A DNA stretch of 64,000 nucleotides from a bacterium HR29 (GTDB lineage: Bacteria > Chloroflexota > Dehalococcoidia > Tepidiformales > Tepidiformaceae): positions 62,001 through 126,000 of the forward strand of contig BEIF01000001.1 in assembly GCA_002898215.1 (NCBI GenBank), given 5' to 3'. Below the pieces are notes generated by a model. That model was not told the origin of the DNA and made no database searches. It saw only the letters and a list, made by a program, of their open reading frames with translations. A program made the translations under genes and the position numbers. Below, piece by piece: positions 1 through 64,000 of this stretch (position 1 is the stretch's first letter; each line of letters starts with the position of its first letter).

Positions 1-69
1 ATTCGGCAGCCGCTCTCCGGATTTCCGCTCCTGTTCCCCGGAGAGTGGCGGTTTGCCCGTGGGCGTCAC
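1..69 (-). CDS. Possible N-terminus of a gene cut by the window edge
   Basis: A GTG codon on the minus strand at 69-67 is preceded by a GAGGAAG sequence at a reasonable distance and opens a frame with no stop to the window edge (23 codons). It lies 38 nt downstream of the treZ stop in the same direction, so it could be the next gene of that transcript. The fragment is too short to recognise, and its polar composition could also be chance in GC-rich DNA. Confidence 0.25.
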   Translation of the reverse strand, partial: MTPTGKPPLSGEQERKSGERLPN

Positions 70-107
70 ATTCGCTTCCTCGCCGCCGTCTTCTTCGCGC
101 CGGTGCG

Positions 108-1961
108 TTAGGCGGGAACCAGGAAGGCCGTGCAGCGTGCGGGGAGCATTGCTCGGAGCGTGTCGGGGTCCACGATCGGTGCCGCGCCGTTCCCCCCTGT
201 GGCGGGGTCGTTCGAATGGAACGTGACCTTCCAGGCCCTCCCCGGTGGCAGCTCGATACGGCGCCGATGCCCGAAGTTCGCCGCGATGAGCCTTTCGCTT
301 CCGCCGGCCTTCACATGGACGACGACGACTTCGCCCTCGGCCCAGGCATCGAGCGGGGCGGTAGCGTGGCGCGCCGCTGTCAGCACCGGGTCCTCGCGGC
401 GCAGCCGAAGCAGCCTGCGGACGAATTCGCGATGGAGGCTTCCGTAGCCCACCGTTGCCTGGCCCCAATCCAGCTTCGAGCTTGCGAACGCGCGCGGGTC
501 GTCCGGGTCGGGGAGCGCGCCCAGTCCCGCCTCCGTCCCGCGAAGCCCTGCCAGCTCACGGTGCCGTCCCTGCCGCACGGCCGTCCTACGCTCGGGAGGA
601 GGGTCGGCGAAGTAGAAGAACGGGCTGTTGGCGGCGAACTCCTGGCCCTGGAAGAGGAGTGGGGTCTGCGGGAGCAGGAGTGTCAGGGCGGTCGCTGCGC
701 GCAGGGCGCCCCGCCCCAACAGCGTCGGGAGGCGGTCGCCGAGCTGCAGGTTGGCCACGTGGTCGTGATGTTCGAGCGCGTAGACGAACTGGTACGGAGG
801 CTGCCGCCGAGCGACCGTGCCTCGAAGAGCCCCGAAGCCCGGGTCGCGCTGGCCTTCGAACAACCAGCCCTGGACGATGGTCCGCGCGACCTCGGTGGCG
901 GAGCCCGTGAACCCCGCCGTTCGTCCCTGCCGCGCCTCGTCGAACAGCGACGTGACGGCGTGACGGAAATCGTCGGCCCAGACGGCGTCACACCCCAAGC
1001 CACCCTCGACCGTCGGCTTCAAGTAGCGGACGTCGTTTTCGGGCGTCTCCGCGATGAGGTACGGTCGCCTCTCCGGCAACGCTCGCTCGAGCGCCGCTCG
1101 CAACTCGGCAATGATATGCCGCGGAGAGGTGTCGGCGATGGCGTGCGCTGCATCGAGGCGGAAGCCGTCTATCCGGTACTCGCATGCCCAGTGGAGGAGG
1201 CACTCGACCACGTGCCGCCGGACGTGCTCGCATCCTGGACCGTCGAAGTTCAGCGCCGGTCCCCACGGGGTCTCGACGTCGCGCCTGAACCATTCCGGGG
1301 CGAACGCTTCGAGGAATCGCGCGGAAGGCGCCAGGTGGTTGAAGACGACGTCGAGGATCACCGCCAAGCCGACGGTGTGCGCGGCATCGACGAATCGCCG
1401 GAGCCCATCGGGACCGCCGTACGGCTCGAACGGGGCGAACGGGAGCACGGTGTCGTAGCCCCATCCGCGGTTCCCTTCGAAGGTGGCGACGGGCATGAGT
1501 TCGACGGCGGTGAAACCCGTGGTAGCGAGCTCTGGCAGCCGCACTGCTGCGGCATCGAAGGTTCCCTCCGGGGTCCACGTGCCCACGTGGATCTCGCCGA
1601 GCACGAGCTCGTGCGCAGGAGGCGGCGTCCACTCGCCACACGTCCAGCGGAACTGCCGCGGGTCCACAACCTGCGAGAGGCCCTCCGGTCCCCCCGGCTG
1701 CCGGCGCGCGCACGGGTCGGGGTAGGGTCCCGAGCCCTCGAGCAGGTATCCGTAGCGCAGCCCCGGGCGGGCGCCCTCGAGCCGGGCACGCCAGTAGGCC
1801 CCCTCGCGCTCCATGGGCACCGTGTGCTGCCGACCGTCCGGCTCTTCCACCAGGAGCTCGACGCGCGTTGGACGGGTGGCCCAAACCCGGAAGGTTACGC
1901 CGTCGTCGTCGGGTACCGCGCCGAGCTGCGGCAGCCACTCCACCATTCCGCCGCCGATCAT
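108..1961 (-). CDS. treZ: Malto-oligosyltrehalose trehalohydrolase (TreZ)
   Basis: A 617-residue GH13 enzyme that releases trehalose from maltooligosyl-trehalose in the cytoplasm, the second step of the TreY/TreZ route from glycogen-like glucans. An N-terminal CBM48-like beta domain (about residues 10-90, FRVWATRP) precedes the TIM barrel. GH13 motifs are visible: DVVFNH (204-209), DGFRLDAAH with the nucleophile Asp270, and IAETPEND with acid/base Glu305. The length is normal for the family. ATG 1961 gives the longest form; a second ATG 15 nt in (MVEWLPQ) is equally plausible because neither has a strong ribosome site. It follows the CoA-transferase gene by 30 nt on the same strand. No treY or treX is seen in the window, so the partner genes must lie elsewhere or just beyond the edge. 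Confidence 0.93.
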   Translation of the reverse strand: MIGGGMVEWLPQLGAVPDDDGVTFRVWATRPTRVELLVEEPDGRQHTVPMEREGAYWRARLEGARPGLRYGYLLEGSGPYPDPCARRQPGGPEGLSQVVDPRQFRWTCGEWTPPPAHELVLGEIHVGTWTPEGTFDAAAVRLPELATTGFTAVELMPVATFEGNRGWGYDTVLPFAPFEPYGGPDGLRRFVDAAHTVGLAVILDVVFNHLAPSARFLEAFAPEWFRRDVETPWGPALNFDGPGCEHVRRHVVECLLHWACEYRIDGFRLDAAHAIADTSPRHIIAELRAALERALPERRPYLIAETPENDVRYLKPTVEGGLGCDAVWADDFRHAVTSLFDEARQGRTAGFTGSATEVARTIVQGWLFEGQRDPGFGALRGTVARRQPPYQFVYALEHHDHVANLQLGDRLPTLLGRGALRAATALTLLLPQTPLLFQGQEFAANSPFFYFADPPPERRTAVRQGRHRELAGLRGTEAGLGALPDPDDPRAFASSKLDWGQATVGYGSLHREFVRRLLRLRREDPVLTAARHATAPLDAWAEGEVVVVHVKAGGSERLIAANFGHRRRIELPPGRAWKVTFHSNDPATGGNGAAPIVDPDTLRAMLPARCTAFLVPA

Positions 1962-1991
1962 GCGGCCGGGCCTGCCTGAAAGCGAGTCGGC

Positions 1992-3227
1992 TCACCCTCC
2001 GGGGCGTGCGTCTACCGGCGCTCTTCCAACGATGCCCGCGGCTTCGAGCTCGGCGATCTCCTCCTGGCTCAGCCCCAGCAGCCCGCCGAGGATCTCCGTG
2101 TTGTGCTCCCCGAAGAGCGGCGCATGCCTGCGCGGAGTTGGGTTCGCCTCCGCGAGCCGCCAAGGGCTCCGGGGCTGGCGCCACGGTTTCATCCGCGGAT
2201 GAGGCAGCGTGACCCAGAACTCCCGCGCCACGAGGTTCGGGTCGTCGTGGATGGCCTCCGTATCGATGACCGGCGCTGCCGGTACCCCCACCGCTTGGAG
2301 CACCTGGGCGGCCACCTGTGGACGGATCTGCTCCGTCCAGGCCTCGATGGCCCTGTCCAGCTCATCGTGGCGGGCCTTCCGCTCGGGCAGCGTGAGGCTC
2401 GCCAGGTCGGGGCGCCCGATGGCCTGTGCCAGCCTCCGCCACTCCTCGTCGCTCCGGACGGAAATCGCCACCCAGCGGTCCTCGCCGAAGCACCGGTATA
2501 CGCCCTGGGGCGCGTACCGCTCGTCGCGGTTGCCACGATGGGGCGGCACTTCGCCCCGTAGCGACGCGCGCACGAAGGCCTCGCCGATGAGCGTCGCCAT
2601 CACCTCCCGCTGGGCGAGGTCGATGAACGCCCCTTCTCCGGTTCGCTGCCGGCGAATGAGCGCCAGTGCCACCGCACCGGCCGCGGCTGCGCCGGCCACC
2701 GGGTCGCCGTAGGAGATGCCGGTCTTGTACGGCACACCGTCGTCGCCGTACCCCGTCAGTGACGCCAGGCCAGCCATCTGCTCGATGATGGGGCCATATC
2801 CGACGTACTCCCGTTCGGGGCCGGTCTTGCCGAAGCCGGCCATGCTTACCAGGATGATGTCCCGCTTCCGCTCCCGGAGCACCTCGTACCCGAGGCCGAG
2901 CTTGTCCAGCACGTCGGCCCGGTAGTTCTCGATCACCACGTCGGAGCGCTCCACCAGCCGCAGGAAGAGCTCCCGCCCGCGCGGGTCTGCGAGATGGAGC
3001 GTCACCGACTTCTTGTCCCGGTTGTAGTCGTTGAAGTAGTACGAGCAGTTCCAGAACTCCTCGACCCCCGGCATCGGGATGAGGGTGCGCACCAGGTCCC
3101 AGGCCTGGGGAGACTCGACTTTGATAACCTCCGCTCCCATCTCGGCCAGGATCTTCGTTGCGAAGGGCCCGGCCCACACCATCGTCAGGTCGGCGACGCG
3201 GATGCCCTCCAGCGGCAGCCGCTTCAT
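1992..3227 (-). CDS. CaiB/BaiF class III CoA-transferase, subunit with catalytic Asp
   Basis: A 411-residue family III CoA-transferase, which moves CoA between carboxylic acids through an aspartyl-CoA thioester. The N-terminal Rossmann-like part has the family signatures GAEVIKVESP (31-40) and ENYRADVLDKLGLGYEVL (100-117). The expected catalytic Asp is present at residue 175 in YKTGISYGDPVAG. The C-terminus carries the usual LFGEHNTEIL segment. Its start overlaps the stop of the upstream paralogue by 4 nt (ATGA), so the two are translationally coupled and probably form a heteromer. The substrate cannot be read from the sequence. Confidence 0.9.
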   Translation of the reverse strand: MKRLPLEGIRVADLTMVWAGPFATKILAEMGAEVIKVESPQAWDLVRTLIPMPGVEEFWNCSYYFNDYNRDKKSVTLHLADPRGRELFLRLVERSDVVIENYRADVLDKLGLGYEVLRERKRDIILVSMAGFGKTGPEREYVGYGPIIEQMAGLASLTGYGDDGVPYKTGISYGDPVAGAAAAGAVALALIRRQRTGEGAFIDLAQREVMATLIGEAFVRASLRGEVPPHRGNRDERYAPQGVYRCFGEDRWVAISVRSDEEWRRLAQAIGRPDLASLTLPERKARHDELDRAIEAWTEQIRPQVAAQVLQAVGVPAAPVIDTEAIHDDPNLVAREFWVTLPHPRMKPWRQPRSPWRLAEANPTPRRHAPLFGEHNTEILGGLLGLSQEEIAELEAAGIVGRAPVDARPGG

Positions 3228-4312
3228 CCCACTCCCTCCTCACCGAGCCACTCGCGGAGCACGGCAGCCGTGCTCTCCCCCGGCGCCTCCCACCGTCCGG
3301 GTACCCATGGCAAGCCCAGGAACGGACGCCCGGGCACGCGCGCGCTTCCCTCGTTGGTCTCCACCGTGTCGAAGAATCCGCGCTCTGCCAGCCCTTCGCT
3401 CGCCAGCAGCTCCAGCGGGGTCAGCACCGCCCCGATGGGCACCTTGTGCTTTCGGCCGAGTTCCAGGAGCTCCGCCCGGGTCTTGTCGGCGAACCAGCCG
3501 TACAGGATCGCCTGCAGCTCGTCGTCGTGTTCCGCTCGTTGGGTGAAATCGCGGAACCGCTCCTCCTCGAGAGCGGGGTCGCCCACCAACGCGAACAGCG
3601 CCGGAACCTGGCGCTCGAGGGCACAGACGCCCGCGTAGCCGTCGGCGCAGGGGTATAGCCCCCAGACTGCCCGTACGTGGTTTCCCGTCCGCGGCGAGGG
3701 CCCGCCCTCGTACTCCGAGCGGGGCCCGTACAGCTCCAGCATCCCCGCCTGAATCTCCTGAATGGCCAGGTCGATCCAGTCGCCCTCTCCGTGGACGAGC
3801 GCTCCGAAGTAGGCGGTGATCGCAGCCGCAAACCCATGTAGTCCGCCGAGGTAGAGCGCCTGGCTGCCGCCGGTCTGGAGCGGCGGGCGGCTCGGGTGGC
3901 CGGTCAGGGAGTGGATGCCTCCCGCCGCGAACGCGGTGAGGTTCGTCGCCTCCCATCCTGCGTACGGTCCCCTCTGCCCGAACGGCGTGATCGACACGAT
4001 GACAAGCGCGGGTTTCTCTGCACGGAGGTCCTCGGGGGCCATGCCCCACGCGGCAAGCGTGCCGGGTTTCCGGTCCTCCACGACGATGTCGGCGGCGAGG
4101 GCGAGCCTCCGGAGCGTCGTCGGCTCGACGACGGATATGCGCCGCTTCCCCGCCAAAAGGTAGATCCCTTCGTCCTCGGTCAAGGCTTCTGGGGGGCCCT
4201 CGCTTCGGACTACCTCCGCTCCGAACCCGGCCATCCAGCGCGTCGCGAAGGCAGCCGGGATCCCTCCGCCGATTTCGAGGACTCGGACCCCCGCAAGCGG
4301 ACCCCCGCTCAT
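3224..4312 (-). CDS. CaiB/BaiF CoA-transferase paralogue lacking the catalytic Asp
   Basis: A 362-residue family III CoA-transferase paralogue, shorter than its downstream partner. Family features are the N-terminal LAGVRVLEIGGG, GAEVVRSEGPPE (31-42), VVEDRKPGTLAAWG and the C-terminal GRPFLGLPWVPG. Where the family has its catalytic Asp, this protein reads QTGGSQALYLGG (146-157), with no acidic residue. It is therefore likely a non-catalytic or structural subunit of a heteromeric enzyme with the gene it overlaps by 4 nt. It starts 41 nt downstream of hemC on the same strand, so it may share the tetrapyrrole transcript, although no functional link is evident. Confidence 0.85.
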   Translation of the reverse strand: MSGGPLAGVRVLEIGGGIPAAFATRWMAGFGAEVVRSEGPPEALTEDEGIYLLAGKRRISVVEPTTLRRLALAADIVVEDRKPGTLAAWGMAPEDLRAEKPALVIVSITPFGQRGPYAGWEATNLTAFAAGGIHSLTGHPSRPPLQTGGSQALYLGGLHGFAAAITAYFGALVHGEGDWIDLAIQEIQAGMLELYGPRSEYEGGPSPRTGNHVRAVWGLYPCADGYAGVCALERQVPALFALVGDPALEEERFRDFTQRAEHDDELQAILYGWFADKTRAELLELGRKHKVPIGAVLTPLELLASEGLAERGFFDTVETNEGSARVPGRPFLGLPWVPGRWEAPGESTAAVLREWLGEEGVG

Positions 4313-4353
4313 ACCGCCCGCATTCTAGCGAACCTTCGGTGCTCGCGAAGGGT

Positions 4354-5244
4354 CTACCGCCGCTTCGCCTTGGCGAGCAGCTCATCGGCGAGCTGGCGGC
4401 CAAGCCCCGCCCATGCCTCGATGGGGCCGCCCACCTTCGAGCGGATGATCTTCCCTTCCGCGGCGATGAGTCCGTGCAGCTTCAGGGTGCTGCCGAACAC
4501 CTCGGCGTAGGCGGCTGCGGGGAAGCTGCAGCCGGCCTCGAGCCTGGCGAGGAACGCCCGCTCCGCGCCAACGGTGGCGCGCAGCACCGGATCGTCGATA
4601 GCGCGCGCTGCTGCCAAGGCCTCGTCGTCGTCCGCACGGCACTCGACCGCCAAGGCCCCTTGGGCAGGGGCGGGCAGCATCTCCTCCGGCCCGAAGACCT
4701 GCGCCGCTTCCTTCTCCAAACCCAGCCTGCGGAGTCCCGCGAGGGCAAGCACGGCGGCGTCCACCTCGCCTGCTCGCACCTTCCGAATCCGGGTGTCCAC
4801 GTTCCCGCGCATCGGGACCACCTCCACATCCGGGCGGATTGCTGTCAGTTGGACGGCCCGGCGCGGGCTCCCGGTGCCGATGCGCGCGCCCGCCGGCAGT
4901 GCGCGGAGCGGCTGCCCGCTGTAGCTCACCAGGGCATCGCGCGGGTCCTCACGGAGAGGCACGGCCGCGATGACCAGCCCCTCGGGACGAGCCGTGGGGA
5001 GGTCCTTGTAGCTGTGAATTGCCAGGTCGACCCGCCCCTCTCGGAGTGCCTCCTGGAGGGCCGTGGTGAACCAGCCGCTTCCTTCCCGCACCGGCGAAGT
5101 TTGGTCGAGGTCGCCGCGGGTGGCGACCGTCACCACCTCGACGCTGATGTCCGGGATGGCCCGACGCAGGGCGGCGAGCACGAGCTCGGTTTGCGCGCGT
5201 GCAAGCGCACTTCCCCTCGTGCCGAGGCGCAACGTCCGCCCCAT
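4354..5244 (-). CDS. hemC: Hydroxymethylbilane synthase (porphobilinogen deaminase)
   Basis: A 296-residue cytosolic enzyme that polymerises four porphobilinogens into hydroxymethylbilane. The start MGRTLRLGTRGSALARAQ is typical of the family. Diagnostic motifs follow: GDLDQTSPVREGSGWFT, AIHSYKDLPT (active-site loop), RIGTGSPRRAVQL (substrate-binding arginines) and LEAGCSFP, whose Cys carries the dipyrromethane cofactor. ATG 5244 was chosen although the frame is open much further upstream, because it forms an ATGA overlap with the hemL stop and begins exactly at the conserved N-terminus. It is the last tetrapyrrole gene of the operon. Confidence 0.96.
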   Translation of the reverse strand: MGRTLRLGTRGSALARAQTELVLAALRRAIPDISVEVVTVATRGDLDQTSPVREGSGWFTTALQEALREGRVDLAIHSYKDLPTARPEGLVIAAVPLREDPRDALVSYSGQPLRALPAGARIGTGSPRRAVQLTAIRPDVEVVPMRGNVDTRIRKVRAGEVDAAVLALAGLRRLGLEKEAAQVFGPEEMLPAPAQGALAVECRADDDEALAAARAIDDPVLRATVGAERAFLARLEAGCSFPAAAYAEVFGSTLKLHGLIAAEGKIIRSKVGGPIEAWAGLGRQLADELLAKAKRR

Positions 5245-6527
5245 CACTCGCTCCCTGCGTGGAGCTCGAGGAGCGCCCGGTGCGCTGCGGTCACCGCTTG
5301 GTCGATGTCGGCCTCGGTGTGCGCGGCCGAAACGAACCAGGTCTCGAACTGCGACGGCGGCAGCAGCACCCCCGCATCGAACATCGCACGGTGGAAGCGC
5401 GCGAAGGCGGCCGTGTCGCACTCCTTCGCCTCGGCGAAGTTCGCCGGAGGCTGCGCCCGAAAGAAGAGCGTCAGCATGGACCCCACCCTTACGACCGAGG
5501 CGGGGACCGCGGCCCTGCGGACAGCTGTCTCGAGCCCGTTCTCCAGGTGGCGCGCGAGCTGCTCGGCCCGGCGGTACGGCTCCCCGGTCGCCAGGGCGTC
5601 GAGCACGGCGATGCCCGCTGCCATCGCCAGAGGGTTCCCGGCGAGCGTCCCTGCCTGGTAGACGGGCCCCGACGGTGCGAGCAAGTCCATCAGGTCGGCT
5701 CGACCCCCGAACGCTCCGATGGGCAGCCCCCCGCCGATGACCTTGCCGAGGCAAACCAGGTCGGCCTCGGGCAAAAGTCCCGAGAGGCCGTAGCGAAGGC
5801 GGAACCCGGTGATCACTTCGTCGGCGATGAGGAGGGCTCCGTGCCGCCGCGGGATTCGGCGCAACACCTCCAGAAACTCCTCCCGCGGCGGGACAAGCCC
5901 CATGTTCCCGGCCACCGGCTCGACGATGACGGCGGCGGTTTCCTCGCCGTGGGCGTCGAACCATCCCTTCAACGCATCGGCGTCATTGAACGGCAGCACA
6001 GCGGTGAGCTGCGCGATGGCTTCGGGCACGCCCGCGGAGTCGCTCAGTCCGAAGGTGGAGAGGCCGCTGCCCCCGCGCACGAGCAAGCCGTCGGCGTGGC
6101 CGTGGTAACAGCCATCGAACTTCACGATCACGTTCCGCCCCGTCGCTGCCCGCGCCAGCCGGATGGCGGTCATCGTCGCTTCGGTGCCGGAGTTCACGAA
6201 GCGGAGACGCTCGAGGCCGGTGGCCTCGGAAATGCGCCGCCCCAGCTCAACCTCGTGCGGCGTCAGGGCGCCGAAGGCTGTGCCCTGCTCGGCGACCTCG
6301 GCAATCGCCTGGACGACCGCCGGCGGAGCGTGCCCCAAGATGTGCGGCCCGAACGCTCCGATGAAGTCGACGTACTCCCGACCGTCGGCATCCCACACCC
6401 GCCCGCGTTCGCCGCGCACGGCCACGAACGGTTCGCCGCCCACGGAGCGGAACGACCGAACCGGACTGTTGACCCCGCCCGGGAAGAGGCGTCGTGCCGC
6501 CTCGCGCCAGAGCGCGGATTCGCTCAT
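5244..6527 (-). CDS. hemL: Glutamate-1-semialdehyde 2,1-aminomutase
   Basis: A 427-residue PLP enzyme converting glutamate-1-semialdehyde to 5-aminolevulinate in the C5 pathway. It begins with FPGGVNSPVRSF, the classic HemL N-terminus. LLIADEVITGFR binds PLP, LGKVIGGGLPIGAFGG holds the Schiff-base Lys, and YQAGTLAGNPLAMAAG is the C-terminal signature. The length matches the family. The 3' end overlaps hemC (ATGA), and the start overlaps the end of the upstream Fe-S gene by 4 nt. Glutamyl-tRNA reductase (hemA) and hemB are not in the window. Confidence 0.97.
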   Translation of the reverse strand: MSESALWREAARRLFPGGVNSPVRSFRSVGGEPFVAVRGERGRVWDADGREYVDFIGAFGPHILGHAPPAVVQAIAEVAEQGTAFGALTPHEVELGRRISEATGLERLRFVNSGTEATMTAIRLARAATGRNVIVKFDGCYHGHADGLLVRGGSGLSTFGLSDSAGVPEAIAQLTAVLPFNDADALKGWFDAHGEETAAVIVEPVAGNMGLVPPREEFLEVLRRIPRRHGALLIADEVITGFRLRYGLSGLLPEADLVCLGKVIGGGLPIGAFGGRADLMDLLAPSGPVYQAGTLAGNPLAMAAGIAVLDALATGEPYRRAEQLARHLENGLETAVRRAAVPASVVRVGSMLTLFFRAQPPANFAEAKECDTAAFARFHRAMFDAGVLLPPSQFETWFVSAAHTEADIDQAVTAAHRALLELHAGSE

Positions 6528-7195
6528 CGCTGTTCCCCCGCCGGTGCCGCCGCCCTCGCCCGCAGGTAGGCGTTCCGGAGCGCGTTCCCCTCGGCTTCGA
6601 AGTCGGCGAAGGGTACCGAGGGATCGTCCCTGCCGGGGACGGCCCCCTCACGCTCCCAGATCGCTGCCTCCCGGCAGAAGGAGACGAACACGCTGCACGG
6701 TTCCGGACACGGGATGCTCTCCGGCTCCTTCGGAAGCCTTCCCGCCCACACCGGGACGCGCACGCACGCGCCGCAAACGCTGGCTACCGCGAGCCTTCGG
6801 CCCTCCTCCGAAAGTTCGGCCGCGACCTCGTACCGCCCCGTCTGCCGCCGCAGCACCGCGTCCAGTCCTACCACCCGAAGCGTGCCTTCGGAATGTTGCC
6901 GGATGTGAACCAGGGCCAACGGGTAGACCGTTTCGAGAACCTGTTCCAGCTCCTCTCGGCTCCGACAGCGCACAAACCAACCTCCGGGCATGCCGCGGGC
7001 CCCGGAGAGCGGCCGGTACCGGCCGAGGGCATCGAAGCGCACCGCAGCCCTGATTGCGCTCCCTTCCGCCTCCACCTGGCGCGGTTCCCCTCCGTCCGGC
7101 CCCCGCACCACCCAACCCTCCGCCCCGTCCGGCTCGGCCTCCACCTCTCCGAGTCGGAACGGACGTCGCGCTGCGATCGCTTCCAGGACGCTCAT
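6524..7195 (-). CDS. Probable 4Fe-4S protein of the siroheme operon (DR2241-like)
   Basis: A protein of about 223 residues between cbiX and hemL. The middle resembles no enzyme I can name. The C-terminal third holds five cysteines in an arrangement suited to a 4Fe-4S cluster: CGAC (141 and 144), CPEPC (163 and 167) and a further Cys at 174. This resembles the Fe-S part of DR2241-type proteins, in which CbiX and a cluster domain occur together in one chain; here they would be separate neighbouring genes. I chose ATG 7195 because it forms an ATGA overlap with the cbiX stop; an ATG 6 nt upstream (7201) is in frame too. The role is unknown. Candidates are a redox partner for the chelatase or a factor for siroheme-to-heme conversion. 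The family assignment is from memory and only moderately sure. Confidence 0.7.
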   Translation of the reverse strand: MSVLEAIAARRPFRLGEVEAEPDGAEGWVVRGPDGGEPRQVEAEGSAIRAAVRFDALGRYRPLSGARGMPGGWFVRCRSREELEQVLETVYPLALVHIRQHSEGTLRVVGLDAVLRRQTGRYEVAAELSEEGRRLAVASVCGACVRVPVWAGRLPKEPESIPCPEPCSVFVSFCREAAIWEREGAVPGRDDPSVPFADFEAEGNALRNAYLRARAAAPAGEQR

Positions 7196-7929
7196 CCCCA
7201 TGCGAGCGCCTCCTCCGCTGCCTGGAGGATCACGTCCGCCAGTGAGGGGTGCGTCCCCACTGCGGCCGCGTACCGAATACGGCGGCCGTTGCGGACCGTC
7301 TCCGGCCCCTCCAGGTCCAGCTCCTCGGGGATCGTCTCGTCGACGTGCCAGCCGTCGGCGACGAACAGCGGGACGATGACCACCGTTTCCGCCCTCGTGT
7401 ACCGGAGCACGTCCCGCATATTCGGCTCCTGGTCGAGGAACACCGTCGTTACCTCACGGAATGCGCCCCGCGCTGCCACGCGCTCCGCCTGGAGGTAGAT
7501 GTTCCGCTCCGAGTTCGGATTCCGTGGGGTTCCGTGTCCCAGGATTGCCAAGGCGGCGTCAGGCCCCGCATCCGCCTCCCGGGCGCGGAGCTCGATGACG
7601 TCCGCCAGCCGCGGGTGCGCGCCGATGGCGCCGGTGTATCGCACGGTACGCCCGCCGACGCGGGAGAGCGGGCCCGACAGGCCGAGTTCGCGCGGGACCA
7701 CCTGTTCGGTGAAGTACCCCGTGGCGATGAAGACCGGTACCACTGTGATATCGTCCGCGTCCCATCCGTCGAAGGCCCGCCCGAGCGCCGGTTCCTCCTT
7801 CCAGAACGCGGTCCGCACATCGTCGAAGACGCCGCGCCGACGGATTTCCTCAGCGTGCTGGTATACGGGCGCGCTGGAATTGGGGTTCAGATGGGACCCG
7901 TGGCCCACCAGCAGCAGCCCGCGCTTCAT
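7192..7929 (-). CDS. cbiX: Sirohydrochlorin cobalt/ferro-chelatase, CbiX long form
   Basis: A 245-residue chelatase that inserts Fe2+ (siroheme) or Co2+ (cobalamin branch) into sirohydrochlorin. Two tandem class II chelatase domains are visible. The first starts KRGLLLVGHGSHLNPNS with metal-binding His residues and VPVFIATGYFTE. The second has LAILGHGTPRNPNSERN and VPLFVADGWHVDETIP. ATG 7929 was chosen because it overlaps the preceding dehydrogenase stop (7926) and starts exactly at the conserved KRGLLLVGHG; the open frame upstream is a shadow. Its neighbour lacks a chelatase domain, so this gene probably supplies the metal-insertion step. Confidence 0.92.
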   Translation of the reverse strand: MKRGLLLVGHGSHLNPNSSAPVYQHAEEIRRRGVFDDVRTAFWKEEPALGRAFDGWDADDITVVPVFIATGYFTEQVVPRELGLSGPLSRVGGRTVRYTGAIGAHPRLADVIELRAREADAGPDAALAILGHGTPRNPNSERNIYLQAERVAARGAFREVTTVFLDQEPNMRDVLRYTRAETVVIVPLFVADGWHVDETIPEELDLEGPETVRNGRRIRYAAAVGTHPSLADVILQAAEEALAWG

Positions 7930-8435
7930 TCCGCCTCCTCCTCGACCCGGCCCGTCCCGCGCTGGCGCTCGCGGCGCGCCCGCTCCACCCGGGAAGCCCA
8001 GCCCGTGCCAATCGCCGCCGCGATGCGGTCGCGAACGTGCTGGGCCAGCCGCGGCGAGGCGCCGTTCGTCGCAACCCCCACCACGAGGTCGCCGTCTCGG
8101 TGGATTGCGGGCGAAAAAGCCGTGCTCTCCTCTGGGCTGTCGGCGACGACCACGGGGAGGCGGCGCGCCCGGGCCCAGGCGCCCACCTGCCGGTTCACCT
8201 CTCGGTCGTTCGTGCACGCGAACACGATCGCCGCGTCATCGAGGTCGCGCTCCTCCACCGGACGCTCGATGCAACGCACGCCGAGCGCCTCGAACTCGGA
8301 GGCGATGTGAGGCGCGACGACCGTCACGGCGAAACCGGCTTCGGCCGCGGCCCTGGCCTTGCGGAGGGCGACCTTTCCCCCACCGACGACGAGGACCGGT
8401 CCGAGTGAGGGCTGCAGTTCGAGCATCAGCCCCAT
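7926..8435 (-). CDS. Precorrin-2 dehydrogenase (SirC/CysG N-terminal type)
   Basis: A 169-residue NAD-dependent dehydrogenase that oxidises precorrin-2 to sirohydrochlorin. The Rossmann motif VLVVGGGKVALRKA starts near residue 14. FACTNDREVN and GVATNGASPRLAQHVRD are typical of CysG N-domains. It is shorter than Met8/CysG N-modules of about 200 residues because the C-terminal helical region is trimmed, so it is more likely a pure dehydrogenase, with CbiX doing metal insertion. It overlaps the upstream cobA-hemD gene by 10 nt and the downstream cbiX by 4 nt. Confidence 0.9.
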   Translation of the reverse strand: MGLMLELQPSLGPVLVVGGGKVALRKARAAAEAGFAVTVVAPHIASEFEALGVRCIERPVEERDLDDAAIVFACTNDREVNRQVGAWARARRLPVVVADSPEESTAFSPAIHRDGDLVVGVATNGASPRLAQHVRDRIAAAIGTGWASRVERARRERQRGTGRVEEEAE

Positions 8436-9925
8436 GGCGCTGCCTCGCAGACCGCTTCCACCAGCGCGTCGAGGGTGGGCTCGCGCGCCTGGGCGTCAAC
8501 CCTCCCGAACACCTCTGCCACCACCGCCGACGTGCTCGGGCCGATGCTCACGAGGCGCACATGCTCCGGCAGCGGCGCCCCGCCGAGGGCGCGGGCGAGG
8601 AATCGAGCCGTCGAGCCGCTCGTGAACGTGATCACGTCGGCTTCACGGACGGCCGCCAGCGTGGTCTCGTCCAGGGGGGCGGGTTCGGGGCGGTACGCCA
8701 CGACCCGCCATACGTAAGCGCCTCGGTCCCGAAGGACCTTCTCCAGCTCGTCGCCCGCTTCCGAGGATGCCGGATAGAGTACCCGGTCGCCCTCTCGCAA
8801 CGGCAGCGCCGCCGCGAGGGAGCGGGCGGTCCCGCCATCGGCGACGAAGTCGGCTCGGAGACCCCGTGCGGTGAGAGCGTGCGCGGTCGCCGCGCCCACG
8901 GCCGCCAGCCCGACGCCCGCCAGGCGGCGTGCATCGTGGCCCCCGGATTCGAGCGCTAGCCAGAGCGCCTCGACGGCGTTCTGGCTCGTCAGCGCGATCC
9001 ACTCCCACCGTTCCTCGAGGGCTGCGGCCACCTCCTCGGCTGCGTACCTCACGCGGATAGCCGGCGCTTCGATGACCCGAGCGCCCAGCCGTTCCAGCCG
9101 CTCCCGCAGCTCGCTCGATTGCGTTCGGGAGCGGGTGACCGCGACCCGCACGCCAGCGAGCGGCCCCGGCACGAACCAGGCGAGCTCCTCGCCTAGGCGA
9201 ACAACCTCGCCGACCACGAGGAGCGCTGGCGTTCCGAGCTCCGCCCGGGCCGCGTCGGCGGCGATGGTCGCCAGCGTCCCGCGCACGACGCGCTGGTCGC
9301 TGCGCGTTCCCCACTGGATCACCGCAGCGGGCGTAGCGGGCGTCTTCCCCGCCGCGATCATCGCCTCGGCGATGGCTTCGAGCCGTAGGCCGCCCATGAG
9401 GACCACCACCGTGTCCGCCGCGGCGGCGCCGCGCCAGTCGACCGCGCGGGCTTCGTCCCCGCCACGGCTTCCGGTGGCGATGAAGACGCTCGCCGCGAGC
9501 CCTCGATGCGTGACAGGGATGCCCGCATACGCGGGCGCGGCAATGGCCGACGTGACGCCCGGGACGACCGTGAAGGGCACACCCGCCTTCCGCAGGGCGA
9601 GCGCCTCCTCTCCGCCCCGACCGAACACGAAGGGGTCGCCCCCTTTCAGCCGCACGACCCGCTTCCCTTCCTTCGCCAACCGGACCATGAGCGCCTCGAT
9701 CTCCTGCTGGTCGACCGACGCCTCACCCGCCCGCTTTCCCACGAAGAGCCGCTCCGCCTCGGGCCTGGCGAACTGGAGCAGCCGCTCGTCGACGAGGGCG
9801 TCGAAGAGTACGACGTCGGCTCGTTCGAGGGCTTCCCTGCCTGCGAGCGTGAGCAGCCCGGGGTCGCCGGGCCCGGCGCCCACCAGCCATACGCGTCCCA
9901 GCGTGCCCCCGCCCGCGTCGCGCAT
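8426..9925 (-). CDS. cobA-hemD: Fused uroporphyrinogen-III C-methyltransferase / uroporphyrinogen-III synthase
   Basis: A 499-residue bifunctional cytosolic enzyme. Residues about 10-245 are the SAM-dependent methyltransferase CobA/SUMT (VWLVGAGPGDPGLLTLAG, VVRLKGGDPFVFGRGGEE, GVTSAIAAPAYAGIPVTHR), which makes precorrin-2. Residues about 250-499 are HemD (LAGVRVAVTRSRTQSSELRE), which cyclises hydroxymethylbilane to uroporphyrinogen III. The fusion puts both ends of the branch point in one chain. It is the first gene of the operon. ATG 9925 lies 8 nt downstream of a TAAGCT -10-like hexamer, so the mRNA may be leaderless. The divergent phosphotransferase starts 57 bp away. Confidence 0.95.
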   Translation of the reverse strand: MRDAGGGTLGRVWLVGAGPGDPGLLTLAGREALERADVVLFDALVDERLLQFARPEAERLFVGKRAGEASVDQQEIEALMVRLAKEGKRVVRLKGGDPFVFGRGGEEALALRKAGVPFTVVPGVTSAIAAPAYAGIPVTHRGLAASVFIATGSRGGDEARAVDWRGAAAADTVVVLMGGLRLEAIAEAMIAAGKTPATPAAVIQWGTRSDQRVVRGTLATIAADAARAELGTPALLVVGEVVRLGEELAWFVPGPLAGVRVAVTRSRTQSSELRERLERLGARVIEAPAIRVRYAAEEVAAALEERWEWIALTSQNAVEALWLALESGGHDARRLAGVGLAAVGAATAHALTARGLRADFVADGGTARSLAAALPLREGDRVLYPASSEAGDELEKVLRDRGAYVWRVVAYRPEPAPLDETTLAAVREADVITFTSGSTARFLARALGGAPLPEHVRLVSIGPSTSAVVAEVFGRVDAQAREPTLDALVEAVCEAAPWG

Positions 9926-9933
9926 CGATCGCT

Positions 9934-9973
9934 AGCTTACGGCACGCCCGCGGGGCTGTCGGCCCGCTATACT
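9934..9973. promoter_or_regulatory. Divergent promoter pair between cobA-hemD and the phosphotransferase
   Basis: The 56-bp intergenic space holds TATACT (9968-9973, plus strand), 8 nt before the GTG at 9982, and TAAGCT on the minus strand (9939-9934), 8 nt before the ATG at 9925. Both spacings put the transcription start at or within a base or two of the start codon, and neither gene has a Shine-Dalgarno sequence. This suggests two leaderless transcripts. No convincing -35 element is seen for either. Confidence 0.55.
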
Positions 9974-9981
9974 GACCGTTC

Positions 9982-11055
9982 GTGCAGACCGAAGCAGTTC
10001 CCGGAATCCGGTACCAGAGCGTCAGCCGCTTCTTCCGCGAGCACGTTCCCGGCGCCGACGAGGGCCCGCTCCGCTTCGAGCTGCTTTCCGGCGGCCGGTC
10101 GAACCTCACCTACAAGGTCACGTGCGGCGACCGTGTCTGGGTGCTCCGGCGCCCACCGCTGGGTCACGTTCTGCCCACCGCGCACGACATGGTGCGCGAG
10201 TACCGCGTCCTCACGGCCCTCAACAGCACGGATGTTCCCGCACCCAGGACGATCGCCCTCTGCGATGACCCCTCCGTCAACGATTACCCCTTCTACGTGA
10301 TGACCTACGTCGAAGGCGTCATTATCGGTGACGAGCTGCCGGACGGCTTCGCCGACACCCCGGAAAAGCGGCGCGCCCTCAGCCTCGCCCTCGTCGACGC
10401 GCTCGCACGACTTCATTCGGTCGACTACGAGGCCGTCGGCCTCGGCGACTTCGGGCGCCCCGAGGGCTACCTGGAGCGCCAGATACGTCGATGGGCCGAA
10501 CAGTGGGAGCGCTCGAAGACCCGTCACCTCCCCGCCATCTACGAGCTCCAGCGGCGCCTGCGGGCCGCGATCCCGCCGCCACAGCCGCCGGCCATCGTGC
10601 ACGGCGATTACCGGCTCGGGAACATGATTTTCGACCCCGCGGACCCGGGACACGTCCTCGCCATCCTCGACTGGGAGATGGCGACCCTGGGCGACCCGCT
10701 CGCCGACTTGGGGTACACCTTCGTCTACTGGGGGGACCGCTCCGACGCTCCCGAACGCCTCTCCGTGCGGCCTGCCGCCTCCATCACCGCCCAGCCGGGC
10801 TTTCTCTCCCGGGCCGAACTTGCGGCGGAGTACGCCCGGCGCACCGGCCGGTCGGTCGACCACATCGACTTCTACCAGGTGCTCGCCTACTACAAGCTCG
10901 CCGTCATCGTCGAGGGCATCTACAACCGCTACCTCCAGGGGAAGACGGTCGGCGAGGGCTTCGAGGCGTACGAGCGCCAGTCGGAGGTCCTGGCGGAGAT
11001 CGCGCTCTCCATCGCCGACGAATCGGAGGACCCCAGGCTCCGCGGCCAGCTTTAA
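9982..11055 (+). CDS. Phosphotransferase family protein (APH/ACAD10-kinase-like)
   Basis: A 357-residue protein-kinase-fold phosphotransferase of the type found alone or fused to acyl-CoA dehydrogenases (ACAD10/11 N-terminal domain). These proteins phosphorylate 4-hydroxy-acyl-CoA or similar hydroxyl substrates. Visible parts are the nucleotide-binding LLSGGRSNLTYKV (about 35-47), the hinge YPFYVMTYVEGVIIGDELP, the catalytic loop IVHGDYRLGNMIFD and the metal site ILDWEMATLGDPLADLGY. The GTG start sits 8 nt behind a TATACT box. The neighbourhood of fatty-acid genes fits a role in acyl-CoA metabolism rather than antibiotic resistance. It converges on the histidine kinase gene, and the two stops share a TTAA at 11052-11055. 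Confidence 0.85.
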   Translation: MQTEAVPGIRYQSVSRFFREHVPGADEGPLRFELLSGGRSNLTYKVTCGDRVWVLRRPPLGHVLPTAHDMVREYRVLTALNSTDVPAPRTIALCDDPSVNDYPFYVMTYVEGVIIGDELPDGFADTPEKRRALSLALVDALARLHSVDYEAVGLGDFGRPEGYLERQIRRWAEQWERSKTRHLPAIYELQRRLRAAIPPPQPPAIVHGDYRLGNMIFDPADPGHVLAILDWEMATLGDPLADLGYTFVYWGDRSDAPERLSVRPAASITAQPGFLSRAELAAEYARRTGRSVDHIDFYQVLAYYKLAVIVEGIYNRYLQGKTVGEGFEAYERQSEVLAEIALSIADESEDPRLRGQL

Positions 11056-12392
11056 TCGGCCGCCGGCAACCTCACCACGAAGCGGGCGCCGCCTTCGGCT
11101 CGATTCTCGGCGTGCACCGAGCCGCCGTGTGCCCGTGCCAGGTGCTTCACGATGGCGAGACCGAGGCCCACTCCCTCGCTGGCGCGCGCCGGGTCCCCCT
11201 TGTAGAAACGCTCGAATACGCGCGGCAGGTGCTCAGGCGCGATTCCCGGCCCCTCGTCTTCGACCGCGATCTCTACCGTCCCGTCGTCGCGCCGAGCCGA
11301 GAGCCGAACGGTGCCGCCCGGAGGGCTGTACTTCACTGCGTTGTCGAGCAGGTTCGTCAGCATCCGGACGAGCGCTTGGCGATCCGCAACGGCGACGGCC
11401 TCCTCTGCCACCTCCAACGCCAGCACCTTCCCCTCGCGTGCTGCGCGAGGCTCCAAGGTCGCAGCCGCTTCGGCCGCGGCCTCGCGCACGGCCACCGGGG
11501 CGATCGCCAGCTGGATGGCACCTGCCTCGATGCGCGAGAGGTCCAACAGCTCGTTCACCAGTGCCGTCATCCGGTCGACCTGGGACACGATTCGGACGAC
11601 GACCTCCTTCACCCCGGGGTCCTCGACCTCGTGTTCCAGCATCTCCGCCAGGGCCCGCACCGCTGCCAGCGGGGTACGCAGCTCGTGCGACACGTTCGAG
11701 ATGAAGTCCCGGCGCATCTGCTCCGTGCGCTGCACCTCGGTCAGGTCGGTGAGAACGAGCAGGGCTGCCCATTCTCCCCCGCCGGGAATGGGGCGGGCCT
11801 CCGCCCGCAGGGGCAAGCGATGCGGCCCGAAGGCCACCACTCTGGCCTCTTCGTTTCCCCGGAGGGCAGCCTCGGCGAGGGCAGCGAGCTCGTAGTCCCG
11901 CACTGCCTCGATGAATCGTCGACCCTCGAAGGCGCCTAGCTTCAGTCCGAGCATCGCCTGGGCGGCGGCGTTCGCCAGCGCGATGGTTCCCTCCCTCCCG
12001 ATGGCAACGATGCCTGCCCCTGCGGCGTCGAAGGTTGCCCGCAGCCGCGCCGCCTCCGCCTCGGCCGCCGCCATCACTTCCTCCAGCCGGTCGGCCAGCC
12101 GGTTCACGTGGAGGACGAGTGGGCCTGCCAGCCGCGAAGCATCGTGAACGCGGGCTCCCGCGTCTCCGGCTTCGATGGCCCTCACCGTCCGCACGACGGA
12201 CCCCGTGGCGCGGGCCAACCCCCAGGAGGCGACGAACGCTGCGACCGCGCCGGCGAGGGCCAGCGCACCCCCGACGATCGCCTGCGTCCAGCCACTCGCC
12301 TCGGTGTGGCCGACCAGCGCCCCCGCAGCATACGCACTGGCAGCGATCGCAGCGGCCAAACCGGCCGCCGGCCAGGCGATGCTGCCGCTCAC
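11052..12392 (-). CDS. Membrane sensor histidine kinase (PhoR-like)
   Basis: A 446-residue sensor kinase. Two N-terminal membrane helices (about 7-29 and 38-62) leave almost no extracytoplasmic loop. A HAMP-like linker (about 60-115) and a PAS domain (about 115-205, IVAIGREGTIALANAAAQAMLG) follow. HisKA carries the phospho-accepting His in FISNVSHELRTPL (about 233-245), and the HATPase has N-box LLDNAVKYSP, G1 DEGPGIAPEHL and G2 GVGLGLAIVKH. The closest architecture is PhoR. The short periplasmic part suggests sensing in the membrane or through a partner. It starts 6 nt after its response regulator, so they form one operon. Confidence 0.92.
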   Translation of the reverse strand: MSGSIAWPAAGLAAAIAASAYAAGALVGHTEASGWTQAIVGGALALAGAVAAFVASWGLARATGSVVRTVRAIEAGDAGARVHDASRLAGPLVLHVNRLADRLEEVMAAAEAEAARLRATFDAAGAGIVAIGREGTIALANAAAQAMLGLKLGAFEGRRFIEAVRDYELAALAEAALRGNEEARVVAFGPHRLPLRAEARPIPGGGEWAALLVLTDLTEVQRTEQMRRDFISNVSHELRTPLAAVRALAEMLEHEVEDPGVKEVVVRIVSQVDRMTALVNELLDLSRIEAGAIQLAIAPVAVREAAAEAAATLEPRAAREGKVLALEVAEEAVAVADRQALVRMLTNLLDNAVKYSPPGGTVRLSARRDDGTVEIAVEDEGPGIAPEHLPRVFERFYKGDPARASEGVGLGLAIVKHLARAHGGSVHAENRAEGGARFVVRLPAAD

Positions 12393-12398
12393 CGTCCG

Positions 12399-13115
12399 CT
12401 ACCCGTCGAAAAGGTACCCGCTCCCCCGCACGGTCTTGATACGCCGCGGCGCCGATGGCTCGGGTTCGATCTTCTGACGCAGCCACCGCACGTGGACGTC
12501 GACGGTCCGCTCGCCGCCCTCGTAGTCGTACCCCCACACGTCTTGCAGCAGCTGCTCACGGGTGAATACCCGCCCCGGGTGTCGCATGAAGAATACCAGA
12601 AGGTCGTATTCCTTCGGCTTCAACCGGAGCGGCTCGCCGTTTCGCCGCACCTCCCGCCGCAGCGGAAGCGCCTCCAAGTCGCCCGAAACGATGCGCTCCG
12701 ACGCCTGCTCGGCGGGCGCTGGCCGCGACGCGCTCCGCGTCCGCCGCAGGAGCGCGCGAATGCGGGCCAGAAGCTCGCGCATGCTGAACGGCTTGGCGAG
12801 ATAGTCGTCCGCGCCCATGTCGAGTCCCGCGACGCGGTCCGATTCACCCCCCAGCGCCGTGAGCATGATGATCGGGGTTTGCTGGTCCCGGCGCAGGAGA
12901 CGGCAGAATTGCATGCCGTCGAGGCCCGGCAGCATCACGTCCAGCACGATGAGGTCCGGCCTCCGCTCCCGAGCGACCTTCAGCCCATCGTCGCCGCGCG
13001 CTGCAGTGAGCACCGTGTACCCTTCCCGCTCGAGCTGCCGGCGCACGGCGAAGCGGAGCGCTTCGTCGTCCTCCACGACCAGGATCGTCGCGCCTTGGTT
13101 CCGATGCTCGCTCAT
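12399..13115 (-). CDS. OmpR/PhoB-family response regulator
   Basis: A 238-residue DNA-binding response regulator paired with the downstream kinase. The receiver domain (about 8-122) has the acidic pair in VVEDDEAL, the phospho-acceptor Asp in VLDVMLPGLDG, the Thr in IIMLTALGG and the Lys in DYLAKPFS. The winged-helix output domain (about 145-238) ends with YEGGERTVDVHVRWLRQKIEP and TVRGSGYLF. I prefer ATG 13115 (MSEHRNQG) to the GTG 12 nt upstream because a GGGGAGA sequence then has proper spacing. The divergent exported thioredoxin-like gene starts 85 bp away and is a possible target. Confidence 0.93.
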   Translation of the reverse strand: MSEHRNQGATILVVEDDEALRFAVRRQLEREGYTVLTAARGDDGLKVARERRPDLIVLDVMLPGLDGMQFCRLLRRDQQTPIIMLTALGGESDRVAGLDMGADDYLAKPFSMRELLARIRALLRRTRSASRPAPAEQASERIVSGDLEALPLRREVRRNGEPLRLKPKEYDLLVFFMRHPGRVFTREQLLQDVWGYDYEGGERTVDVHVRWLRQKIEPEPSAPRRIKTVRGSGYLFDG

Positions 13116-13199
13116 TCTTGGCGCCACTCTCCCCTGCAGCCGTTAACGGGCGGTGAACCCCTTCTCGCGCTACCATCATCGCAAAGCCGGAGCCGCTCG

Positions 13200-13850
13200 A
13201 TGGTCCGCCGCCTTCCCCGCCGCGACGTCCTGGGTATTGCCGCCTTGGCAGCGGCCGCCGCCGGCCTCGCGTCGGTAGGCGTGTGGGCGCTCGCCCGTCC
13301 CGAGTCGCCCGAATCCTCCAGATGGGCAGGGACCCCCGCACCCACGCCGACGGCGTTCCCGGGCACCGGCCCTCTCGATAGCCGCCGGGCGAAGGTCGGC
13401 CAACCGGCCCCCGACTTCGCCCTCCTCGACGTCCGCGACGAAACGACCATCCGCCGCCTCTCCGACTATCGCGGGAAGGTCGTCCTCCTCAACTGGTACG
13501 CAAGCTGGTGCTCCCCGTGCCGGCGCGAAATCCCGCTTCTCCAGCGGGCGGCCGAAGCCCTCCCCGACGAGCTCGTGGTGCTGGGCGTCGACCTCCAGGA
13601 GCCCTTCGAGCGGGCGCGAGCGATCCTCGAGATGTTCGGTGGCCGCTACCCGGCTGTCCTCGACTCGAACGGCGAGGTCTCCGCTCGCTACGGGGTGCGG
13701 GGTCTGCCCACCACCTTCGTCATCGACCGCGATGGCCGTATCGTCGGGGTCCGCGCCGGCGAACTGCGCGAGGAGGACCTCGGCCGCCTTCTGGGCGAAG
13801 CGGGGCTCTCGCTTCCCGAGGGGTTCCCAAGGCCCGCCGCGGGGGAGTGA
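13200..13850 (+). CDS. Exported TlpA/ResA-like thiol-disulfide oxidoreductase
   Basis: A 216-residue thioredoxin-fold protein acting outside the membrane. The N-terminus looks like a Tat signal (PRRDVLG followed by a hydrophobic stretch to about residue 30). A Pro/Thr-rich linker (about 40-58) leads to an AhpC/TlpA domain: KVGQPAPDFALLDV, VLLNWYASWCSPCRREIP with the redox CSPC, and a cis-Pro loop GVRGLPTTFVIDRDGRIVG. Such proteins reduce apocytochrome c or maintain exported thiols. This would fit the c-type cytochrome encoded at 23 kb, but that link is inference. ATG 13200 is the first start inside the conserved reading; the open frame upstream runs antisense to the two-component genes. Confidence 0.9.
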   Translation: MVRRLPRRDVLGIAALAAAAAGLASVGVWALARPESPESSRWAGTPAPTPTAFPGTGPLDSRRAKVGQPAPDFALLDVRDETTIRRLSDYRGKVVLLNWYASWCSPCRREIPLLQRAAEALPDELVVLGVDLQEPFERARAILEMFGGRYPAVLDSNGEVSARYGVRGLPTTFVIDRDGRIVGVRAGELREEDLGRLLGEAGLSLPEGFPRPAAGE

Positions 13851-13874
13851 GCTCGCTTTCGGCGGGACTCGCGC

Positions 13875-14813
13875 TCAGCCGGCGGGGCGGGCCGTCTCAC
13901 TCCCCGGCATCGCCTGCTGCTGAAACTCAGGGAAGGCGGGACCGAACACCTGCGGGAACCGTTCGAACAGCTCGTCCACCTCCCATTTCCGGACGCCCTG
14001 GAGGACAATCTGCGGCTGGATCTGCGAGTACAGGGTGATGCGGTACCCCGAGATGCCCCAGCAGCGCCCGGTCACCCACCAGGCGGCGTCGCTTGCCAGG
14101 TAGACGAGGGGGACCGCTACGTTCGCCGGGTCCCGTTCCGTTCCCGCCGCCGAGTCCGACCGAATGGCTTGGCCCGGGTTCGTCCGTCGCTCCGGCGGCA
14201 CGGTGTCGGTCATCCGCGTGGAAGCGCCCGGCGCGATCGAGTTCGCCGTCACCCCGTACCGGCCCAGAGCTCGGGCGCAGCTCAGGGTGAAGCCCCAGAT
14301 ACCCATCTTCGCTGCAGCGTAGTTGGGTTGGCCGGGCGCTCCGAAGAGCCCGGACCCCGATGTGAAGTTGATCAGCCGCCCGCCCTGACGCGCCTGCCGC
14401 CAATGGATCGATGCGAAGCGGGTGGTGGCGTACGTGCCCCGGAGGTGGACGCGAATCACCGCATCCCACTCCTCCGGGGTCATGTTGAAGATCATGCGGT
14501 CGCGAAGGATGCCGGCGCAGTTGACGAGGATGTCCAGCTTCCCCCAGGCGTCCAGCGCCTTGCGGACCAGGGCCTCTGCCTGGTCGACGTCCGAGACGTC
14601 GCCGAAATCGGGGATGGCCTCTCCCCCGAAGGCCCGGATCTCCTCCACCACTTCCTCGGCGGGGCGAGTATCCGCCCCCTCCCCCGCTACCGACGTCCCG
14701 AGGTCGTTGACCACAACCCGCGCGCCCTCCTTCGCGAACAGCAGGGCGATCTCCCGGCCGATTCCTCGTCCGGCCCCGGTAATGACAGCGGTCTTGCCAT
14801 CGAGGTGACCCAT
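13875..14813 (-). CDS. SDR-family oxidoreductase (beta-hydroxyacyl dehydrogenase type)
   Basis: A 312-residue short-chain dehydrogenase. The nucleotide motif is TGAGRGIG (about 12-19), the structural NCAG motif is in ILVNCAGILRDRMI, and the catalytic Ser and YxxxK are in NFTSGSGLFGAPGQPNYAAAK. The VVVNDLG segment after beta-2 is typical of the hydroxyacyl-CoA dehydrogenase branch related to the SDR domain of peroxisomal multifunctional enzyme 2. It is longer than a minimal SDR by about 50 residues at the C-terminus. GGAGGG lies just before ATG 14813, and a TAGACT -10 box sits at 14855-14850. A role in acyl-CoA beta-oxidation is likely but not proven. Confidence 0.85.
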   Translation of the reverse strand: MGHLDGKTAVITGAGRGIGREIALLFAKEGARVVVNDLGTSVAGEGADTRPAEEVVEEIRAFGGEAIPDFGDVSDVDQAEALVRKALDAWGKLDILVNCAGILRDRMIFNMTPEEWDAVIRVHLRGTYATTRFASIHWRQARQGGRLINFTSGSGLFGAPGQPNYAAAKMGIWGFTLSCARALGRYGVTANSIAPGASTRMTDTVPPERRTNPGQAIRSDSAAGTERDPANVAVPLVYLASDAAWWVTGRCWGISGYRITLYSQIQPQIVLQGVRKWEVDELFERFPQVFGPAFPEFQQQAMPGSETARPAG

Positions 14814-14865
14814 CGTGCCCTCCGTGCCATGGTGAGAGTTCGCGGCACGAGTCTAGATCGCGCAG

Positions 14866-14901
14866 CAGCCGCCGGAGCGCCCCGGCACGCTCCGGCGGCT
14901 G
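14866..14901 (-). terminator. Strong hairpin downstream of the polyester hydrolase gene
   Basis: A perfect 14-bp inverted repeat (CAGCCGCCGGAGCG at 14866-14879 and its complement at 14888-14901) with an 8-nt loop starts 18 nt after the stop of the polyester hydrolase. There is no uridine run after it, so it may be a pause or Rho-assisted terminator. It separates that gene from the SDR promoter. Confidence 0.6.
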
Positions 14902-14919
14902 GGTCCCGATGCCTTCCGG

Positions 14920-15933
<1,014 letters not shown>

Positions 15934-16025
15934 TCACGGTATGGATACGAGCCTTTTGCGACGTCGTAACCCTTCACCGTCAACGAAGAAGCCGCGTGGC
16001 TGGCGAGTCCGACGATTGGAACGCG

Positions 16026-16355
16026 CGGCTCCGCCCCGTTCGCGCGCTGTTCCCTGCCGACTCCTTGCGGTTCCCCCTCGCCCTTCGAGGACCTGGTTGC
16101 GCGCTGCCCGACGGGTCGCGGCTCGCTCGGGAGACGGTGGCGAGTCCTTCTCGGCCTACGGGGAGGGGGTGTGCGCTGCCCGCACGGGCGCCGGTCGCTC
16201 AGGAGGCAAGGGGGCCCCCGATGCCGTTCGAGGGCCTAGGTGAGCACGCCCCGACGGGGTGCGCCTCACTCGGGACGCGGTGGGGGTTCTTCCCGCCCTC
16301 CGGGGACGCGGGTGCGCGCCGCCCCCTCGGCAGGCGGTGCCGAGTGCTCCTCGCC
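16026..16355. repeat. Degenerate tandem repeat, period about 72 bp, at least four units
   Basis: Units begin near 16026, 16098, 16170, 16241 and 16313, each 71-72 bp. Units 2 and 4 agree at about 70 percent of positions when written under each other (shared core CCCGACGGG and CTCGGGA, with a GGGGA near the end). The last unit runs into the 3' end of the LysM-peptidase gene. The rest of 15802-16025 holds the hydrolase promoter and no recognisable gene. The open plus-strand frame across the repeat is rich in Arg, Pro and Ala and looks non-coding. Confidence 0.55.
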
Positions 16356-17564
16356 CTACCGGAAACTGATGTAGAGCTCGGGGTCGACGGGTGCGCCGTT
16401 GTAGCGGATTTCGAAGTGCAGGTGCTCACCCGTCGTGTAGCCGGTAAGCCCCGAGACCCCGATGACCGTTCCCTGGGTCACGTACTGACCGACCGAGACA
16501 TCGATTCGGCCGAGGTGCGCGTACAGCGTCGACCACCCTTCCCCGCAGTCGATGACCACGTGGTAGCCGTAGCTGTACGTCCACCACTCGGTGCGGACCA
16601 CTGTCCCGCTGCACGAGGCGAAGATCGGGGAGTTTGGCATCCCCCAGAGGTCGAGGTCGATCCCCTCGTGGATTCGCCCAGCGCCCCGCGGTGTTCCGAA
16701 GGGATCGCTCACGCCGCGCCAGGCTGCCAGCGGCGGGGCGAAGCGGCCGCCTCCACTTGGCGGCGGGGTGAAGTTCCCTCCGCCACCGCCCGTGCTGGGC
16801 CGCGACGGCGGGGCGGGCGGCGGCGGTGGCGGCGGTTTCCTCGTCGCGCCCGGCAAGAGCACGTACCGACCGGGCTCCAGCGACGACGGGTCCGTGATGT
16901 TGTTCGCCCGGAAGGACACCACTGCATCGACGGTGACGTTGTCGTACTGGGCGACGATCGAGGCGACCGTTTCTCCGTAGCCGACTTTGTGCAGGATCCC
17001 GTCTCGTAGCGGCACGAGGATCTCCTGCCCCACCACGATGAGGTCAGGCGCGTGAATCGTCGGGTTGTTGTCGAGGATCGTCCCGACGCTCACCCCGTAG
17101 GCAGCGGCGATACTGCTGACGGTGTCGCCCGGTCGAGCGACGTGCAGCACGTACGGCTTCGAGGGGTCCAGCACCTCGGCCAGCGACGTTCCGTTCATCC
17201 CCGACGCCGCCGTCGCCGCTGACACGCCCGCGGAAATCGCCGAACTGGGGGAGATACCGCTCAGCGCCCGGACCTGCGCCGCCGTCGCCGGCCGCGTTAC
17301 GAGGGAGAGCGAGGGCAGCGTCTGGTGGCTTGGTCCGCCTCTCAGGTAATTGCTGGCATCGGTCGCTCGGTACACGCCCATCGCGCCCGACAGTGAAAAC
17401 GCCGGCACGCCCGCCGGCGGCCGCGCCGACGTCGTCGAAGGGTAGCGTGCCGCGAAGCCCACCGCAGCCAAGGCAATCGCCACAACCAGGAGATGGAGCA
17501 TCACCCGGCGGTGCCGCTGCGCGTGCGCGTGGGAGCGCGCCCGTGTGCCGTTACCGTTTCCCAT
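16356..17564 (-). CDS. LysM-domain M23 metallopeptidase (peptidoglycan hydrolase)
   Basis: A 402-residue exported wall enzyme. A positively charged N-terminus and a membrane segment (about 21-39) anchor or export it. Two LysM domains follow (about 138-187, VLHVARPGDTVSSIAAAYGVS, and 189-238, ILHKVGYGETVASIVAQYD). A Pro/Gly-rich linker (about 240-280) leads to the M23 domain, with zinc ligands in GRIHEGIDLDL and HLHFEIRYNG and the YAHL motif. It probably cleaves peptidoglycan cross-bridges or activates other lytic enzymes. Its stop lies within the last unit of the 72-bp repeat. No clear promoter was identified in the 190 bp upstream. Confidence 0.92.
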   Translation of the reverse strand: MGNGNGTRARSHAHAQRHRRVMLHLLVVAIALAAVGFAARYPSTTSARPPAGVPAFSLSGAMGVYRATDASNYLRGGPSHQTLPSLSLVTRPATAAQVRALSGISPSSAISAGVSAATAASGMNGTSLAEVLDPSKPYVLHVARPGDTVSSIAAAYGVSVGTILDNNPTIHAPDLIVVGQEILVPLRDGILHKVGYGETVASIVAQYDNVTVDAVVSFRANNITDPSSLEPGRYVLLPGATRKPPPPPPPAPPSRPSTGGGGGNFTPPPSGGGRFAPPLAAWRGVSDPFGTPRGAGRIHEGIDLDLWGMPNSPIFASCSGTVVRTEWWTYSYGYHVVIDCGEGWSTLYAHLGRIDVSVGQYVTQGTVIGVSGLTGYTTGEHLHFEIRYNGAPVDPELYISFR

Positions 17565-17755
17565 CCCACCTCTCGCCGACCCGGGGGCGGGCGCCCCACG
17601 GGCAAGCGTGGTCGGTCGTTAGCGAGCCTCCCGCACCCAACCCTCTCCCGCTATCGCTAACTCGGCCGATTTTCTCCGGCCGGTACCCTTAGGTCCAGCC
17701 CCGTATGCCGGATTTGCGAAAATTTTCCAAAGCCCGGGCGCGCCTGTGCAGCGAA

Positions 17756-17783
17756 ACGGCCCGGGAACGAGGCCCCGGGCCGT
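17756..17783 (-). terminator. Intrinsic terminator after rho
   Basis: A perfect 10-bp stem (ACGGCCCGGG and complement, 17756-17765 with 17774-17783) with an 8-nt loop lies 27 nt after the rho stop and is followed on the minus strand by TTTCG. The short U-tract makes it a moderate terminator. Confidence 0.65.
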
Positions 17784-17809
17784 CGCATCCTCTGCTTCCT
17801 CTGCAGGGC

Positions 17810-19147
17810 TCACAGGTCGCTTTTCAGCGTGGCGAGGAACTCTTCGTTGGAGGAGGTCTTCGCCAGCCGCTCGAGCACCCGCTCCGTCGCTTCGAGCTGA
17901 TTCGGCGAGTTCTGGGAAATCATGGCCACCATCCGACGGAGCAGCCACACGCCCTTCAACGTCTTCTCGTCCAGGAGGAGCTCCTCCCGCCGGGTCGAGC
18001 TCGCCTGGATGTCGATGGCCGGGTAGTACCGCCGCTCCGCCAGACGGCGGTCGAGCCGGAGCTCCATGTTCCCCGTGCCCTTGAACTCCTCGAACACCAC
18101 CTCGTCCATCCGGCTCCCGGTGTCGACGAGGCAGGTCGCGATGACGGTGAGCGAACCGCCCTCCTCGCATTTCCGCGCGGCACCGAAGAGCCGCTTCGGC
18201 GGATACAGCGCGATGGGGTCGATACCGCCCGAAAGTGTCCGGCCGCTGGGCGGCAGGGCGAGGTTGTAGGCACGGGTGAGGCGCGTGATCGAGTCGAGGA
18301 GGATGACGACGTCCTTCCCGCACTCCACGAGCCGCTTCGCCCGCTCGAACGCCATCTCGGCGACGCGGGTATGGTCCTCGACCGGCTCGTCGAACGTGCT
18401 GCTCACCACCTCACCCCGCACGCTCCGCTTCATGTCGGTCACTTCCTCCGGCCGTTCGCCGATGAGGACGACCATCAGGTGCACGTCGGGGTGATTCGTG
18501 GTGATGCCGTTGGCGATGTTCTTGAGGAGCATCGTCTTGCCCGCCTTCGGCGGCGAGACGATGAGCCCGCGCTGGCCCCGTCCGATGGGAGCGATGAGGT
18601 CGATGAGACGCTGGCTCAGGTTATCGGGCGTCGTCTCCAGCTTCAGCTGCTGGTAGGGGAAGATGGCGGTGAGGTTCTCGAAGTAGGGCCGCCGCTTCGC
18701 CACTTCCGGGTCCATGCCGTTGACGGCTTCGACCTTCAGCAGCCCGTAGTACTTCTCGTTCTCCTTCGGTGCTCGGACCTGCCCGGTCACGTAATCGCCG
18801 GGGCGGAGGCCGAAGCGGCGGAGCTGCGAGCCCGAGACGTAGATGTCGTGCGGTCCGGGCAGCATCGATTCGCCGCGGAGGAAGCCGTAGTTGCCGTCCT
18901 CACTGATTTCGATGAAGCCGCCGGCGAAGATGTTGCCCCGGGCCTCGGCCTGCGCCTGCAGGATGCGGAAGATGAGGTCGGCCTTCCGCATGCTGGAGGC
19001 GCCCTCGACGCCCATCTCCTTGGCGATGGCGATGAGCTCGTCGCGCGTCATCGCCTCCAGCTCGCCGATGTTCAGGGACCGCGGTGGTGCTTTGGTTTCG
19101 ACAACAGCGTCTTCGGTCACGGTGTCCACTTCTGGGGGGAATTTCAT
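17810..19147 (-). CDS. rho: Transcription termination factor Rho
   Basis: A 445-residue hexameric RNA helicase that ends transcription. The Rho N-terminal helical domain (about 25-68, [25 protein letters not shown]) is followed by the cold-shock RNA-binding domain (about 75-140, GNYGFLRG). The ATPase core has Walker [10 protein letters not shown], Walker [17 protein letters not shown], the Q-loop GTLSGGIDP and the R-loop [21 protein letters not shown]. The N-terminal extension is short, without the long insert seen in Actinobacteria. It is monocistronic, with its own promoter 145 nt upstream and a terminator. The long leader would allow autoregulation, as known for rho in other bacteria. Confidence 0.97.
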
Positions 19148-19292
19148 CGGCAGCTCGCTCGCTGCCGCTCCTGCGCGGCGAACACGTCCGCGTTGGTTCG
19201 CTGCACCTTCCGACTCGATTGCTCGGGGTTTCGCAGCGCCGTTCGAGGCACCCGGCAGCGAACGCTGCCATCACGCACTGTTGGACACTTCC

Positions 19293-19321
19293 ACAATAGC
19301 CGCGCCGCCCGCTCCCCGCAA
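19293..19321 (-). promoter_or_regulatory. Putative rho promoter
   Basis: On the minus strand TTGCGG (19321-19316) and TATTGT (19298-19293) are spaced by 17 nt. Transcription from here would give rho a leader of about 140 nt. The 270-bp divergent region between rho and rpsT holds no other recognisable element. Confidence 0.45.
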
Positions 19322-19417
19322 GCCCCCTGCGCGCCATCGGCCGTTTGCACGCCGCTTCCCCTCACCCTACCCTGGTGTCCTGAATCTTCCGCCCAGTCGA
19401 GGCATCCGAAGAGCGCT

Positions 19418-19711
19418 ATGGCCAACACGAAGTCAGCCTTGAAGCGCTGGCGGCAATCCCTGAAGCGGCGGCTCCGCAACCGCTCGCGCCGTACTGCCGC
19501 CCGCAACGCCGCCCGCGCCGTGCGTCAGGCCATCGCTGCCGGCGACCTCGCCGCTGCCGAAGCCGCCCTCGCGCGCGCCTACTCCCTCTGGGACCGCGCC
19601 GCCAAGGTCGGCGCGATTCACACCGGCAAGGCCGACCGGATGAAGCATCGTCTCGCCGCTGCGCTCCGGAAGGCGAAGGAGCAGGCGGCCCAAGCCCAGC
19701 CGGAGTCGTAG
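19418..19711 (+). CDS. rpsT: 30S ribosomal protein S20
   Basis: A 97-residue basic protein that binds 16S rRNA early in 30S assembly. The N-terminus ANTKSALKRWRQSLKRRLRNRS and the helical KADRMKHRLAAAL end are typical of bS20. The length is normal. ATG 19418 is the conserved start; the frame is open far upstream only because it runs antisense to rho. It is followed by a hairpin and the glycosyltransferase gene. Confidence 0.96.
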   Translation: MANTKSALKRWRQSLKRRLRNRSRRTAARNAARAVRQAIAAGDLAAAEAALARAYSLWDRAAKVGAIHTGKADRMKHRLAAALRKAKEQAAQAQPES

Positions 19712-19723
19712 CGCCTTCATCGA

Positions 19724-19752
19724 CCGACGGTGGACTCTTGCCTCACCGTCGG
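19724..19752 (+). terminator. Hairpin after rpsT, without U-tract
   Basis: CCGACGGTG (19724-19732) pairs with CACCGTCGG (19744-19752) around an 11-nt loop, starting 12 nt after the rpsT stop. No T-run follows, so it may be an attenuator or an RNA end-protecting stem rather than a full terminator. The first GTG of the next frame (19730) lies inside this stem, which argues for the later start at 19766. Confidence 0.4.
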
Positions 19753-19765
19753 CCATCCTACGGCC

Positions 19766-20512
19766 GTGCCCAGCGAGCCTGCCGTCGACGTCGTCATCCC
19801 CTGCTATAACGAAGTAAAGGTGCTCCGCGGAAGCGTGGAGCAGACCCTCGCCCTCTTCGACCGAACCCCAGGCTTCCGCTGGCGGATTGTCATCGCCGAC
19901 AACGGCTCGACCGACGGGACCGGCGACCTGGCGCGGCAACTCGAGGCGGAATACGCGCCCCGCGTCAAGGCGATGGTCCTGCCCATCAAGGGTCGCGGCT
20001 TCGCGCTGCGCGAAGCTTGGCTGGCGAGCGATGCCGACGTGGTCGCCTACATGGACGTGGACCTGAGCACCGACCTCGAGCAGCTCCCGGACCTTGTCCG
20101 TCTCGTCACCGAGCGGGGCTGCGACGTGGCCATTGGCTCCCGGCTTGCCCGCGGCGCCCAAACGAAGCGCTCCTTGAAACGGGAGATCACGTCCCGAGGT
20201 TACGTGGCACTCATTCGGGTCTTCTTCCCCCGGCTCCGCATCACCGATGCCCAGTGCGGGTTCAAGGCGCTCCGGCGCGAGGTCGCTCAGGAGCTCGTTC
20301 GGCAAACGAGGAACGGGATGTGGTTCTTCGATACGGAGCTCCTCATCCTCGCCTACTGGGCGGGTTACCGCATCTGCGAACTCCCCGTCCGCTGGGTGGA
20401 GGACCCAGATACGAAGGTGAAGATTCTCCGAACCGCCCTGGAAGACATTCGGGGCCTCTGCCGGATGCGCTGGGCCGGATGGCGGCGGTCAACGTCGAGG
20501 AAAGCCGTTTGA
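19766..20512 (+). CDS. GT2 glycosyltransferase (dolichyl-phosphate-glucose/mannose synthase type)
   Basis: A 248-residue family 2 glycosyltransferase that probably transfers a hexose from a nucleotide sugar to a polyprenyl phosphate at the inner membrane face. It starts VDVVIPCYNEVKVLRGSVEQ, has nucleotide-binding IVIADNGSTDGT, the metal-binding DVD in VVAYMDVDLSTDLEQLP, and the acceptor-site region ITDAQCGFKALRR with FFDTELLILAYWAGY. No C-terminal membrane helices are present. GTG 19766 is preferred because the alternative GTG 19730 lies in a hairpin; neither has a clear ribosome site. Confidence 0.85.
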   Translation: MPSEPAVDVVIPCYNEVKVLRGSVEQTLALFDRTPGFRWRIVIADNGSTDGTGDLARQLEAEYAPRVKAMVLPIKGRGFALREAWLASDADVVAYMDVDLSTDLEQLPDLVRLVTERGCDVAIGSRLARGAQTKRSLKREITSRGYVALIRVFFPRLRITDAQCGFKALRREVAQELVRQTRNGMWFFDTELLILAYWAGYRICELPVRWVEDPDTKVKILRTALEDIRGLCRMRWAGWRRSTSRKAV

Positions 20513-20537
20513 CCGGCCGAAGGGCCGTGTGTATAAA
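20509..20537 (+). promoter_or_regulatory. Sigma-70-type promoter of the cytochrome b/Rieske operon
   Basis: TTGACC (20509-20514) and TATAAA (20532-20537) are spaced by exactly 17 nt, about 78 nt before the first gene of the operon. This is one of the best consensus matches in the window and overlaps the stop codon of the glycosyltransferase gene. Confidence 0.75.
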
Positions 20538-20614
20538 GTAGCCTTGCTACAAGCTTCACAAAGTTCGGGGCCGGACACGCGTGCCCATCGTCGCCGAGGG
20601 GAGGTTGGCCTGGC

Positions 20615-20734
20615 GTGGATTTTTCGAACCTGCCGCATGACTACGCCGAGACGCTCGAGCTCGTCTTCGTCTTCGTCACCATCTTCCTCTCCCTCGGCCT
20701 GATGGTCGCCTTCGGCCGCTGGTGGCAGCAGTAG
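20615..20734 (+). CDS. 39-residue single-helix membrane peptide heading the bc-complex operon
   Basis: A short frame with GTG start preceded by GGGGAGG about 8 nt upstream. The product has an acidic/polar N-terminus (DFSNLPHDYAETLE) and one membrane helix (LVFVFVTIFLSLGLMVAFG), and ends RWWQQ. Its stop overlaps the GGAGG that serves cytochrome b, so it is the first gene of the operon. The size, single helix and position resemble the small accessory subunits (PetG/L/N type) of b6f complexes, but no sequence family is recognised. That role is inference. Confidence 0.75.
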   Translation: MDFSNLPHDYAETLELVFVFVTIFLSLGLMVAFGRWWQQ

Positions 20735-20743
20735 GAGGTTCCC

Positions 20744-21496
20744 GTGGCAGTCGAGCAGCCCGCCCGCCCCACGCTCGCCGACAAGATCTACGACAAGCTG
20801 TTCCATAACTACATCTGGAAGTCGATCTTCCGCACGGGGTACCCGAATACCCCGCGCAATCAGATGCTCATTGTTGCCACCAACGTCTTCCTCCACCTTC
20901 ACCCGACCCGGATCCACCGTACGCACGTCAAGATCACGCACACGTACTGCCTAGGCGGGCTGTCGTTTTTCATGTTCCTCGGGCTGACGGTCACGGGCAT
21001 CCTCCTCATGTTCTACTACGTGCCCAGCGTCGACCGCGCCTACCTGGACATCCAGAACATTCAGACGAACGTCCAGTTCGGCCAGCTCATGCGGAACATG
21101 CACCGGTGGATGGCCCACGCCATGGTCATCCTCGTGTTCCTGCACATGATGCGCGTCTTCTACACGGGCGCGTACAAGCCGCCGCGGGAGTTCAACTGGG
21201 TTGTCGGCGTCATCCTCCTCGTCCTGACCTTCCTCCTCAGCTTCACCGGCTACCTCTTGCCGTGGGACCAGCTCGCCTTCTGGGCCATCACCGTCGGCAC
21301 CAACATCGCCGGTTCGGCGCCGATCCTCGGCCCGAAGACGCGCTTCTGGCTCCTGGGCGGCTTCGAAGTCGGTCAGGAATCCCTCATCCGCTTCTACACG
21401 CTGCACGTCATCGGGCTGCCGCTCCTCGCCGCCATCTTCATGGCCGTCCACTTCTGGCGGATTCGCCGTGACGGCGGCTTGGCGCGGCCCCTGTAA
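20744..21496 (+). CDS. Cytochrome b6-like subunit (N-terminal half of split cytochrome b)
   Basis: A 250-residue, four-helix membrane protein of a quinol:electron-acceptor oxidoreductase. Heme ligands are His120/His221 and His134/His236. The 15-residue step between His221 and His236 is the b6f-type spacing. Cys69 in HTYCLGG matches the Cys that binds the extra heme (c_n) in b6f and Bacillus-type complexes. The Qo-side motif [13 protein letters not shown] is conserved. The GTG start has GGAGG 6 nt upstream. The C-terminal half is a separate gene (21520), as in b6f. Confidence 0.92.
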
Positions 21497-21519
21497 ACTC
21501 GATTCGGGAACGTGATGCC

Positions 21520-22410
21520 ATGGCGACCGCTGTCGTTGCTCGCCCCGTAGCTCGGCCCCAGCCGCGTGCCCGCGACGAGGAGGTCCTCGTCTGGCCGGAC
21601 CTGGTGTTCATCGAGTTCATCTCGGCGCTCGTCTTCACCCTGGCCCTCTTCGCGCTCTCCCTGTTGGTGAATGCGCCGCTGCTCGACCAGGCGAACGCGG
21701 ACGTCACCCCCAACCCTTCCAAGGCGCCGTGGTACCTCCTCAACCTGCAGGAGCTCCTCCTGCACATGCAGCCGGCGCTGGCAGGCGTCATCGTTCCCAC
21801 CGTGTGGCTCGTCATCATGGCCGCGTTCCCTTACTTCGACCAGGACAACGAGGGGCAGGGCGTTTGGTTCGGAACGGAGAACTCCGTCCGCCTGACGGTC
21901 GTTTCGGCGATCGTCGCCGTCGTCGGAACGTGGCTCCTCATCCTCTGGGACACCGGCAAGATCGCCATGGCCATGAACGACTGGTTCGGCATCTCGGGCG
22001 GGCGGACCTTCGCCTTCCTCGAGAACGTGCGCGCCCTCCAGTCGCAGCTTCCGTGGCCCGAATGGAGCCATCGCATCCCGTACCTGTGGTTCGACCTGAA
22101 GATCCTCGACGAGGGGTACACGGGGCTCGGCGCCACGAGCTTCCATTACCTCGACCTGCCGGGCTTCCTCGTCGAGCAGGCCATCCCAATCGCCGCGATG
22201 GTCGGCCTTCCCAGCTTGCTCATCTATGCGCTGTGGAAGATCGGCTGGGTCAACACCCGCCGTGACGCCATCATCGTCCTCTTCACCGGCTTCGTGGCAG
22301 TGTTCGGCGTGCTCACCGTAACCGGGACGGCCTTCCGGGGCGCTGGGCAGGAGCTCGTCTGGCCCTGGCAGCTCGACGTCCAGGAAGGCATCCCGGGCGA
22401 AGGTCATTAG
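21520..22410 (+). CDS. Cytochrome b subunit IV-like protein (C-terminal half)
   Basis: A 296-residue membrane protein supplying the C-terminal helices of the split cytochrome b. After a polar N-terminus, a membrane helix (about 20-45) precedes SKAPWYLLNLQELLLHM. This is the quinol-site loop in the KAPWY form seen in Bacillus-type complexes instead of the PEWY of classical bc1. Further helices lie at about 80-100, 120-145, 220-240 and 250-272. It is about 130 residues longer than plant subunit IV; the extra segment (about 150-215) lies between helices and is unexplained. It lies 23 nt after cytochrome b in the same operon. Confidence 0.88.
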   Translation: MATAVVARPVARPQPRARDEEVLVWPDLVFIEFISALVFTLALFALSLLVNAPLLDQANADVTPNPSKAPWYLLNLQELLLHMQPALAGVIVPTVWLVIMAAFPYFDQDNEGQGVWFGTENSVRLTVVSAIVAVVGTWLLILWDTGKIAMAMNDWFGISGGRTFAFLENVRALQSQLPWPEWSHRIPYLWFDLKILDEGYTGLGATSFHYLDLPGFLVEQAIPIAAMVGLPSLLIYALWKIGWVNTRRDAIIVLFTGFVAVFGVLTVTGTAFRGAGQELVWPWQLDVQEGIPGEGH

Positions 22411-22423
22411 GAGGGGAGTGGAG

Positions 22424-23041
22424 ATGGCGGAAGCTGCAGCAGGCCGCGCCCGCAGTGCGCGCATCGAACAGGCCCGTCAGGCGGAGGCTCGTCGCATCGC
22501 CCGACGGTCGTTCCTCCGCGTAAGCTTCTTCGCTGGGCTGATCCTCTCGCTCGGTTCGTCCATCGCTGGGCTGTTGGCCTTCTTCAACCTCCGCAATCCG
22601 ACAGGGTTCGGCGCGCCCGTCACCGTGCCGCCTTCGCTCATCCCGCCCCCGGGCGCCGACCCCGTCCGCATCACCGACGGCAAGTTCTGGCTGGTGAATC
22701 TCGAAGGGTCGCAGGGCGATGTCCTTGGCGTCGGCGGGACGGGTGGCCTGCTGGCGCTGTACTGGAAGTGTCCGCATCTCGGCTGCGTCGTCCCCTGGCG
22801 CGCCGACTTCAATGGAGCCATCGTCGGTTACCCGGGCATCATCGGGTGGTTCCGCTGCCCGTGCCACGGTTCGACCTACTCACGGGCGGGCGTTCGCGTC
22901 TTCGGTCCCGCACCACGCTCGATGGACACGTTCCTCATCGAAGTCAACAACGACGGCTCCATCACGGTGAACACGCGGGCCATCACCAGCGGTGCGGCCG
23001 ACCCACCCAATCCGCTCCGGGCCGTCCCCTACAACGCCTAG
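22424..23041 (+). CDS. Rieske iron-sulfur protein
   Basis: A 205-residue subunit that takes electrons from quinol to a 2Fe-2S cluster outside the membrane. An N-terminal anchor follows a twin-arginine-like ARRSFLRVSFF, suggesting Tat insertion of the folded cluster protein. Cluster boxes are CPHLGC and CPCHGS, with both Cys/His pairs and the disulfide cysteines present. ATG 22424 is chosen because GAGGGGAG lies 5 nt before it; a GTG 6 nt upstream overlaps that site. It lies 13 nt after subunit IV. Confidence 0.95.
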   Translation: MAEAAAGRARSARIEQARQAEARRIARRSFLRVSFFAGLILSLGSSIAGLLAFFNLRNPTGFGAPVTVPPSLIPPPGADPVRITDGKFWLVNLEGSQGDVLGVGGTGGLLALYWKCPHLGCVVPWRADFNGAIVGYPGIIGWFRCPCHGSTYSRAGVRVFGPAPRSMDTFLIEVNNDGSITVNTRAITSGAADPPNPLRAVPYNA

Positions 23042-23054
23042 TCCTGGAGGCGCG

Positions 23055-24647
23055 GTGAACACGCAGAAGCAGATCTTCCTGATGATCGTCCTGAGCTTCA
23101 TGCTCGTCGGCGCCTGCGCGGGCTACGCGGCGTTCGACCTGCCGATCCGCGCCGAGACCCAGCGCGACTACCAGTTCGAGGAGTCGGTGCGGCGCGGGGC
23201 ACTCCTCTACGCGAACAACTGCCGGATTTGCCACGGAAACCAAGGGGAGGGGTTCGTCGGGCCAGCGCTCAACCGCCCCGAGCTGAAGGACCAGGACCCG
23301 CTCGTCCTCCGCGAGAATCGCGCTTGGCTCACCCACACGATCCAGTGTGGGCGTGCGGGGACCCTCATGCCGGCGTGGCTGAAGGAGTACGGAGGCTCCC
23401 TCAACGAGCGCCAGATCGAGCACCTCGTGAACCTCATCACGGCGCCGGTGGAGCCCGGCTACGTGGACCGGTTCGGTGAACCCACCAGCAAGGGGTGGGT
23501 GGAGGCCCTGGAGTTCGCGAAGAACTTGAACCGAGAGCTGTCCGCCGTCGTTTCGGGCGACACGCTCGTATCCATCGCGAAGCAGCACCGCATCGGCGTC
23601 GCCGAGCTCGCCGAGCTGAACGGCATCCCCTTCGACCGGGTGGGCGAGTTCCTGCCCAAGGGCACGGTCGTCAAGCTCCCTCCCAACGCTGCCGAGCCGA
23701 AGGGCGCGACCTATAAGGTTCGGACCGAGCGCGAGTCGATCGAGAAGATCGCCGAGACGCAGTTCGTAGGGGCGGCGATCATCGCAGACCTCAACGGGAT
23801 CCCGTACCGAATCGATCGGAAGCAGGGCGAGATGCAGCTGTTCGACTCGAACGGGAACCCCGTGCCTGGCCTCTTCCCCGGCGACGAGTTGGAGCTGCCT
23901 GACGGAGCGGTGTACGTCACCTCCGCCGGCGACACCGTGGAGGCGATTGCACAACGGCACAACGTATCGGCAAGCGAAATCCTTCGCCTCAACCGGGAGA
24001 GCCTCGCCGGCAAGTCCGAGACGGACCCGCTCGATGCTGAACTCGTCCTACAGCTTCCGAAGGTGCAGCGGTACGTGGTCCAGGGCCAGTCGCTCGCCGA
24101 TGTCGCCCAAGGCTTCGGCAATGTGACGGCACAGAGCCTTGCGCAGGCGAACGGCATCGACGACCCGAACGCCATCGTTGCTATCGGCACGCAGCTGAAG
24201 CTGCCCGAGGACGCGTACGGCACCGCCCCGCCCGACAGCCGCAACCCGGGTACCGCCTGCGTGCGCTACGCGGTGCCCGAAAGCGTGTACCAGCAGCTAC
24301 CCGGAGTCGGGACGCCCCAGCCTGCCCCCGAGCCTCCGGCCGAGTTCGCGTCGGACGTCGAAATCCGGGCGACCAATCGCACGCCCGGGTACGAGTGGAC
24401 CGTCATCGCCGACGGCCAGGAGCAAACGCCTAACGAAGGCAAAGTCAAGATCCGCCCGGGCACCGAGGTGCGCTTCGTCAACGAGAGCGGCCTCCATACG
24501 GTGACGGTGAACGGCAACAAGATAGCGGAGGACATCGCTGCACCGGGCGACACCCGCACCTACGTGTTCGAGAACACGGGCGATTTCAAGCTCACCTGCG
24601 ACTACCACCCGGCGATGCTCGCCTGGATCTTCGTCCGAAGCGAATGA
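23055..24647 (+). CDS. Cytochrome c - 4x LysM - cupredoxin fusion protein
   Basis: A 530-residue exported redox protein closing the bc operon. A membrane anchor (about 5-30) precedes a monoheme cytochrome c domain with CRICH (Cys56, Cys59, His60) and a probable Met ligand at 105 (GTLMPAW). Four LysM-like repeats follow (about 162-210, 218-282, 285-335, 338-385; for example VVSGDTLVSIAKQHRIGVAEL and VTSAGDTVEAIAQRHNVSASEI). After a Pro-rich linker, a C-terminal cupredoxin domain (about 434-530) has type 1 copper ligands His481, Cys515, His518 and Met521 in amicyanin-like C-x2-H-x2-M spacing. LysM usually binds peptidoglycan, so this could be a wall-tethered electron carrier from Rieske to a terminal acceptor. 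GTG 23055 was chosen because GGAGG precedes it; the upstream extension overlaps the Rieske gene. Confidence 0.93.
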   Translation: MNTQKQIFLMIVLSFMLVGACAGYAAFDLPIRAETQRDYQFEESVRRGALLYANNCRICHGNQGEGFVGPALNRPELKDQDPLVLRENRAWLTHTIQCGRAGTLMPAWLKEYGGSLNERQIEHLVNLITAPVEPGYVDRFGEPTSKGWVEALEFAKNLNRELSAVVSGDTLVSIAKQHRIGVAELAELNGIPFDRVGEFLPKGTVVKLPPNAAEPKGATYKVRTERESIEKIAETQFVGAAIIADLNGIPYRIDRKQGEMQLFDSNGNPVPGLFPGDELELPDGAVYVTSAGDTVEAIAQRHNVSASEILRLNRESLAGKSETDPLDAELVLQLPKVQRYVVQGQSLADVAQGFGNVTAQSLAQANGIDDPNAIVAIGTQLKLPEDAYGTAPPDSRNPGTACVRYAVPESVYQQLPGVGTPQPAPEPPAEFASDVEIRATNRTPGYEWTVIADGQEQTPNEGKVKIRPGTEVRFVNESGLHTVTVNGNKIAEDIAAPGDTRTYVFENTGDFKLTCDYHPAMLAWIFVRSE

Positions 24648-24667
24648 CCGATCGGGCGGGTCGTTCG

Positions 24668-24697
24668 TTGACGCCTCTGTCGGGGGCTCTCTACGAT
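24668..24697 (+). promoter_or_regulatory. Promoter for the small-protein operon
   Basis: TTGACG (24668-24673) and TACGAT (24692-24697) with an 18-nt spacer lie 20 nt after the fusion-protein stop. The leader that would follow contains two perfect hairpins, CCCCGCC/GGCGGGG (24727-24744) and CTTCGG/CCGAAG (24750-24764), directly before the ribosome site of the next gene. Confidence 0.6.
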
Positions 24698-24726
24698 CGG
24701 CTCGCCCGTTGGATACATCGAATGCG

Positions 24727-24764
24727 CCCCGCCGTCCGGCGGGGAGGAACTTCGGTAACCGAAG
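24727..24764 (+). promoter_or_regulatory. Two leader hairpins before the zinc-ribbon peptide
   Basis: A 7-bp stem with a 4-nt loop (24727-24744) is followed after 5 nt by a 6-bp stem with a 3-nt loop (24750-24764). The second ends 2 nt before the G-rich stretch that probably acts as ribosome site. They could control translation or stability of the small-protein transcript; no known riboswitch is recognised. Confidence 0.4.
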
Positions 24765-24774
24765 GGGGTTGGGG

Positions 24775-24894
24775 ATGCCTGCACAAACCGGGAAACGTTA
24801 CGTCTGCCCCAAGTGCGGCTCCGAGGTCATCGTGACCAAGGGCGGCGACGGGGAGCTGATGTGCGGCGACACTCCGCTCGAACTGAAGAAATAG
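24775..24894 (+). CDS. 39-residue desulforedoxin-like zinc/iron-ribbon peptide
   Basis: A tiny protein starting MPAQTGKRYVCPKCGSE. A CxxC pair (CPKC) and a third Cys (MCGD) resemble the desulforedoxin/rubredoxin-like N-terminal domain, GKRYxCxxCGxExxVTKGG. That domain normally has a CC pair at the end; here only one Cys remains. It could bind Zn or Fe as a dimer. ATG 24775 is preferred over an upstream ATG because the conserved start is here. The following gene encodes a related peptide without this Cys pattern. Confidence 0.7.
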   Translation: MPAQTGKRYVCPKCGSEVIVTKGGDGELMCGDTPLELKK

Positions 24895-24919
24895 CCGTTT
24901 CCTCGGAGGGAGAGTGACG

Positions 24920-25063
24920 ATGGCTATCCAGCTCGGCAAGCGGTACAAGGACGAGCAGACCGGCATCGAGGTCCTCGTCATCAAGCCGGGAAACTGCGAC
25001 CTCAAGGTCGACGGCCGGCCCATGGAGCTGATGCAGCCGAAGGTGTTGCCCTCGGCCGACTGA
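24920..25063 (+). CDS. 47-residue paralogue of the ribbon peptide lacking the Cys motif
   Basis: A short protein, MAIQLGKRYKDEQTGIEVLV, with GGAGGGAGAG 5-10 nt before its ATG. It shares GKRY near the N-terminus and a GRPMELM tail with the desulforedoxin-like domain, but the CxxC is replaced by Lys/Asp/Gln and a single Cys (GNCD) remains. It lies 25 nt after its neighbour. It looks like a non-metal-binding paralogue; the function is unknown. Confidence 0.7.
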   Translation: MAIQLGKRYKDEQTGIEVLVIKPGNCDLKVDGRPMELMQPKVLPSAD

Positions 25064-25078
25064 CGGCGGCGGGCCGCC

Positions 25079-25558
25079 ATGGGCATCGACGACGTAGTGG
25101 AATCCCGCATCCTCGAGGCCATGGAACGTGGCCTCTTTCGGGGGCTTCCCGGTGAAGGGAAGCCCCTTCCCGCACGGCCGTACGAGTGGGCAGCGGGAGA
25201 GAACTGGCTCGCTTTCCACCTGCTGGAGATCAACGGGCTGCTCCCCGAGTGGCTGGAGCTGGCGAAGGAGATCCATCGCGACGAGGAGCTCCTCCGCGCC
25301 ATCGAAGCGGAGCACGAGCGGCTTTGCGGTATCGCTGCCTCCTCCTCCGACCCAGGGCGTTTTCGGCCCGCCCTCGAGCGGTTCCGGGCGCGCTACGAGG
25401 CCTGCGCGCGGCAGCTCCGGGCCCGGCAAGAGCGTTTCAACGCGAAGGCGCCCGGTCCCGCGACGCAGCGTCCGACGATCTGGGTCGAATACCATCTCGA
25501 GCGGTTACGTCGTCGGGAAGCTGCCGCGCTGGGAGAATCGCCCCAAGCCGACGTGTAG
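25079..25558 (+). CDS. DnaJC28-type conserved-domain protein (DUF1992)
   Basis: A 159-residue protein with the DUF1992 signature MGIDDVVESRILEAMERGLFRGLPGEGKPLP, which occurs alone in bacteria and fused to J-domains in eukaryotes (DNAJC28). The rest is helical and charged (about 55-150), probably coiled coil, with no J-domain or HPD motif. Its biochemical role is unknown. It starts 15 nt after the small peptide and is probably in the same transcript. It ends just before the -10-like TATACT (25562-25567) upstream of rpsU. Confidence 0.85.
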   Translation: MGIDDVVESRILEAMERGLFRGLPGEGKPLPARPYEWAAGENWLAFHLLEINGLLPEWLELAKEIHRDEELLRAIEAEHERLCGIAASSSDPGRFRPALERFRARYEACARQLRARQERFNAKAPGPATQRPTIWVEYHLERLRRREAAALGESPQADV

Positions 25559-25605
25559 GGGTATACTGGGGGCACGCCGCCGGCAGGCGGCGCACTTTCG
25601 CGCAT

Positions 25606-25622
25606 GGAGGTGAACGTCCCTG
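25606..25622 (+). promoter_or_regulatory. Perfect Shine-Dalgarno with CTG start of rpsU
   Basis: GGAGGTGA at 25606-25613 is complementary to the 3' end of 16S rRNA over 8 nt and sits 6 nt before the CTG. Its own TGA closes the S21 reading frame upstream, so no ATG/GTG/TTG start is possible for the conserved protein. A competing ATG (25604) starts a seven-codon frame overlapping this site. Confidence 0.75.
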
Positions 25623-25835
25623 GCTGAGGTCATTGTCGGCGAGAACGAAACGTTCGAAGCAGCCCTGAAGCGCTTCAACAAGCGCGTCCAACAGGACGGT
25701 ATCCTCTCGGAAGCGCGGAGGCGCGAACATTACGAGAAGCCCAGCGTGAAGCGGAAGAAGAAAGAGGCCGCTCGCCTCCGCAAGATTCGGAAGAAGCAAG
25801 CCCGGGCCGAGGCCCGCGCAGCTCGCGGCCGCTGA
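25620..25835 (+). CDS. rpsU: 30S ribosomal protein S21, with a CTG start codon
   Basis: A 71-residue basic protein, [20 protein letters not shown] then [24 protein letters not shown], unmistakably bS21. The only codon in frame that fits the conserved start is CTG at 25620. The frame has a TGA at 25611-25613, and the ATG at 25604 is in another frame that stops after seven codons. A perfect GGAGGTGA (25606-25613) lies 6 nt before the CTG and would support initiation. bS21 contacts the anti-Shine-Dalgarno region, so an unusual start with a perfect Shine-Dalgarno sequence may allow feedback control. A -10-like TATACT lies 53 nt upstream. Confidence 0.93.
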
Positions 25836-25849
25836 ACGGCGTCCGGACC

Positions 25850-26299
25850 ATGGCCACCCTGAAAGAGCGCCTGCAGGCCGACCTCGCCGATGCGCTCCGC
25901 TCGAAGGACGAGCCCCGCAAGGCAGCGCTCCGGATGGTGCTGGCCGCCATCCGGAACGCGGAGATCGACCAACAACGCTCACTGGACGACGCCGGCGTCA
26001 TCGCCGTCCTCCAGAAGCAGGCGAAGTTGCGCAGGGAGAGCATCGCGGAGTTCGAACGCGGCGGCCGGAGCGACCTTGCCGCCAAGGAACGTGCCGAGCT
26101 CGAGCTCATCGAGCGGTATCTGCCCCGACAGGCATCTCCCGAGGAGATCGAAGAGGCTGCGCGCCGCGTCATCGCCGAAACCGGCGCCGCAGGCCCCCGC
26201 GACCTTGGCAAGGTCATGCCGATACTCATGAAGGAGTTCGCCGGACGAGCCGACGGCCGCCAGGTGAACGAGATCGTGCGACGTCTGCTCGGCGGCTGA
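25850..26299 (+). CDS. GatB/YqeY domain protein
   Basis: A 149-residue YqeY protein, MATLKERLQADLADALRSKDE. The helical domain is shared with the tRNA-binding tail of GatB, and YqeY may help transamidation or tRNA handling. Family signatures are ALRMVLAAIRNAEIDQQ and GPRDLGKVMPILMKEFAGRADGRQVNEIV. In many bacteria yqeY follows rpsU, exactly as here (15-nt gap), which supports both calls. Confidence 0.93.
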   Translation: MATLKERLQADLADALRSKDEPRKAALRMVLAAIRNAEIDQQRSLDDAGVIAVLQKQAKLRRESIAEFERGGRSDLAAKERAELELIERYLPRQASPEEIEEAARRVIAETGAAGPRDLGKVMPILMKEFAGRADGRQVNEIVRRLLGG

Positions 26300-26312
26300 G
26301 CGGGAGCCAGTC

Positions 26313-27035
26313 GTGATCCGCGGCCTACTCTTCGACTGGGCCGGTACGCTCGTGCGACGCGCCCGGGCGGCCAGCGACCCCTTCCGAGCCTGCGCGCCCT
26401 GGCTGGCGGACCTCGCCGGGCGCCCGCTGCAGCCCGGCGACATCGAGCGGGCCTACCTGGCCGTCCTCGACGGCATCGAACGGGAGGGGCGTGCCCCCGA
26501 CGTGCACCGCCTCGCCGCCGAGATTCTCGATTGGCTCGGCATTCCCGCCGCTGCCGGGGACGTCGAAGCATTCGCCCTTCGGTTCTTCGAATCAGCCGCC
26601 GCCTGCGAAGAGCTGTACGACGACGCCAGGGCTCTCCTTCCCTCGCTCCGTTACCGGGGGTTCCTGGTGGGTGTGGCCGCCAACAGCCTCTTCCGGGCCG
26701 AGCTGCTGCGCAGGCAGATTCAGCGCCTCGGCATCGGCGGATATCTCCAGGCTGTGGTCACCTCGGCCGACCTCGGGATCCCGTTGCCGAACCCGGCCGT
26801 GTACCGGGCTGCCCTCCGCTGCCTCGGCATCGAACCGTACGAGGCGCTCTACGTTGGGGCCTCACTCTCCCTGGCCAAGGGTGCCCGCGCCGCCGGTTTG
26901 AGGGCCGTCCTCCTCGTCCGCGATCGGCGGGCCGGCGACCACGCAGGCTTCTTGGCCGTCGAGCGCCTCGCCGCCGTCAGCGACCTCCTCGGGTCGGGGC
27001 CGGTCGACGTTCGCCGCCATCGCCCGCTGCTATGA
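26313..27035 (+). CDS. HAD-fold protein with all four catalytic motifs altered (pseudoenzyme)
   Basis: A 240-residue protein with a HAD phosphatase fold and cap. Motif I reads FDWAGTL (Asp8 kept, Asp+2 replaced by Ala10). Motif II reads VAANS (the usual Ser/Thr is Ala123). The motif III Lys is Leu158 in GIPLPNP. Motif IV reads VGASLSLAKGARAAG, where both acidic residues are Ala (183, 188). The surrounding segments (AVYRAALRCLGIEPYEALYVG) are otherwise canonical, so the chain keeps the fold but very probably has no phosphatase activity. The Asp-x-Ala of motif I alone also occurs in phosphonatase. The stop overlaps the next gene's ATG (ATGA), so expression is coupled to the 7TM-HD protein. Confidence 0.85.
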   Translation: MIRGLLFDWAGTLVRRARAASDPFRACAPWLADLAGRPLQPGDIERAYLAVLDGIEREGRAPDVHRLAAEILDWLGIPAAAGDVEAFALRFFESAAACEELYDDARALLPSLRYRGFLVGVAANSLFRAELLRRQIQRLGIGGYLQAVVTSADLGIPLPNPAVYRAALRCLGIEPYEALYVGASLSLAKGARAAGLRAVLLVRDRRAGDHAGFLAVERLAAVSDLLGSGPVDVRRHRPLL

Positions 27036-29251
27036 TCCTCCCAGGCATCATGCATCTTCATCCGCGGGCTCCGCTCCCGAAGGTTGCCGCTGCCGCGTTC
27101 GCATTGTGGTGCGGTCTCATCATCGGGGTGCTCGCCGCGCCGCTCGACTGGGGCCGTCCGTCCCTCACCGTCGGCGACATCGCACCGAGCGACCTCGTGG
27201 CCCAGCGCAGCGTGCAGTACGTTTCCGAGGTTCTCACCGAGGAAGCGCGAGAGACGGCCGCCGCCGCGGTGGAGCCGGTTTACCTCCCGCGCGACGAGGA
27301 GGTCGGCCGTGCTCAGGGGGAGGCGCTCGCTGCGCTCCTCGACCAGGTGGCGCTCATCCGCCAGCGCTCCGACCTGCCGACGCAGGGCGAGAAGTTGGCT
27401 GCGCTCGACCGCGTCCCCGAGGCGGAAGGCCTGAGCGGAGAGACGAAGGCGGCCCTCCTGGCTCTTTCGGCGACGCAGTTCGATAGTCTGCGCCAACGCG
27501 CTGCCGCCGCCCTCGATGCCATCATGGCGCAACCCATCCCGCCGGGCGGCTCTACCGCGGCGGTCGAGAGCTTCCTCGGCCAGCCACAGAACCTTCCGCC
27601 GTCAGCTGGCGAGCAAGCGGCCTTGCGTGCTCTGCTGACGAAGTTCGTCGTCCCCAACGTCGCCATCGACGAGGCAGCGACGCGACAGAAACAGCAGGAC
27701 GCCCGTGAGAACGTCCCGCCCCAGGTCGTCACGTTTGCCCGTGGACAAGTGGTCGTGCCCGAAGGAAGCGCCATCACCGCAGCCGACCTGGAAGCGCTCC
27801 GTCAGACGGGAATCATCGAGGACGGGTTCGACGTCTCGAAACTGGTAGCCGCTGCGTTCGTCGGGGCCAGCTTCGGCATCCTTGCAGGTGGGTACCTCGT
27901 GGCCTTCGGCTCAGTTCCCGCGCCCGCGGGCCGCCGTCTGGCCGTCGTCGCGATCTCCGTCGCCGCGGTGCTGGCGATGGTGCGCTTCGGAGCGCCGCCC
28001 CTCCTTCCCGACGACGGCCATCGCTACCTGGTGTACGCCCTCCCCGTCGGCGCCGCCGGCATGATCGCGGCCGCATTCCTCGGCGTCGAATTCGGCGCGC
28101 TCATCTCCGTGCTTGTCGGCCTCACTTCGGCCTACCTGGTGGTGAGCGAACCAGCCGTCCCGGCTGCGAACCTACGGGCGGCGACCGATGCCCTTCAGCT
28201 CGCCGCTGCCTACGCTGCCGGCGGGCTGGCGGGCTCCTTGGGCGCCCATCGGGTCGAACGGCTGGCTCGCTTCAGCATCGCCGCCCTGCTCGCCTCCCTT
28301 GGCATCGGCGGCGTTCTCGCCGTCTTCTGGCTCCTGTACGATGCCTCCGCACCGTCGTGGCTCCTCTGGATCGGAATCTCCGCGGCCCTCGGCGGGACTG
28401 GCGCCGCCCTCCTCACGCTGGCCGTGTACGTGTTCCTGGCACAGGCCCTCCGCGTCACGACACGGCTCCAGCTCCTCGAACTCGCCCAGGTGAACCATCC
28501 CCTCCTTCGCCGGCTGCGCGAAGAGGCGCCCGGCACCTTCCATCACTCGATGATGGTCGCCGCCCTCGCCGAACGCGCCGCCGAGCGGATCGGCGCGGAC
28601 CCGCTGCTCGCCCGCGCCGGCGCCCTCTTCCACGACATCGGCAAGCTCGCGCACCCAGGCTACTTCGTCGAGAACATGCTCGATGGCCAGCCTTCCCCCC
28701 ATGAGCGCCTCTCCCCCGAGGAGAGCGCTGGCATCATCCGCTCCCACGTCACGGAAGGCCTCGCCCTCGCTCGGCAATACGGCCTCCCGGCCGTCGTCCG
28801 CGATTTCATCCCGCAACACCACGGCGACCGGTTCGTGACCTACTTCTACCGGCAAGCCGTCCGCCAGGAAGGGAGCGCGGACCCGGCATCCTTCCGGTAC
28901 CCAGGGCCGAAGCCGCAGAGCAAGGAAACGGCCATCGTGATGCTCGCCGACTCCTGCGAAGCGGTGGTGCGCGCGTCCGCCAAGCGCGACCCCGGGACGA
29001 TCGACGAGCTCGTCGACTCCGTCGTTGCCGAGCGCCTCGCCGAGGGGCAGCTCGACGAGTGCGACATCACCCTCCGCGAACTCCAGGTCGTCGCCGAGTC
29101 TTTCAAGGCGAGCCTCAGAGCCATCCACCACCGGCGCATCGAGTATCCCGAACCGGTGCCCGAAGAAGTCGCTGCCATCCTCGGGGAACGGAGCCACGAA
29201 GAACCCGAGCCGAAACCCGCCGAGCTACCGCGCATCGACTTCACCCTGTGA
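27032..29251 (+). CDS. 7TM-HD family membrane phosphodiesterase (PgpH/YqfF type)
   Basis: A 739-residue membrane protein. A first helix (about 15-33) is followed by an extracytoplasmic helical domain (about 45-265, 7TMR-HDED type), seven helices (about 273-473) and a cytoplasmic HD domain. HD metal ligands lie in [16 protein letters not shown] (about 503), [11 protein letters not shown] (about 534), SHVTEGL and PQHHGD. PgpH-type HD domains hydrolyse cyclic di-AMP. ATG 27032 was chosen because it overlaps the HAD gene stop. In Firmicutes this gene is next to ybeY; here purQ follows instead. Confidence 0.9.
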
Positions 29252-29315
29252 GGGCGGTGGACGCCGCAGCGTTCCGCTGCCCATACTCGAAAGCGAGCCC
29301 TCGACGGAGCCCGCC

Positions 29316-30017
29316 GTGCGCTTCGCCATCATCCGTTTCCCCGGCACATGGAGCGACCGCGATTGTCAGCACGCGCTCCGCGACGTCCTCGGCCAGGAGG
29401 CGGAAATCGTCTGGCACCGGGAGACGAGCCTCGACGGCTTCGATGCGGTCGTCCTCCCAGGCGGCTTCTCCTACGGTGACTATCTCCGCGCCGGGGCCAT
29501 CGCCCGATTCTCGCCCATCATGGAAGCCGTGACCCGGTTCGCCGCTGCCGGGAAGCCGGTCATCGGCATCTGCAACGGCTTCCAGATCCTCTGTGAGAGC
29601 GGGCTGCTTCCCGGCGCCCTCATCCGCAACGACAGCCTCCAGTTCCGCTGCGAATGGGTTTGGCTCCGCCGTGAGGGCCGCCCGACGCCGTGGACCGCCG
29701 CTATTCCCGAAGGCGCCGTTCTCCGTATGCCCATCAGCCACGGCGAAGGAAACTACCAGGCCGACGAGGCGACGCTCGACCTCCTCGAGCGCGAGGGCCG
29801 CGTGGTGTTCCGCTACTGCGATGCGGAAGGGAACGTCACGCCCGCCGCCAACCCGAACGGGAGCGCCCACAACATCGCCGGCATCGTCAACGAGCAGGGC
29901 AACGTACTCGGCATGATGCCCCATCCCGAGCGCGCAGCGGAGCCACTCCTCGGCGGCGACGACGGCAACCTTCTCTGGCACTCTATCCTCTCGGCCGCGC
30001 TTGACACGGTGGCGTAG
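29316..30017 (+). CDS. purQ: Phosphoribosylformylglycinamidine synthase, glutaminase subunit
   Basis: A 233-residue class I glutamine amidotransferase that feeds ammonia to PurL in purine synthesis step 4. The start [12 protein letters not shown] is typical. The nucleophile Cys is in [11 protein letters not shown] and the His/Glu pair in [11 protein letters not shown] 29316 is the conserved start, with GGAG 7 nt upstream; the open frame before it belongs to the HD protein's other frame. PurS, the third subunit of this enzyme form, is not visible in the window. A DUF4389 gene separates purQ from purL. Confidence 0.95.
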
Positions 30018-30068
30018 AATCCGTCGACGGCTCATCCGGAAGCTGGCCGTCCGACGTGGAGGAACGCC

Positions 30069-30656
30069 ATGGCCCAGGCTCCTTCTCTCACCTATCCTGT
30101 CAGCCTCGAGGTCGCTCCCCCCGAAAGCCAGAACCGCCTCTCGATCCTCTTCCGGCTCCTGCTCGTAATTCCGCACGCCATCGTGCTGTACTTTCTCCAG
30201 CTCGCGGTTCAGTTCGTCGTTTTCCTCGCCTGGTTCATCATCCTTTTCGCGGGGAGGTTCCCGACCGGGCTCTGGCGCTTCGTTTGCGGCTCGCTTCGCT
30301 GGGCCACCAGGGTGAACGCCTACACGTTGCTCCTCACCGGACGGTATCCACCCTTCGCCCTCGAAGATGACCTCGACTACCCGGTCCGGCTCCTGGCCGA
30401 GGAGCGGACCGACAACCGCAACCGCCTCACCGTCTTCTTCCGGATCATCCTCGTGATCCCCCATGTCCTCGTCCTGTACTTCCTCGCCCTCGCCCAATCG
30501 GTCGCGCTGGTCATCGCTTGGTTCGCCGCGCTGCTTACGGGGCGCGTCCCCGGAGGCCTCCACGACTTCATCGCCGGTGTGCTCCGCTGGAACACGCGCG
30601 TGAACGCCTACGTTCTGCTGCTGGTCGACGAGTACCCGCCCTTCAGCCTGAGCTGA
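30069..30656 (+). CDS. DUF4389 membrane protein, two repeats
   Basis: A 195-residue membrane protein built of two similar halves (about 1-100 and 100-195). Each contains a NRLSILFR- or NRLTVFFR-type segment, LVIPHxxVLYFL, a second helix ending in TGRxPxG, and LRWxTRVNAYxLLLxxxYPPF. This is the DUF4389 pattern, of unknown function. TAGAAT at 30014-30019, overlapping the purQ stop, could be its own -10 box, and GGAGG lies near 30058. It sits between purQ and purL. Confidence 0.85.
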   Translation: MAQAPSLTYPVSLEVAPPESQNRLSILFRLLLVIPHAIVLYFLQLAVQFVVFLAWFIILFAGRFPTGLWRFVCGSLRWATRVNAYTLLLTGRYPPFALEDDLDYPVRLLAEERTDNRNRLTVFFRIILVIPHVLVLYFLALAQSVALVIAWFAALLTGRVPGGLHDFIAGVLRWNTRVNAYVLLLVDEYPPFSLS

Positions 30657-30683
30657 CTCCTACCGCAAGGCCGGGGTGCCGGG

Positions 30684-30689
30684 TACCCT
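30684..30689 (+). promoter_or_regulatory. -10 hexamer for a leaderless purL mRNA
   Basis: TACCCT lies 8 nt before the purL ATG (30698), the spacing expected when transcription starts at the start codon. No Shine-Dalgarno sequence is present. Confidence 0.4.
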
Positions 30690-30697
30690 GAAGCCGG

Positions 30698-32902
30698 ATG
30701 CCCGTCGACCAATCCGCCCTCGATGCCGTCGCGCTCTCACGGGAGGAGTACGACCTTCTCGTCGAGCGACTCGGCCGGGAGCCGAACGAAGTTGAGCTGG
30801 GCATGTTCGGCTCCCTGTGGAGCGAGCACTGCGGCTACAAGAACAGCAAGCCCCTCCTCCGCCTCTTGCCTTCGGAGGGGGAACGCGTCCTTACCCGCGC
30901 CGGCGCGGAGAACGCTGGCGCGCTCGACATCGGCGACGGGCTCTGCGTCGTCCTCAAGATCGAATCCCACAACCACCCATCGGCCATCGAACCCTACCAG
31001 GGCGCGGCCACCGGGGTGGGAGGCATCGTCCGCGACATCTTCGCCATGGGGGCGTATCCCAGGGCCATCCTCGATTCGCTCCGCTTCGGTCCGCCCTCCG
31101 ACCCGCAGAGCCGCTACCTCTTCGAAGGCGTGGTGGCGGGCATCGGCGGCTACGGAAACTGCCTCGGCATCCCCACGGTCGGCGGTGAAACGTTCTTCTC
31201 GGAGGGGTACCGCGGTATCCCGCTCGTCAACGCGATGTGCGTGGGAATCGCCCGCGCCGACAGGCTCGTAAGCGCTCGCGCCGAGGGGCCGGGGAACGTC
31301 CTCCTCCTCGTGGGGGCCGATACGGGACGCGACGGCATCCATGGTGCCAGCGGGTTGGCCAGCCGAACCGACCCCGAAGCGCGCTTCGAGGAGATGCGCC
31401 CGGCTGTCCAGGTTGGCAACCCGTTCCTCGAAAAGCTGCTCATGGAGGCGTGCTGCGAGCTCGCCGCCGAGCACCGCGACTGGATCGTCGGCATGCAGGA
31501 CCTCGGCGCAGCGGGGCTCACCAGTTCCGTCGTCGAATGCTGCGCTCGGGCAGGCACCGGCGCCGTCCTCGACCTGGAGCGTGTTCCCCGCCGGGAAGCA
31601 GGCATGACGCCGTACGAGGTCATGCTCAGCGAAAGCCAGGAGCGGATGCTCGTCATCGCCAAACGGGAGCACGTCGACGACGTCCGCGAGCTCTTCAAGC
31701 GCTGGGAGCTCCATTGCGAACCCATCGGAGAGGTAACCGCCGGCGACGAGGTCGTCGTGCGTGAACACGGGCGTGTGGTGGCTCGCGTGCCCGTCCGCAT
31801 CGCGACCCAGCCGCCCGAGTACCGCCGGGAAGGGCGCCCCGACCCTGCAATCCTCGCCCTTCGGGACCGCGACCTCTCGCCGCTGCCCGACCTCGACCCC
31901 GCTCGCGCCTCCGAGATGTTCCTCGCCCTGCTGCGTCGGCCGAACATTGTCAGCAAGCGACCGGTGTTCCGTCAGTACGACCACCAGGTGCTCGCCAGCA
32001 CGATCATTCCCCCGGGCGGCGATGCCTCCCTCATTCGCGTGCCGGGCACGAACCGCGGGCTGGCGCTGACCACCGACTGCAACGGCCGCTTCTGCTACCT
32101 CGACCCGTACGCAGGGGCCGCGCTCGCCGTGGCCGAGGCGGCGCGCAACATCGTCTGCACCGGTGCCTGGCCCATCGCCGTCACCGACTGCCTCAATTTC
32201 GGCAATCCGGAGCGTCCTGAGGTCTACTTCCAGCTTGAGCAGGCGGTTCGCGGCATCGCCGATGCCTGCCGGGCCTTCGGTATCCCTGTCGTCAGTGGCA
32301 ACGTAAGCCTCTACAACGAGACCGAAGGCCGGGCGGTCTACCCGACTCCGGTCATCGGGATGGTCGGCCTCATCGAGGACGTAGCCCGGCACACGAAGGT
32401 TGGTTTTCCCCGCGCTGGGCTCCAGGTGTGGCTTGCCGGGGCACCCCTCGAGCAGCCCGTCGAGTCCTTGGCTGGCAGCGAGTACCTCGAGATGGCCCAC
32501 GGGCTCGTCGCCGGACGTCCCCGGGTCGACCTGGGCGCGGAGCGAGCCCTTCTGGGATTCCTCCTTGCCGCCCACGAGCAGGGGCTTCTCTGCTCCGCTC
32601 ACGACTGCTCCGAAGGAGGCCTCGCCGTCGCGCTCGCCGAATGCGCGCTCCTCGGCAGCGCGGGGTTCGCGGGCACGGCAACCATCCCCGGTCGGCTCGA
32701 TGCCGCCCTCTTCGGGGAGAGCGGCGCCCGCGCGGTCATCGCCGCCGAGCGGCGCGATGCCGAACGGCTGAGGGCCCTCGCCAGCGCGCACGGCGTCCCG
32801 CTCACCCTACTGGGCGAAACCGTCTCCGAGCCCGAGTTCCGCTTCGGCCCGTTGGGGGCAATGGTCGAAGCGCTGCGTGAGGCCTACGAAGCAGGCATCT
32901 GA
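30698..32902 (+). CDS. purL: Phosphoribosylformylglycinamidine synthase, PurL subunit
   Basis: A 734-residue synthase subunit that, with PurQ and PurS, converts FGAR to FGAM using ATP and ammonia. The small PurL form starts with LGREPNEVELGMFGSLWSEHCGYKNSK. Two AIRS-like domains follow: KIESHNHPSAIEPYQGAATGVGGIVRDIF with the substrate loop, then ALTTDCNGRFCYLDPYAGAALAVAEAARNI, and later CSAHDCSEGGLAVALAE. The length is normal for the PurSQL-type enzyme. It ends 10 nt from the convergent PPOX-fold gene. Confidence 0.97.
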   Translation: MPVDQSALDAVALSREEYDLLVERLGREPNEVELGMFGSLWSEHCGYKNSKPLLRLLPSEGERVLTRAGAENAGALDIGDGLCVVLKIESHNHPSAIEPYQGAATGVGGIVRDIFAMGAYPRAILDSLRFGPPSDPQSRYLFEGVVAGIGGYGNCLGIPTVGGETFFSEGYRGIPLVNAMCVGIARADRLVSARAEGPGNVLLLVGADTGRDGIHGASGLASRTDPEARFEEMRPAVQVGNPFLEKLLMEACCELAAEHRDWIVGMQDLGAAGLTSSVVECCARAGTGAVLDLERVPRREAGMTPYEVMLSESQERMLVIAKREHVDDVRELFKRWELHCEPIGEVTAGDEVVVREHGRVVARVPVRIATQPPEYRREGRPDPAILALRDRDLSPLPDLDPARASEMFLALLRRPNIVSKRPVFRQYDHQVLASTIIPPGGDASLIRVPGTNRGLALTTDCNGRFCYLDPYAGAALAVAEAARNIVCTGAWPIAVTDCLNFGNPERPEVYFQLEQAVRGIADACRAFGIPVVSGNVSLYNETEGRAVYPTPVIGMVGLIEDVARHTKVGFPRAGLQVWLAGAPLEQPVESLAGSEYLEMAHGLVAGRPRVDLGAERALLGFLLAAHEQGLLCSAHDCSEGGLAVALAECALLGSAGFAGTATIPGRLDAALFGESGARAVIAAERRDAERLRALASAHGVPLTLLGETVSEPEFRFGPLGAMVEALREAYEAGI

Positions 32903-32912
32903 CGGTGGAGCC

Positions 32913-33377
32913 TCAGTAGCGACCGCCGAGCTTCGAATGGTCCCAGGAGTACACGTCGACCGGCTCGACGCGGATGGTGACCCGTTTGGCAGCGGCCCGC
33001 AGCCGTTCCTCCGTTGCCTCCAGAGGGATGGGGAGCCCTTGGTATTTGTTGGCCACCCGGGCCATCACCTCGGCCGTAAACGCGGTGTCCTCGATGATGG
33101 TCGCTGTCCCTTCGATGACGAGGCCCTTCAGCTCGTGGTAGAGCTTGCCGCTCTCCAGCATCACCGCCATCTTCGGGTTCCGGCGCAGGTTCAGCACCTT
33201 CTGGCTTTTGGCATAGGTGGTGAAGTGGATCTTGCCGTCGATGAGCACGTACCACATGGCCACCAGGTGGGGAAACCCCTTGGGGCCGATGGAGGCGACT
33301 TGCAGCGTCCACCCGTTCTCCAGGAACTCCCTCTGCTCTTCGGGCGTGAGGGCGATCTCGGCGCGCCGGCTGGGCAT
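32913..33377 (-). CDS. PPOX-fold flavin/F420-dependent oxidoreductase
   Basis: A 154-residue protein of the pyridoxamine-5'-phosphate-oxidase-like split-barrel family. The N-terminus ALTPEEQREFLENGWTLQVASIGPKGFPHLVAMWYVL followed by GKIHFTTYAKSQKVLNLRRNPKMAVMLE is the common pattern of the branch that binds FMN or F420. The substrate is unknown. It is on its own, convergent with purL and 75 nt downstream of uvrB. Confidence 0.85.
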   Translation of the reverse strand: MPSRRAEIALTPEEQREFLENGWTLQVASIGPKGFPHLVAMWYVLIDGKIHFTTYAKSQKVLNLRRNPKMAVMLESGKLYHELKGLVIEGTATIIEDTAFTAEVMARVANKYQGLPIPLEATEERLRAAAKRVTIRVEPVDVYSWDHSKLGGRY

Positions 33378-33452
33378 CGTTGGCGGCTCCTTCGTCGAGG
33401 ATCGGTGCAGTTCGCAGCCTAGCGGCCGTCGGGCACCGGCACAAACGGGGTC

Positions 33453-35561
33453 CTACCGTCGGTACCGCCGCCTTCGGTCGCGGCCCCCGGCCTGGCTCCG
33501 GCCGTAGCGAAGCGGCCCCCCTTTGCCGGCAACTTCGGCGAACGCGTGCAGCTCCTCCTCGGCACTGCCCGCCAGGAGCCGCCGCAGCTCCACGATCTGG
33601 TCGCGCAGAATGGCCGCGCGCTCGAATTCCAGCGCCTTCGCCGCCGCCTTCATTTGCGATTCGAGCTCCTTCACCAGCCGCAGCAGCTCGTCCTTCGGGG
33701 CGTCCCGCAGCGTGTCGTACTTGGCTTTCTCCTCGGCCACCTGCCGCACGCGGTCGGTGATGTCGCGGACAGCCTTCTGGATGCTCCGCACCTCGATGCC
33801 GTGCGTACGGTTGTACTCCTCTTGAATGCGTCGCCGGCGGTACGTCTCCTCAATGGCCTGGCGCATGCTCTCCGTTACCGTGTCGGCGTACATGATCACC
33901 CGGCCCTCGACGTGGCGTGCCGCTCGGCCGATGGTCTGGATGAGCGAGCGGCTCGAGCGCAGATACCCTTCCTTGTCCGCGTCGAGGATGGCGACCAGGG
34001 AGACCTCCGGCAGGTCGAGCCCCTCGCGCAACAGGTTGATCCCCACCACCACGTCGTAGACGCCGAGGCGAAGGTCGCGGAGGATCTCCACCCGGTCCAA
34101 CGTCTCGATCTCCGAATGGAGGTAGTGGACCTTGATGCCCATCTCCCGGAGGTAGTCGGCGAGGTCCTCCGCCATCTTCTTCGTCAGCGTGGTCACCAGC
34201 GCCCGCTGGCCCTTGTCGACGACCCGGCGGATTTCGTCGATGAGGTCGTCGATCTGGTTCCGCGTCGGCCGGACTTCGATTTCGGGGTCGAGGATGCCTG
34301 TCGGCCGAATCACCTGCTCGACGACCTGCGACGAGACGGAGAGCTCCCAATCGCCGGGCGTTGCGCTCACGAAGATCGCCTGGTTGATGTGGGCGAGGAA
34401 CTCCTCGAAGGTGAGGGGCCGGTTGTCGAGGGCGCTCGGCAGCCGGAAGCCGTACTCCACGAGCGTTTCCTTCCGTGAACGGTCCCCGTGGTACTGTCCT
34501 TGCACCTGGGGGAGCGTGATGTGCGACTCGTCCACGACCAGGAGCCAGTCGTCCGGGAAGTAGTCGAGGAGGCACCAGGGTGTGGAGCCCGGGGCGCGCC
34601 CCTGGAGGTGCCGCGAGTAGTTCTCGATGCCGGCGCAGTACCCCGTCTCCCGCAAGGACTCGAGGTCGTACAGCGTCCGCTCTTCCAGCCGAGCGGCTTC
34701 GAGGATCTTCCCTTGACTTTTGAGGTAGGCCACCTGCTCCCGCAGCTCCTGTTCGATGCTCTCGATAGCCTTCAGGAGGCGGTCGCGGCTGGTTACGAAA
34801 TGCTTCGCCGGGTAGATGTCAATCTCCTCCCGCTCGGCGACGATCTCCCCCGTAAGGGGGTCGAGCTCGAGGATCCGCTCCACCTCGTCGCCCCAGAAGT
34901 CGATGCGAACGGCCAGCTCTTCGTACGCCGGCAGGATGGTGAGCGAGTCGCCCCGGAGCCGGAACCTGCCGCGGACGAGGTTGGTGTCGTTCCGCTCGTA
35001 CTGCATGCTCACCATCCGCCGGATCGCCTCCTGTCGGGCGAAACGCTGGCCCCGGCGGAAGTGGAGGACGAATTCCTGGTACTCCGACGGCTCCCCCAGG
35101 CCGTAGATGCAGCTCACGCTCGCCACGATGATGACGTCGCGGCGGGTGAAGAGCGCCCGCGTGGCAGCGTGCCGCAGCTTGTCGATCTCGTCGTTGATGT
35201 CCGCGTCCTTGGCGATGTACGTGTCCGTTCGGGGGATGTACGCCTCGGGCTGGTAGTAGTCGTAGTAGCTGACGAAGTACTCGACCGCGTTCTCGGGGAA
35301 GAACTCCTTCAGCTCGGAGCAGAGCTGCGCGGCCAGGGTTTTGTTGTGGGCGAGGACGAGGGTCGGTCGCTGCACGCGGGCGATGACGTTCGCGATGGTA
35401 AACGTCTTCCCCGACCCGGTGACGCCGAGGAGGGTCTGGAACTTGTCGCCGCGCACGATCCCCTCGACCAGCCGTTCGATGGCCTGCGGCTGGTCCCCGG
35501 TGGGCTGGAAGTCCGATACGAGGCGGAACTCCCCCGGCTTCCGGACGGCGGTGGAGGTCAC
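33453..35561 (-). CDS. uvrB: Excinuclease ABC subunit B
   Basis: A 702-residue DNA damage-verification helicase of nucleotide excision repair. The Walker A motif is [14 protein letters not shown], the beta-hairpin region is [27 protein letters not shown], the DEAD-like box is DESHITLPQ, and helicase motif VI is [13 protein letters not shown]. The C-terminal UVR motif for UvrC contact ([20 protein letters not shown]) is complete. A short basic Gly/Arg tail follows. The GTG start at 35561 is 6 nt behind a TAGACT box, so the mRNA may be leaderless. Confidence 0.97.
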
Positions 35562-35567
35562 GAACCC

Positions 35568-35573
35568 AGTCTA
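35568..35573 (-). promoter_or_regulatory. -10 hexamer for leaderless uvrB
   Basis: TAGACT on the minus strand lies 6 nt before the uvrB GTG, and no Shine-Dalgarno sequence is present. No LexA-type palindrome was noticed around it. Confidence 0.45.
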
Positions 35574-35598
35574 CCACCGCTCCGAGGGCTCGCCGCCC

Positions 35599-35628
35599 TT
35601 GCCCCACCGCGGAGCGCCGCATCATACT
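35599..35628 (+). promoter_or_regulatory. Promoter of the 5S rRNA gene
   Basis: TTGCCC (35599-35604) and CATACT (35623-35628) with an 18-nt spacer place the transcription start at about 35634-35636, exactly at the 5' end of the 5S rRNA. This indicates that the gene is transcribed alone. Confidence 0.5.
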
Positions 35629-35633
35629 AGAGG

Positions 35634-35753
35634 TGTCTGGTGGCTAGAGCGAGGCGGACCCACCCGTTCCCATCCCGAACACGGTCGTGAAACGCCTCAG
35701 CGCTGACGATACTGCCGGGGCAACCCGGTGGGAAAATAGGCCGCTGCCGGACA
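35634..35753 (+). rRNA. rrf: 5S ribosomal RNA
   Basis: About 120 nt with the conserved loop CCCGTTCCCATCCCGAACACGG and the 3' GGGAAAATAGGCCGCTGCC. The 5' TGTCTGGTGGC pairs with the 3' GCTGCCGGACA over 11 positions (two or three G-U), forming helix I. No 16S or 23S sequence is nearby; the flanks are uvrB (divergent) and the S1 gene. The gene therefore stands alone, with its own promoter and terminator. Confidence 0.95.
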
Positions 35754-35777
35754 TTCGCCCCTAAGCGGGCGAATTTT
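35753..35777 (+). terminator. Intrinsic terminator of the 5S rRNA
   Basis: ATTCGCCC (35753-35760) pairs with GGGCGAAT (35767-35774) around a 6-nt loop, followed by TTTCGTT. It starts at the last base of the mature 5S helix. Confidence 0.75.
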
Positions 35778-35903
35778 CGTTGCCCGCGATCCATTGCTCG
35801 CCGCGTTTCCCTGCACGATCCCCCGCTGCTACAATCGCCACGTATCCCAACCTTCACCCTGGGCGCGTCCTTCGCCGTGACCGCCCCGCACACTGGAGTC
35901 CCC

Positions 35904-37457
35904 ATGTCCGCCGAAACCGCCAACACCACCTCGTCCATCTCTGCCACAACCGAGGAGGCCCCCGAGCCCATGGACATGCAGGCCCTGCTCGACAGCGAAG
36001 CGGGCCAACAGACACATCTCCGCCGGGGCCAGATCCTCGAAGGGGTGGTGCTCGGAGCGTCGGCCGATGGCGTCATCGTCGACGTCGGCATCAAGAGCGA
36101 GGCGATCATTCCGCCGAACGAAATGCGGTCCCTCGGCGTCGCCGGCGCCGCCAAGCTGAAGGCGGGTGACACCGTTCGCGTCATGGTTCTCCAACCCATG
36201 ACCGCGGAAGGGCACGCAGTCGTCTCGCTCGACCGTGCCCGCGGCGAAGAGGGGTGGGCCACGCTCGCCCGCCTCTTCGAAAGCCAGGAGGTTTTCGAGG
36301 CCGAGGTCATCGAGGCGAACCGGGGCGGTCTCGTGGTCAACATCGACGGCGTGAACGGCTTCGTTCCCCTTTCGCAGATCGAGAGCGTCCGCCGTGACGA
36401 CCCCAACGTCCACGAAGCGCTCGCAGGGCTCGTCGGTCAGCCGCTGAAGCTGAAGGTGATGGAGCTCAACCGACGGCGGAACCGTGTCATCCTGTCCGAG
36501 AAGCTCGCGCTCGCCGAATGGCGCCAGCAGCAAAAGGAGCGGGTCATCGAGGAGCTGCAGGAAGGGGAAATCCGCACCGGGCGGGTGACCTCGATCACCG
36601 ACTTCGGCGTCTTCGTCGACATCGGCGGTGCCGACGGGCTCGCCCACGTCACCGAACTCACCTGGGAGCGCGGGAAGAAGCCATCCGAGCTCTTCTCGGT
36701 CGGCGACGAGGTCAAGGCCTACGTCCTCAAGGTCGATCGTGAGAATAAGAAGATCTCCCTGTCGCTCAAGCGGGCGCAGCCCGAGCTGTGGGAGCACATC
36801 GTGGACCGGTACGTCGTCGGCCAGATCCTCATCGGGCGGGTGTCGAAGCTGACGAGCTTCGGCGCGTTCGTGCGCATCGAAGGCCCGGTGGAAGGGCTCG
36901 TCCACATCTCGGAGCTCACCAACCGCCGCATCCAGCATCCCCGCGAGGTGGTGAAGGAAGGCGACGTGGTGCCCGTGAAGCTCGTCCGAATCGAGCGGGA
37001 CCGCCACCGCCTCGGGCTCAGCCTCCGCCAGGCGCGGTACGACGCCGAAGCGATGGGCTTCGTCTTCGATGCGAACGGGGCCGTCATCGACTACCCCGAT
37101 GACGTCCGTCAGGAGTTCGGGCTGCCGCCCCGTCAGGAACAGCCGGCACGGCCGAAGCGGGGCCGCACCACCCAGGAGATCGTGGAAGCTGCCGTCTCCC
37201 AGGAGCCGGAGGCGGTTTCGGCCATCGCCCACGCCTTCGCGCAAGCGTTCGAAGCAGCGGGCAACAGCCTGAGGCTGGCCGACCTGCCCGAGGCCTCTCC
37301 TCTCGGGGAGGAGACGGGCGAAGCTCCGGGGATGCCCTCGGAACACCTTGACGCCGAGAATCGTAATAATAGTAGTGAGCCCATCGATGGCTCGCCGGAG
37401 CAGGCCACCGCCGGGGGCGCGGGGGAGACGGACGGCGACGCTGTCGAGGAAACGTAG
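35904..37457 (+). CDS. rpsA: S1 RNA-binding-domain protein (ribosomal protein S1-like)
   Basis: A 517-residue protein with four S1 domains (about 35-105, 125-190, 215-285 and 300-370). Examples are [42 protein letters not shown] and [21 protein letters not shown]. The acidic, low-complexity tail (about 430-517) is unusual in length. Four-domain S1 proteins help mRNA binding to the 30S subunit. ATG 35904 is preferred over GTG 35877 because GGAG lies 6 nt upstream. A TACAAT box at 35830-35835 may be its -10. It is followed after 23 nt by clpC, probably as one transcript. Confidence 0.88.
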
Positions 37458-37480
37458 CCTACGGGCTCGGAGTTCGAACC

Positions 37481-39952
37481 ATGGCCGATCGATTCGACAA
37501 GTTCACGGAACGGGCACGGCGAGTGCTCACCCTCGCCCAGGAAGAAGCGCACCGCTTCAACCACAACTACATCGGCACCGAGCACATCCTCCTCGGCCTC
37601 GTCCGGGAGGGGGACGGCGTGGCCGCCAAGGTGCTCGCCAACCTCGGTGTCGAACTGAACAAGGTCCGCTCCGCTGTCGAGTTCATCATCGGCCGGGGGG
37701 ACCGCACCGTCCTCGGAGAGATCGGCCTCACTCCGCGTGCCAAGAAGGTCATCGAGCTCGCCGTCGATGAGGCTCGGCGGCTCGGTCACAGCTACATCGG
37801 TACCGAACACCTCCTCCTGGGCCTGGTCCGCGAGGGCGAGGGCATCGCCGCCGGGGTCCTCGAAAGCTTGGGCGTCAACCTCGAACGGGTGCGCGCCGAG
37901 ACCCAGCGCATCCTCAGCCAGTCGTCGCCGCAGGCCGCTGCCTCGACCGGCGCTCGCCAGGCCACGCGGACGCCCACTGTCGACCAACTCGGCATCGACC
38001 TCACCGCTGCCGCCCGCGCGGGGCAGCTCGACCCGGTCATCGGCCGCTCCAACGAGCTCGAGCGTGTCGTGCAGATCCTCTCCCGGCGCACGAAGAACAA
38101 CCCGGTGCTCATCGGCGAGCCCGGCGTCGGGAAGACGGCCATCGCCGAGCTCCTCGCCCAGCGAATCGTCAGCGGCGACGTGCCCGAGACGCTGCAGGGG
38201 AAGCGCCTGCTCACGCTCGATATCGGTGCGCTCGTCGCCGGTACGAAGTACCGCGGCGAATTCGAGGAACGCCTGAAGAAAGTCATCGAGGAGATCAAGG
38301 CCGCCGGGAACTGCATCCTCTTCATCGACGAGCTGCACATGCTCGTAGGCGCAGGCGCGGCCGAGGGCGCCGTCGACGCTGCGAACATCCTGAAGCCGTC
38401 GCTGGCCCGCGGCGAGCTGCAGTGCATCGGCGCCACCACCCTCGACGAGTACCGAAAGCACATCGAGCGCGACGCTGCCCTCGAGCGCCGATTCCAGCCG
38501 GTACTCGTGGAGGAGCCCACGGTGGAGGAGACGATCGAGATCCTCCGCGGCATCCGCTCGCGCTACGAAGAGCACCACAAGCTGAAGATCTCCGATGAGG
38601 CGCTGGTGGCGGCGGCCGAGCTCTCCGCCCGCTACGTCTCCGACCGGTTCCTCCCCGACAAGGCTATCGACCTGGTCGACGAGGCGGCCAGCCGGGTGCG
38701 CATCCGCCGCGCGGCCACACCGCCCTCCCTCAAGGAGGCGCTGAAGGGCCTCGAGAGCCTCCGCCGCGAGAAGGAGCAGGCCATCGCTGCTCAGCAGTTC
38801 GAATACGCCGCCGAGCTGCGCGACCGCGAGCTGAAGCTCCAGCAGAAGATCGAACAGCTCGGCGACTGGGACACCGAGAGCGTGGCCACCCCGGTCGTCA
38901 CGGCGGACGACATCGCCGAGGTCGTCTCCATGTGGACGGGCATCCCCGTCGCCCGCATCGCGAGCGAGGAGAGCGCCCGCTTGCTGAAGATGGAGGAGCA
39001 CCTCCGCTCGAAGGTCGTCGGCCAGGACGAGGCGATCCGCACCATCGCCCGAGCCGTGCGCCGCGCACGCGCCGGCCTGAAGGACCCCCGCCGGCCGATC
39101 GGCGTGTTCCTCTTCCTCGGGCCCACCGGCGTCGGCAAGACGCACCTGGCCCGGGTGCTCGCCGAGTTCATGTTCGATTCGCCTGACAACATGCTGAAGC
39201 TCGACATGAGCGAGTTCAGCGAGAAGCACACCGTCTCGCGGCTCGTCGGCGCGCCTCCGGGGTACGTGGGCTATGACGACGGCGGCCAGCTCACCGACAC
39301 GGTGCGCCGCAAGTCGTACTGCCTCATCCTCCTCGACGAGATCGAGAAGGCCCACCCGGAGGTCTTCAACCTGCTCCTCCAGATCTTCGACGAGGGGCGG
39401 CTGACCGACGCCAAGGGTCGGAAAGTCGACTTCCGCAACACCATCATCATCATGACGTCGAACGTCGGCTCCGACCTCATCAAGCGCGACAGCCAGCTCG
39501 GCTTCGCCGTCTCCAGCAAGGAAGAGGCGAAGACGCACGAAGAGCGGTACAAGCGGATGAAGGAGAAGGTGCTGGCCGAGCTGAAGAACGTCTTCAAGCC
39601 GGAGTTCCTGAACCGGATCGACAGCACCGTCGTCTTCCAGCCGCTCACGAAGGAGCACATCCGCGAGATCGTCGACCTGGAGCTGCAACAGGTCACGAAG
39701 CAGCTCGCCTCTCGCGGCATCACTCTCCAGGTCACGCTCGCGGCCAAGGACTGGCTCGGCGAGCACGGCTACGACCAGGTGTTCGGCGCTCGGCCGCTCC
39801 GCCGCCTCATCCAGGAGAACGTCGAGGACCGCCTCAGCGAGATGCTCCTGGCTGGCGAGTTCGGCCGCGGCGATACCGTGGTCATCGACCGGGCCGAGGG
39901 CGAGGACGGCCTCAGCATCACGAAGGCCTTGGAGCCTGCCGCGGTCGGCTGA
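37481..39952 (+). CDS. clpC: ClpC-type AAA+ unfoldase
   Basis: An 823-residue Hsp100 chaperone that unfolds substrates for ClpP. Two N-terminal Clp repeats (about 1-145, [27 protein letters not shown]) precede AAA domain 1 (Walker [10 protein letters not shown] at about 211). The middle domain has a UVR motif (about 425-460, [18 protein letters not shown]), diagnostic of ClpC over ClpB. AAA domain 2 has Walker [10 protein letters not shown] at about 547, and the C-terminal D2 domain completes it. No ClpP gene is in the window. A strong terminator follows. Confidence 0.96.
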
Positions 39953-39974
39953 GGTTCGAACGGCTCGCGTCGCA

Positions 39975-40010
39975 GCGGGCGGGAGCCTTCGCTTCCGCCC
40001 GCTTCCTTTT
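39975..40010 (+). terminator. Intrinsic terminator after clpC
   Basis: GCGGGCGGGAGC (39975-39986) pairs with GCTTCCGCCCGC (39991-40002) over 12 positions including one G-U, with a CTTC tetraloop, followed by TTCCTTTT. It lies 22 nt after the clpC stop. Confidence 0.85.
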
Positions 40011-40019
40011 CCCTTCCGC

Positions 40020-41261
40020 TCAGGCGGCGAGGAGCACGCCGGCCCACATCGCTCCGGCAGCCGTGGCGAGCCCCACCCAGAGCCGCCAGGCGAAGGCAGG
40101 CACCCCCGCCGCCCAGGCGACGACAGCCTTCGAGATCGTGTTCGTCGTGAAGGCGAGCGCGATCGGAGCGAGAGCCTCTCGCGGAGCGATCGCCCCCGAG
40201 TCGGCGAGCGCCGCCGCGGAGATCGCCGGGGCGTGGGCGTCTGCGAATCCGGCCAGGGCTGCCGTCGCCGCCAACCCCCCTCGTCCTAGGACGTCGCGGC
40301 TCGCCGCCGAGAGGAGCAGGACTCCCGTGATGACCGCAGCGACCGTCAGCGCCCCAGGCAGGCTGAAGGCCCGCCCTTGCACGGCCTCCCCCGGGACGCC
40401 CCGCGCTACCCAGAACGCCGCGACCGCGCCGAACGACACGGCCGCCGCTCCGGCCAGCGCGATAGGCAGCGCCGCCGCTCGAAGGGTCTCCGGGCTCGTG
40501 ATGCCCAGCACGGCGGCGAGCTGGACGACGGTGGCCGTGTTGGCCAGCACCGCACCGGCTGCCGCCGGTCTCACCATCGCCGGCGATTGCCGGGAACGCG
40601 TTCCCATCGCCGCCACCGTCGCCGTTGCAGAGGCGAAACCCGCCAGGAAACCCGCGATGGCTAGCCCGTACTGCGGTCCCACCGCCCGGGCAGCCACGTA
40701 CCCGAGGCCACTGGCTCCCATCACCAGCACCACGAGCAGCCAGATGCGGAACGGATTCAGCACGCCGTAGGGCCCCATCGCTTCGTTGGGGAGCAGCGGA
40801 AGTACCACCACGGCCGCAGCCGCGAACACGAGAGCGTCTTCGAGCTCCTGCTCGCTCAGGACTTCCGTCACGAACCGGTGCAGCCGCGTCCGCGACGCGA
40901 GCACGAGCGTTGCCGCGACCCCTGTGCCGGCCGCGAGCGCCGGCTCCTCCTGGGCCACCGCCCCCAACACGTAGGCGAGGAGGAGGGCCACCTCCGTCGT
41001 AATCCCCGGGTCGCTTCGGTCGCCGAGCACGTACCCCGCGACCGCCAGCCCCCCGACGACGCCGCCCAGAGCAGCCGTCACAGCCGGGCCGAGGTGCCAG
41101 GCCGCGCCGCCGAGAACCGCTGCCAGGGTGAAGGTCCGCACGCCGGCAAACGAGCGTTCAGGTCCTGTCCCCTTCCGCCGCTCGCGCTCTGCCCCCAGCA
41201 GCAGGCCGATGCCCGCGGCGACGGCGAGATGAGCGGCGGCCGACGTCAGGTCGCCTTCCAT
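40020..41261 (-). CDS. MgtC/SapB N-domain + DUF4010 membrane protein
   Basis: A 413-residue, strongly hydrophobic protein with about 12 predicted helices. The N-terminal 130 residues (AAGIGLLLGAERERRKG, FAGVRTFTLAAVLGG) match MgtC/SapB-like domains, and the remainder (VVLPLLPNEAMGPYGVLNPFRIWLLVVLVMGASGLGYVAAR) is DUF4010. Function is unknown; transport or ion homeostasis has been suggested for such proteins. A TACAAT -10 candidate lies on the minus strand at 41318-41313. Confidence 0.88.
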   Translation of the reverse strand: MEGDLTSAAAHLAVAAGIGLLLGAERERRKGTGPERSFAGVRTFTLAAVLGGAAWHLGPAVTAALGGVVGGLAVAGYVLGDRSDPGITTEVALLLAYVLGAVAQEEPALAAGTGVAATLVLASRTRLHRFVTEVLSEQELEDALVFAAAAVVVLPLLPNEAMGPYGVLNPFRIWLLVVLVMGASGLGYVAARAVGPQYGLAIAGFLAGFASATATVAAMGTRSRQSPAMVRPAAAGAVLANTATVVQLAAVLGITSPETLRAAALPIALAGAAAVSFGAVAAFWVARGVPGEAVQGRAFSLPGALTVAAVITGVLLLSAASRDVLGRGGLAATAALAGFADAHAPAISAAALADSGAIAPREALAPIALAFTTNTISKAVVAWAAGVPAFAWRLWVGLATAAGAMWAGVLLAA

Positions 41262-41415
41262 CGCACCGGCTGCGCGGCTGCGCCACCCACGTCACAGCCC
41301 ATACGGAAGGGGATTGTACCCGGCTCCTTCCGCCTTTCCCCACCGTCGCCGCTTGACAGGCCGAACCCCGATGGGGCCAGATCGGCCCGGGCGACTCGTT
41401 CAGGTGAGGTGAACA

Positions 41416-42681
41416 GTGCACGGCGCGCGTCCGAGCTCCGCGCTCACCCGGGCGGTTCTGGGCGTGACCGTGCTCAACTTCCTGTTCTTTTCTGCCTACC
41501 TTTTCTTCTTTCCCACTCTGCCGTTCTTCATCGAACGGCTGGGGGGTGCCGAATCCGAAATCGGCCTTCTCATCGGAACGTCCAGCCTCGCCGCTCTCGC
41601 CTCCCGGCCGTTCATCGGCTGGCTCGTCGATACCGCCGGGAGGAAGCCCGTGTTGGTCGGGGGGCTTGCGCTCTTCACCCTCAACTGCCTGCTCTACAAC
41701 TTGGTCCGGGACCCGCTCGCTATCTTCCCCCTTCGGCTGCTCACCGGTGCCTCCCTGGCGACCTTCATCACTGCCGCCTCCACCTACGTGAGCGACGTGG
41801 CGCCGTCCGACCGTCGCGGCGAGGCGCTGAGCTACTACGGCATGGCCAACAGCCTCGCCTTCGCCGTGGGCCCTGCCTTGGGCGGGTGGATCATCCATGC
41901 CGACGCCTTCGCCGGCTTCGATGCCGCCCTCACCAGCCGCGCCGGCTGGCTTGCGGGCGCACGGACTGGGGAGCTCCACTTCACCTCGCTCTTCCTGGTG
42001 GCCGCTGCCATCGCCCTGGCAGCGCTCCTCCTCGCCGCCACCTTCGCGGAGTCGAAGCCGCCCGGCGCCGCCGTCCGCCGCCTCCGCCTGGGCGACCTCT
42101 TCGCGCGCGTCGCCGCCTTCCCAGCCGCCGTGAACTTCACCAGCTCGTTCGTGTTCGCGTCGATGGTCACGTTCATGCCCCTCTTCGCGCGTGACCACGG
42201 CGTCGGGAACCCTGGGCAGCTCTTCGTCGTTTACGCGGCGGCGGTCATCGGCGTGCGTCTTGCCGTCGGCCGCTTCCTCGACCGTGTTCCTCGTGCCGCA
42301 GCGATCCTCCCGAGCATCCTTGTCCTGGCCGCCAGCATGCCTCTGCTGGCTTCGGCCCATGCACCAGGGCAGCTCTATGCCGCCGCCGGCCTGTACGGGC
42401 TCGGCGCTGGAGTCTTCCAGCCCGCGATGATGGCCTTCCTCGTCGACCGCACGCCCCTTGGCGAGCGGGGACGGGCGATGAGTACCTTCACGCTCGGCAA
42501 CGACCTCGGCCTGAGCATTGGTGCCTTCGTGCTGGGGGGCGTCGTCGAAGCGGCCGGAGCTCGCGTCGCCTTCGCCGTCGCTGGGGCGGTCGCGCTCGGC
42601 GGTGCGGCTCTCTTCGCTGCCGGAGTCCGTGCCGGCCGAAGCCATACGGCAGCACGCGAGGCGGCCGAAACGGCGGCCTAG
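41416..42681 (+). CDS. Major facilitator superfamily transporter
   Basis: A 421-residue, 12-helix MFS permease. The loop 2-3 signature is present as GWLVDTAGRKPVLVGG (about 74-89), and later loops carry RFLDRVPRAAA and GRAMSTFTLGND. The family resembles drug or sugar efflux proteins; the substrate is unknown. The GTG start has GAGGTGAA 4 nt upstream. A perfect TTGACA (41353-41358) lies 57 nt before it, but the -10 18 nt later (CCAGAT) is poor. Confidence 0.88.
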   Translation: MHGARPSSALTRAVLGVTVLNFLFFSAYLFFFPTLPFFIERLGGAESEIGLLIGTSSLAALASRPFIGWLVDTAGRKPVLVGGLALFTLNCLLYNLVRDPLAIFPLRLLTGASLATFITAASTYVSDVAPSDRRGEALSYYGMANSLAFAVGPALGGWIIHADAFAGFDAALTSRAGWLAGARTGELHFTSLFLVAAAIALAALLLAATFAESKPPGAAVRRLRLGDLFARVAAFPAAVNFTSSFVFASMVTFMPLFARDHGVGNPGQLFVVYAAAVIGVRLAVGRFLDRVPRAAAILPSILVLAASMPLLASAHAPGQLYAAAGLYGLGAGVFQPAMMAFLVDRTPLGERGRAMSTFTLGNDLGLSIGAFVLGGVVEAAGARVAFAVAGAVALGGAALFAAGVRAGRSHTAAREAAETAA

Positions 42682-42749
42682 GCTTCCCTTCACGTGAAGG
42701 TGCGATTGTGCTATCGTTCGGGCGCGATTCTCGATACCGAGGGCACAGC

Positions 42750-43922
42750 ATGGACTTCCGCGATACCCCAGAGCAAGCGAAGTGGCGGCAAGAGGTGCGC
42801 GAGTTCCTCCGCACGGAGTGGCCGAAGGTCCGCCCGGCCAACGACGAGGACCTGGATGCCCCCTATCAACGCGGTGTCGCGGGGGACGTCCTGAAGAAGT
42901 GGCGCGAAAAGCTGGCCGAGAAGGGGTGGATCGCTCCCGCCTGGCCCAAGGAGTACGGTGGGCTCGGTCTCGGCGTCATGGAGCAGTTCATCATGAACGA
43001 GGAGTTCGCCGAGGCCCGCGTTCCCCAGGTCGGCGGCATGGGCGTCTCCATGATCGGCCCGACGCTCATCATTCACGGGACCGAGGAGCAGAAGCGCGAA
43101 CACCTCCCGCGCATCCTCCGGGGCGAGGTGCAATGGTGCCAGGGGTATAGCGAGCCTGGGGCAGGCTCGGACCTCGCCTCGCTCCAGACGCGCGCCGTTC
43201 GCGACGGCGACGACTGGATCATCAACGGGCAGAAGATCTGGACATCGGGAGCGCACAACGCCGACTGGATGTTCATGCTCGCCCGTACCGACCCCGACGC
43301 CCCGAAGCACCGTGGCATCACCTACTTCCTCGTGGACATGAAGTCCCCCGGCATCACCGTACGCCCGCTCATCAACATGGCGGGGCTGCACAACTTCAAC
43401 GAGGTCTTCTTCGAGGACGTTCGTGTTCCCCACAAGAACGTGGTGGGCGAGGTGAACCGCGGCTGGTACGTCGGCACGACCACTCTCGATTTCGAGCGTT
43501 CGTCCATCGGCAACGCTGTCGGCCAGCGTCAGGCCATCGAGTACTACCTCCGGTGGGCGAAGAAGAACGGCGTCCGCCTCGCCGAGCCCACCCGCATCGA
43601 ATGGGCCGACCGGTGGGTCGAGGCTGCAGTCGCGAGGATGCTCAGCTATCGGGTGGTGAGCCTGCAGGCTGCCGGCCGCGTTCCCAACTACGAAGCCTCG
43701 ATGGCGAAGCTGTACAACTCCGAGCTCAGCCAGCGCATCGCCCGGACGGCGATGAAGATGCTCGGCATGTGGGGGCAGGTCACCGAGCGTGAACGTGCTC
43801 CCATGCGCGCCCGCGCGCCCATGAGTTACCTCGCTACCGTGTCCGCGACCATCGCCGGCGGCACGAGCGAGATCCAGCGGAACATCATCGCCATGCGGGG
43901 TCTCGGTCTGCCCAGGGGGTAG
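42750..43922 (+). CDS. Acyl-CoA dehydrogenase
   Basis: A 390-residue FAD-dependent acyl-CoA dehydrogenase oxidising an acyl-CoA to the 2-enoyl-CoA. It starts MDFRDTPEQAKWRQEVREFL. Flavin and substrate motifs are WCQGYSEPGAGSDLASLQTRAVRDGDDWIINGQKIWTSGAH and the C-terminal GGTSEIQRNIIAMRGLGLPR. It belongs to the branch common in actinobacteria and Chloroflexi (FadE/steroid and branched-chain types) and has a close paralogue at 58446. ATG 42750 marks the conserved N-terminus; the frame is open 14 codons upstream. Confidence 0.93.
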   Translation: MDFRDTPEQAKWRQEVREFLRTEWPKVRPANDEDLDAPYQRGVAGDVLKKWREKLAEKGWIAPAWPKEYGGLGLGVMEQFIMNEEFAEARVPQVGGMGVSMIGPTLIIHGTEEQKREHLPRILRGEVQWCQGYSEPGAGSDLASLQTRAVRDGDDWIINGQKIWTSGAHNADWMFMLARTDPDAPKHRGITYFLVDMKSPGITVRPLINMAGLHNFNEVFFEDVRVPHKNVVGEVNRGWYVGTTTLDFERSSIGNAVGQRQAIEYYLRWAKKNGVRLAEPTRIEWADRWVEAAVARMLSYRVVSLQAAGRVPNYEASMAKLYNSELSQRIARTAMKMLGMWGQVTERERAPMRARAPMSYLATVSATIAGGTSEIQRNIIAMRGLGLPRG

Positions 43923-43945
43923 CCGCTCGCAGGGCTGCCTGGTCG

Positions 43946-43978
43946 GAGCGGGCCGGCGCCGCTCGCGCCGGCCCGCTC
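43946..43978. terminator. Bidirectional hairpin between convergent genes
   Basis: GAGCGGGCCGGCG (43946-43958) pairs perfectly with CGCCGGCCCGCTC (43966-43978) around a 7-nt loop. It lies between the acyl-CoA dehydrogenase and the convergent NUDIX gene and can serve both; no U-tract is present in either direction. Confidence 0.65.
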
Positions 43979-43989
43979 TCCGCCGCAGC

Positions 43990-44496
43990 TCAGATGCCGC
44001 AGTCGATGGCTCGGGGCGGGACCCGTCCCGCGGCGAGCTCGGCCACGAGCTCGGCCATCCGCCGCGGGGCGAACCAGTCCTCCGAAGCTCGGATCTCCTC
44101 GACGGTCCACCACCGCTGGTCTTCAAGGAAGGCGTCCTCGCCCTCCTCCAACGCCGCCGGGACGGGGAGGAACCGCTCGCTCCGCACGAGGTAGTACCGC
44201 TCCTCCTGGTGGAGCATAGCTCCGCCGTAGGCGAACGAGATGCGGCGCGTCCATACCCATGGTCCGACCCGTTCGAACCGGCGGCCCGTCTCTTCGTACA
44301 ACTCTCGGAGTATCGCCGCTTCCCAGCTCTCGCCGGGCTTCACGCCGCCTCCCGGCATCATCCAGAGCGGCCGCCTCGTCCGCGTGACGGCCTGGTTGGC
44401 ACGGAAGAGCAGCACCGCACCCTGCTCGTCCATCACCACCGCCCGCACGGCGTAGCGAGGCAGCGCGCTCCCCGCACCGGTGAGCTCCTCAGCCAT
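43990..44496 (-). CDS. NUDIX hydrolase
   Basis: A 168-residue pyrophosphohydrolase. The full Nudix box GGGVKPGESWEAAILRELYEETG is visible at about residues 50-72 (GX5EX7REXXEEXG). The rest matches a DUF-type NUDIX with RYYLVRSERF and DQRWWTVEEI. The substrate is unknown (nucleoside diphosphate derivative or ADP-sugar). ATG 44496 is 8 nt behind a TACGAT box, with no ribosome site, so it may be leaderless. The GDPD gene diverges 25 bp away. Confidence 0.88.
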   Translation of the reverse strand: MAEELTGAGSALPRYAVRAVVMDEQGAVLLFRANQAVTRTRRPLWMMPGGGVKPGESWEAAILRELYEETGRRFERVGPWVWTRRISFAYGGAMLHQEERYYLVRSERFLPVPAALEEGEDAFLEDQRWWTVEEIRASEDWFAPRRMAELVAELAAGRVPPRAIDCGI

Positions 44497-44504
44497 CCCG
44501 TCGT

Positions 44505-44514
44505 ATCGTATCCT
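44505..44514. promoter_or_regulatory. Overlapping divergent -10 boxes between NUDIX and GDPD genes
   Basis: The start codons of the two divergent genes are only 25 bp apart. TACGAT (minus strand, 44510-44505) is 8 nt before the NUDIX ATG, and TATCCT (plus strand, 44509-44514) is 7 nt before the GDPD ATG. The two hexamers overlap by 2 bp, so the promoters should compete. Neither gene has a ribosome site. Confidence 0.5.
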
Positions 44515-44521
44515 CTCGGCC

Positions 44522-45250
44522 ATGCTGCCGCTCGTCGTGGGACACGCAGGTGCCGCCGGCGAGGCGCCGGCCAACACGTTGGCCGGCGTCCGCGCCTGTC
44601 TGGATGCCGGCTGCGAGGCGATGGAGATCGATGTCCGCCTCTCTGCCGACGGTGTCCCCGTCCTCATGCACGACGAGACCCTCGACCGCACCACGAACCT
44701 CTCCGGACCGGTGCGGGCCGTCACCTTCGCGGAGCTCCAGCGGGCCGACGCTGGCGGTGGGGAACCCGTTCCTTCCCTCGAACAGGTTCTCCGCCTGGTG
44801 GAGGGCCGCCTCGTCGTTTGGTGCGAGCTCAAGGCCACCGAGGGTGCGCCGGAGGAGGATGAGCGGCTCGTCGACGCGGTGCTTGAGGTGATTGGGCGAG
44901 TCCGGGCCGAACCGTGGGCGGTCATCCATTCCTTCGCCGACGGGATCGTGGCTCGGGCGCGCCGCAAGGCACCACACATCCCCGCTGCTCTGATTTCCCC
45001 GCCCATCACCCTCGAAGCTGCACCCGCACTCCTTCGCCGCGCCCTCGGTGCCGGAGCTCAAGCGGTCTCCCTCCATCACGCCTCGCTCGCCCCCGAGGTC
45101 GTCACCTGGTTCCACGCTCGCCAGGTCGCCGTCTTCACGTGGACCCTCGACCACGAAGACGAGTGGCAGCGCGCCCTCCGCGGCGGGGCCGACGGCATCA
45201 TCACCAACTACCCGCACGCCCTGCGGGCGTACCTCTCGGCCCTGCGCTGA
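44522..45250 (+). CDS. Glycerophosphodiester phosphodiesterase family protein
   Basis: A 242-residue TIM-barrel phosphodiesterase of the GDPD family, hydrolysing glycerophosphodiesters to glycerol-3-phosphate. Present are GHAGAAGEAPANTLAGVRACLDAG, AMEIDVRLSADGVPVLMHDETLDRTT, the mid-barrel Glu in WCELK and the C-terminal FTWTLDHEDEW and DGIITNYP. The HRG and PENT motifs of the family read HAG and PANT here, so one expected metal-binding Glu is missing. Activity is therefore uncertain. ATG 44522 is preferred over an upstream ATG because of the leaderless -10. Confidence 0.82.
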   Translation: MLPLVVGHAGAAGEAPANTLAGVRACLDAGCEAMEIDVRLSADGVPVLMHDETLDRTTNLSGPVRAVTFAELQRADAGGGEPVPSLEQVLRLVEGRLVVWCELKATEGAPEEDERLVDAVLEVIGRVRAEPWAVIHSFADGIVARARRKAPHIPAALISPPITLEAAPALLRRALGAGAQAVSLHHASLAPEVVTWFHARQVAVFTWTLDHEDEWQRALRGGADGIITNYPHALRAYLSALR

Positions 45251-45255
45251 GCCCG

Positions 45256-47097
45256 CTACCAGCTTCCGCCTCCTCCGCCCCCTCCCCCGCCGCCTGCGCT
45301 GCCGCCGCCCCCCGAGCCCCCGCCCGTGCTCGCTCGGCCCGCGGCGGACGCGAAACTGTTCAAACCGGAGGCGAAGCTGCCGAGGTCGAAGTTCCCCCGG
45401 GCAACGTACCAGCCGGACACCCACCCACGGGACGCTCCCTCGACCCGTTCGAGCCCGGAGAAGGCGCGGGCCCACTTGTCGACGCAGTCGAAGGCGATGG
45501 CGTACGGCAGGTACCGCTCGAAGATGTTCGCCTGCTCGTAGAACCGCTGCCGCTCCTTCTCGGCGGTCGCGATGAAGAGTCGGAAGCCGGCGATGCGGCG
45601 GAGCATCTCCCGGCCGGCGGCGGTGCGGCGCACCATCGTGGGCGAGAACACCATCAGGGCGACCCCGAAGGCTGCGAGCGGGGCGGCGAGCAGCGCGCGA
45701 CCGAAGCCGGCCCCGGCGAGATACCCGAGGCCGCCGCCGACGGCGGCGATAACGAAACCCGTGAGAAGCCAGCGCGACCGCTCCCGGTCCGGCCGCCGAG
45801 GGAACCAGCCCGCCACCGTCGCTTCTCGGTACAGCCGTCTCTGCACCTTCTGGACCGTCTTCGCGACAGCCGACTTCCCTTTGAGGTCCGAAAGCTTCGA
45901 GACGTTCCCCGTGGGGAAGAGGGCGTCGAGCAGCATCCGCTCCCAGGGCCGCAACGGTCCCGAACTGCCGCGCCTCTCCAACTCCCAGTCGCGCCCGCCG
46001 AGATACCAGGGGCGCTCGATCTCGCGGATGTGGAGGAAGCCCCGCACCGCCAGGTCGACGATGGTGGCGGCGATGTCGCGGGGGTCGACGCGTTCGTCGA
46101 TGAGCACGCCCATGAGCGCCGGGGGCAGGTCCTCCGGCGGGGTGTACTCCACGACGACGGGGTGATCACCGAACAACGGAACCGTCTCCTCTCGGCTGTC
46201 GCCGGTGAGGTACCGGACGGTGCGATAACGGCGGTCACGGCTGTGCCGCCACCACATGGACACGGCAACAACGATGGCGAGGATACTCCCCGCGCTCGCC
46301 CAGACGACATCGGATGGAGCGAGGGAGACGAAATCGCTGACGGTGCGGATGTCGGCGTAGACCGGAGCTTGAATGGTTACCCACCCCTTCGACCAGCCGG
46401 CGGCAAACGTCAGCTGCTCCCCTGGCTCCAGCCCTTCGGCCCTGAACACGGCGGCGTCGACGTCCGCTCGGGCTTCGCACGTACGGCGGCTCCCCGCAGG
46501 GCCCCGAAAGCAAGCAAGGGGCTCCGGAGCACGCCCGGCCACCCGCACCCGTATCTCCGCCCGTTCGACAGGGAGCGGCCATTCACCGGTGGCGTTCCAG
46601 TACAGCTCGTCGTGGTCGGCGTAGGCGTCGAGGGCGGCCGCGACGTCGTAGGCGATGCGGTAGACCTGGCGGCCCGTCACCGTCCTGTCCGGGTCTCCGA
46701 TTCGAACTCGCAGGATGCTTCCTTCCCGCGTTTCCTCGGTTCTGAGGGGACGGCCTTCGCCGTCCGTCACGCTCCTGACCATGGTCGGCCAGCGGCGTTC
46801 GCTTCCGGCGGGACACGGGTGCGAGGGCTGCTCCTGGGCGGGGTTCGGTGCGCAGGGAGCCTCGATGCGCAGGTCGCGGAAGATCCCGTGTCGCTCGGCC
46901 GTCCCGAAGTCCACCACGATCTCCTCGACCACTGAGACGGTTCCGTCGGCCTGAACCTCGTAGACCGCGTCGAACTGAAGGATTCGCTCTCCCTCGGCCT
47001 GCGCGAGCACGGGCTCTGCCGCCGAGCCCGCCCCTACCAGTCCCGCCAGGGCAGCGGTTGCGACGAGCACCCCCCATCGCAGGATCGACCCTCGCAT
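45256..47097 (-). CDS. DUF2207 membrane protein with poly-Gly tail
   Basis: A 613-residue protein with signal peptide (about 1-33), a large extracytoplasmic N-domain (about 35-250, DUF2207: RILQFDAVYEVQADGTVSVVEEIVVDF), one helix near 269, a cytoplasmic region, two helices (about 442-482), a further domain, and a C-terminus of Gly/Ser ending GGGGGSW. That tail is typical of the family. The function is unknown; the genes are often near lemA-type genes, and one lies 16 kb away here. ATG 47097 is chosen because it starts the signal peptide and lies 8 nt behind TACGAT; an upstream ATG exists. It converges on the GDPD gene with a 5-nt gap. Confidence 0.85.
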   Translation of the reverse strand: MRGSILRWGVLVATAALAGLVGAGSAAEPVLAQAEGERILQFDAVYEVQADGTVSVVEEIVVDFGTAERHGIFRDLRIEAPCAPNPAQEQPSHPCPAGSERRWPTMVRSVTDGEGRPLRTEETREGSILRVRIGDPDRTVTGRQVYRIAYDVAAALDAYADHDELYWNATGEWPLPVERAEIRVRVAGRAPEPLACFRGPAGSRRTCEARADVDAAVFRAEGLEPGEQLTFAAGWSKGWVTIQAPVYADIRTVSDFVSLAPSDVVWASAGSILAIVVAVSMWWRHSRDRRYRTVRYLTGDSREETVPLFGDHPVVVEYTPPEDLPPALMGVLIDERVDPRDIAATIVDLAVRGFLHIREIERPWYLGGRDWELERRGSSGPLRPWERMLLDALFPTGNVSKLSDLKGKSAVAKTVQKVQRRLYREATVAGWFPRRPDRERSRWLLTGFVIAAVGGGLGYLAGAGFGRALLAAPLAAFGVALMVFSPTMVRRTAAGREMLRRIAGFRLFIATAEKERQRFYEQANIFERYLPYAIAFDCVDKWARAFSGLERVEGASRGWVSGWYVARGNFDLGSFASGLNSFASAAGRASTGGGSGGGGSAGGGGGGGGGGSW

Positions 47098-47105
47098 AGG
47101 CGTCG

Positions 47106-47111
47106 ATCGTA
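47106..47111 (-). promoter_or_regulatory. -10 hexamer for the DUF2207 gene
   Basis: TACGAT on the minus strand ends 8 nt before ATG 47097, and no ribosome site is seen, consistent with a leaderless transcript. Confidence 0.45.
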
Positions 47112-47218
47112 CCCACAGCCCGGCGACGCGCACGCCCATGCCGGGTGGGGTATCATCTCGCTACGGACAGTCGCCGTTCTACTTCTCCCTGGAGCACCAG
47201 CGCATCCGAGGGTAATCG

Positions 47219-48091
47219 ATGCGAGCTTTCGACTACGCTGCGCCACGCAGCCTCGACGAGACCTTTCCCTTGCTGGCCGATGGCCGGCGGGTGCGGTTCT
47301 TGGCCGGCGGCACCGACATCATCGTCCAGCTCCGCGAAGGCCGTGCCGAGTGCGATCTCCTCGTCGACCTGAAGCGCATTCCCGAGCTTCGCAGGATCGA
47401 GATTCGCCCCGACGGGACGCTCGCCATCGGCGCGGCCGTCCCCTGCGCCGAGGTGTACGAGCACCCGGAGGTCCGGCGCCGCTGGCCCGCCCTCGTCGAC
47501 GCCGCGTCCCTCATCGGCGGAATTCAGATTCAATCCCGTGCGAGCTTGGGCGGGAACATCTGCAACGCGAGTCCCGCGGCCGATTCGGTGCCGGCGCTCA
47601 TCGTCCTCGGTGCACGCCTCGTCCTCGCCTCGGCTCGTGGCGAGCGGGAACTCCCGATCGAGGGGTTCTTCCGGGGGCCAGGGCAGACGGTACTCCAGCC
47701 AGGCGAGCTGCTCGTCCGCATCGAGGTTCCGCCGCTTCCCCCGTGCTCCGGTGCACGGTTCCTCCGATTCATCCCGCGGAACGAGATGGATATCGCCGTG
47801 GCGAATGCCGCTGCCTTCCTCCGCCTCGACGACGACGGGCGCATCGCCCAGGCGAGGGTGGCTCTCGGAGCCGTCGCTCCGACGCCACTGCTTGTGGCGG
47901 AGGCGGGCGAGCTCCTCGCCGGCCAGCAGCCCAACGACGAGCTCTTCGCGCGCGCGGGCGAACTCGCGGCCGCTGCGGCCCGGCCTATCACCGATGTCCG
48001 CGGGTCTGTCCTCCAGCGCCGGCACCTCGCCCGCGTCCTCACCGTGCGGGCGCTCCGCGGAGCCCTAGCCCGCGCCCAGGAAGGGAGCTGA
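47219..48091 (+). CDS. Molybdenum hydroxylase FAD-binding subunit
   Basis: A 290-residue medium subunit of a xanthine-dehydrogenase/CO-dehydrogenase-family enzyme. FAD motifs are AGGTDIIVQLREG (about 29-41) and SLGGNICNASPAADSVP (about 107-123). The C-terminal CO-dehydrogenase-type domain ends the protein. It heads an operon with the 2Fe-2S and molybdopterin subunits, in the order FAD, Fe-S, Mo. The upstream 79 bp contain TATCAT at 47151-47156 as a possible -10. Confidence 0.92.
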   Translation: MRAFDYAAPRSLDETFPLLADGRRVRFLAGGTDIIVQLREGRAECDLLVDLKRIPELRRIEIRPDGTLAIGAAVPCAEVYEHPEVRRRWPALVDAASLIGGIQIQSRASLGGNICNASPAADSVPALIVLGARLVLASARGERELPIEGFFRGPGQTVLQPGELLVRIEVPPLPPCSGARFLRFIPRNEMDIAVANAAAFLRLDDDGRIAQARVALGAVAPTPLLVAEAGELLAGQQPNDELFARAGELAAAAARPITDVRGSVLQRRHLARVLTVRALRGALARAQEGS

Positions 48092-48094
48092 CCG

Positions 48095-48582
<488 letters not shown>

Positions 48583-48586
<4 letters not shown>

Positions 48587-50862
48587 CGACCATCGAACGC
48601 CCGCGGTATCAGGTCATCGGCACCCGGCCCATCCGCCCCGACGGCGTGGAGAAGGTGACCGGCCGGGCCCTCTACGGCGCCGACGTTCGCCTTCCGGGGA
48701 CGATCTACGGCAGAGTTCTGCGCAGCCCCCACGCCCACGCGCGCATCCTTCGCATCGACACGTCGGCGGCCGAACGGATGCCTGGCGTGCTTGCTGTGGT
48801 GACCCACCGGGACCTCCCTGCGGTGGCCGATGGCATCCAGAATCTTGGCGAAACCGCTGTCAACGTGCGCGAGCTCGCCGCCAACCTCCTCGCCGATGAC
48901 AAGGTCCTTTACCACGGCCACGCGGTGGCGGCGGTGGCGGCCGTGAGCCCCCATCTCGCGGAGGAAGCCCTCGGGGCGATCACCGTGGAGTACGAGGTGC
49001 TCCCGCCCGTGCTCGACGTCCGCGAGGCGATGCGAGAGGATGCCCCGCTCCTCGACGAGTCGCGGCGCACGAAGAACATCGCAGGCCAGGTGGTGGGCGA
49101 ACGGCCGTCGAACATCGCCATGCACCACCGCTTCGAGGCCGGCGATGTCGAAGCCGCCTTCGCGAAGGCGAGCGTCGTCATCGAACGCGAGTTCCGGACG
49201 AAGATGGTCCACCAGGGGTACATCGAGCCGCAGAACGCCACCGCCGTCTGGAATCAGGACGGTACGGTGACCATCTGGACCAGCACGCAGGGGGCATTCG
49301 CCGTCCGAGGCCAAGTGGCCGAGCTCCTTCGCCTTCCGGTTTCGAAGGTCCGCGTCGTCCCGATGGAGATCGGGGGCGGGTTCGGCGGAAAGATTCCCGT
49401 CTACCTCGAACCGCTGGCCGCCCTCCTCTCGCGCAAGGCCGGCGGGCGGCCCGTGAAGATGACAATGTCGCGAACCGAAGTCTTCCAGGCGACCGGCCCG
49501 ACAAGTGGGACGTGGATTCGGGTCAAGGCTGGTGCCGACGCCGAGGGTCGCCTCCTCGCCGTGGAGGCGGAGCTCTGCTACGAGGCGGGCGCATTCCCGG
49601 GCTCGTCCGTCAACGCCGGCGCGATGTGCATGCTCGCCCCATACGACGTGGAGAACTTCCGCATCGACACCTACGACGTCGTGGTGAACAAGCCGAAGAC
49701 CGCGGCTTATCGGGCCCCTGGCGCTCCGGCGGCGGCATTCGCCATGGAGTCGGTGGTCGACGAGCTATGCCGTGCGCTGAAGATGGACCCCCTCGCCTTC
49801 CGCCTGAAGAACAGCTCGCGCGAAGGGACACGCCAGGTGTCGGGCGTGCCCTTCCCGCGCATCGGCCACGAGGAGTGCGTCCGCGCAGCCATGGAGTCCG
49901 ACCACTACCGGTCGCCCATCGAAGGCCCGAATCGCGGCCGGGGCGTCGCCTCCGGCTTCTGGTTCAACGGCGGGATGCAGTCGACCGTCCTCGTCGCCGT
50001 CAACCCCGATGGCACGGTCAACCTCATCGAAGGCAATACCGATATCGGCGGCACCCGCGCCTCGCTCGCCATGCAGCTTGCCGAGGCTCTTGGCATCCCG
50101 TACGAAGACGTGAAGCCGTTCGTGGCGGACACGGACTCGATTGGACATAACGACGTCACCGGCGGGAGCCGGACGACCTTCGCCACCGGTCTCGCGGTCT
50201 ACGAAGCGGCGATGGACATCCGCCGGCAGATGGTCGCCCGTGCTGCTCGCATCCTGAACCTGCCCGAGGAGGACCTGGAGTACGTCGACGGCGGCGTACA
50301 GAGCAAGTCCGACCCGTCCAAGCGCATCGGGTTCAAGGAGATCGCCCGCCAGCAGGCCCGTACCGGTGGCCCCATCACCGGAAAGGCCTCCCTCGTGGCG
50401 CGGGGGGTCGGCCCCGCCTTCTCGACGCAAATTGTCGATGTCGAGGTCGACCCGGAAACGGGCAAGGTCACTATCCTGCGTTACACGGTCGTCCAGGACG
50501 CCGGACGCGCGATCCATCCCTCCTATGTCGAGGGTCAGATGCAGGGTGGGGTGGCACAGGGGATCGGGTGGGCCCTCCACGAGGAGTACTGCTACGACGA
50601 GCAGGGCCACCTGCTGAACGCGAACTTCCTCGATTATCGCATCCCCACTGCCCTCGACTTGCCGCCCATCGAGACCGTCATCGTCGAGGTCCCCAACCCC
50701 GCGCATCCGTTCGGCGTCCGTGGAGTGGGCGAGGTGTCCATCGTCCCGCCCTTGGCGGCCATCGCGAACGCGATCTACGACGCCATCGGGGTTCGCTTCA
50801 CCGACCTCCCCATCTCTCCGCGCCGAATCGTCGAGGCGCTGTACGGCGGGAAGGAGGGGTAG
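48583..50862 (+). CDS. Molybdenum hydroxylase catalytic (molybdopterin-binding) subunit
   Basis: A 759-residue large subunit of the xanthine oxidase family, which hydroxylates C-H bonds with water using Mo-cytosine-dinucleotide. Motifs are MEIGGGFGGKIPVYLEPLAA, AYRAPGAPAAAFAMES, GNTDIGGTRAS and the catalytic Glu in GVRGVGEVSIVPPLAAIANAI. The active-site loop lacks the AYxCSFR Cys of form I CO dehydrogenase and is not the AYRGAGR of form II, so CO is an unlikely substrate. Aldehydes, purines or aromatic acyl-CoA are options. ATG 48583 overlaps the upstream stop. Confidence 0.93.
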
Positions 50863-50869
50863 CGGGCCC

Positions 50870-51133
50870 GTGCCCACGGTGAGGCTCCCAGCGCTGTTCC
50901 GCGAGCGCTGCGGCGGGGCCACGGCCGTCACGGTGGAGGGGAGCACCTTGGGCGAAGTGCTGCTGGCCCTCGACCGCCGCTGCCCCGGCATCTTCGAGCT
51001 GCTCGTCGAGGGGGGCAGCATCCGCCCCGAGCTTGCCGTCGCCATCGACGGCGAAACGGGGTCGTACCTCCTCGACGAGCCAGTGCCTCCCGGGGCCGAG
51101 ATCGCCATCCTGCCGGCGATCGCGGGCGGGTAG
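50870..51133 (+). CDS. MoaD/ThiS-like ubiquitin-fold sulfur carrier
   Basis: An 87-residue protein ending in Gly-Gly (PAIAGG), as expected for MoaD, whose C-terminal thiocarboxylate supplies sulfur for molybdopterin. The N-terminus MPTVRLPALFRERCGGATAVTVEG and DEPVPPGAEIAILPA match the small-subunit family. It starts 8 nt after the molybdenum subunit in the same operon, suggesting dedicated cofactor supply. The GTG start has AAGGAGGGG 9-16 nt upstream. It converges on polA with a 12-nt gap. Confidence 0.85.
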   Translation: MPTVRLPALFRERCGGATAVTVEGSTLGEVLLALDRRCPGIFELLVEGGSIRPELAVAIDGETGSYLLDEPVPPGAEIAILPAIAGG

Positions 51134-51144
51134 GAACCCGCGGG

Positions 51145-53880
51145 CTACTCCTCCATGTCCCCCCAGGTACGGCCCTGCTTGATGTCCACCTTCAGGGGCA
51201 CGCGGAGTTCGGCCGCCTTCGGCATCAGCTCCTCGCAGAGCGACCGGATCTCGGCCACCTCCTCCGCGGGGCATTCGAAGATGAGCTCGTCGTGCACCTG
51301 GAGGATCATGCGCGAGCGCAGCCCCCGTTCGCGGAGCGCCGCATCCACGCGGACCATGGCGAGCTTGATGATGTCTGCCGCTGTCCCCTGGATCGGCATG
51401 TTGATCGCTTCCCGCTCGGCGGCGCTCCGCACCTGGAAGTTCGTGCTGGTGATCGCCGGCAAGTAGCGCCGTCGCCCGAAGATGGACTCGGCGTAGCCAT
51501 GCTCGCGCGTGAAGGCGAGCGTCCGCTCCTGCCACTCGCGGATCTTCGGGAAGTTCTCGAAGTACTGGCGGATGAAGGCCTCGGCCTCTTCCCGTGACAT
51601 CCCGGTCCGGCTGGCGAGGCCGAACTCACCCATCCCGTACGCGATGCCGAAGTTCACCATCTTCGCCGTATCGCGCATCTCCCGTGTGACCTGCGCGGGG
51701 TCGACGCCGTAGACCTTCGCCGCCGTCGCCCGGTGGATGTCCTGGTCGGCGAGGAAGGCAGCGATGAGCCCTTCGTCGCCGGTCACGTGGGCCAGGACGC
51801 GCAGCTCGATTTGCGAGTAATCGGCCGCCACCAGCCAGGGGTCGTCGAATCCGGCGGCGATGAACGCCTTCCGGATCTCCCTCCCCAGCTCCGTCCGCAC
51901 GGGGATGTTCTGGAGGTTCGGATTGGTGCTGCTCAGCCGGCCCGTGGAGGCCACGGTCTGTTGGAAATCCGTGTGAATCCGGCCGTCTTCGGCAACGGCC
52001 TCGGGGAGAGCGTCGAGGTAGGTGGACTTCAGCTTCGTGAGCTGCCGGTACTCGAAGATGAGGTCGATGACAGGGTGTGCGCCCCGCAGCGCCTCGAGCG
52101 CCCGCTGGTCGGTGCTGTAGCCGTAGGCCGTCTTCCGGCTCTTCGGAAGCCGCAGCTCGTTGAAGAGCACATCGCTGAGCTGCTGGGGGCTCCCGATGTT
52201 GAACTGGTGCCCGACCGCCTCGTAGATCTGCCGCTCCACGCGAGCGATGTCCCCGGCCATCCGCCGGGAGAGCTCGCGGAGCACGCGCACGTCGACGGCG
52301 ACGCCGGCCTTCTCCATTCGGAAGAGCACGGGAACGAGTGGCATCTCCATGGTGGCGAAGAGCGCCCACTGGTTCCGCTCGCGGAGGTCGTGCTCGAGCA
52401 GGGGACGAAGCCGCAGGGCCACGTCCGCCTGCTGACAGGCGTGCTCCGCCACCACCTGCGGCTCGAGCTGGGCGAGCGGCGTCGCCCGCCGGCCCGTCCC
52501 GGCAATGGCGGCGAGGTCGGTGAGGCGGATGCGCAGCCGCTCGTTCGCCAGCGTCGGTAGGTCGGGAGCGGTCGACCCCAGGAGGAAGCGGGCGATGTCC
52601 GTGTCGAACTCCAATCCCGCGAGGGCAATCCCCATGCGGTCCAGTTGGTGCATGAGGTACTTCAGCCCGTGACCGATTTTGCCGACCCGCTCGGATTCGA
52701 AGGCCGGCGCGAGCGCCTGGCGGAAGGCTGCTGCCGAGGGCTGCCAGAACTCGCCGTCGAGCCGCGGCGCGTGCCCCATCGGTACGTACCAGGCTTCGCC
52801 CGGCCGAAGGGCGAAGGCCACTCCCAACAGGAGCGGATGTGCGCTGTCGCCTGCCGTGGTGAGGCTCACGGCAGCGAAGCGCTCGGCCTCGGCCAGCCGC
52901 GTGCCGAGGGCGCGAAGCTCTTCCTCCGATGCCACGATGCGGTACGTCGTGGGGCCAGTGACGGCCTCGACCGTCGAGCGGGCGCCCTCGCCCAACAGCT
53001 CTGCCAGCCGCTGGGCGAGGACACGGAACTCCAGCTCGCGGAAGAGCGCTTCGACGCGCTCCCGGTCGAAACCGCCGAAGCGGCACGCTTCGAGATCGAA
53101 CTCCACTGGCACGTCGGTGCGGATGCGCACGAGCTCCTTGTTGGCCAGGGCGCGCTCCCTACCTGCCAGGAGCTTCTCCTTGAGCGCCCCCTTCACCTCG
53201 TCGATGTGCTCGTAGATGGCCTCGACGGTCCCGAAGCGCCGGATGAGCTCCGCCGCCGTCTTCTCTCCCACGCCGCGGATCCCCTCGATGTTGTCGCTGG
53301 CGTCCCCCTTCAGCGCCTTGAAATCCACCATGTAGGGCGGGCTGAAGCCCCACCGCTCGATCACCTTCTGCTCGTCGTAGATGACCGTGTCGCGTTGGTA
53401 GGGCCGGAAGAGGAAGAGCTTCACCTTCGGGCCAACCAGCTGCACGAGGTCCGTATCGAGGGTGGCGATGTACGTTTCGATTCCCCGTTCGCTCGCGATG
53501 CGTGCGATCGTCCCCGCCACGTCGTCGGCCTCGAACCCGGGCACTTCGTAGATGGGGATGCGGAACGCCTCCAGGAGCTGGCGCACTCGCTCCATCTGGG
53601 GCAAAAGCTCCTCCGGCGTCTCCCGTCGCGTCGCCTTGTACGCCTCCTCCGCTTCGTGCCGGAACGTCTTTCCTCCCGCGTCCCAAGCCGCGCAGATGTG
53701 CGTCGGGCGCAGCTCGGACAGCACACGGATGAGCGTCTCGGCGTAGCCGTATACGGCGTAGGTGAGCTCCCCCTTCGAGGTCATGAGGGGGCGTTCCATC
53801 TGCTGGAACGCGAAGAAGGCGCGGAAGAGGATCCCGTGCGAGTCGAGGATGACGAGGCGCGGCTGCTCCCCGGCTGCCAT
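51145..53880 (-). CDS. polA: DNA polymerase I, proofreading domain inactive
   Basis: A 911-residue family A polymerase. Residues about 8-300 are the 5' nuclease (DSHGILFRAFFAFQQM, DDVAGTIARIA, GDASDNIEGIRGVGEKTAAELI). Residues about 325-500 have the 3'-5' exonuclease fold but lack the catalytic DxE (FAAVSLTTAG where E. coli has FAFDTETD), so proofreading is very probably lost, as in Taq. Residues about 510-911 are the polymerase, with VAADYSQIELRVLAHV, RRYLPAITSTNF and QVHDELIFECP. ATG 53880 is 6 nt behind TATCAT, suggesting a leaderless mRNA; the longer frame upstream has no support. Confidence 0.96.
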   Translation of the reverse strand: MAAGEQPRLVILDSHGILFRAFFAFQQMERPLMTSKGELTYAVYGYAETLIRVLSELRPTHICAAWDAGGKTFRHEAEEAYKATRRETPEELLPQMERVRQLLEAFRIPIYEVPGFEADDVAGTIARIASERGIETYIATLDTDLVQLVGPKVKLFLFRPYQRDTVIYDEQKVIERWGFSPPYMVDFKALKGDASDNIEGIRGVGEKTAAELIRRFGTVEAIYEHIDEVKGALKEKLLAGRERALANKELVRIRTDVPVEFDLEACRFGGFDRERVEALFRELEFRVLAQRLAELLGEGARSTVEAVTGPTTYRIVASEEELRALGTRLAEAERFAAVSLTTAGDSAHPLLLGVAFALRPGEAWYVPMGHAPRLDGEFWQPSAAAFRQALAPAFESERVGKIGHGLKYLMHQLDRMGIALAGLEFDTDIARFLLGSTAPDLPTLANERLRIRLTDLAAIAGTGRRATPLAQLEPQVVAEHACQQADVALRLRPLLEHDLRERNQWALFATMEMPLVPVLFRMEKAGVAVDVRVLRELSRRMAGDIARVERQIYEAVGHQFNIGSPQQLSDVLFNELRLPKSRKTAYGYSTDQRALEALRGAHPVIDLIFEYRQLTKLKSTYLDALPEAVAEDGRIHTDFQQTVASTGRLSSTNPNLQNIPVRTELGREIRKAFIAAGFDDPWLVAADYSQIELRVLAHVTGDEGLIAAFLADQDIHRATAAKVYGVDPAQVTREMRDTAKMVNFGIAYGMGEFGLASRTGMSREEAEAFIRQYFENFPKIREWQERTLAFTREHGYAESIFGRRRYLPAITSTNFQVRSAAEREAINMPIQGTAADIIKLAMVRVDAALRERGLRSRMILQVHDELIFECPAEEVAEIRSLCEELMPKAAELRVPLKVDIKQGRTWGDMEE

Positions 53881-53886
53881 GCGCCG

Positions 53887-53892
53887 ATGATA
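53887..53892 (-). promoter_or_regulatory. -10 hexamer for leaderless polA
   Basis: TATCAT on the minus strand ends 6 nt before the polA ATG (53880). No ribosome site is present between them. Confidence 0.5.
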
Positions 53893-54071
53893 GCTTGCGC
53901 CCGGCCTCCCGGGCACGCTGCTGTGGCGCGTCCGTCCGAGTCCGAGGCGATGGGCGTGCGGAGCGAGAAATCCTCGCATTCGCAGGGTCCGCGGAAAGCC
54001 CGCGTCGGATAGTTATCCCCCTCCCGTTCCGGGTCCGAAGCCATGGGCACGCAGCTACAGGGGTGGAAGCC

Positions 54072-54319
54072 GTCACGGTGTACGTATGGAGGCGACGGCG
54101 GCTCGTCGAAGGCGAGACCACACGGAAGAACGTGCGCAGCGTGGCGATGGACATCGACCTGGACCGAAAGGGTTACCGCGGGGTTCGCCTAGGCTCTGGC
54201 GCGGCTGAGGAGAGATTGCGGTGAGCGAAGCGGATTGGGAGTCGGTGCGGGTCATCGAGCAGCCGGCGGGCTGGAGCGTGAAGGAGGGACGAAGATTTCG
54301 GTGCCCGAGGGGATATTGA
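54072..54319 (+). pseudogene. Internally deleted remnant of the 54547 gene family
   Basis: The first 21 nt encode a VYVWR-like start matching the intact neighbour (MAVYVWR). The sequence then jumps to its C-terminal third: RLVEGETTRKNVRSVAMDIDL resembles LLEGESTWKNLRSVAVTIDL. After a frame change, DWESVRVIEQPAGWSVKEGR resembles DWETVRVLDQPEGWSVKGGR. The middle (about 330 bp) is missing and at least one frameshift exists. Bases 54322-54400 faintly resemble the start of the second island gene (55127), so the duplicated unit may have held two genes. The stretch 53881-54071 holds no feature I recognise. Confidence 0.75.
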
Positions 54320-54546
54320 AGATGAGCCTCGATAGGCCAGCGCTCTTCCCCTGCGGTCACCCTGCCCTTCTCCTCGGGTTTCGAGTTGCAGTGAGAGGAA
54401 GCGGATCCCGAACGGCCGTGCGCTTCGCGAAGAACAGCGGCAATTTATCGTTTTTGAGGATTGGCGGGACGCCACCATGGCGGTACGGTAGTCGCGGCTC
54501 GCTTCGAGCCTGAGGAGCGGACCGGGTGGAAAGGAGGACCGAAGCC

Positions 54547-55152
54547 ATGGCGGTGTATGTTTGGAGGCCGCAGGTCTTGGCGGCAGTGGTGACGCTGCTG
54601 GGGGCGGGGGCGGGCGCCGGGGTGGTGATTGCCACGAGCGGGCACGAGGAGGGTGGGGCGCCGGCTATCGAGGTGCCGGTGGTGGAGCGGACGTTCTCTC
54701 CCTCGGAGGAGGAGTTGGGGAAGGTTCGGGCGCTCATCGATGCGGATGGGCGGGTGGCGAAGGTGAGCGGGGGCCAGCCGTACGAGATCGCGCTTGCCGT
54801 CGGGGAGGAGCGTTCGGATGGGACCAGGGTGGTGAGCGTGGAGGTGGTGTGGGAGAGACCGGTGACGACTCGTGGTCCGTGGATGAGAGCGGTATGTCGT
54901 GGGACTGTGCTACTGGAGGGCGAGAGCACGTGGAAGAATCTCCGCAGTGTTGCGGTAACGATCGACCTTACAAACGGAAGAATAAGAGGTGTTGCGCCAG
55001 GTCACTGGGCCATCATGGAGCTGGGTGGAGAAGCGGAGCCCAGCGAGGATGACTGGGAAACGGTACGCGTGCTCGATCAGCCGGAGGGCTGGAGCGTTAA
55101 AGGCGGGCGGGAGTTCGAATGTCCTGATGGTTACGAAGATGAGTCGCAGTGA
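54547..55152 (+). CDS. Unrecognised membrane-anchored protein, island gene 1
   Basis: A 201-residue protein with one N-terminal membrane helix (about 8-31) and an exported domain of about 170 residues. It has two Cys (in RAVCRGTV and EFECPDG) that could pair. I recognise no family. A clean AAGGAGG lies 9 nt before ATG 54547, which is why the shorter start is used. Two damaged copies flank it (54072-54319 and 57758-58285). It overlaps the next gene by 26 nt, so the island genes form an operon. It may be an anti-sigma- or sensor-like membrane protein, but nothing proves it. Confidence 0.7.
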   Translation: MAVYVWRPQVLAAVVTLLGAGAGAGVVIATSGHEEGGAPAIEVPVVERTFSPSEEELGKVRALIDADGRVAKVSGGQPYEIALAVGEERSDGTRVVSVEVVWERPVTTRGPWMRAVCRGTVLLEGESTWKNLRSVAVTIDLTNGRIRGVAPGHWAIMELGGEAEPSEDDWETVRVLDQPEGWSVKGGREFECPDGYEDESQ

Positions 55153-55846
55153 TCTTGCATTATTGATGGTCGGGGTGCTCCTTGTCGTAACCGGCTTCGT
55201 TGCAGCGGGCCTCTCGCCCCTGGCTGGTGAGCGGTCGGCTAGGGCTTGGACCGCTTCGAACCTGCAGCAGGTAAGCGCTGGCAGCGAGGATTGGTGGTAC
55301 AATTACGACTTCAGTTCCCGATCAGTGTACGCCGCTAATGTCGACTGGCCGATAAGGTGGCTCTTTGCCGGCTATGCAGAGGTTGACTACGTCAAGGATC
55401 GCATAGACGGCTGTGGCGGTGACCCGTCGATGACGCCGTGTCTCGGTACCTCAGGCTCCCGCAAGGCGTTCTTTGGGGTAGACAGTGGGTACTCATACTG
55501 GGACCAAGATGGCGGCAGAAAGGCAGGAAGTAGCTGCTCGGCGGATTACCATATCAGGCTCTATGCGCGATCGGATGCGGACCAGAACTACAGTCCTGTT
55601 CTTGGCTTTTACGTTCTTGCATCTGCACATCTTGACGTAGAGTGGTTAGGTGGTTCTTGGTGCGACAATCGATATTACAGCACCGAAGCGACCCAAGCCT
55701 GGTTCGATGCTCGGGCGAGGGCTGTGCCGGGATGGACCGTAGCGTCGAACGTTTCGAACTGGCTCAACTATGAGCCGACCCGCTGGGCGGACAGCGCGCA
55801 CTTCGTCGAGAGCGACGGCTACGCGACGTACGTCACGGTGCGATGA
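55127..55846 (+). CDS. Unrecognised secreted/anchored protein, island gene 2
   Basis: A 239-residue protein (or 235 if the ATG at 55139 is used) with a membrane or signal segment (LALLMVGVLLVVTGFVAAGL) and a soluble part rich in Trp, Tyr, Ser and Asp with four Cys (GCGG, PCLG, SCSA, WCDN) that could make two disulfides. It is probably extracellular. Codon use is visibly richer in A/T (TTA, ATT, AAT, GTA) than that of the flanking housekeeping genes, suggesting recent acquisition. Its start lies inside the upstream gene, and its stop overlaps the next start (ATGA). Confidence 0.65.
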   Translation: MVTKMSRSDLALLMVGVLLVVTGFVAAGLSPLAGERSARAWTASNLQQVSAGSEDWWYNYDFSSRSVYAANVDWPIRWLFAGYAEVDYVKDRIDGCGGDPSMTPCLGTSGSRKAFFGVDSGYSYWDQDGGRKAGSSCSADYHIRLYARSDADQNYSPVLGFYVLASAHLDVEWLGGSWCDNRYYSTEATQAWFDARARAVPGWTVASNVSNWLNYEPTRWADSAHFVESDGYATYVTVR

Positions 55847-57345
55847 GGTGGGTCCTTGCGGCGGCAGTGGTCGGGGTACAGGCTGTGCTCGGGGCTGGGA
55901 GATGGGAATCGGCATTGGCGGAAGTGCCATACGTCGGGGAGGGGTGGCACACCTTTGCGGAGTTGGGGTGGCGGGAGGACGCACTCGTGGACGGGTCCGG
56001 GACGGAAGCGATGCTGACGTTCCGGTTGCCGGAAGGCATCTCTCAGGGAGAGCCTCTTTGGTACGGCGTCAAGATCGTTGCGGAGCTCGAGGTAGACCTA
56101 AGCCGGGGGGACCACCTCAACCTCCTCGTGCGCTGGAACGAGGAGCCAGTGGTTTGGGTCCAGCTCGAACAGGAACCGTACGACGTAGTCGGCGGTTTCG
56201 TGTGGAAGATGGTCGACCACGTGTACGACGCATCCGGAAGCTACGAGCTAACCGATCGCATCACGCTCGAGGCATACAACGTCCCGCCTATCCATGCTGT
56301 TGGAGATGGCGGCGTGACGACCCTGCGCATCGGATTCGACATGAGGATGGCGCCGGGAGCGAACGTCAGGGCTGTCATCTCGAAAGAGTCGGCCGTCTTC
56401 GGCACCAGGTGGGACCCCGCCGACATCCGCGGCAATGCCCACCTCGAGGTCGACGGGTCGCGCTTGCGCGTTCGCTTCGAAGGCAAGAATTACGGTTGGC
56501 AGGCTCCAAGGTTCCGCGTAGGCGCGGTGGTGTCCTTCCCGAACGGCCAGGTGAGGGAGTTTTGGGGGCCAGATCGGGGCCCGGTGGAGCCATTGGCGAA
56601 GGTGAAGGTCGAGGAAGCGTGGGAGCTCGGAGAGCCGCCGCACGACGCGATGGTGCTGACGGACTGGGGCACGGGCAGCCGACCGTACGACGTGTGGGAT
56701 CGGCAGCGCGGGAGATGGTACAAGCGTTCGGCGATCCTCTGGGTCGCGATTTCCGGAGTGGCAATCGTTCTCGGTTGGGTCCTCATCTCCAGTGCGCTTC
56801 GACGAGGATACGCGCTCCAGATGCGGAGGCCCCGATGGCCGGCGCGGCGGGTCACGGTCGCACTCGGCGCGCTCATCGTGGTTTGGGTTGGAGCCGCGGT
56901 GGCACTCCTCCATTTTGTCCGGGACGAGAGCGAAAGCCTCGGACCTGTACCCTTCGCGACGAAGCGTCCGATGCCCGCGTTGGGACCAGCTGCGGTAGAG
57001 CCGTATCTGGAAGCGATCGTGACGATTCCACGCCTGAGGGAGCTGGCGGGAGAACGGTCATGGGAAGTCGAATCGGCCATGTTCGTTACGAAGGGTGGGG
57101 CGCCCGTCGGCGTGATGGCGGTCTTGCGGCTCGACAAGGGCATCCCCCGCTCGGGGCCTTGGCTCTTTGGAGCGTGCGGAGCGCGTGAGCTGCCGCTGCG
57201 GCAAGGAGGAGGACCAGACGAAATCGTGGAAGGCGTGGTCGTGTTCCGCTCGACGAGGGATGACCGGCCGGTGTACCTTCTCCCCCTGCTGCACGGACAA
57301 GGCGCGAGCGGCTTCATTCTCCCTTGCCAGGTGGAGTTGGATTGA
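55843..57345 (+). CDS. Unrecognised membrane protein, island gene 3
   Basis: A 500-residue protein with a signal peptide (about 1-26), an extracytoplasmic beta-rich domain (about 27-295), one helix (about 299-317), a short basic loop with RRPRWPARR, a second helix (about 339-361) and a C-terminal domain (about 365-500) with two Cys (FGACGA, LPCQVELD). By topology both large domains lie outside. No family is recognised. It is translationally coupled to the preceding gene (ATGA). Confidence 0.65.
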   Translation: MRWVLAAAVVGVQAVLGAGRWESALAEVPYVGEGWHTFAELGWREDALVDGSGTEAMLTFRLPEGISQGEPLWYGVKIVAELEVDLSRGDHLNLLVRWNEEPVVWVQLEQEPYDVVGGFVWKMVDHVYDASGSYELTDRITLEAYNVPPIHAVGDGGVTTLRIGFDMRMAPGANVRAVISKESAVFGTRWDPADIRGNAHLEVDGSRLRVRFEGKNYGWQAPRFRVGAVVSFPNGQVREFWGPDRGPVEPLAKVKVEEAWELGEPPHDAMVLTDWGTGSRPYDVWDRQRGRWYKRSAILWVAISGVAIVLGWVLISSALRRGYALQMRRPRWPARRVTVALGALIVVWVGAAVALLHFVRDESESLGPVPFATKRPMPALGPAAVEPYLEAIVTIPRLRELAGERSWEVESAMFVTKGGAPVGVMAVLRLDKGIPRSGPWLFGACGARELPLRQGGGPDEIVEGVVVFRSTRDDRPVYLLPLLHGQGASGFILPCQVELD

Positions 57346-57357
57346 GGGACATGTGTG

Positions 57358-57663
57358 ATGGGGGCGGACGAATTCAGGCGTCGATGGCAACAGCTTTCCG
57401 AATCATGTGCTCATGTGTCGCGCTTATCACCAAGGACTACGCAGGCGGTCGTTGGCGTCGCTCTTGGATTCACCGACAAAGAAATAGCAGATGCTTTGTT
57501 CGTGACAGAATCCACTGTGCGATGCCATATACGTCGGTTTTGGGAAGAGGTGCTCGATCCGAACGGGCTCCCAAGGAAACGGACAACTATCACTGCCTGG
57601 GTGTGGGCCCATGCTTCGTGTTGCGCAACACAGATAGTCGCCCATCTCGAGTCTGGATCTTGA
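57358..57663 (+). CDS. Stand-alone LuxR-type HTH protein
   Basis: A 101-residue protein that is little more than a GerE/LuxR helix-turn-helix. LSPRTTQAVVGVALGFTDKEIADALFVTESTVRCHIRRFWEEV has the expected recognition helix (about 40-66). There is no receiver or ligand domain. It starts 12 nt after the third island gene with GAGGG upstream, so it may regulate the island. Two Cys in HASCCAT near the C-terminus could sense redox state or metal, which is speculation. Confidence 0.8.
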   Translation: MGADEFRRRWQQLSESCAHVSRLSPRTTQAVVGVALGFTDKEIADALFVTESTVRCHIRRFWEEVLDPNGLPRKRTTITAWVWAHASCCATQIVAHLESGS

Positions 57664-57757
57664 TGTACTTCCCAACACCTTCATGCGGGACGGTCGTCAT
57701 TGGGCTCGACAACGCTTTGCGAGCGTCGCAATGGCAAGCTCCACGATGACAGAATCC

Positions 57758-58285
57758 ATGGCGGTACACGCGTGGAGCGGCAGTGGTGACGCTGCTGGCG
57801 GCGGGGGCGGGCGCCGGGGTGGCGATTGCCACGAGCGGGCACGAGGAGGGTGGGGCGCCGGCTATCGAGGTGCCGGTGGTGGAGCGGACGTTCTCTCTCG
57901 GAGGAGGAGTTGGGGAAGGTTCGGGCGCTCATCGATGCGGATGGGCGGGTGGCGAAGGTGAGCGGGGGCTAGCCGTACGAGATCGCGCTTGCCTCGGGGA
58001 GGAGCGTTCGGACGGCACGCGGAGGACCGAAGTCCGATGTGGGACTAGGCTGTGACATCGTGTGGTCCTGGGGCCTGCACGCTCGCCGTGGCATGCCCCC
58101 CCATCGTTGGTGAGTCGACCTCGAGCAAGCTTCGAAGTGTTTCGTCGAGGTCGAGCCGAGTTCCCGGGAGTCAGCGCCCCTGGAGCTCGACGTACGAGCT
58201 TGGCGCGGAACCGAGCGGCGCGCTCGGGTCTGTGGCCCCAGGCGACCCTCCTACGCCCGTCCTCGAGCAGCCTCCTGGCCGGTGA
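57758..58285 (+). pseudogene. Decayed third copy of island gene 1
   Basis: From 57778 to about 58015 the DNA is nearly identical to 54578-54818 of the intact gene: a handful of substitutions, a 2-nt deletion near 57898 and a 1-nt deletion near 57992. An in-frame TAG replaces CAG at 57969. A 14-nt deletion occurs just after the start. Beyond 58020 identity drops sharply, but pieces remain recognisable (GEST..KLRSV, and GTCCTCGA-CAGCC for GTGCTCGATCAGCC). The gene is clearly broken. The rest of 57664-58445 holds no other gene. Confidence 0.8.
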
Positions 58286-58445
58286 CTCGGACAACCGGAA
58301 AAACAGGCCAGGTGCGCGGAAGGGGACGCGAGGAATCCCTCATTGAACCGGGCACCGAGTTGCCTCGGTGGGGGCGCGCGTGCCCTGGACGCGGCTGGCG
58401 CGGGGCGGATATCGTGAGGCGCGACCGAAGCATCGGAGGAGCCCC

Positions 58446-59594
58446 GTGGACTTCCGCCTCACTCCCGAGCAGCAAGCCTTCCAAGACGAGGTGATCCGCT
58501 TCATCCAGCACGACCTCCCGCCCGGCTGGAACGAGGAACACGAGAGCCTCGAGGAGCGCATGGCGATCGAGCGGCGCATCATGAAGCTTTTGGCTGAGCG
58601 GCGCTGGCTCGCCCTCCCCTGGCCGAAGGAGTACGGCGGCCTGGGCGCCACGCCCATCGAGCAGCTCATCTTCAACGAGCAGATGGCCTACCACGGTGTT
58701 CCCGGCTACGTGAACATGGGCGTCGCCTGGGTCGGGCCGGTCATCATGCTGTACGGCACTGAGGAGCAGAAGCGCCGCTTCCTTCCCCGCATCGCCGATG
58801 GCACCGACATCTGGTGCACCCTCTACTCCGAACCGAACGCGGGTTCCGACCTCGCCGCCCTGCAAACCCGGGCCGTGCGCGACGGCGACGAGTACGTCAT
58901 CAATGGCCACAAGATCTGGACCTCGTTCGGCCACTACGCCGACTGGGGGTGGCTAGCGGCTCGCACCGACCCGAACGCCCCGAAGCACAAGGGGATTTCC
59001 ACCTTCGCGGTGAAGATGGACAGCCCTGGCATCACCGTGCGGCCCCTGGTCAACATGGCGGGCACCCACGAGTTCAACGAGGTCTTCTTCGAAGACGTCC
59101 GTGTTCCCGCCGAAAACCTCGTTGGCGAGGAGAACCGTGGCTGGTACAACGTGGCCGTCGGCCTCGACTTCGAGCGCTCATCCATCGGCGCCACCTCCAA
59201 CGCCCGTCGCATAGTCGATGACATCGTCGCACTCCTCCGCGAGCGCCGCCGTCGTGCGCCCGACGTCATCCGTCACCGGGTGGCCGACCACGCCATCGCG
59301 GTCCAGGTGCTGCGGGCACTCGCCTACAACATCGCCAGCATGCAGACGAGCGGCCTCGTTCCGACGAAGGAGGCACAGATGGCGAAGCTCTTCGGCGCCG
59401 AGCTGAACCAGCGCGTGGCCCAGACGGCCTTCCAGGTGTTCGGCATGGAAGGGCAAGCGGCGTGGCGGGGCACTCCTGCCGACCGCGCCCAGTACCGGCT
59501 GTTGCGGAGCGTCGCGAACACCATCGAGGGCGGAACGAGCGAGATCCAGCGGAACGTCATCGCGACCCGAGGGCTCGGGCTTCCGCGCGAGTAA
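58446..59594 (+). CDS. Acyl-CoA dehydrogenase
   Basis: A 382-residue FAD acyl-CoA dehydrogenase and paralogue of the 42750 gene, sharing DFRxTPEQ, PWPKEYGGLGAT, YSEPNAGSDLAALQTRAVRDGDEYVINGHKIWTSFGH and the C-terminal GGTSEIQRNVIATRGLGLPR. The GTG start has GGAGGA 5 nt upstream. It heads a probable catabolic group with the nitronate-monooxygenase-like gene and two CoA-transferases. Confidence 0.93.
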   Translation: MDFRLTPEQQAFQDEVIRFIQHDLPPGWNEEHESLEERMAIERRIMKLLAERRWLALPWPKEYGGLGATPIEQLIFNEQMAYHGVPGYVNMGVAWVGPVIMLYGTEEQKRRFLPRIADGTDIWCTLYSEPNAGSDLAALQTRAVRDGDEYVINGHKIWTSFGHYADWGWLAARTDPNAPKHKGISTFAVKMDSPGITVRPLVNMAGTHEFNEVFFEDVRVPAENLVGEENRGWYNVAVGLDFERSSIGATSNARRIVDDIVALLRERRRRAPDVIRHRVADHAIAVQVLRALAYNIASMQTSGLVPTKEAQMAKLFGAELNQRVAQTAFQVFGMEGQAAWRGTPADRAQYRLLRSVANTIEGGTSEIQRNVIATRGLGLPRE

Positions 59595-59670
59595 CGGCTG
59601 CCGCGAGGAGCTTCGCCGGACGCTATACTTCGCCTGTCGCGAACCGCCACCCACTGGAAGGGGAACCGCT

Positions 59671-60834
59671 GTGGCTCGTACGGTCCTCCGCACGCCCTTG
59701 TGCGACCTCCTCGGCATCGAATATCCCGTCATCCTCGCTGGCATGGGACCCGTCGCCGGTGGCATGGAGCCCGTCGCCACCGCCGAACTTGCCGCCGCCG
59801 TTTCCAACGCCGGCGGTCTCGGCATGATCGGGGGCGCCGGCTACCCGCCCGAACGCCTCCGCGAAGAGATCCGTCGCGTCCGCGAGCTCACCGATAAGCC
59901 CTTCGGGGTCGACCTCCTCCTCCCCTCCGACGTCCTGGCCGCCTCCGATGGCGGTGAGCGGCTGCCTGCCGACCCGCGCTCCCTCATCCCCCAGGAGCTG
60001 GTCGAGGCCGTCAAGCGCCTCGCCGCCGACCTCGGCATCGAATACGTTGAGATGCCTCGCGAGCAGGCTCGCCCGCGCCGCGGCGTGATGGACATCCGCG
60101 GTCAGACGGAAGTCGTCATCGAGGAGAAGGTACCCGTGTTCGCCTCCGGGCTCGGAAGCCCCGCGCCGTGGATCGAACGGCTGAAGGCGAACGGCACCAA
60201 GGTCATCTCGCTCGTCGGCAACGTGAAGGCGGCCAAGCGGGTCGCGGCGGCCGGCGTCGATATCGTCGTCGCTCAGGGTACCGAGGCCGGCGGTCACACG
60301 GGGCGCGTCGCCACGCTCCCCCTCGTCCCGCAGGTCATCGATGCCGTGGCGCCGACGCCCGTCGTTGCTGCCGGCGGCATCGGCGACGGCCGCGGGCTCG
60401 CCGCCGTCCTCGCGCTCGGCGCGATCGGCGCCTGGGTCGGCACCGCCTTCCTTGTCGCCGACGAGGCGAATCAGCCCGAGCTTCAGAAGCAGCGCATCCT
60501 CGCTGCGACCGAAGAAGATACGCGCGTCACGCGGCTGTATTCCGGAAAGCCGATGCGGAACATCACCAATCCGCTCATCGAGAAGTGGGAGGAAGCGGGA
60601 CTCCGGGCCCTCCCTATGGGGCTCCAGGGGCTCCTCATCCAAGACCTCATGTACTCCATCCGCCGTGCCGGCCGGAACGAACTCCTCATGAACGCTGCCG
60701 GCCAGATCGCCGGCCTCCTGACACGCAGCCGTCCCGCGGCGGAAATCCTCTACGATATGGTGACCGAAGCGGCCGACATCCTCGCCAACCGTCTGCCGAA
60801 GACGGTCACTGCGGTTCCAGGGGACGGAGCATGA
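59671..60834 (+). CDS. Nitronate monooxygenase / NAD(P)H-dependent flavin oxidoreductase family
   Basis: A 387-residue TIM-barrel FMN enzyme of the 2-nitropropane dioxygenase family. It starts with CDLLGIEYPVILAGMGPVAGG and ELAAAVSNAGGLGMIGGAGY. The FMN site is AQGTEAGGHTG and the phosphate-binding loop is VVAAGGIGDGRGLAAVLALGA. Related proteins include enoyl reductases and nitronate oxidases, so the substrate is open. A TATACT box (59624-59629) lies 41 nt upstream. The stop overlaps the CoA-transferase start (ATGA). Confidence 0.88.
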   Translation: MARTVLRTPLCDLLGIEYPVILAGMGPVAGGMEPVATAELAAAVSNAGGLGMIGGAGYPPERLREEIRRVRELTDKPFGVDLLLPSDVLAASDGGERLPADPRSLIPQELVEAVKRLAADLGIEYVEMPREQARPRRGVMDIRGQTEVVIEEKVPVFASGLGSPAPWIERLKANGTKVISLVGNVKAAKRVAAAGVDIVVAQGTEAGGHTGRVATLPLVPQVIDAVAPTPVVAAGGIGDGRGLAAVLALGAIGAWVGTAFLVADEANQPELQKQRILAATEEDTRVTRLYSGKPMRNITNPLIEKWEEAGLRALPMGLQGLLIQDLMYSIRRAGRNELLMNAAGQIAGLLTRSRPAAEILYDMVTEAADILANRLPKTVTAVPGDGA

Positions 60835-62063
60835 CCGACCTCGCCCTCGATGGTGTTCGCGTCGTCGAATTCTGCGACGAGATCGGTTCGTACTGCGGCA
60901 AGCTGCTCGCCGACCTCGGCGCCGACGTCATCAAGGTCGAGCCCCCCGGGGGCGGCTGGCAGCGGCACACGCCGCCCTACTTCCGCGATGAAGAGGGCGT
61001 CGACACCAGCCTCCAGTTCTGGGTGCACAACACCTCGAAGCGCTCCGTCGTCCTCGACCTGGAGACCGACGAGGGGCGGTCCCTCGCGCGGCGCCTCGCG
61101 CTCACGGCGCACATCGTGCTCGAGGACTTCCCTCCCGGATACCTCGCGACGCGTGGCTTGGGCTACGAAGAGCTGCACGCGGAGAAGCCGTCGCTCGTCT
61201 ACACCTCCATCACCGGCTTCGGCCAGTTCGGCCCTCACGCCCAGTACGCCTACAGCGACATCGTCGGTCAGGCAATGGGCGGGGTGATGACCTTGGCCGG
61301 CGAGCCCGAAGACCCGCCCAACATGATCGTCGGCAACCAGGCCAACATCTGTGCGAGCATCGATGCCGCCCAGGGGACGCTTCTCGCCCTCCTGTACGCG
61401 GAGCGCACCGGGAAGGGTCAGCATGTCGATGTTTCGGCCCAAGAAGCCATCTCCATGGCCCAGGAAACGGCGATGCAAACCTGGGACCTGCAGAAGCGGA
61501 ACCGTGTCCGAACGGGCGAAAAAGGCATGATTCCCGTGTCGCTTCCTGGCTGGGGCGTTTACAAGGCGAAGGACGGTTGGGTCCAGCTCATGGTCCTCGC
61601 TCCTGCCGGCAAGGATTTCCCCGCCCTCGTCGACTGGATGCGTGAGCGGGGAATGGCCGCCGACCTCGACCAGGAACCGTACGCCAGCCTCTGCTCTCAA
61701 CTCAGCATGCCGTTCGTGACTCAGGTGATGATGAATCCCGAGAGCGCCATGTCGGTCATTCCCCACCTCGTCCACATCAACGAGGTCGTGAAGGCGTTCA
61801 TCGCCACCCTGGGCGCCGTCGAGGCGTACGAAGAAGGGCAGCGCCGCCAGCTGCTCGTCGGGCTCGTCTCCACGCCGAAGGACTTGGCCGAAAATCGGCA
61901 GCTACGCGCTCGGAACTGGTACCGCAGCGTGGAATTTCCTGACCTCGGCGCAGTTGTCGAATTCCCCGGCCCGCCCTACCGCTTGTCCGAAACCCCGGCC
62001 CGCATCGGCCGGCCGCCGCGGCTCGGGGAACACACCGAAGAAGTCCTCGCCGAGCTCCGCTGA
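60831..62063 (+). CDS. CaiB/BaiF CoA-transferase paralogue lacking the catalytic Asp
   Basis: A 410-residue family III CoA-transferase. Family elements are GADVIKVEPPGGGWQRHTPPY (30-50), the FPPGYLATRGLGYEEL segment and the C-terminal RIGRPPRLGEHTEEVL. The position of the catalytic Asp reads MIVGNQANICAS (165-176) with no acidic residue, so this chain is probably non-catalytic. It is coupled to the upstream gene (ATGA) and followed after 13 nt by a paralogue that keeps the Asp. Confidence 0.87.
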   Translation: MTDLALDGVRVVEFCDEIGSYCGKLLADLGADVIKVEPPGGGWQRHTPPYFRDEEGVDTSLQFWVHNTSKRSVVLDLETDEGRSLARRLALTAHIVLEDFPPGYLATRGLGYEELHAEKPSLVYTSITGFGQFGPHAQYAYSDIVGQAMGGVMTLAGEPEDPPNMIVGNQANICASIDAAQGTLLALLYAERTGKGQHVDVSAQEAISMAQETAMQTWDLQKRNRVRTGEKGMIPVSLPGWGVYKAKDGWVQLMVLAPAGKDFPALVDWMRERGMAADLDQEPYASLCSQLSMPFVTQVMMNPESAMSVIPHLVHINEVVKAFIATLGAVEAYEEGQRRQLLVGLVSTPKDLAENRQLRARNWYRSVEFPDLGAVVEFPGPPYRLSETPARIGRPPRLGEHTEEVLAELR

Positions 62064-62076
62064 GGGGGTGATCGTT

Positions 62077-63333
62077 ATGGCCGACCTTCCGCTCGCCGGC
62101 ATTCGCGTCGCCGACTTCTCCTGGTTCGGCGCGGGCCCGATCGCGGGCCAGACCCTCGCGGCCTTCGGAGCCGAGGTCGTCCGCGTCGAGTCGGAGGCGA
62201 AGATCGACTCTCTGCGGGTCGTCCAGCCCTTCGCCATGAACCCGGACGGTACGTACAAGACCGGCTACAACGTCTCGGGCTATTTCAACAACTTCAACGC
62301 TGGGAAGCTCAGCATCCAGCTCAACCTGAACACCGAGAAGGGTCAGGAGCTCGCGTACCGGCTCATCGAGCGCTCCGACATCTTCCTGACGAACTTCACC
62401 CCGCGCGTCATCGAGAAGTGGAACCTCCGGTACGAACAGATCCGCCAAGTGAACCCGCGGATCATCGCCGCCTACGCCCCGATGCAGGGCCTCGAGGGCC
62501 CTCATCGCGACTTCCTCGGCTTCGGCGCCGTCCTCACGCCGGTCACCGGCATCAGCGAGCTCTCCGGATTCCCTCACCGCCCGCCCATCGGCGTGGGGAC
62601 GAACTACCCCGACTACGTCGTGAACCCTGGCCACACGGTCGTGGCCATCCTCGCCGCACTCCGCTACCGGGAGCGGACGGGCAAGGGGCAGCTCATCGAG
62701 CTGCCTCAGATCGAGTCGGTCGTCAATGTGCTCGGAACGGCGGTGCTCGATTACCTGGCCAACGGGCGCGTCCAAACACGAGCAGGGAACCGCCATCCGA
62801 CTGCCGCTCCTCACGGGGCCTTCCGCTGCAAGGACGACTTCGACTCCATCAACTCTCCCGACCGCTGGGTTGCTATCGCCTGCCGAACCGAGGAGCAGTG
62901 GCGTGCCCTCTGCGCCGCCTTCGGCCACCCCGAAGTCGCCGACGACCCGCGCTTCGCCACCCTGGCAGCACGCAAGGCGAACGAAGAAGAACTCGAGGCC
63001 CTCGTCGGGAGCTGGACGCGGGAGCGCAAGGCGGAGGACGTCATGGAGCTCCTCCAGGCCCACGGCGTGCCCTGCGGCGTCGTTCAGAATGCGCAGGACC
63101 TCCTGGAGCGCGACCCTCACATCAAGGCGCGTGGGTACTACCAGTACCTGGATCACCCCGAGACCGGCCGTTCCGCGTACGACGGCCCCGTCGCACGCCT
63201 CTCGGAAACGCCGGGGTACCACCGCTCGCCCGCGCCGCTCCTCGGGGAACACACTTGGGAGGTCTGCACTCGCATCCTCGGGCTCTCCGAGGAGGAGGTG
63301 GCCGACCTGTTGGCCGAGGGCGTCCTCACCTGA
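62077..63333 (+). CDS. CaiB/BaiF class III CoA-transferase, subunit with catalytic Asp
   Basis: A 418-residue family III CoA-transferase, starting LPLAGIRVADFSWFGAGPIAGQTLAAFGAEVVRVES. The expected Asp is residue 179 in GVGTNYPDYVVNPG. It is a likely partner of the Asp-lacking paralogue just upstream. The same arrangement, one chain with and one without the Asp, occurs at 1992-4312. The ATG has GAGGGGGTGAT upstream. The substrate is unknown; pairs like this act on arylsuccinates, malate analogues or cinnamates elsewhere. Confidence 0.9.
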   Translation: MADLPLAGIRVADFSWFGAGPIAGQTLAAFGAEVVRVESEAKIDSLRVVQPFAMNPDGTYKTGYNVSGYFNNFNAGKLSIQLNLNTEKGQELAYRLIERSDIFLTNFTPRVIEKWNLRYEQIRQVNPRIIAAYAPMQGLEGPHRDFLGFGAVLTPVTGISELSGFPHRPPIGVGTNYPDYVVNPGHTVVAILAALRYRERTGKGQLIELPQIESVVNVLGTAVLDYLANGRVQTRAGNRHPTAAPHGAFRCKDDFDSINSPDRWVAIACRTEEQWRALCAAFGHPEVADDPRFATLAARKANEEELEALVGSWTRERKAEDVMELLQAHGVPCGVVQNAQDLLERDPHIKARGYYQYLDHPETGRSAYDGPVARLSETPGYHRSPAPLLGEHTWEVCTRILGLSEEEVADLLAEGVLT

Positions 63334-63707
63334 GCCCCGGCTACCGGGCTCCTCGGCGAGGTCGCCCGGGCTCGGGAGCCGAAGCGGCGACCACGGTCTC
63401 CCTCGTGGTCCTGTGTAGTCCCGGCATCGAGCCAGGGCGGGCGGCTCCCTGGCGCGGAACGAGGAGTGCGTCGAGCTGGCGTCGCGGAGCGGGCACCGTG
63501 GACGGCGCCTGGTTCGGGTCGAGGCCGCGACACGCGACCGACTCTCGGAGTGGCTGCGCTTGGCGAGCCGAGGCGCGCCGCCCTCGAGCTAGGACCACGC
63601 TCCTACCCGCCGGCGTTCCCACCGCCCTCATCCTGGGCTGCGCGAGGGCTTCCCCGATGACGCCGAGCTGATAGCATGCGCGCAGTTCCGCATGGAGGAC
63701 GGGTATC
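63334..63707. other. 374-bp GC-rich intergenic stretch
   Basis: No gene is supported here. A 7-bp inverted repeat (GACCACG at 63389-63395 with CGTGGTC at 63404-63410) may end the CoA-transferase transcript. The remainder is rich in short CG palindromes, loosely like the spacer at 16 kb. ATGGAGGAC near 63692 serves as ribosome site for the next gene. Confidence 0.4.
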
Positions 63708-64000
63708 GTGAGCACGCTCATTGTCGTTCTCGTAATCGTCGGGGTTGTCGTCCTGCTCGCGCTCTGGTTCGTCGCGATGTACAACGGCCTCGCCCGGGCG
63801 CGCTTGCGCGTGCAGGAGGCGTGGTCGGGCATCGACATCCAGCTCCGGCGTCGGGCGAGCCTCATCCCCAACCTGGTCGAGACGGTGAAGGGGTACGCTG
63901 CTCACGAGCGTGAAGTCCTGGAGAACGTGACCAGGGCTCGGGCAATGCTCGAGACCGCCCACGGCGCCCGCGAAGCGGCCCAGGCCGACAACGTCCTCAC
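63708..64000 (+). CDS. LemA family protein, N-terminal part
   Basis: The first 97 codons of a LemA protein, cut by the window edge. One membrane helix (about 3-24, [23 protein letters not shown]) is followed by the family signature [44 protein letters not shown]. LemA proteins are membrane-anchored helical bundles of unknown function, often next to DUF2207 or TPM-domain genes. The GTG start has GGAGGA 10 nt upstream. Confidence 0.93.

Follow-up and report, generated by a model that had tools for sequence, protein, structure and literature searches.

A predicted b6f-like complex of Tepidiformaceae has a c-type subunit with LysM domains between heme c and a cupredoxin

Results

A fusion gene closes a b6f-like operon

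The window, the whole stretch of 64,000 nucleotides that was analysed, comes from a genome of the Tepidiformaceae (Chloroflexota, Dehalococcoidia) of 2.34 Mb in 4 contigs, estimated to be 97% complete. The operon, the domains and ligands, their conservation in the family, the LysM-free orthologues and the cysteine pairing described below were computed. The operon consists of the following genes.

20615..20734, + strand: 39-aa single-TM ORF with a GTG start, directly upstream of cytochrome b
20744..21496, + strand: cytochrome b6-type subunit, 250 aa (Cytochrome_B, 3.8e-49)
21520..22410, + strand: subunit IV-like C-terminal half of cytochrome b, 296 aa (Cytochrom_B_C, 0.00065)
22418..23041, + strand: Rieske iron-sulfur subunit (Rieske, 5.2e-6; b6-f PetC model, 7.9e-14; CPHLGC and CPCHGSTY motifs)
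23055..24647, + strand: fusion protein gene, a single open frame with a GTG start, 530 aa

The fusion gene closes the operon, in the order cytochrome b6, subunit IV, Rieske and fusion protein, confirming the place that a sequence-only reading of this DNA had given it. The gene set is b6f-like, a c-type subunit being encoded alongside cytochrome b6, subunit IV and the Rieske protein. Subunit IV scored 0.4 bits below the Pfam cut-off (Cytochrom_B_C, 20.3 versus 20.7) and was conserved in all 18 extended relatives. At 18 of 18 extended loci the fusion gene had the genes for cytochrome b, subunit IV and the Rieske protein beside it, and the operon genes were present also in other classes of Chloroflexota. 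The 39-aa ORF preceded cytochrome b at nearly all Dehalococcoidia operon loci (24-74% identity by tblastn) and gave no match in Pfam; its product probably belongs to the b/Rieske complex as a small subunit. The gene order and profile matches suggest that the four operon products form one b6f-like complex, of which the fusion protein would be the c-type subunit.

Directly downstream of the fusion gene lies a gene for a desulforedoxin-like protein of 39 aa (24775-24894, + strand; Desulfoferrod_N, 1e-6). The next ORF, of 49 aa (24914-25063), starts in a similar way. A gene encoding LysM and an M23 peptidase (16356-17564, - strand) is also located near the operon and is evidence of peptidoglycan metabolism.

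Domains and ligands of the fusion protein

From the N terminus, the fusion protein contains a TM anchor, a cytochrome c domain, four LysM domains, a Cys402-containing linker and a cupredoxin domain. Its features are as follows.

23067..23135, + strand: N-terminal membrane anchor, residues 5-27 (sequence and AF2 helix)
23220..23234, + strand: heme c site CRICH, residues 56-60; C56, C59 and H60 invariant in the family alignment
23346..23348, + strand: Cys98, heme-domain half of a putative disulfide; invariant in the family, co-occurring with the linker Cys
23367..23369, + strand: Met105, predicted axial heme ligand; at least 90% conserved in alignment A1, invariant in A2
23544..23681, + strand: LysM1, residues 164-209 (Pfam, 7.7e-9)
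23706..23900, + strand: LysM2, residues 218-282; divergent and the longest of the four (Pfam, 0.0056; family LysM profile, 1e-5; AF2 fold)
23913..24059, + strand: LysM3, residues 287-335 (Pfam, 8.5e-7; 4uz3 fit)
24072..24206, + strand: LysM4, residues 340-384 (Pfam, 8.9e-8)
24258..24260, + strand: Cys402, linker half of the putative disulfide; invariant in the family, matching the position of the pre-cupredoxin CGQ motif in relatives
24351..24638, + strand: type 1 cupredoxin, residues 433-528, with His481, Cys515, His518 and Met521 (fold match, conserved ligands)

That two genes had been misread as one was ruled out by the single stop-free frame, found likewise in relatives, and chance or mis-assembly was ruled out by the recurrence of the fusion in independent assemblies and in the complete T. 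flava chromosome.

The membrane-anchored cytochrome c of the sequence-only reading was borne out by the TM helix, the CRICH site, Met105 and two Pfam matches. The heme domain has the marks of a class I cytochrome c (CXXCH, distal Met and a profile match), and the whole protein matched Cytochrome_CBB3 (5.9e-8; 33.4 bits, cut-off 27) and Cytochrom_C (1.2e-5; 27 bits, cut-off 21.3). No match was found to the Pfam models of cytochrome c1 and cytochrome f at E values up to 1. The fold assignment of this domain rests on sequence profiles, the AF2 pLDDT of the cytochrome part being low (43-75 over residues 51-120). The AF2 models contain neither heme nor copper, and we infer from the sequence that the protein carries both. 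Within the N-terminal TM helix is a lipobox-like Cys21 that is conserved across the aligned family members. In the family member L020, the position of the predicted axial heme Met is occupied by Leu (GTLLPAW).

The four LysM-like repeats proposed earlier were recovered by both profile and structure. LysM (PF01476) matched the whole protein at 1.3e-26 (92.7 bits), well above the cut-off of 20.9, so that the assignment withstood the profile search. When the segments were searched singly, LysM1, LysM3 and LysM4 scored above the Pfam cut-off and LysM2 below it (17.1 versus 20.9 bits). LysM2, which lacks the GDT motif, was detected at 1e-5 by a LysM profile trained on Tepidiformaceae copies. When modelled with AlphaFold2 (pLDDT 96.1, pTM 0.90), the array contained the strand-helix-helix-strand fold four times and was predicted to be rigid. 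The best structural matches to this model were solved LysM domains, with LysM3 superimposing on 4uz3_C at 1.3 A over 47 of 47 residues (Z 6.5). In LysM1, G168, L171, I174, A175 and H178 were invariant in the family alignment, and D169 and T170 were conserved in at least 90% of sequences.

The cupredoxin and its complete set of type 1 ligands had been numbered correctly, and the domain proved to have a plastocyanin-like fold. Among 28 aligned family members, H481, C515 and H518 were invariant and M521 was conserved in at least 90%. Residues 433-528 matched plastocyanin 1bxu with a VIA Z of 11.8 (2.0 A over 85 residues) and amicyanins with a Z of 9.9, and a sequence search matched the domain to the cupredoxin domain of a solved copper enzyme (3.5e-6). 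The cupredoxin scored under the Pfam cut-offs (Cupredoxin_1, 12.4-16.7 versus 27 bits; Copper-bind, 16.2 versus 21.2), which were passed by the LysM-free orthologues L132, L120 and L034. The NCBIfam equivalogs of plastocyanin and amicyanin, TIGR02656 and TIGR02657, gave no match to the fusion protein at E values up to 1. In one family member (L012/L046; C-terminal CDFHPEQ), Gln substitutes for the axial Met ligand of copper; Gln is the axial copper ligand in stellacyanin-type sites.

Among the orthologues compared, LysM is seen only in Tepidiformaceae

The fusion protein was matched in 35 of 37 Tepidiformaceae genomes, in most of them at full length and in some on broken contigs; the two genomes without a match, G005 and G034, are both incomplete. 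Named matches included Tepidiforma flava, Tepidiforma sp. KatS3mg064, a Tepidiformaceae chromosome and other Dehalococcoidia assemblies. By the trained profile, the 31 distinct complete family sequences contained three to seven LysM domains, mostly five or six, compared with four in the window protein. The LysM insertion is thus family-wide and stable across Tepidiformaceae.

We found that Dehalococcoidia orthologues at the same operon position have a TM anchor, a cytochrome c domain, an optional spacer and a cupredoxin domain. Across the class the spacer was absent, made of beta repeats or, in Tepidiformaceae only, made of LysM. The cytochrome c and the cupredoxin of L132 are joined by a short linker, L034 and L125 contain two cupredoxins and no LysM, and L114, L115, L116, L120-L123 and others have beta repeats followed by a cupredoxin. 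L037 and L133 have a coiled coil and no copper domain, and L038-L042 and L129 carry a second heme in the C-terminal part. Elsewhere in Chloroflexota the C-terminal part was a second or third heme or a cupredoxin (L140, L141, L144, L146, L147). No LysM was found in the c-type subunit outside Tepidiformaceae among the class orthologues (20 loci, L034-L042 and the named loci) and 16 loci from other Chloroflexota; this absence is provisional. The sequence-only reading had called for a search for the same fusion in other Chloroflexota, where the combination of heme c and cupredoxin recurs and the LysM part does not.

The orthologues L114 and L115, of about 690 aa, were considered as LysM carriers and ruled out, since their repeats are of the beta type and weakly resemble phage tail proteins. 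A spacer repeat of the form VERG..GT.A..H..G was seen in L114, L115, L083-L087 and L120-L123, with weak phage-tail-like similarity (phrog_1101, 4.5e-8 for L120).

When the cytochrome b, subunit IV and Rieske sequences were concatenated for a tree, L034 and L125 neighboured the LysM clade, and the copper clade included some of the heme-bearing forms; this is a FastTree tree with four family members kept and a LysM-node support of 0.45, and its branching is indicative. The two-heme orthologues L129, L086, L088 and L090 keep the cysteine pair described below, and L129, L086 and L090 were placed within the cupredoxin clade of this tree, which suggests that a heme domain may have replaced the copper domain in these three.

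Since the same-position orthologues share cytochrome c and cupredoxin and vary in the spacer, the core appears to be a c-type subunit with a fused copper carrier, to which LysM was added later. We conclude, from the sequences compared, that the subunit of heme c and cupredoxin is probably the older form and that LysM was inserted afterwards in Tepidiformaceae, most simply once. A simple rule that LysM follows peptidoglycan was ruled out by the peptidoglycan-making Dehalococcoidia G037, G052, G056 and G058, whose subunit lacks LysM. These relatives indicate that LysM is an addition that the presence of peptidoglycan does not demand.

A cysteine pair brackets the spacer

Cys98 and Cys402 were either both present or both absent in each protein, and they bracketed every type of spacer. 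Scoring gave 60 sequences with both cysteines, 15 with neither and 5 discordant rows, these being counts of related and so not independent sequences. Two of the discordant rows, L085 and L118, were scoring slips in which both cysteines are present and the heme-domain one had been counted with the linker; the others were L022 (masked by the copper pattern), L030 (truncated contig) and L042 (out-of-frame tail). In proteins outside the family, a CGR cysteine at the first site was found together with a second-site cysteine in a CGQ (or CW) context, and multi-heme proteins of other groups had neither. The pair also occurs in other Chloroflexota lineages in a different sequence context (L140, L146, L147). 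For an oxidising compartment, the simplest reading of this pattern suggests a Cys98-Cys402 disulfide. Because the pair brackets the spacer, the copper domain may stay near the heme, with the LysM array looped out.

Electron carriers, oxidases and cell wall

The fusion protein was the only match to PF13442 and to PF00034 in the genome, which also encodes a cytochrome c assembly protein, a single NrfD-type protein and two aa3-type heme-copper oxidases with a CuA-type subunit II. The CuA of these two oxidases is the likely electron acceptor. As the sole class I cytochrome c matched occurs together with two CuA oxidases, quinol electrons very likely cross the heme of the fusion protein and would then reach CuA through the fused copper or directly through a free cupredoxin. 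At least three small separate cupredoxins are encoded in the genome and could be the true carriers, which leaves the earlier suggestion that the fusion replaces plastocyanin unproven. The source genome also encodes a nitrous oxide reductase of the Sec-dependent type (TIGR04246, 3.4e-240) that has cupredoxins as neighbours. Its locus, L108 (11198-16299), about 5 kb from a CuA oxidase, includes genes for a NosL-like protein and for a cupredoxin.

MurB was found in the source genome. Peptidoglycan has been shown experimentally in Tepidiforma, cultured members of which have sacculi, are sensitive to beta-lactams and have a layer of about 20 nm in a periplasm of 40 nm (PMC10284905). MurB and the peptidoglycan of Tepidiforma together make binding of the LysM domains to the wall plausible. 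Use of siderite was reported for T. bonchosmolovskayae, and for T. flava and T. thermophila only chemoorganotrophic oxic growth, with alternative acceptors not known (PMC10284905).

Discussion

The explanation that we favour, and consider probable, is that the fusion protein is a heme-copper subunit of a b6f-like complex, stapled by a disulfide and bound to peptidoglycan through a LysM loop. The heme c domain and its plastocyanin-like acceptor would be one chain, the c-type subunit of a b6/subunit IV/Rieske quinol oxidoreductase, and electrons would run from quinol through Rieske and heme c to the type 1 copper of the same chain and on to the CuA of the two aa3-type oxidases. With a Cys98-Cys402 disulfide in place, the copper domain would be held next to the heme domain, and anything between the two would form a loop. 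In Tepidiformaceae this loop would be a rigid array, usually of four to six LysM domains, that binds peptidoglycan glycan and thereby fixes the complex, or the head of the complex, to the wall. We infer the electron route, the disulfide and the glycan binding. Tentatively, and with a good deal of doubt, one may go further and picture complex III moored to peptidoglycan via LysM; respiratory complexes would then occupy set positions in the lattice of the wall, and the delivery of electrons would depend on the state of the wall.

Alternatively, the LysM array could be a mere spacer, a stiff arm or filler that has no functional glycan binding, comparable to the beta repeats and coiled coils of the relatives. 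A spacer role would accommodate the variable LysM number, the missing GDT motif of LysM2, the predicted rigidity of the array and the unrelated repeats, coiled coil or nothing that other lineages put at this position. However, the residue conservation of LysM1 exceeds what a spacer needs, and LysM is seen in this place only in one family, Tepidiformaceae, which contains peptidoglycan; we therefore regard a spacer as unlikely.

LysM proteins are commonly localised to the cell wall, and the clade-specific insertion, stable across Tepidiformaceae, would also suit a LysM block that serves assembly or sensing, positioning the complex where the wall grows or coupling respiration to the state of the wall, with no part in electron transfer. 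We give this explanation little credence; by sequence, however, it is not separable from plain anchoring.

The sequence-only reading had proposed an electron wire through the peptidoglycan, with the cupredoxin at the far end of the LysM array and its electron partner located within the wall or outside it, as might apply to the Fe(II) use reported for T. bonchosmolovskayae. The position of the array between heme and copper and the report that one Tepidiforma species uses siderite (PMC10284905) fit a wire, but T. flava and T. thermophila are chemoorganotrophs that grow only under oxic conditions (PMC10284905), the cysteine pair brackets the array, and no second class I cytochrome c was found in the genome (PF13442, PF00034) to extend it. 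Relatives at the same position lack LysM, so electron transfer does not require residence in the wall, and the oxidases are membrane-bound CuA enzymes, so an acceptor beyond the wall is not needed. Direct tunnelling, as known from biological electron transfer, fails over the distance of four LysM modules, and the gap between heme and copper would exceed its range; a wire is thus very improbable. What stands of the earlier picture is a quinol-oxidising b/Rieske complex whose c-type subunit has its own copper domain, in a cell that contains peptidoglycan, together with LysM modules upheld by profile and fold.

We compared this predicted heme-copper subunit with known systems. It shares with cytochrome b6f and bc1-type complexes a split cytochrome b (b6 and subunit IV), a Rieske protein, a membrane-anchored c-type heme and the passage of electrons to a high-potential carrier. 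Those complexes combine cytochrome f or c1 with soluble plastocyanin or cytochrome c, whereas here the carrier is fused and LysM is inserted between, and Pfam assigns the heme domain to neither cytochrome f nor c1. The Chloroflexota orthologues (L034, L036, L120, L132, L141, L144; L129, L134) share the operon and the N-terminal cytochrome c and, in many cases, the cysteine pair and the C-terminal cupredoxin, but they lack LysM, their spacer being absent, beta repeats or a coiled coil, and some have a second or third heme in place of copper. With plastocyanin and amicyanin the cupredoxin shares the fold and the His-Cys-His-Met set, and with amicyanin also the short C-x2-H-x2-M loop; those two are free carriers, whereas the fused cupredoxin is not free and has no NCBIfam match to either. 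Wall-binding LysM proteins (the T. thermophilus NlpC/P60 protein, 4uz2/4uz3, and the LysM-M23 peptidase at 16356-17564) have the same fold in the same tandem arrangement, but the fusion protein has no hydrolase and holds its modules between two redox domains.

A redox protein joined to a layer of the monoderm envelope is known from the S-layer-fused multiheme cytochromes of ANME archaea (PMC9012536), and one lodged in such an envelope from the wall-associated cytochromes of Thermincola, as far as they are described where cited in PMC4137172. By these accounts, those proteins are multiheme, lie in the S-layer or at the cell surface and are proposed to act in extracellular transfer, whereas the fusion protein would have one heme and one copper and be a respiratory subunit. 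The sequence-only reading knew of no protein with this domain order, and we likewise found no description of a LysM-cytochrome c-cupredoxin fusion in the open-access literature, including that on multiheme electron transfer and on Chloroflexota Rieske complexes.

The orthologue series, with a second heme, a cupredoxin, a double cupredoxin, repeats or LysM, suggests that the last step of the quinol oxidoreductase has been rebuilt through domain swaps. In the usual picture, respiratory complexes drift within the membrane and are connected by loose carriers. In Tepidiformaceae, a whole family with cultured species, the carrier appears to be fused to the complex and is accompanied by LysM modules of the wall-binding kind. 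If this is true, a respiratory complex would be tethered directly to peptidoglycan in this family, in a form open to experiment.
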